From: Candidatus Woesearchaeota archaeon
Lineage (GTDB): Archaea; Nanobdellota; Nanobdellia; Woesearchaeales; GW2011-AR4
Direction: 5' to 3'
DNA: 17,323 nt
NCBI GenBank assembly: GCA_013330825.1
Contig: DUHN01000016.1
Coordinates: forward strand, 1-17,323
Positions 1-17,323 of the stretch are shown one piece after another; position 1 is the stretch's first letter; every line of letters starts with the position of its first letter. A program made the position numbers and the translations under genes. The notes under the pieces are model-generated. The model saw nothing but the letters and a program-made list of their open reading frames with translations. It did not search any database and was not told where the DNA came from.

Positions 1-82
1 CCTTGATGTTCGCATGGCCAGCGCTCGACTGATGCCGCTAACCACATTCGGGACAGAGCACAGGTAAATGGAACAATCCCCG
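1..82. other. Left edge, no supportable gene
   Basis: A plus-strand reading frame is open from base 2 to a TAA at 65-67 and could be the last 21 codons of a gene that begins outside the window, but nothing in it is recognisable. On the minus strand a short stretch reads CPECG before a stop, which looks like half a zinc ribbon, but an in-frame stop lies only 14 codons upstream. Confidence 0.2.
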
Positions 83-790
83 CTATCCTTTCAGAACGAT
101 GATGTTGCCCCTGCCCTTCCTGATTTTCTCTATCTTCTTCCTGTGCTCGAGTTCGGCGAGGAGCAGGCTGATCTTGGCTTCTGAAAAGGGCATCTCCTTG
201 CGCAGTTCCTTCTGGGTCGCCCTGCCACCGTGCCGTTTTATGATGGAGAGGAGCTTTCCCGCGTCATCATCGTCCTTCCGTCCTTCCGTCCTGCCGTCTT
301 GTGCCTCCTCGTGACGGGCACGGCTGCCTTTTCCCGCCCTGGTGTTATACATATAATACCTTCCCCCCCCAATGGCCAGCCCGATCACGACGATGATGGC
401 TACCGCCCAATAGCCCTTCCCGGACGGGCCAAGGTCCCCTAATTCTCCCAATCCAGGATCTGCCAATTCCCCTTCATCAATGACCGGAAACAGGATAAGG
501 TCGATGACATAGCTCCCCTCCTGAAGCACGGTCACGGTCTGGTTCTCCCGTGCAGTCACGTGGCCATTAGCGCCCAGCTCCGCGCTGATGCGGTACGTTC
601 CCTTGGGAATCTCGAATGCATACCTGCCGTCCTGCGCCACGAGCTTCTGCTGGGGAGTGGTGTTCACTTCCACGACCGCGCCGGACACCTTGCTCAGGGA
701 GAGGTCGTAGACGTTGCCGTAGATGGTTGCGCCCCATGCCGAAGGGAGGCATAAGAGGAGCATGAAAATCACCACACCCTTGGTTCCCAT
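83..790 (-). CDS. Membrane-anchored winged-helix regulator with extracellular Ig-like domain
   Basis: The 235-residue protein has a signal peptide (1-20, ending SAWG), a beta-rich outer domain at about 21-100 resembling carboxypeptidase-regulatory/transthyretin-like folds (YGNVYD, then DGRYAFEIPKGTYRISA), an acidic Gly/Pro spacer, one membrane helix at about 127-147, a charged linker (RKDDDDAG near 171-178) and a C-terminal winged helix at 178-235 (ATQKELRKEMPFSEAKISLL, then KGRGNIIVLKG). Archaeal proteins of this plan are one-component membrane regulators. The expected topology puts the sensor outside and the DNA-binding domain in the cytoplasm. Its ligand and target genes are unknown. The start is chosen because a TATA box is centred 26 nt upstream, giving a leaderless mRNA. 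A run of eight C (363-370; G on the coding strand) sits at the membrane/cytoplasm junction. It could alternatively be tethered without a regulatory role. Confidence 0.8.
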   Translation of the reverse strand: MGTKGVVIFMLLLCLPSAWGATIYGNVYDLSLSKVSGAVVEVNTTPQQKLVAQDGRYAFEIPKGTYRISAELGANGHVTARENQTVTVLQEGSYVIDLILFPVIDEGELADPGLGELGDLGPSGKGYWAVAIIVVIGLAIGGGRYYMYNTRAGKGSRARHEEAQDGRTEGRKDDDDAGKLLSIIKRHGGRATQKELRKEMPFSEAKISLLLAELEHRKKIEKIRKGRGNIIVLKG

Positions 791-810
791 GACCCCACTT
801 ATCCGTTATG

Positions 811-823
811 GTATATAAAAATA
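811..823 (-). promoter_or_regulatory. TATA box of the membrane-anchored regulator
   Basis: Read on the minus strand the site is TTTTATATAC, centred near 816. The start codon A is at 790, about 26 nt downstream, so transcription probably begins at the ATG itself. Confidence 0.75.
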
Positions 824-1151
824 TGGTGCCCTCATATCTCCTTGGTTCTGCCAACTTTCCCCCATCAATCATGCAATTAGCCTTAAAAATAGTTTTCCCC
901 CTAAAAGAAGCCTTCTTTTTTCTACTTAAAGATAAATGGAGAAGAATAAAGTTTCATAAAGTTTTAATTCGCCTAAAAATCCTCAAAAAAACTGAAAATG
1001 AAAGTATGCTTATAAACAACCTTCCCTCCTCTTCGGGAAGTGATTGGCGTAGTGGCATGGTGCCGATGGCGTACCGCGCACCATTGCCGCCGGCCATCAC
1101 CACCAGACCACAACCAAGATACCACAAAAAACAGACCACCGAGGTGACCAG
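824..1151. other. Intergenic region with promoter and structured leader for the coiled-coil gene
   Basis: This A+T-rich stretch separates divergent genes. A plus-strand TATA-like box (CTTATAAAC, 1009-1017) predicts a start near 1039, leaving a leader of about 110 nt before the ATG at 1152. The leader holds an inverted repeat, ATGGTGC at 1057-1063 with GCACCAT at 1078-1084, followed by an ACC-rich unstructured stretch and a strong Shine-Dalgarno sequence GAGGTGA at 1141-1147. A second small inverted repeat (CTTCCC 1021-1026, GGGAAG 1035-1040) straddles the predicted start. No gene is seen here. Confidence 0.55.
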
Positions 1152-2513
1152 ATGGAAATCATCAAGAGATTCTTTGCCTATGCCGTGCTGGCGATGCTGA
1201 TAGCGGGGATGCTCCCCCTGGCATTCGCCGATGATGATAATGACAATGATGACACGGAAGTTGACGCTTCAGCGGATGCTTCTGCGGAGACGAGCACCTC
1301 CTCGAATTCCGGCTCTTCTTCCGGCTCTTCGAATGCGAGAATAGCCGGGACCGTGGGCGTGAAGGCCACCATCCGCGAGGACCGGCAGGACAGGCTTGAG
1401 GACATGAGAAACAAGCTTGCGGACCGCGAGGAGAAGATAGCGGAACGCTTGGACAAGCTCGACGAAAAAACGCAGGACAGGCTGCTCAAGCTCAGGGCCG
1501 ACTATACCCTCAGGCTCTCTGCGCTGGAGAACAGGAGCTTTGAGCGCATCGCGAAGCTTGACGAGAAGTACCTCGAGAAATTCGCTAAGCTCTCCCGGGA
1601 CAGGCAGGAGAAGCTCTCCAAGCTCACCGATGCCCTGATCAAGGCAGAGCTGGACGGCGTGAAATTCAGGGAAGTGCGTGGCGCCGATGAACTCAAGCTG
1701 AGGATCATCACCAAGGCCAGGCTCGAAGCCGCGCGCGCAGACTTTGATGACGCGAAGGAACGCTTCGAGAAGGCACGGGAGGAGTACAAGGATGCGCGCG
1801 AGCGCTACAACAACGCAACCACGGAGGAAGAGCGCCTGGCGCATGCCAAGGAAGTCCTCTCTGGAGCGGCGGATTCCATCATCACCCACCTGGAGAAGAT
1901 AAAATCCAAGGTGCAGGAGAACGAGAACCTCAACGAGAGCGAGGCAGCTGACCTTACCGCGCGCATCGACGCCCACATCCAGACCGTCACGGACATCAAG
2001 GCGAAGATAGACGCCGCGACGACAAAGGAGGATATCAAGGCAATAGCCAAGGAACTCAGGCAGGCATGGGCAGACATGCGCTTCAGGATGGAGCTGATGG
2101 CCGAGCGCGTCATCACCGCCCGCGTGCAGGGGGTCCTCAACCAGGGGGAAGTCCTCCAGAAGCGCCTTGACACCGCACTCGCCGCGATGGCAGAGCAGAA
2201 CATCAGCGTTGATGTGGATGCCGAGGTAGATGAATTCAACGCGGACATCGCCGCCGCGAAGGACTTCCAGGCGCAGGCCAAAGCGAAGCTGAAGGCAGCG
2301 ATAGACGCAGACACCTCAGATGAGGCGAAAGACCTCGTGGAGCAGGCGCACGACCTGATCAAGAAGTCCCAGGATTCCCTGAAGGATGCCCACGACGCCC
2401 TCCGGCAGATCATCCGGAAGATACGCGAGGCGGGGCACGAGCTTGAGGTGGATACCTCCTCTTCAGTCGAGATAGAGATTGAGGCAGAAGACTCTGCGGA
2501 AGCGAGCACCTAG
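1152..2513 (+). CDS. Secreted long coiled-coil protein
   Basis: The 453-residue protein begins with a signal peptide (about 1-26, ending PLAFA), continues with an acidic and Ser-rich low-complexity segment (about 27-62), then a charged alpha-helical region from about 70 to 430. The helical part is dominated by K/E/R/L/A heptad-like stretches such as the segment around 100-160 with repeated KL(D/S)EK and RxxKL patterns. The C-terminal tail is again Ser/Glu-rich and acidic. No second membrane segment or catalytic motif is visible, so it is probably exported and free or bound to the cell surface. The start is fixed by GAGGTGA five bases upstream. A lipoprotein gene follows about 100 bp downstream with its own promoter; the two may act together at the envelope, but that is inference. 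No family is recognised. Confidence 0.8.
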   Translation: MEIIKRFFAYAVLAMLIAGMLPLAFADDDNDNDDTEVDASADASAETSTSSNSGSSSGSSNARIAGTVGVKATIREDRQDRLEDMRNKLADREEKIAERLDKLDEKTQDRLLKLRADYTLRLSALENRSFERIAKLDEKYLEKFAKLSRDRQEKLSKLTDALIKAELDGVKFREVRGADELKLRIITKARLEAARADFDDAKERFEKAREEYKDARERYNNATTEEERLAHAKEVLSGAADSIITHLEKIKSKVQENENLNESEAADLTARIDAHIQTVTDIKAKIDAATTKEDIKAIAKELRQAWADMRFRMELMAERVITARVQGVLNQGEVLQKRLDTALAAMAEQNISVDVDAEVDEFNADIAAAKDFQAQAKAKLKAAIDADTSDEAKDLVEQAHDLIKKSQDSLKDAHDALRQIIRKIREAGHELEVDTSSSVEIEIEAEDSAEAST

Positions 2514-2552
2514 TTTCCCTTGTTTTTTCTTTTTCCCTTTTGTTTTTATTTC
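2514..2552 (+). terminator. T-rich terminator after the coiled-coil gene
   Basis: Immediately after the stop codon the plus strand carries several runs of three to six T within 40 bases. This is the usual form of archaeal intrinsic termination, which needs T-runs rather than a hairpin. Confidence 0.65.
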
Positions 2553-2568
2553 AGCCTGATGGGAAAGA

Positions 2569-2577
2569 TTTATAATA
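2569..2577 (+). promoter_or_regulatory. TATA box of the lipoprotein gene
   Basis: TTTATAATA is centred at 2573 and predicts transcription from about 2599. The resulting leader of roughly 16 nt contains GAGGTG at 2601-2606, correctly spaced from the ATG at 2616, so this gene uses a Shine-Dalgarno start. Confidence 0.65.
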
Positions 2578-2615
2578 ATCCCATGGAACACACATTCCAA
2601 GAGGTGAACCATCCA

Positions 2616-2873
2616 ATGAAAAAGACCCCTACAATCCTTCTTCTCTGCTCCCTTGCCTTGCTCGCGATTATGCTCGCGGGATGCGGCAAAGAGGCACAGC
2701 AGAGCCCTGCGCAGGAGGCGTCCCAGGAGCCATCCTCCCAGCCATCCCCTCCTGTCCAGAATGCCGATCAGATAGGCAGCGGCATCTCCGACATCAGCCA
2801 GGATGAGAAGGAGCTCAATTCCAGCGACATGAACAGCATGGAATCAGATCTTGCTGCCATCGAGAATATGTGA
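2616..2873 (+). CDS. Small secreted lipoprotein
   Basis: The 85-residue protein has a lipoprotein signal peptide: MKKT, a hydrophobic core, then the lipobox LAGC with Cys23 as the predicted lipidated residue. The mature part is short, rich in Gln/Ser/Pro/Glu (about 24-50), and ends in an acidic amphipathic stretch (GISDISQDEKELNSSDMNSM at 56-75). Small lipoproteins with this kind of ending are, as I recall, common in Woesearchaeota-like genomes. The upstream in-frame ATGs at 2559 and 2583 are rejected because they precede the predicted transcription start and would bury the lipobox. The gene lies between a T-rich terminator and its own TATA box, so it is transcribed separately from the coiled-coil gene. 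Function unknown. Confidence 0.75.
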   Translation: MKKTPTILLLCSLALLAIMLAGCGKEAQQSPAQEASQEPSSQPSPPVQNADQIGSGISDISQDEKELNSSDMNSMESDLAAIENM

Positions 2874-2879
2874 TGGAAC

Positions 2880-2902
2880 TCCTTTATTTCTTTATTCTTT
2901 CT
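2880..2902 (+). terminator. T-rich terminator after the lipoprotein gene
   Basis: Short T-runs (CTTTATTTCTTTATTCTTTC) follow the stop codon and precede the convergent gene that ends at 2920. Confidence 0.5.
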
Positions 2903-2919
2903 AGGAGAGCGTAGGGCCT

Positions 2920-3561
2920 TCAAGCCCCGCTTTTTCCTGCTTTCCTTCTCTGATATGCGCTGCGCACACCGTTCATCGCCCTCAGGATCCATTCCACCAC
3001 GATGATGAACCCGATGCTCATGTAGAGCGTACGATCATGGAGCGTGGCGATGTTGATGGTAAACGTGGCATTGGTGAGGAGGGTCGGATCGAGCATCACC
3101 GTGACGAGCAGCCAGAGCGGGAGGACTTTTGCCAGCTCCTGCGCGTACGGCTCATTGAAGTAGGCAATCGCCCTGATGATGGCGATGACAATGGCGGAGA
3201 AGAACATGATATTGGCGTAATTGCTCTCGCTCACAAGCAGCGTGAGGAATATCACCAGGGCAGCGCCCCAGACGAGCGTGTAGATAGGGAAGAGAATGAG
3301 ATACTTAAGGATGTAGAGCGCGAAATTCCCTATCTTATGCAGCCTGGAGCCGTTCTTCCCGCGGTATTTCGAGAGGTCAAGGGCGAACAGGTTCTTGCGT
3401 GCCAGGTGCCTGGAGAACTGCCAGAGGAGGATGCATATCCACAGCACGACAAGGAAGACGGCGGTGAGCTTGATAAGATAGAACGGGATGTGGAGCTTCT
3501 GGGTGAGGAACTGTATCACGGCAATCTCGAGAGAAAATCCCCAATCGATGACATCCTGCAT
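2920..3561 (-). CDS. Multi-pass membrane protein of unknown function
   Basis: The 213-residue protein has about five or six hydrophobic segments: near 26-48, two within 76-109, 115-134, 141-160 and 177-195. The basic C-terminus (YQRRKAGKSGA) is probably cytoplasmic. No catalytic motif or transporter signature is recognised, and a family cannot be assigned. The start is supported by a TATA box (AATAAATATC on the minus strand) centred about 25 nt from the ATG, which implies a leaderless transcript. It is convergent with the lipoprotein gene and divergent from the TatD gene. Confidence 0.75.
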   Translation of the reverse strand: MQDVIDWGFSLEIAVIQFLTQKLHIPFYLIKLTAVFLVVLWICILLWQFSRHLARKNLFALDLSKYRGKNGSRLHKIGNFALYILKYLILFPIYTLVWGAALVIFLTLLVSESNYANIMFFSAIVIAIIRAIAYFNEPYAQELAKVLPLWLLVTVMLDPTLLTNATFTINIATLHDRTLYMSIGFIIVVEWILRAMNGVRSAYQRRKAGKSGA

Positions 3562-3580
3562 ATCCCCTCTTCTTCTGCGG

Positions 3581-3590
3581 GATATTTATT
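3581..3590 (-). promoter_or_regulatory. TATA box of the membrane-protein gene
   Basis: Minus-strand AATAAATATC is centred near 3586, about 25 nt from the ATG at 3561, consistent with leaderless initiation. Confidence 0.7.
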
Positions 3591-3615
3591 CTTTTCCATT
3601 TTCCAGCTTTGCAGA

Positions 3616-3753
3616 AAACTCCGCTTCGCTCCGGGGCAGCGCCGGCTCGCTCTCCGCTGTCGCAGCCGAGGAGCGGGTCCGTCCCGCAGGGCGCGTCCCC
3701 TCCCACTGCCGCTGCCGCACATCGCAGCACCGCTCACACATTGGCGCTACCCT
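3616..3753 (+). repeat. Dispersed structured repeat, copy A
   Basis: The copy has imperfect terminal inverted repeats, GGGGCAGCGCC at 3633-3643 against GGCGCTACCC at 3743-3752, and an internal hairpin GCGGG-TCCGT-CCCGC. Its left end, including about 17 bp before the inverted repeat, matches copy B. Its first 20 bases after 3633 and its right end (GCACCGCTCACA then GGCGCT) match copy D. Read in the frame of CGG at 3632 it is open and gives ENSASLRGSAGSLSAVAAEE followed later by GRVPSHC and HRSHIGA. Copy B gives ENPASLRAAPGSLLAVAEG in the same phase. It lies between two divergent promoters, so it is probably a mobile or palindromic element rather than a gene. Confidence 0.75.
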
Positions 3754-3791
3754 GCTTTTCTACAAAGCCCATTTTCCCGGAAAATCGCAAG

Positions 3792-3799
3792 CTTTAAAG
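3792..3799 (+). promoter_or_regulatory. TATA box of the TatD-family gene
   Basis: CTTTAAAG is centred at about 3795, 28 nt before the ATG at 3824, which supports that start and rules out the much longer open frame upstream. Confidence 0.6.
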
Positions 3800-3823
3800 T
3801 GGCGCGCCTCTTTTCCATGGGCC

Positions 3824-4606
3824 ATGGGCATGCTCATCGACATCCATTCCCACCTTGACCATCCGCGCTTCCTTCCGGATATCGATGCTGTCATCTCCCG
3901 GGCGAAAGCTGCCGGCGTGAGGCACATCGTGACGAACGGCATCGATCCCCGGACGAACAGGATTTGCCTGGAACTCTCGCGGAAACACGATATCGTGGAG
4001 TGCGGCATGGGCATCTATCCCCGGGACGCGCTCAAAAGGGGACTGGAGACAGGCACTTCACCCCACCAAGCGGCGGACTTCGACATTGGAGAGGAAATCA
4101 ATTTCATCAGGCAACACAAGGACGGCATCATAGCCATCTCGGAGATCGGCCTCGATTTCGTGCATGGCGAGGACCAGCAGCAGATCGAAGACTTCGTTTC
4201 CATGCTCCGCCTGGCGAAGGAGCTGGACAAGCCGGTGGTGGTGCATTCGCGCAAGGCAGAGGAGAGGTGCATAGAGGTCCTTGAGGCCGAAGGGATGAAG
4301 AATGTGGTGATGCACTGCTTCTGCGGCAGGAAGAGGCTGGTGGAGCGCATCGTGAAGAATGGCTGGTGCCTGACCGTCCCCACCACCGTGGTGAGGGCGC
4401 AGCAGTTCCAGGATATCGCCAAGAATGCCCCCCTCACCCAATTGTTCTGCGAGACGGACTCCCCATACCTCAGCCCGTTCAAAGAGCAGCGCAACGAGCC
4501 CGCTTTCGTGGCGGAATCGTACAAGAAGCTCGCCGAGCTGAAGGGCATGACGGTTGAGGATGTCGCACAGAATGTGTATATGAACTGGCAACGAATGTTT
4601 AAATGA
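3824..4606 (+). CDS. TatD-family metal-dependent hydrolase (putative DNase)
   Basis: The 260-residue protein has the full TatD metal-site pattern of a TIM-barrel hydrolase: DIHSH (His8, His10), SEIGLDF (Glu107), VVHSRKA (His141), MHCFCG (His164) and ETDSPY (Asp212). The length is normal for the family. TatD enzymes are cytoplasmic, metal-dependent, and many have 3'-5' exonuclease or DNase activity; the substrate here cannot be read from sequence. The reading frame stays open far upstream through repeat copy A, but the TATA box at 3792-3799 places transcription start at about 3822, so the ATG at 3824 (or the one at 3830, giving MLIDIHSH) is the likely leaderless start. It is followed by T-runs and a separate promoter. 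Confidence 0.9.
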   Translation: MGMLIDIHSHLDHPRFLPDIDAVISRAKAAGVRHIVTNGIDPRTNRICLELSRKHDIVECGMGIYPRDALKRGLETGTSPHQAADFDIGEEINFIRQHKDGIIAISEIGLDFVHGEDQQQIEDFVSMLRLAKELDKPVVVHSRKAEERCIEVLEAEGMKNVVMHCFCGRKRLVERIVKNGWCLTVPTTVVRAQQFQDIAKNAPLTQLFCETDSPYLSPFKEQRNEPAFVAESYKKLAELKGMTVEDVAQNVYMNWQRMFK

Positions 4607-4613
4607 GCTCCAT

Positions 4614-4638
4614 CAGTTTTTCTCTCTCCATTTATTTA
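4614..4638 (+). terminator. T-rich terminator after the TatD gene
   Basis: A pyrimidine-rich stretch (TTTTTCTCTCTCCATTTATT) begins a few bases after the stop codon. Confidence 0.5.
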
Positions 4639-4678
4639 GGACCCCCATTGAGCCCATACTCCCCAAAAAATCAAAACA

Positions 4679-4686
4679 TTTTTAAG
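4679..4686 (+). promoter_or_regulatory. TATA-like box for the small acidic-tail gene
   Basis: TTTTTAAG is centred near 4682, about 26 nt from the ATG at 4709, fitting a leaderless transcript. A GGGAGA also lies upstream of the ATG but would not be transcribed if that start is right. Confidence 0.5.
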
Positions 4687-4708
4687 CCACCAGAGGGAGA
4701 AAAAGCAC

Positions 4709-5062
4709 ATGATCATCACCGTCGACACGAAGCACGACTCCCCGGAGGACATCCGCAAGATTATCGCGATGCTGCAGCACTTCCTCGGCGATAGGGAGCT
4801 GATGAGCAATGCCCCCCTCGGCCAGTCTTCGGAGGAGCAGGCGGCCCCGTTCGCGAACATCTTCCAGGACATGCCCGCGGAGCAGGGCGCTTCCGAGCCC
4901 TCATCCATCATCCTTCCGGAGCAGGCCGCGCAGGAGGCCAAACCCTCCTCTGACGAGCTGTTCAGCGACCTCTTCAGCGAGGAGGACGTTCCCAAGCAGG
5001 CTGAGGGGAAAGAGGATGAGGAAGACTCCCCTTCGCGGAAGCCGAAGATTGAGTTCTATTAA
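4709..5062 (+). CDS. Small protein with conserved-looking N-terminus and acidic disordered tail
   Basis: The 117-residue protein starts with a compact segment (MIITVDTKHDSPEDIRKIIA, then MLQHFLGD) of the kind I associate with small uncharacterised DPANN proteins. Residues from about 31 to 108 are rich in Glu, Ser, Ala, Pro and Gln and probably disordered, and the chain ends in a basic/aromatic KPKIEFY. This order (short folded head, flexible acidic linker, terminal peptide) suggests a binding or adaptor role, but no function can be assigned. It has its own TATA box and is convergent with the metallophosphoesterase gene, with repeat copy B between them. Confidence 0.7.
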   Translation: MIITVDTKHDSPEDIRKIIAMLQHFLGDRELMSNAPLGQSSEEQAAPFANIFQDMPAEQGASEPSSIILPEQAAQEAKPSSDELFSDLFSEEDVPKQAEGKEDEEDSPSRKPKIEFY

Positions 5063-5076
5063 CACAACGGCGTTGA

Positions 5077-5188
5077 AAATCCTGCCTCGCTTCGGGCGGC
5101 GCCAGGCTCACTCCTTGCTGTCGCAGAGGGATATGTGGTTCCCTCCCGTAAGGGACGCCCCCTTCCGCATTGTATAACGCAGCCGCCC
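5077..5188 (+). repeat. Dispersed structured repeat, copy B
   Basis: The ends form an inverted repeat, GGGCGGC at 5094-5100 and GCCGCCC at 5182-5188. The left half matches copy A (GAAAA, then CGCTTCGGGCGGCGCC, GGCTCACTC and GCTGTCGCAG), and the centre shares the CCCGTAAGGGACG pattern with copies C and D. In the frame starting CGG at 5093 it is open and reads SLRAAPGSLLAVAEG, then SRKGRPLPHC, parallel to copy A. It occupies the gap between two convergent genes, where it could also act as a transcription or RNA 3'-end structure. Confidence 0.65.
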
Positions 5189-5215
5189 TCAGCTTTCATT
5201 TCTGTAAGAATAAAT

Positions 5216-5830
5216 TCAAATCTCTATAATCTTCCCCTTCTTGCCCACGTTGAATATCTTGGTCTTGCCGATGACCTCCTCGATGCCTTCCGCCTCGTGG
5301 ACGTGGCCGCACAGGAGGATGTCCGGCCTGAACCTCTCGATGGCCTTCCTCACCCCTTCGCTGCCGGGGAAGAAGCCGGAGAACCGCTCGGACAACGAGC
5401 CGGTGGGATGGACATGCGTCACCATGATTTTCTTCTTGGCCTCCCTGATGCGCTCGTAGCCCTTTTCCAGGAGATCCATGATTTCACCCTCGCCGAGCTG
5501 GTGTAGCCCGATGTTCGCCCCGCCGCAGCCGAACAGGCCGACGCCCTTGCACATGATGGAATAGCCGTGCAGGTTCGTGGCCCCGTAGACTTCCGCGAGG
5601 AAATCGGCGGTGGCCACGGTCTCATGGTTGCCCGGTATCAGGAGAACCTTCTTCTTGCGCTTCACGAATGGCCCCACGATGCCGTCCGTGGAGCTCTCCG
5701 CGTAGGTGAGGTCGCCGCACAGCACGACCAAGTCAACATTCTCTTTCTCCGCCTGCTCCGCGAGCTGCTCCGCGGCGCGGGCATCGCCGTGTATGTCCGA
5801 GGAGGCGAGTATCTTCATCTTCTTTTCCAT
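5216..5830 (-). CDS. Calcineurin-like metallophosphoesterase
   Basis: The 204-residue protein contains all five metallophosphoesterase motifs: SDIHGD (Asp12, His14), LCGDLTY (Asp40), PGNHE (Asn68, His69), VTHVHPTG (His139) and CGHVHEAEG (His176, His178). It is a small cytoplasmic enzyme of the YfcE/MJ0936-like type that hydrolyses phosphomono- or diesters with two metal ions; the substrate is unknown. Its ATG lies nine bases after the stop of tsaC on the same strand, so it is the second gene of that operon. The start could be at 5830 (MEKKMKIL) or 5818 (MKILASSD); a purine-rich GAGAGATAG precedes the first. Confidence 0.9.
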   Translation of the reverse strand: MEKKMKILASSDIHGDARAAEQLAEQAEKENVDLVVLCGDLTYAESSTDGIVGPFVKRKKKVLLIPGNHETVATADFLAEVYGATNLHGYSIMCKGVGLFGCGGANIGLHQLGEGEIMDLLEKGYERIREAKKKIMVTHVHPTGSLSERFSGFFPGSEGVRKAIERFRPDILLCGHVHEAEGIEEVIGKTKIFNVGKKGKIIEI

Positions 5831-5839
5831 AGAATGAAG

Positions 5840-6406
5840 CTATCTCTCGATGATTTTAAAGCTATCGCTCAGGTCGACCAGCCTGCTCGGCCGGCCGTTC
5901 CTCTCGCCCTCATAGATGACGAAGTCAACGCCTTTCCCGATGCCTTCGTCCAGATCGTCCAATGAGGTCATGTACTGCTCGCCGTGCTTGTTGACGGACG
6001 TCGTGACGATGGGAATCTCCAGCTCGGCGATGTGCGCCATGAACCAATGGTCAGGCATCCTGATCCCTATGGTTTTGAGGTTGGGCGCGACATCCTCTGC
6101 CACGCAGCCGTCCTTCTTCCGGAAGATAAGGGTATAAGGGCCGGGCAGCCTGCTGATCCACCCTTCGCCACGCTTGCTTACCTCACAATGCTCCCTGATC
6201 CAGTCCTTCGACGGGGCGATGACCGAGAACGGCGTGTAGCTGCGCTCCTTGAGGCGCCTAATCTTCCTGACCGCGTCCGCGTCCCTCGCGTCGCAGCCGA
6301 TGCCGTAGATGGTGTCCGTGGGATAGATGAACACCGCGCCGGACATGATCTTCTCATAGATATCCTCTCTTGCGGCGTTGAACTCCTGCCTGCTCAGGAC
6401 TTTCAT
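5840..6406 (-). CDS. tsaC: Threonylcarbamoyl-AMP synthase (TsaC/YrdC type)
   Basis: The 188-residue protein is the single-domain YrdC form. It has the signature YPTDTIYGIG (28-37), the basic RLKERSYTPFSVI (51-63), LPGPYT (88-93), the IGIRMPDH segment (113-120), TTSVNKHGE (135-143) in place of the usual SAN-x-SG, and PSRLVD (173-178). It makes threonylcarbamoyl-adenylate from threonine, bicarbonate and ATP, the first step of t6A formation at position 37 of ANN-decoding tRNAs; the transfer step needs Kae1/KEOPS, not seen in this window. The C-terminal Sua5 domain is absent. The reading frame extends upstream to 6493, but a TATA box 26 nt before the ATG at 6406 fixes the start. It leads an operon with the metallophosphoesterase. 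Confidence 0.9.
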   Translation of the reverse strand: MKVLSRQEFNAAREDIYEKIMSGAVFIYPTDTIYGIGCDARDADAVRKIRRLKERSYTPFSVIAPSKDWIREHCEVSKRGEGWISRLPGPYTLIFRKKDGCVAEDVAPNLKTIGIRMPDHWFMAHIAELEIPIVTTSVNKHGEQYMTSLDDLDEGIGKGVDFVIYEGERNGRPSRLVDLSDSFKIIER

Positions 6407-6428
6407 GATTTGCAGGATTACTGACACG

Positions 6429-6437
6429 TATAAATAT
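6429..6437 (-). promoter_or_regulatory. TATA box of tsaC
   Basis: Minus-strand ATATTTATA is centred at about 6433, 26-27 nt from the ATG at 6406, so the operon transcript is probably leaderless. Confidence 0.75.
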
Positions 6438-6495
6438 CTTATGCTAGAGGACCGCATCCCTCCACCATCTTTCTTTTTCAAAATTGAATGCACAG

Positions 6496-6506
6496 AAAAG
6501 AAAAAA
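6496..6506 (-). terminator. T-run directly after the small gene pair
   Basis: On the minus strand the stop codon of the second small gene is followed at once by six T, a C and four T (TTTTTTCTTTT), a typical archaeal terminator. Confidence 0.55.
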
Positions 6507-6626
6507 TCACGCAGCCATCCACTCCCTGCACCGCGCCGAGATTGCCCGTTCGATGCCGGCCATCCTGGCGCTTCTCTCGCAGAGGATGGCGTCCGCCTCC
6601 TCCCGGAGGAAGGAGGACGGCCTCAT
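6507..6626 (-). CDS. Tiny helical protein, second of an overlapping pair
   Basis: A 39-codon frame (MRPSSFLREEADAILCERSA, continuing to REWMAA) starts at the ATG that overlaps the stop of the upstream small gene in an ATGA. It ends directly before a strong T-run. The sequence is amphipathic and Arg/Ala/Glu-rich, and looks like one or two helices. The overlap suggests translational coupling. An alternative is that the two frames were one 83-codon gene broken by a frameshift at this junction. No family is recognised; the evidence is position, overlap and terminator only. Confidence 0.45.
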   Translation of the reverse strand: MRPSSFLREEADAILCERSARMAGIERAISARCREWMAA

Positions 6627-6757
6627 GCCGCTCCGAGGGTGAATTGCCGCTCGAAGGAGCGCAGCTTCCTGTTGGCCTCCCGCGTGAGGAACATCATCTG
6701 CTCGTTGAAGAGCCTCTCGATGGTCTCTTTGCTCGTATCTAGGGTTTGTGTTTCCAT
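6623..6757 (-). CDS. Small helical protein, first of an overlapping pair
   Basis: A 44-residue protein (METQTLDTSKETIERLFNEQ, then MMFLTREANRKLRSFERQFT, ending LGAA) with an acidic N-terminus and a basic, probably helical C-terminal half. The ATG at 6757 is chosen because GGTGA sits five bases upstream on the minus strand. A longer frame begins with TTG at 6853, close to where a TATA box would start transcription, but a leaderless TTG is less likely. The leader between 6854 and 6758 contains a 10-bp perfect hairpin. The gene overlaps the next by four bases. The size suggests an antitoxin-like, regulatory or adaptor peptide, but I cannot assign one. Confidence 0.55.
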   Translation of the reverse strand: METQTLDTSKETIERLFNEQMMFLTREANRKLRSFERQFTLGAA

Positions 6758-6806
6758 GCCGCTCACCTGCTTTTCGTTGTTCTTTGCCTTGCTGAGTAAA
6801 ATATCA

Positions 6807-6841
6807 GGCAGGGAACGATTGGGGGAGACGTGTTCCCTGCC
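6807..6841. promoter_or_regulatory. Perfect 10-bp inverted repeat in the leader of the small gene pair
   Basis: GGCAGGGAAC at 6807-6816 pairs exactly with GTTCCCTGCC at 6832-6841 around a 15-base loop. It lies 12-47 nt downstream of the transcription start predicted from the TATA box at 6877-6886, so it could be an RNA hairpin in the leader or a dimeric protein-binding site. Confidence 0.6.
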
Positions 6842-6876
6842 GAAACCGAACAATTACATCTTTCATCGGGCACACT

Positions 6877-6886
6877 CTTTATATAG
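6877..6886. promoter_or_regulatory. Near-symmetrical TATA box between divergent transcripts
   Basis: CTTTATATAG on the plus strand is CTATATAAAG on the minus strand. Minus-strand use predicts a start near 6854 for the small gene pair. Plus-strand use predicts a start near 6908 ahead of acylphosphatase, for which no other TATA box is visible. Confidence 0.5.
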
Positions 6887-6948
6887 TCCGTCCGGCCGGA
6901 TGTCCAGTGGCCAGTGCTTACCAACAGGGATCCAGGGACATTAGAGCC

Positions 6949-7047
6949 ATGGACATTGAACTATTCATCAGGGAGGGTACAATCTGCAGGCATTCGTTGT
7001 TGCCCCCGATGCCCTCCACGCACCCTTGTCAGGAAAGAATCACATGA
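6949..7047 (+). CDS. Possible upstream ORF coupled to acylphosphatase
   Basis: A 32-codon frame ([20 protein letters not shown] and so on) ends in a TGA that overlaps the acylphosphatase ATG as ATGA. There is no clear ribosome site before it and the peptide resembles nothing known. The only support is its position in the leader and the exact four-base overlap. Confidence 0.25.
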
Positions 7048-7316
7048 AAACAGAAAAAACGGTGAAAATCCTCGTCAAAGGGAAGGTGCAGGGCGTGTTC
7101 TTCCGCGCCAATGTCCGGAAGAAGGCGCTTGAGCTCGGCCTCGTGGGCTATGCGAAGAACCTGGAGAACGGCGATGTCGAGGTGGTGGCGCAGGGCGGCG
7201 GAGCGGCCATCCTGGCGCTTGAGGACTTCATCCGCTCCAGCCCCGGGGCGTCTGCTGTTGAGGAAATGAGCAGGATGGAGCATGCGGGAGCATTCTCTTC
7301 TTTTGATGCCTACTAG
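7044..7316 (+). CDS. Acylphosphatase
   Basis: The 90-residue protein matches the whole acylphosphatase fold. Its phosphate-binding loop reads [12 protein letters not shown], with Arg21 as the catalytic arginine, and [17 protein letters not shown] supplies the catalytic Asn39. The length is standard. The enzyme hydrolyses carboxyl-phosphate bonds such as acetyl- or carbamoyl-phosphate in the cytoplasm. The ATG at 7044 is chosen over an in-frame upstream ATG at 7026 because AGGAAAG precedes it and the conserved fold begins a few residues later. The gene is convergent with cdc6; a 42-bp gap separates the two stops. Confidence 0.9.
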
Positions 7317-7342
7317 CAACCTATTTCAGGTATCTCAAGAAC

Positions 7343-7349
7343 AAAAAAA
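7343..7349 (-). terminator. T7 run after cdc6
   Basis: Seven A on the plus strand give a T7 run on the cdc6 transcript about ten bases after its stop codon. Confidence 0.55.
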
Positions 7350-7358
7350 CCAGAGAAT

Positions 7359-8429
7359 TCAAAACTCCGTCAATTTCCTCATCTGCCCGAACGTGATAAT
7401 CGAGGTGTTGCCGTCCTTGCCGCCCTCGGTCTTCTTCACGGAGATGTACCTGCCCTTCTCGAGCTTCTCGATCCTCCTCTGGAAGGTCTTGTAGGCCTGC
7501 TGGCCGCCCTTCGCGCCGTAGAGCTCGAACAGGTCGCCTATCTTCCTGCCTGAGTTGTCCCTGATGATGCCGAGGATGAACTGCTCGTCCTCCTCCAGCT
7601 CCCCGGTATCCTTGGCGTGGAACTGGCTCACCTTCGAGATGGCCTCTTCCGCGTCCTTCATGGCTATCTTCTTGGAGGAGCGCGACTCCGCGATGCCGGA
7701 AGCCTCCTTCATGAGGTGGATGCCCGTGCGGATGTCCCTGATCTCTGCCGTCTTCTTCACGACCGCGTCGAAGGCGTCCTGCTCCCAGACGCCCGGGTAG
7801 AACGCCGCTTTCATGCGATCGCCGAGGATGCCCCTGGTCTCGGCAGGCGTGTACTCCCTGAACTCTATCATCTCCGGCAGCAGCCTCGAGCGGATGCGCT
7901 CATCAAGATTGGTGAGCCAGTCCCTGTAGTTCGTGACGAGGATGATGGACTTCCGGTAGATCTCCTCGATGATGCTGTACAGGAAGTCGAAGTCCTCCAC
8001 CTTGTCAATCTCGTCGAAGACGAAGATGGCCGATTTCCTGTTGAGGAGCTGCTTGATGATCTTGAACAGCTCTTCCGTGCGCTTGTTCTGCGTGAACTTG
8101 AAGTCGAGGCAGTCGCACATCTCCAGCAGGATCTTGAAGGTGGTGTTCTTGTTCCAGCAGTTGATGTAGACCGGGATGATGTCGTCAGTCTTCTCCTCCA
8201 GCTCCCTGAGGACTGCCCTCGTGGCCGCGGTCTTCCCGATGCCCGGGCTGCCGAAGACAAAGCCGTTCCTGCCGGACTTCTCCGCGAAGAGCGGCTGCAT
8301 CAGCGCGGCGATCTTGCGTTGCTCCTGATCGCGGTAGGGCAGCATCTTGGGCAGGAACTCATACTCCAGCGCCTCCTGATTCTTGATCAGGGTCTGGTCG
8401 CTCCTCAGCATGTTGTCGAACAACCCCAT
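7359..8429 (-). CDS. Orc1/Cdc6-family replication initiator ATPase
   Basis: The 356-residue AAA+ protein has Walker A GSPGIGKT (60-67), Walker B IFVFDEID (135-142), sensor-1 VTN (165-167), an arginine-finger region DERIRSRL (177-184), a sensor-2-type helix RDIRTGIHLM (231-240) and a C-terminal winged helix (about 280-350). This is the domain order of archaeal Orc1/Cdc6, which binds origin boxes as an ATP-dependent switch and loads MCM. The length is slightly short for the family. The ATG at 8429 is preferred to the frame's first ATG at 8471 because a TATA box is centred 28 nt before it. Initiator genes often lie near an origin, but I found no convincing origin-recognition boxes in the adjoining gap. 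Some Orc1/Cdc6 paralogues have other roles. Confidence 0.9.
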   Translation of the reverse strand: MGLFDNMLRSDQTLIKNQEALEYEFLPKMLPYRDQEQRKIAALMQPLFAEKSGRNGFVFGSPGIGKTAATRAVLRELEEKTDDIIPVYINCWNKNTTFKILLEMCDCLDFKFTQNKRTEELFKIIKQLLNRKSAIFVFDEIDKVEDFDFLYSIIEEIYRKSIILVTNYRDWLTNLDERIRSRLLPEMIEFREYTPAETRGILGDRMKAAFYPGVWEQDAFDAVVKKTAEIRDIRTGIHLMKEASGIAESRSSKKIAMKDAEEAISKVSQFHAKDTGELEEDEQFILGIIRDNSGRKIGDLFELYGAKGGQQAYKTFQRRIEKLEKGRYISVKKTEGGKDGNTSIITFGQMRKLTEF

Positions 8430-8452
8430 ATGCCCGATGCTCTCCCGACGCC

Positions 8453-8464
8453 TTATATATTTTT
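8453..8464 (-). promoter_or_regulatory. TATA box of the Orc1/Cdc6 gene
   Basis: Minus-strand AAAAATATATAA is centred near 8457, about 28 nt from the ATG at 8429, indicating a leaderless mRNA. Confidence 0.75.
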
Positions 8465-8490
8465 CGCACACATACAGGCGGCCAGTCCGC

Positions 8491-8640
8491 GCTCCTCATC
8501 TGCATGCCATGACGAAGGCGGCAGACGGCCAACTCGCTGCGCCCGCTGTCCTGCGCGCCACCCCGAAGGGGCCGTCCCCCGCCGCGCCTGCGCCATCGTG
8601 GCACGCAAATTACCGCGAGCCGAAGGCGAGCATGAGGATT
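8491..8640. repeat. Dispersed structured repeat, divergent copy C
   Basis: This G+C-rich block between two divergent promoters has nested inverted repeats: TCCTCAT 8493-8499 with ATGAGGA 8632-8638, and TGCATGCCATGA near 8501 with TCGTGGCACGCA near 8596. Its centre CCCCGAAGGGGCCGTCCCC resembles the centres of copies B and D. The ends differ from copies A and D, so membership is probable rather than certain. Confidence 0.45.
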
Positions 8641-8675
8641 TCCCCTTTTCGCATATCCAAAAGCCAACCAATAAA

Positions 8676-8683
8676 CTTTTAAG
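8676..8683 (+). promoter_or_regulatory. TATA-like box of the thioredoxin reductase gene
   Basis: CTTTTAAG predicts a start near 8706 and a leader of about 43 nt that includes AAGGTGGT (8736-8743), a good Shine-Dalgarno site five bases before the ATG at 8749. Confidence 0.55.
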
Positions 8684-8748
8684 CATAGGCCCCTGCTCGC
8701 CTCTCCGATAAAAACGCAAAATAAAACAAACGCATAAGGTGGTCGTCA

Positions 8749-9720
8749 ATGGATGTCAAGAGCCAGAATCATTATGATTTCCTCATCATCGGAGCGGGGG
8801 GCACGGGATTGTCGGCTGCCATGTATGCCGCGAGGATGAACCTCAAGACGCTCGTCCTGGGGGCTTCTTCCGGGGCGGAGCTGCCCATCGGCGGCATCAT
8901 CACGCTGACGGATGTCGTCGAGAACTACCCGGGCTTCATCCGTCTGACAGGGACGGAGCTGGCGCAGAAGATCGAGGAGCACGCGAAGAGCTATCCTCAA
9001 GTGACTGTCAAGGAGGACCGCGCCACCGAGATCAGGAAAGACGGCCAGTTTTTCGCCATCAAGACCGGGGAAGGGAAGACCTATACCGCGGCCACCCTCC
9101 TCTTCGCCACCGGCGCCAAATGGAGGGAACTGCCCATGAAAGGGGCGGAGGAGTTCAAGAACCGCGGCGTGCATTACTGCGCATTGTGCGACGGCCCGGT
9201 GTACAGCGGCAAGACCGTGTGCGTGGTCGGGGGCTCTGATTCTGCCGCGAAGGAAGCGCTCTTTTTGGCGCAGCACGCGAAGAAAGTGTACATCATCTAC
9301 CGCGGCGAGGAGATACGGCCGGAGCCGCACAACGCCAAGCTCATCGCGAAGGAGAAGAAGATCGCGGTGGTGAACAGGACCAACGTCACGGAGATCAGGG
9401 GGGAGAAGCTCGTGAAGTCCGTGGTGCTGGACAGGGCCTTCGAGGGCCGGAAGGAGCTGCAGATGGACGGCGTTTTCGGGGCGATAGGCCATATCCCGCT
9501 CTCTGACCTCGCCAAGGCGATGGGCGTCGCCATCAACAAGAAGAACGAGATCGTCATCAACCGCGATTCCTCGACCAGCCTTCCCGGCGTCTTCGCCGCG
9601 GGCGATGTCGTGGACTCCGGCTTCAAGCAGCTCATCACCGGGGTGGCGGAAGGGGTCATCGCCTCCCATTCCGCGTTCGAGTACATCAAGAAGAGCGAGA
9701 TCCCGATGGCGCTGGAGTGA
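8749..9720 (+). CDS. trxB: Thioredoxin-reductase-like flavoprotein
   Basis: The 323-residue protein has an N-terminal FAD site GAGGTG (15-20), ENYPGF (59-63 region), the redox-active CALC (Cys144, Cys147), a second dinucleotide site GGSDSA (161-166) and the C-terminal FAD motif AAGDVVDSG (284-291). This order and length are those of low-molecular-weight thioredoxin reductases, which pass electrons from NAD(P)H through FAD to thioredoxin or glutaredoxin-like partners in the cytoplasm. The bacterial NADPH-selecting HRR is replaced by YRGEEIR (184-190), and the glycine motif is GGSDSA rather than GGGDSA, so use of NADPH should not be assumed. No thioredoxin gene lies nearby. The gene is alone on its transcript and convergent with the small winged-helix gene. 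Confidence 0.9.
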   Translation: MDVKSQNHYDFLIIGAGGTGLSAAMYAARMNLKTLVLGASSGAELPIGGIITLTDVVENYPGFIRLTGTELAQKIEEHAKSYPQVTVKEDRATEIRKDGQFFAIKTGEGKTYTAATLLFATGAKWRELPMKGAEEFKNRGVHYCALCDGPVYSGKTVCVVGGSDSAAKEALFLAQHAKKVYIIYRGEEIRPEPHNAKLIAKEKKIAVVNRTNVTEIRGEKLVKSVVLDRAFEGRKELQMDGVFGAIGHIPLSDLAKAMGVAINKKNEIVINRDSSTSLPGVFAAGDVVDSGFKQLITGVAEGVIASHSAFEYIKKSEIPMALE

Positions 9721-9743
9721 ATCAAGAAACTGCTTGAGTAGAG

Positions 9744-9983
9744 TTATTCTTCCATGATTCTCATGATTTCCCCTATTTTCTCGGGATTCAGGCTCACCTG
9801 AAGGCCATAAGATGTTGGCTTTTCTTTCAAGAGCCCTTCCCTGACCAACTCTTTCACCGCTTTCTTTGCGTCTCCCGCCGCGTGCTTCGGCAATCCCTTG
9901 GTGAGGTGCTCAATGGCCGTGTGCTTGCCGCCAATCATGCGGTGCCTGAACAGCTTGCGGAGGATGATGAGCTTGAAATCCAT
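9744..9983 (-). CDS. Small winged-helix domain protein
   Basis: The 79-residue protein is almost entirely one predicted winged helix: an N-terminal helix (MDFKLIILRKLFRHRMIGGK), a helix-turn-helix (KHAAGDAKKAVKELVREGLL), then a beta-wing (KPTSYGLQVSLNP) and a short C-terminal helix. Small archaeal proteins of this type are widespread and uncharacterised; DNA binding is likely but unproven. The start is set by a TATA box 26 nt upstream. It is divergent from the next winged-helix gene, and the shared 110-bp gap could allow mutual control. Confidence 0.8.
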   Translation of the reverse strand: MDFKLIILRKLFRHRMIGGKHTAIEHLTKGLPKHAAGDAKKAVKELVREGLLKEKPTSYGLQVSLNPEKIGEIMRIMEE

Positions 9984-10004
9984 CCTGGCGCCATCGCGTC
10001 GGTG

Positions 10005-10013
10005 GTATTTATT
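10005..10013 (-). promoter_or_regulatory. TATA box of the small winged-helix gene
   Basis: Minus-strand AATAAATAC is centred at 10009, 26 nt from the ATG at 9983. Confidence 0.7.
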
Positions 10014-10052
10014 CTTTTATTCACCAAAATGAACGTTCAAATTAATAGAAAA

Positions 10053-10061
10053 GTATATAAA
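10053..10061 (+). promoter_or_regulatory. TATA box of the second winged-helix gene
   Basis: GTATATAAA is centred near 10057 and predicts a start near 10084, leaving only about ten bases before the ATG at 10094 and no Shine-Dalgarno sequence. Confidence 0.7.
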
Positions 10062-10093
10062 CAAAAGAGCCCACAGACGATAAGAACGGCACC

Positions 10094-10426
10094 ATGGAAC
10101 AAAAATCCTCATTCAGGCTCATATTCGGAGACTCACCCATAGTCAAAGTCATCGATTTTTTCCTCGACAACAGGGAGTTTGATTACAGCCTAACGGACAT
10201 CGCCAGGAATTCGGACATCGGCTGGAGCACCCTGCACGGCTTCTGGAAGGAACTGGTCGCATTGGGCATCGTCACCAAAACCCGGCGCATCGGCCGCGCA
10301 GAGCTGTACAAGCTCAACCTCAGGAGCCCGGTGGTGAAGAAGCTCATCGAACTGGACATGGACATCTCAAGGAGAATGATGCAAGAGGAAATCGAGAGGC
10401 AGAAGCTGAAGGTTGCGGTTTCTTGA
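10094..10426 (+). CDS. Winged-helix transcriptional regulator
   Basis: The 110-residue protein has a leading segment (FGDSPIVKVIDFFLDNREFD), a helix-turn-helix (SLTDIARNSDIGWSTLHGFW), a wing (VTKTRRIGRAELYKLNL) and a long C-terminal amphipathic helix (about 80-106) suited to dimerisation. This is a common archaeal regulator plan resembling MarR/ArsR-type winged helices; no ligand-binding cysteines or histidines are evident. Its target is unknown. The neighbouring divergent winged-helix gene and the convergent protease gene, only five bases away stop to stop, give no clear functional link. Confidence 0.8.
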   Translation: MEQKSSFRLIFGDSPIVKVIDFFLDNREFDYSLTDIARNSDIGWSTLHGFWKELVALGIVTKTRRIGRAELYKLNLRSPVVKKLIELDMDISRRMMQEEIERQKLKVAVS

Positions 10427-10431
10427 CAATT

Positions 10432-11385
10432 TCAAAGCAGCAGGAAAATCCCATACCCAATCAGGCACCCAACAGAAATGAACGGCATGGCAGGGTAGAA
10501 CTTGTCCTTGTCGCCCTTCATGAGGAGGATGAGCAGGGCGATGCCGGCGCAGGCGGGGATGGCCAATACTTTGAGGAACGCGATGTGCTGCGGCAATGCG
10601 AGCATTGCCTCTTTCATCACCACGCCGGCGAATATCAGCGGGAAACCCATATCGCCGCCTCCCAGTACCGCGACCCTTCCCCTGCCCGATCGCATCACTC
10701 CCTTCGCGGCCTTCGGGGAGATTTCCCCCCTCATCGCATCCTTTCCCGGTTTCCTTTTTCCCATGGAGGCCGGCATCCCCCCCACGTCGTACGGGATGAA
10801 CAGCCCGGCGAACATCCTCGCTTCCGCCTGGAATTTGGCCATGTCGACCATGTGCTTTGTCTTCCACACGGCGATGATGTCGTACACGGAGATGAAGAGG
10901 AGCAGCAGGACGGCCGCGTAGATGTTGAGCATGGGCACGAAGATGGCAGCGAGGCCGCCGTAGATGAACAGCTCGGAGATGTTGTGGACAACCATGTTCG
11001 GCCGGAACATCTTCCACAACGCCACAAGCACGGCAAGGGCCAGGGCGACCTCCTGCGGCACGAAGGCGGCGAAGGAGAAAGAGAGGGTCAGGGCAATCAC
11101 CCCGAAGAACCACAGCCTGAGTATCCACGGCTTCCCCAGCTTGATGAGCCAGAGCACGAGCAGGGTGCCGATGATGATGGCGATGGCTATGGGCACGAAT
11201 GAGGATGTCTTGTTCTGCACCGGCGGGCGCTCGAAATTATAGGGAAGGTCGTTCCACACCACCTCTCCTGCCCGCTCTGAGGATGGATGGTTGATGTACT
11301 TGTCCACTATCCACAGCCCGGTGACCTGGGACAGCAGAAAGATTCCGACCAGAATGAGGGTGACAATGGACGTATGCTTCATCAA
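10432..11385 (-). CDS. Presenilin/signal-peptide-peptidase-family intramembrane aspartyl protease
   Basis: The 317-residue protein has about nine hydrophobic helices and the three hallmarks of peptidase family A22: a YD motif (VYDIIAVW, Asp169), a GxGD motif (LGGGDMGFPL, Asp245) and a C-terminal PAL-type motif, here PAMP (298-301). The two aspartates cut substrates within the membrane. A basic cytoplasmic loop (about 205-236, KRKPGKDAMRGEISPKAAKG) separates the two catalytic helices, as in archaeal presenilin homologues. Natural substrates in archaea are mostly unknown; remnant signal peptides or single-pass membrane proteins are plausible. The ATG at 11385 is supported by a TATA box about 24 nt upstream; a second ATG follows at 11382. 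Leu in the usual PAL is Met here, a conservative change. Confidence 0.92.
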   Translation of the reverse strand: MMKHTSIVTLILVGIFLLSQVTGLWIVDKYINHPSSERAGEVVWNDLPYNFERPPVQNKTSSFVPIAIAIIIGTLLVLWLIKLGKPWILRLWFFGVIALTLSFSFAAFVPQEVALALAVLVALWKMFRPNMVVHNISELFIYGGLAAIFVPMLNIYAAVLLLLFISVYDIIAVWKTKHMVDMAKFQAEARMFAGLFIPYDVGGMPASMGKRKPGKDAMRGEISPKAAKGVMRSGRGRVAVLGGGDMGFPLIFAGVVMKEAMLALPQHIAFLKVLAIPACAGIALLILLMKGDKDKFYPAMPFISVGCLIGYGIFLLL

Positions 11386-11404
11386 TGCGCTGGCGTGGCG
11401 TTCC

Positions 11405-11413
11405 TATTAAAAT
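11405..11413 (-). promoter_or_regulatory. TATA box of the intramembrane protease gene
   Basis: Minus-strand ATTTTAATA is centred at 11409, about 24 nt from the ATG at 11385, consistent with a leaderless start. Confidence 0.6.
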
Positions 11414-11472
11414 GTTTGGAAACTCCTTTTTTGTGGTACTTTTTCCATTGACTGTTCAGTTTCCAATTTATT

Positions 11473-11625
11473 CTTATATAATACGAAGAATTACTATTAT
11501 AATAAGAAATTCTATTTATCATACTATTTAATAAGTTAAAATACTTATATAATAAGAAATTTAATTGAAAGAATCTATTAAAATAAGAATTAATACTTAC
11601 ATAATAAGAATGATTATTTTAGAAC
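11473..11625 (+). repeat. Array of six near-dyad sites in three 51-bp units
   Basis: Six copies of a 12-13-bp site start at 11473, 11494, 11524, 11544, 11575 and 11596. The clearest is CTTATATAATAAG (11544), a 5-bp dyad CTTAT/ATAAG with a 3-base spacer, followed by AAATT. The others read CTTATATAATACG, CTATTATAATAAG, CTATTTAATAAG, CTATTAAAATAAG and CTTACATAATAAG. Start-to-start spacings alternate 21, 30, 20, 31, 21, so pairs recur every 51 bp. The block is far more A+T-rich than its surroundings. It lies between the protease promoter and the promoter of the tandem-HTH operon and holds no gene. An operator array is the favoured reading; a DNA-unwinding element is the alternative. Confidence 0.75.
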
Positions 11626-11693
11626 TCTATCCTTCTTTTATACTCCTCTCCCGCTCTATGGGGATTTTTCCACACTACTTTCCGAAAAGGCAA

Positions 11694-11704
11694 CTTTTAT
11701 ATAG
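11694..11704 (+). promoter_or_regulatory. TATA box of the tandem-HTH/surface-protein operon
   Basis: CTTTTATATAG predicts transcription from about 11725. The short leader contains GAGGAT (11735-11740), eight bases before the GTG start at 11749. The repeat array ends about 70 bp upstream of this box. Confidence 0.7.
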
Positions 11705-11748
11705 TATTTCCTATCTTGTAGGAATATTGCCTTAGAGGATTTGTTCGT

Positions 11749-12276
11749 GTGAAAGAGAACGAGGGAGCGGAACAGCCATTCCTCTCTAGATTCACCTCCC
11801 TTCCCAGGGAAGAGCAGATAGAATTGTTGGGCCAGCTGGTCGGCCACATCAAGCAGGCGTACCATCTTTCTGATGCCGATCTCATCCGGAATCGCGGCGA
11901 GGCATTGCCATTCGGCATTTTTTCCACGTCCAAAATCAGCTCGCTGGAGTCCATCGTCAAATATCTCAAGGAAGCGCGCGGCCTGAAGTTCTCCAAGATT
12001 GCGAAGCTGCTCAACCGGAACAACAAGACCATCTGGGCAACGTATGCGCAGGCCTCGCGGAAGATGCCCGAACCCTTTGGCGAGGTGCGGGACGACGTGG
12101 CGATGCCCGCTTCCCTGATTGCCGATCGTTCTCTCAGCGTGCTGGAGCACATCGTGTTCTTCGCCAAGCAGCTCGGCCACACCAACCACGAAGTGGCGTT
12201 GATGCTGCACCTTGACGACCGCACCATCTGGGCAGTATACGACCGCGCCAAGAAAAAGAAGGGGGTGAAACAATGA
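11749..12276 (+). CDS. Tandem helix-turn-helix DNA-binding protein
   Basis: The 175-residue protein has two copies of a roughly 53-residue module at 53-105 and 119-171. Both begin L/M-P, contain LExIV, and end in a recognition-helix pattern: NNKTIWATYAQASRK in the first, DDRTIWAVYDRAKKK in the second. The modules resemble sigma-70 region-4-like helix-turn-helix domains and differ by one residue in length, so an internal duplication is clear. The N-terminal 50 residues are helical and of unknown role. No ligand domain is visible. The start is GTG; an in-frame stop at 11719-11721 excludes a much longer form. The stop overlaps the ATG of the giant surface-protein gene (ATGA), so the two are co-translated. 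The protein probably controls this operon and perhaps other surface genes. Confidence 0.85.
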   Translation: MKENEGAEQPFLSRFTSLPREEQIELLGQLVGHIKQAYHLSDADLIRNRGEALPFGIFSTSKISSLESIVKYLKEARGLKFSKIAKLLNRNNKTIWATYAQASRKMPEPFGEVRDDVAMPASLIADRSLSVLEHIVFFAKQLGHTNHEVALMLHLDDRTIWAVYDRAKKKKGVKQ

Positions 12277-15200
12277 ACACACCTCCTGCTCCGGAAGAGA
12301 TGAGGGGCAGCGCCGGCTCGCTCTTTGCTTCCCTTTTGGCTATCGACACACCCCGGAGGGGGCTTCCCCCTGTCGATTTGCCGAGGAAATCGATGCACCG
12401 CTCACATAGTGGCGCTGCCCCTCGCGCAAGGCGCATCCCGCTCATCAGCATGCTCATCTTTGTCCTTCTCGGCCTAGGGCTGTATCACTTCTCCCCGCAG
12501 ATCACGGGCTTCGTCACCAAGGAATTCGCGTACTCGGAGCCGGCCAACCTTGTCGTCGCGTCGAGCGGCTCGTACCAATGGACGCCGGAGAATGCGGGAG
12601 AATTGCTGTCCCTGCGCATCGATGGCAGCCTGACCAACAACGGGACTGCCCGGGTGTACCTAGAGAGCAACGGCGCGAAGAAGCTGGTGTTTGACTCCTC
12701 GCGCCTCGGGGAAGCCTCGCAGCAGGAACAGGAGAACGCGACTCCGAGCGGGCTCGGCGCGATCACCGCCCTGGTCATCGGCACCGCAACAGAAGACGCC
12801 CCCATCGAAGAAGAGCCTGCCGTTGAAAACAGCATCCCGCAATGGGGAGGGGAGAGCAGTTTCACCATCACCGGAGAAACGACCATCCCCCTCGGCGGGC
12901 ATTTCACCGATGCTGATGGCGACACCTTGTCGTACACCAGCACCTCCCCGCTCAATGTCGGGATAATCGTGGATGGCAGCACGCTGACGGTGGTCCCGGA
13001 CGAGGACTTCACCGGCTCCCGGACGGCGTTCGTCACCGCCTCTGATGGCAAGGCCAACACGACGCAGGCCATCACGCTGATTATCGGGGCGGAACTTGCC
13101 CTTTCCACTAATGAGGATGAAGAGCCATTATCCACTGCCAACGCATCAGACTCCAATGAGACAACAACGGACAACGATGCCACTGAACCGGAACAGGAAG
13201 AGAGCCCCGTCCCACCTTCAAACGAGACTAGTGCACCATCCAATGGGACAGAGCCAACAGAGGACAACGCCACCGAAGAACCTTCCACAACGGAAAAATC
13301 CATCTCCCTTGGCCTGTCCTACGGGGACAATCCCCTGTACGACATCAACAATGACGGCATAGAGACTCTCAACGGGGTGATTGACCTTAGTGTTGCCGGG
13401 ACATCGTTTAACTGGGAGGCGGATGCGTCAAAGCTCTGCACCCGGTGGACAATAGCGAGCGAGGATGAGGGGACATCCGAGCAGGTGTGCTATGGCTCCC
13501 CTGACTGCTGCGCCTTCGTCGATCTTCCAAGCTCTGCGGACGGGTGGAACACCACGTACTATTCCACCTTTGCGCGGAACGGGGAGACCGAGAGCAACAG
13601 GGTTTCGGCGCAGGTGATATCCTATGACGTCAACCTTTCTGTCGAGAGCCTGAAGTCCGAGATTGCCTATTCCTCCTGGCAGAACCTGACGGCGAAATAT
13701 ACGACTGGCTATATGGAATTCAGCTCCGCCTGCATTGATACCTGCTCATTAACTGGCTTCAACAGGACGTCGTACAAACTCATCTTTGAGTTGGAAGGGG
13801 AAGTCGTTTTACGCCTGAACAATCTCATCTACAAGGTGAGGCAGGATGTCGCCAATGCGCCGCCAGTTGCCGTGTCCAATTTCTCCAACATGACCATCCT
13901 CAAGAACAGGAATGCGACGATCAACCTTTCATCGTACTTCTCCGATCCTGATGGGGACGCGCTGTCCTACTCCGCCTTCGATGCGGACAACCTGAGCGTG
14001 GTGTTCGACGGCGATGTAGCGACCATAGTGCCGGACAAGGGCTTTGCCGGGACGCGGTTCACGTACATCCGCGCATCTGACGGCTCCAACTCCGTTTCGT
14101 CAAACATCTTCAGGATTGCGGTGAATGATACTGACAGACTGACTCCCCGCATCGAGGTTGGGCAGCCGGTGACGTGGGTGAAGAGAGTATCCATTGCGAA
14201 CGGGACTTCAGAACTGGAGACTAACCTTCCGAAAGGAACATTGAACTTCACCGTGCTTGCTGTCACGAACGAGAGCCTGCAGGAAGTCTCTGAGAAGAGC
14301 ATCACCGTGCTAGATGAAGGCAGGGAGAAGACCAAGCAGGAGTTCGAGGAGGAGCAGGCATCCAAGGAGGCGGACAGGGCCCTGTCCATCCTTGACGAGG
14401 CGGTCAGGAAAGGCGCGGACAGGGTCGTGCTCTCTGAGGAGAATTTCACCTCATCTGAGATACCGGGGAAGAGGAGAGAGGCGGAGCAGAGGAAAGACGC
14501 TGCCGCATCATCCACGGCCGGGCAAACTTCATCCTCAATAACCGGACGGGCCATCGGGGTATCCTCACTGACTGGTTTTGCCATATTTGATGATTCATCA
14601 TCCTCGACAGAGGCAGCGCCGGAGGAGAACGCCACCATCACCATCGAGGACATCCCTGCTGCGGCCAGGGAGGTGGAAGTCGTCTATACGACGCAAGCTC
14701 CGCTGCTCATCGAGACCCCGCAGTGGAACGGCAAGGAGCTGTTCATCAGCTCCGAGGCGTCGTATACCGACGTGTTCGTCTCGACGGACATCAGGAACAC
14801 CATGCAGGACAACATCCACGTCTACTGGGTGCAGAACAACACGCGGACGGAGTTCCCTGCCGTGGACATGATAGACTCCGACCTTGACGGTCTGGTGGAC
14901 AGATTGGAGTGGTATGTTCCGCACTTATCAAACCAGACGTTCGAGATTGCCCTGACGATCCTGAACGTGCAGAGCTACCCCACTGTCGGGGGGAACTGGA
15001 CGGTGCTGTTCAATACGACCGGAACGGGCAACCTGACGATTACGGCGAGCAACGGGACGATGTTTGCAGAGCTCTTTGATGATAATGAAAACACCAGTAA
15101 TGATTTAGTCCCGATTGAAGTGAAATGCGGCGATACCATCCTCTTCAACCGCGACAACTATACGAATGCCAACAACGTCTTCTTCATCCTAGCCAATGGC

Positions 15201-17323
15201 TCCCGGCTTTCATTGTCAGAGGCCATCGGCTCGTCATTCCCCCTGAAATCGGTCTACATTGAAAACTACAATTGCGGCAACCTCACCGCTTATCATACGG
15301 TCAAGGTCATCACTCCAGGAATCCACACCCAGCAGTTCGCCTTCAACGGGGAGGTGGCGTACGCGCACAATTTTGCTTCTGTTAATGACAGCAATGTCAC
15401 CATCAGCCCTCTTTACCCAATGAAAGACCGGAATGCGACGCTTATCGTCAATGCCTCCGCGACTGGGGTGAACAGCGTCAATTTCACGGTTATCAATCCT
15501 TCCGGCAGCAAGGTACTCAACAATGTCAATGGCACCAGGACAGGGAATCTCTGGAACGTGACGTATAATCTTACCTCTTACGGCACTTGGCTGTGGAATG
15601 CGACCATCTTCTACGACAACGGGGAGATCGTCAACTCAACGACGCAGACAATACTGCTGATGGAACTGACCGCCTCATTGAACGACAGCACCTCCTCATC
15701 CGGCGCGCCGGAGAGCATACTCGTCTCCGGGCACATCAACATCTCCAACGGGACGAACGCGTCCACCCATCTCGTCAATATCTATCTCAACGAATCTCTA
15801 TTGACAGGGAACAGGAACATAACAGACATCAACTTCACCTTCGGTGTGCCCAACGGTTCAGTCATAATAGAAAACAACATCTCCCTGAACCTGAGCCTTG
15901 ACAATTACACAGTCCTGCTCCTGCATTTCAACAGCAGCGACACCAGCACCGTTTTCCACGACGCAGCAAAGCGGCATTCCCCTTCCACTAACGGGAACGC
16001 ACAGATAGACACTGCCGATTCACAACTTGGCGGTTCATCCGGCCTGTTCGATGGAACTGGCGATTACCTGAGTATCTCGAATAGCCAGGACTTCAACTTC
16101 AGCAACGAGTCATTCACCATAGACTTCTGGATGAAGCCGAACACTTTCAACGACCACGATGGTATTTTCGGGTGGAGGACGGACAACAGCAACAGATTCA
16201 TCATTATTGGATCAGGGACAACTTCCCTCGCATTCCGATCAGTCATAGGTGGATCCTTCGACACTTACATGGCCGACAATTCTGTTGGCACCGGATGGCG
16301 ACATTATGCCTGGGTGCGGAACGGCAGCCAATGGTACCTGTTCAAGAACGGCGGCCGGATAGACAACATCACCATGCCCGGGAACGCCTACTTTGCCTCC
16401 GGCCTGAGCATCACCCTCGGGCTGAATCTCGATGGCAACCCTGGCTATGACTTCGACGGCTGGATAGATGAATTTAGAGTCTCCAAAGGCATTGCACGGT
16501 GGACGGCCAACTTCACCCCACCGGTCAAGGAATATCCCCTTGTCGAAGGAAGCTACGCCTCCACGGCCTTTGACGCCAATAGCATTGTGAATTGGACGTA
16601 TATCTCGTGGAACAACCTGACGCCACAAAATACCAGCATCATACTGATGACTCGGACCTCCGGCGACAATGCAACATACTCGGAATGGACCACGCATACC
16701 ACGAGTCCCTCTGTCATAAGCCAGAATTCCACTAATCGGTACATCCAGTATCTTGCAATACTCAACACCAGCAACAACAGCCTCGCCCCAACCCTGCTGA
16801 ATGTGACACTCAACTACTCCGGCCTCTACACGGATAATTCCGGCAACTACACTTATGCCTTCACCTCTTCGGGCTCAGGCGGCGTGTATCCGGTCAAAAC
16901 CAACGCCACGTTCCTGAACATCCCGGGAGAGCGCATCGCGACGCTCACCGTGGCTTCCTCTCCAACGATAGACAGCACCTCCACATCCCCGCCGTTCCCG
17001 ATGAAGGACCATAACGTCACGCTCATCGCAACAGTTTCCGATGCCGGCGGGCTGGCGAGCGTGAACTTCACCCTGATCGCGCCCAATGGCACCAAAGCGC
17101 TCAACCTGAGCGGGGGAAGGAACAACGGGGTGGACACCACCTACAACAAATCCTACAACCTGACCGCCTATGGCACCTGGCTGTGGAACGTCTCGGTGTA
17201 TGACAATGACGGCTTCATCATCAACTCAACGACTCAGCAGATCATCCTGATGGAATTGGGCGCTGCCCTGAACGTCTCTGTGATGCAGTCGGCGGCTCCG
17301 GCCTCCATATACGGCCATATCAA
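12273..17323 (+). CDS. Giant cell-surface protein with Ig/cadherin-like and LamG-like domains (3' end outside window)
   Basis: The frame is open for 1,683 codons to the window edge. Residues 1-50 are Pro/Arg-rich and largely encoded by repeat copy D; a membrane anchor follows at about 55-72. Then: a beta domain (77-146); a cadherin-like domain (about 190-275, FTDADGDTLSY); an acidic Ser/Thr/Asn linker (280-345); a domain with six Cys (389, 406, 412, 413, 487, 491; about 350-522); a second cadherin-like domain (528-620, FSDPDGDALSY); a charged helical stretch (670-745); a domain ending WYVPHLSNQTFEI (about 780-893); a beta region to 1033; an Ig-like module (1034-1155); a LamG-like domain (about 1215-1425); and a second Ig-like module from 1560. 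N-x-S/T sequons are very frequent, suggesting glycosylation. Adhesion or host contact is plausible. GGGGGTG precedes the ATG; Met41 or Met60 are alternative starts. Confidence 0.9.
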   Translation, partial: MNTPPAPEEMRGSAGSLFASLLAIDTPRRGLPPVDLPRKSMHRSHSGAAPRARRIPLISMLIFVLLGLGLYHFSPQITGFVTKEFAYSEPANLVVASSGSYQWTPENAGELLSLRIDGSLTNNGTARVYLESNGAKKLVFDSSRLGEASQQEQENATPSGLGAITALVIGTATEDAPIEEEPAVENSIPQWGGESSFTITGETTIPLGGHFTDADGDTLSYTSTSPLNVGIIVDGSTLTVVPDEDFTGSRTAFVTASDGKANTTQAITLIIGAELALSTNEDEEPLSTANASDSNETTTDNDATEPEQEESPVPPSNETSAPSNGTEPTEDNATEEPSTTEKSISLGLSYGDNPLYDINNDGIETLNGVIDLSVAGTSFNWEADASKLCTRWTIASEDEGTSEQVCYGSPDCCAFVDLPSSADGWNTTYYSTFARNGETESNRVSAQVISYDVNLSVESLKSEIAYSSWQNLTAKYTTGYMEFSSACIDTCSLTGFNRTSYKLIFELEGEVVLRLNNLIYKVRQDVANAPPVAVSNFSNMTILKNRNATINLSSYFSDPDGDALSYSAFDADNLSVVFDGDVATIVPDKGFAGTRFTYIRASDGSNSVSSNIFRIAVNDTDRLTPRIEVGQPVTWVKRVSIANGTSELETNLPKGTLNFTVLAVTNESLQEVSEKSITVLDEGREKTKQEFEEEQASKEADRALSILDEAVRKGADRVVLSEENFTSSEIPGKRREAEQRKDAAASSTAGQTSSSITGRAIGVSSLTGFAIFDDSSSSTEAAPEENATITIEDIPAAAREVEVVYTTQAPLLIETPQWNGKELFISSEASYTDVFVSTDIRNTMQDNIHVYWVQNNTRTEFPAVDMIDSDLDGLVDRLEWYVPHLSNQTFEIALTILNVQSYPTVGGNWTVLFNTTGTGNLTITASNGTMFAELFDDNENTSNDLVPIEVKCGDTILFNRDNYTNANNVFFILANGSRLSLSEAIGSSFPLKSVYIENYNCGNLTAYHTVKVITPGIHTQQFAFNGEVAYAHNFASVNDSNVTISPLYPMKDRNATLIVNASATGVNSVNFTVINPSGSKVLNNVNGTRTGNLWNVTYNLTSYGTWLWNATIFYDNGEIVNSTTQTILLMELTASLNDSTSSSGAPESILVSGHINISNGTNASTHLVNIYLNESLLTGNRNITDINFTFGVPNGSVIIENNISLNLSLDNYTVLLLHFNSSDTSTVFHDAAKRHSPSTNGNAQIDTADSQLGGSSGLFDGTGDYLSISNSQDFNFSNESFTIDFWMKPNTFNDHDGIFGWRTDNSNRFIIIGSGTTSLAFRSVIGGSFDTYMADNSVGTGWRHYAWVRNGSQWYLFKNGGRIDNITMPGNAYFASGLSITLGLNLDGNPGYDFDGWIDEFRVSKGIARWTANFTPPVKEYPLVEGSYASTAFDANSIVNWTYISWNNLTPQNTSIILMTRTSGDNATYSEWTTHTTSPSVISQNSTNRYIQYLAILNTSNNSLAPTLLNVTLNYSGLYTDNSGNYTYAFTSSGSGGVYPVKTNATFLNIPGERIATLTVASSPTIDSTSTSPPFPMKDHNVTLIATVSDAGGLASVNFTLIAPNGTKALNLSGGRNNGVDTTYNKSYNLTAYGTWLWNVSVYDNDGFIINSTTQQIILMELGAALNVSVMQSAAPASIYGHI
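12302..12423 (+). repeat. Dispersed structured repeat, copy D, inside the surface-protein gene
   Basis: A perfect 13-bp terminal inverted repeat, GAGGGGCAGCGCC (12302-12314) and GGCGCTGCCCCTC (12411-12423), encloses an inner pair ATCGACA/TGTCGAT and a central GGGGG-CTT-CCCCC hairpin. The first 18-20 bases and the right end (GCACCGCTCACA, then GGCGCT) match copy A. It is read in frame as residues 11-50 of the surface protein (MRGSAGSLFASLLAID, later HRSHSGAA), just before the membrane segment. No target-site duplication is obvious. Confidence 0.8.
15372..15737 (+). repeat. Ig-like module, first copy (within surface protein)
   Basis: Residues about 1034-1155 contain PMKDRNATLI, SVNFTVINPSG, YNLTSYGTWLWNAT and IVNSTTQTILLMEL. 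Every one of these segments recurs in the same order in the second copy 527 residues later. Confidence 0.8.
15915..16547 (+). other. LamG-like (concanavalin-type) domain within the surface protein
   Basis: Residues about 1215-1425 have the succession typical of laminin-G-3 domains: LLLHFNSSD, then GLFDGTGDYLSIS, SFTIDFWMKP, GWRHYAWVRNGSQWYLFKNG and FDGWIDEFRVSKGIARW. Such jelly-roll domains often bind carbohydrate or protein ligands, which fits a surface adhesin. Confidence 0.85.
16950..17323 (+). repeat. Ig-like module, second copy (cut by the window edge)
   Basis: Residues from about 1560 repeat the first module: PMKDHNVTLI, SVNFTLIAPNG, YNLTAYGTWLWNVS and IINSTTQQIILMEL. The equivalent Met-Lys-Asp codons start at 15420 and 17001, 1,581 bp apart, exactly 527 codons. 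Confidence 0.8.

Follow-up and report, generated by a model that had tools for sequence, protein, structure and literature searches.

We suggest that an A+T-rich array of six related sites upstream of a tandem-helix-turn-helix (tandem-HTH) gene in a woesearchaeal genome is a cooperative operator of the protein encoded by that gene, and that this protein autoregulates its operon and represses it from an additional site at the promoter. We put the probability of this explanation at roughly 0.78. The array was analysed within a stretch of 17,323 bp, here called the window, which belongs to an 87% complete bin of 83 contigs. The sites, their helical phasing in relatives, their linkage to the regulator gene and their position relative to the promoter were established by computation, as laid out below.

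Results

The array is located in the 363-bp intergenic region between a divergent protease gene and the regulator gene (Table 1). With a GC content of 15% between 11463 and 11625, compared to 56% for the window, this is the most A+T-rich stretch there. A first-pass annotation of this DNA had described six related A+T-rich sites at 11473-11625, and these are real. A 17-bp position weight matrix (PWM) trained on the upstream DNA of 15 relatives (L007-L021, 105 sites), with the window excluded, returned the same six sites as its best plus-strand matches in the entire window. Four of them score 12.4-21.6 bits, while sites 3 and 5 are weak (6.7 and 7.9 bits). The previously given intervals of 21, 30, 20, 31 and 21 bp were reproduced when counting from the left, or CT, ends. 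The right-hand cores, AATA[AC]G, start at 11480, 11501, 11530, 11551, 11582 and 11603 and are separated by 21, 29, 21, 31 and 21 bp; the difference between the two counts arises because the left side of site 3 lacks 1 bp. A repeat search of the window gave three copies of a 49-nt unit at spacings of 50 and 52, with the other two copies 63% and 71% identical to the reference copy. Tandem Repeats Finder did not report the array, and the window contains no RNA families at gathering score and no tRNAs.

Table 1. Features of the intergenic region and its neighbouring genes
Feature	Position	Strand	Basis
Gene for a divergent intramembrane protease of the presenilin/signal-peptide-peptidase family	10432..11385	-	Pfam SPP, 7e-19, above cut-off
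Possible TATA box of the protease gene, TTTTAATA; about 60 bp from site 1	11405..11412	-	Suggested by sequence reading
Site 1, TTCTTATATAATACGAA	11471..11487	+	Relatives' PWM, 15.1 bits
Site 2, TACTATTATAATAAGAA	11492..11508	+	PWM, 12.4 bits
Site 3, ATACTATTTAATAAGTT; degenerate, left half shortened	11521..11537	+	PWM, 6.7 bits on +, 8.3 bits on -
Site 4, TACTTATATAATAAGAA; top match of the window	11542..11558	+	PWM, 21.6 bits
Site 5, ATCTATTAAAATAAGAA; weak	11573..11589	+	PWM, 7.9 bits
Site 6, TACTTACATAATAAGAA	11594..11610	+	PWM, 20.8 bits
Putative TATA box of the regulator gene, TTTTATATA	11695..11703	+	Sequence; TATA-to-site distance as in relatives
Site 7, TTCCTATCTTGTAGGAA; promoter-proximal, palindromic	11708..11724	.	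PWM, 15.8 bits on -, 2.6 bits on +; conserved geometry
Tandem-HTH regulator gene, 175 aa, GTG start	11749..12276	+	Pfam HTH_23 above cut-off, sigma-70 region 4 below; alignment A1; AF2 model, pLDDT 86.2
Gene for a giant surface protein; runs off the window	12273..17321	+	ORF; Cadherin_5/Big_9 and Laminin_G_3 matches

The sites exceed what chance would give. The 163-bp stretch at 11463-11625 contains six PWM matches of at least 6.5 bits, compared to a mean of 0.1 and a maximum of three among 3000 dinucleotide shuffles of the same stretch, and the match numbers observed at 6.5, 10 and 12 bits were reached by none of the 3000. At the 8-bit cut-off used for the relatives, the DNA upstream of the regulator gene in the window gives six matches, namely five of the array sites and a site at the promoter; at this cut-off, site 5 is missed and site 3 is found on the minus strand.

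This promoter-proximal site, site 7, had been overlooked in the first-pass annotation. It is the best minus-strand match of the window and begins 12 bp after the start of the TATA box (11696). With automatic picking, a site 12-13 bp after a TATA-like start was found in 12 of the 15 relatives L007-L021. We extended the comparison by a scan of GTDB species genomes, which gave 187 relatives, and the best 80 of the 187 loci were kept; these are named Woesearchaeota, Pacearchaeota, Nanoarchaeota and a few others. Two of them (L092 and L095) come from bins labelled Methanosarcinales and Patescibacteria and may be mis-binned DPANN contigs. In 79 of the best 80 loci (one had too little upstream DNA), with a site defined as at least 9 of 10 key bases, an operator lies 11-14 bp past the TATA start in 41 loci, 37 of them at 12-13 bp, and the geometry is absent in the remaining 38. 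Shuffles predict 0.12 loci, and other offset ranges gave 11, 3, 7, 1 and 7 of the 79. Among the distant homologues alone (L061-L115), the geometry is present in 22 of 55 loci compared to 0.02 expected. Because a protein at the promoter-proximal site would overlap the initiation region, this geometry suggests that the bound protein represses the operon. Some relatives (L007, L008, L011, L012, L015, L017 and L021) have long leaders upstream of the regulator start that contain a GTTGGGG...CCCAAC inverted repeat and sometimes a possible short upstream ORF; in the window, site 7 and the start codon are 24 nt apart, and the repeat is missing there.

Arrays are also present upstream of tandem-HTH homologues elsewhere in the lineage, where the first-pass annotation had proposed to look for them. 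Using a cut-off of at least 8 bits in the upstream regions of 20 relatives (L007-L026), we found 4-10 sites in 14 of the 15 orthologues L007-L021, which are also the PWM training set, with shuffle means of 0.03-0.22; the fifteenth locus, L016, for which the upstream DNA is limited to 364 bp, has one site. When L036-L051, which are largely the same loci, were compared with themselves without any motif, 13, 19 and 12 repeats were obtained at lags of 20, 21 and 22, respectively, compared to 0.3-0.5 expected. The 105 sites in L007-L021 are oriented like the gene without exception, and 5 of the 20 sites in L022-L026 are reversed. The relatives are non-independent samples and are at most 54% identical in the regulator, so that variation of the array within a species falls outside this comparison.

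The spacing of the sites follows the helical repeat of DNA. Across the 20 relatives, 70 of 105 adjacent gaps measure 20-23 bp; of the other 35, all are between 30 and 126 bp except one of 561 bp, which was excluded from the periodicity test. For the 34 long gaps, the best period is 10.45 bp with R=0.73, a value matched by none of 5000 random sets, and the 26 distinct gap values agree. Half of these gaps (17/34) correspond to odd numbers of turns (about 30-34, 50-52, 71-74 and 93-94 bp) and, because they are odd multiples of a turn, they cannot be accounted for by missed 21-bp steps; even-turn gaps could conceal missed weak sites, and only the odd multiples speak against this. In the distant homologues L061-L115 (51 usable loci), lags of 20-21, 31-32, 41-43, 52-53 and 62 are over-represented; this also holds for 13, 69 and 117, lags that do not fit the helical period. 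The phase is less clear in the window than in the relatives: with a turn of 10.5 bp, its six sites alone give R=0.72, and with one of 10.3 bp, R=0.92; in the former case, the first pair of sites is displaced from the remaining four by about a quarter turn.

These data revise the initial interpretation of the array. The proposal that the sites lie near one face of the DNA is borne out by the long gaps in the relatives, and so is the observation of conserved sites with poorly conserved spacers, in that positions 2-15 of the motif carry 0.41-2.88 bits each, with maxima at the C of position 2 (2.36 bits) and the G of position 14 (2.88 bits), and the positions outside mostly less than 0.4 bits. The array had also been described as three 51-bp units, each with a pair of sites. 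Such units are literally present in the window, but the alternating spacing recurs in none of the 20 relatives, in which the basic step is 21 bp. Because the annotation had itself named homologous loci without alternating spacing as evidence against its interpretation, we reject the 51-bp pair as a conserved module and functional unit. The idea of helical phasing stands, because the 34 longer gaps favour multiples of 10.45 bp, as does the link to the tandem-HTH gene, and the proposed platform gains a promoter-proximal site.

The motif is tightly linked to homologues of the regulator gene, which are present in 27 of 36 genomes of the family, with one copy in the genome studied here. In the 36 genomes, every one of the 20 matches to ACTTAYATAATARGA precedes a regulator homologue on the same strand, at a distance of no more than about 460 bp. 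This strict motif is present in 15 of the 27 genomes with a homologue and in none of the nine without (Fisher p = 0.0046); it is missing in the other 12 homologue-bearing genomes. For the shorter CTTATATAATARG, 42 of 45 matches in the same genomes lie upstream of a homologue, and a reversed-pattern control gave five matches in all; two of the three exceptions fall inside ORFs, and the third lies where no ORF reaches 100 aa. The palindromic TACTTACATAATAAGTA was sought in 287 genomes of the order and matched 10 times, in nine genomes, compared to zero for the control; every match is within 160 bp upstream of a homologue on the same strand, and the four families involved do not include that of the window. 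The homologue beside one of these matches (G090) is partial with an internal stop. The original claim that the array is tied to the tandem-HTH gene is therefore upheld with all three motifs.

A wider regulon in the same genome was considered and rejected: allowing up to three mismatches gave 19 matches, six of them in the array, compared to 30 for the reversed control, and hence no excess. Two further matches to the motif in this genome lie far from the array (L119 and L120). Judged by the strict motif, we read the regulator as having essentially one predicted target per genome, its own operon.

The regulator is an uncharacterised tandem-HTH protein of Woesearchaeota with two HTH repeats and an N-terminal helical part. 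A Pfam scan to E 0.1 returned only HTH_23, Sigma70_r4_2, HTH_11 and HTH_Tnp_ISL3, and thus not the combination of an Lrp/AsnC HTH and a RAM domain. No NCBIfam family matched the regulator near its cut-off; the best match was 16.8 bits with a cut-off of 136, so that the protein does not reach the score of a sigma-70 family factor. A sequence search of solved structures with alignment A1 gave a best E of 0.036 and no useful relative, and Foldseek with the regulator model gave no match at E<=0.001. A comparison with VIA-align was confined to Foldseek's top 1000 chains and barely covered residues 1-119, so that we do not put the fold forward as new. Homologues on G033:C65 and G010:C83 are open frames of 245-321 aa with several matching stretches and probably have more than two HTH repeats.

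The start of the giant surface protein gene overlaps the regulator stop (ATGA), and in 19 of the 20 loci L036-L055 the regulator gene is followed by sequence encoding a homologous N-terminal surface domain. The divergently encoded protease also matches NCBIfam IMP_arch_presen (8e-23), with 81.3 bits below the 125-bit cut-off.

Discussion

Based on these data, we suggest the following model. Each pseudo-palindrome of about 17 bp (CTTAT-3 bp-ATARG) would be bound by one regulator unit, with one half-site probably taken by each of its two HTH repeats. Bound units would be spaced by close to whole turns, sharing one face of the helix, and neighbouring units would cooperate. High-affinity sites would be occupied, and at a sufficient concentration the promoter site would be filled and the operon shut down. 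With the initiation region blocked from the site 12-13 bp past the TATA start, the regulator would probably repress itself together with the giant surface protein. The sites farther from the promoter would feed, stabilise or modulate the repressed state and set the concentration threshold; they may also act on the promoter of the divergent protease gene, which is about 60 bp away on the left. In this model, binding, cooperativity and the sign of regulation are inferred; the sites are assigned to this regulator by the co-location of gene and motif, and repression is suggested by the promoter geometry.

Archaeal Lrp-type regulators offer the closest functional parallel. As described in a review (PMC2995911), Ss-LrpB and Ptr2 have several sites in their own control regions, with centres two or three helical turns apart on one face, and autoregulate; Ss-LrpB activates its own promoter but turns to repressing it as its concentration rises, and activator sites are noted just upstream of the BRE. 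The locus in the window similarly combines repeated sites of one type in the regulator gene's control region with, as seen in the relatives, the integral-turn spacing of phased operator arrays. There are also differences. The protein joins two HTH repeats to an N-terminal helical part and has no Lrp domain in Pfam, and the arrays reach up to ten sites. Moreover, the promoter-proximal site is downstream of the TATA box, unlike the activator sites in that account. The system may thus work like archaeal Lrp autoregulation, but by domain content the protein is not an Lrp. It also differs from HTH proteins of the sigma-70 region 4 and NarL-FixJ types (RcsB, sigma fragments) in having two repeats per chain and in being neither a sigma factor nor a response regulator.

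Alternatively, the protein that binds the array could be another regulator, one acting on the divergent protease gene, the operon or both, with the tandem-HTH gene merely a target. A small gene nearby (10094-10426) has a weak HTH_IclR match (18.8 bits with a cut-off of 22), and binding by the protein encoded next to the array is itself inferred. We nevertheless find this unlikely: all 10 matches to the palindromic site, which come from four further families of the order, immediately precede homologues, and the array is still next to the regulator gene in L036, with the protease gene displaced, and in L039, with no match to it in the 2.3 kb examined. That the region contains no protein sites and is intrinsically curved promoter DNA or a decaying tandem duplication would fit its low GC content and the partial identity of the 49-nt units, and is the least probable of the explanations considered, with only a slight chance of being correct. 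The information in the motif peaks at two positions (C2 and G14) and falls in the spacers, shuffles of the array give at most three matches, and in the relatives spacer lengths vary while the phase is kept.

Plasmid iterons are direct repeats of about 21-22 bp beside the gene for a DNA-binding protein, and iterons and partition sites have repeats of about two turns. The array shares these traits, and the window contains a cdc6/orc1-like gene at 7359-8471, 3 kb from the array, raising the idea of an iteron-like replication origin or centromere. Unlike plasmid iterons, the array is in a conserved chromosomal neighbourhood, is coupled to a promoter by its TATA-linked site, which suits transcription control, and gave no sign of an origin in the cdc6 and skew tests. 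Among 17 relatives searched, a close cdc6 orthologue is on the contig of the regulator in two, about 94 kb (G003) and 121 kb (G005) away, which are the only firm distances; it is on another contig in 12, so that the distance is unreadable, and no close match was found in three. A conserved neighbourhood with an initiator gene, expected of an iteron origin, was not seen in the two relatives with firm distances, and GC skew was followed in two contigs: in the 311-kb contig G013:C9, GC skew has its minimum near 90 kb and no turn at the array at 120.3 kb, and in 200 kb of G003:C3, a weak test because the array at 190.8 kb is near the end, it turns near 110 and 160 kb. We therefore downgraded an origin to a weak rival and consider it very unlikely.

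If the array is an autoregulatory operator as we suggest, the regulator, with its well-defined 17-bp site at a constant place in the promoter and, judged by the strict motif, about one target per genome, provides a testable entry to gene control in uncultured DPANN archaea, and the arrays are a natural series for studying the evolution of operator helical phasing. The open-access papers searched yielded nothing relevant on regulators, promoters or presenilin in Woesearchaeota or Pacearchaeota, apart from an unrelated vesicle review, and nothing on archaeal membrane-bound transcription factors with a helix-turn-helix and a surface protein; for transcription regulators in DPANN archaea they gave work on histones, Lrs14 and Calvin-cycle genomes, and for phased operators in archaeal autoregulation the Lrp review. 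The link to a giant surface protein, together with the membrane fusions in relatives described below, suggests that the system controls the surface that these presumed symbionts show to their partners.

In several relatives, the HTH repeats are part of a larger protein. Among the best 80 loci, they form the C-terminus of an ORF of 506-2203 aa in 10 (L068, L074, L079, L085, L093, L095, L096, L097, L103 and L115), some of which may start beyond the available DNA. By a largely by-eye reading, the order in these ORFs is ectodomain, short hydrophobic stretch, basic cluster and either two or four HTH repeats. With a hydropathy threshold, the C-terminal segment was detected in two of the 10 (L093 and L115) and an N-terminal one in five. 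The surface domain of the type found in the window matches the N-terminal part of two fused ORFs (L074 and L093), and no protease match was found in the examined flanks of the 10 genes. Where the downstream ORF was readable (73 of the best 80 loci), the regulator end is overlapped, or followed within 10 bp, in 30 loci by an ORF that measures at least 300 aa and begins with hydrophobic sequence.

The predicted architecture of the 10 fused ORFs, which recalls Notch, suggests that these proteins are membrane-tethered regulators. A more far-reaching idea, which we regard as doubtful, is that the regulator family is the DNA-binding arm of a DPANN surface-sensing system built in two forms. In the lineage of the window, this would be a soluble regulator with a translationally coupled giant surface protein and a flanking intramembrane protease of the presenilin family. 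The form in Pacearchaeota and other Nanoarchaeota would be a single membrane protein with an N-terminal anchor, a large ectodomain, a hydrophobic stretch with a basic stop, and HTH repeats inside the cell. We speculate that the fused forms are cleaved and signal, and that intramembrane proteolysis could free the regulator to reach the phased array. In three loci, a second, diverged tandem-HTH gene is present downstream of the surface protein gene (L038:9344-9868, L044:8836-9384 and L048:8720-9250), and the regulator-surface protein module may have been duplicated in tandem there.
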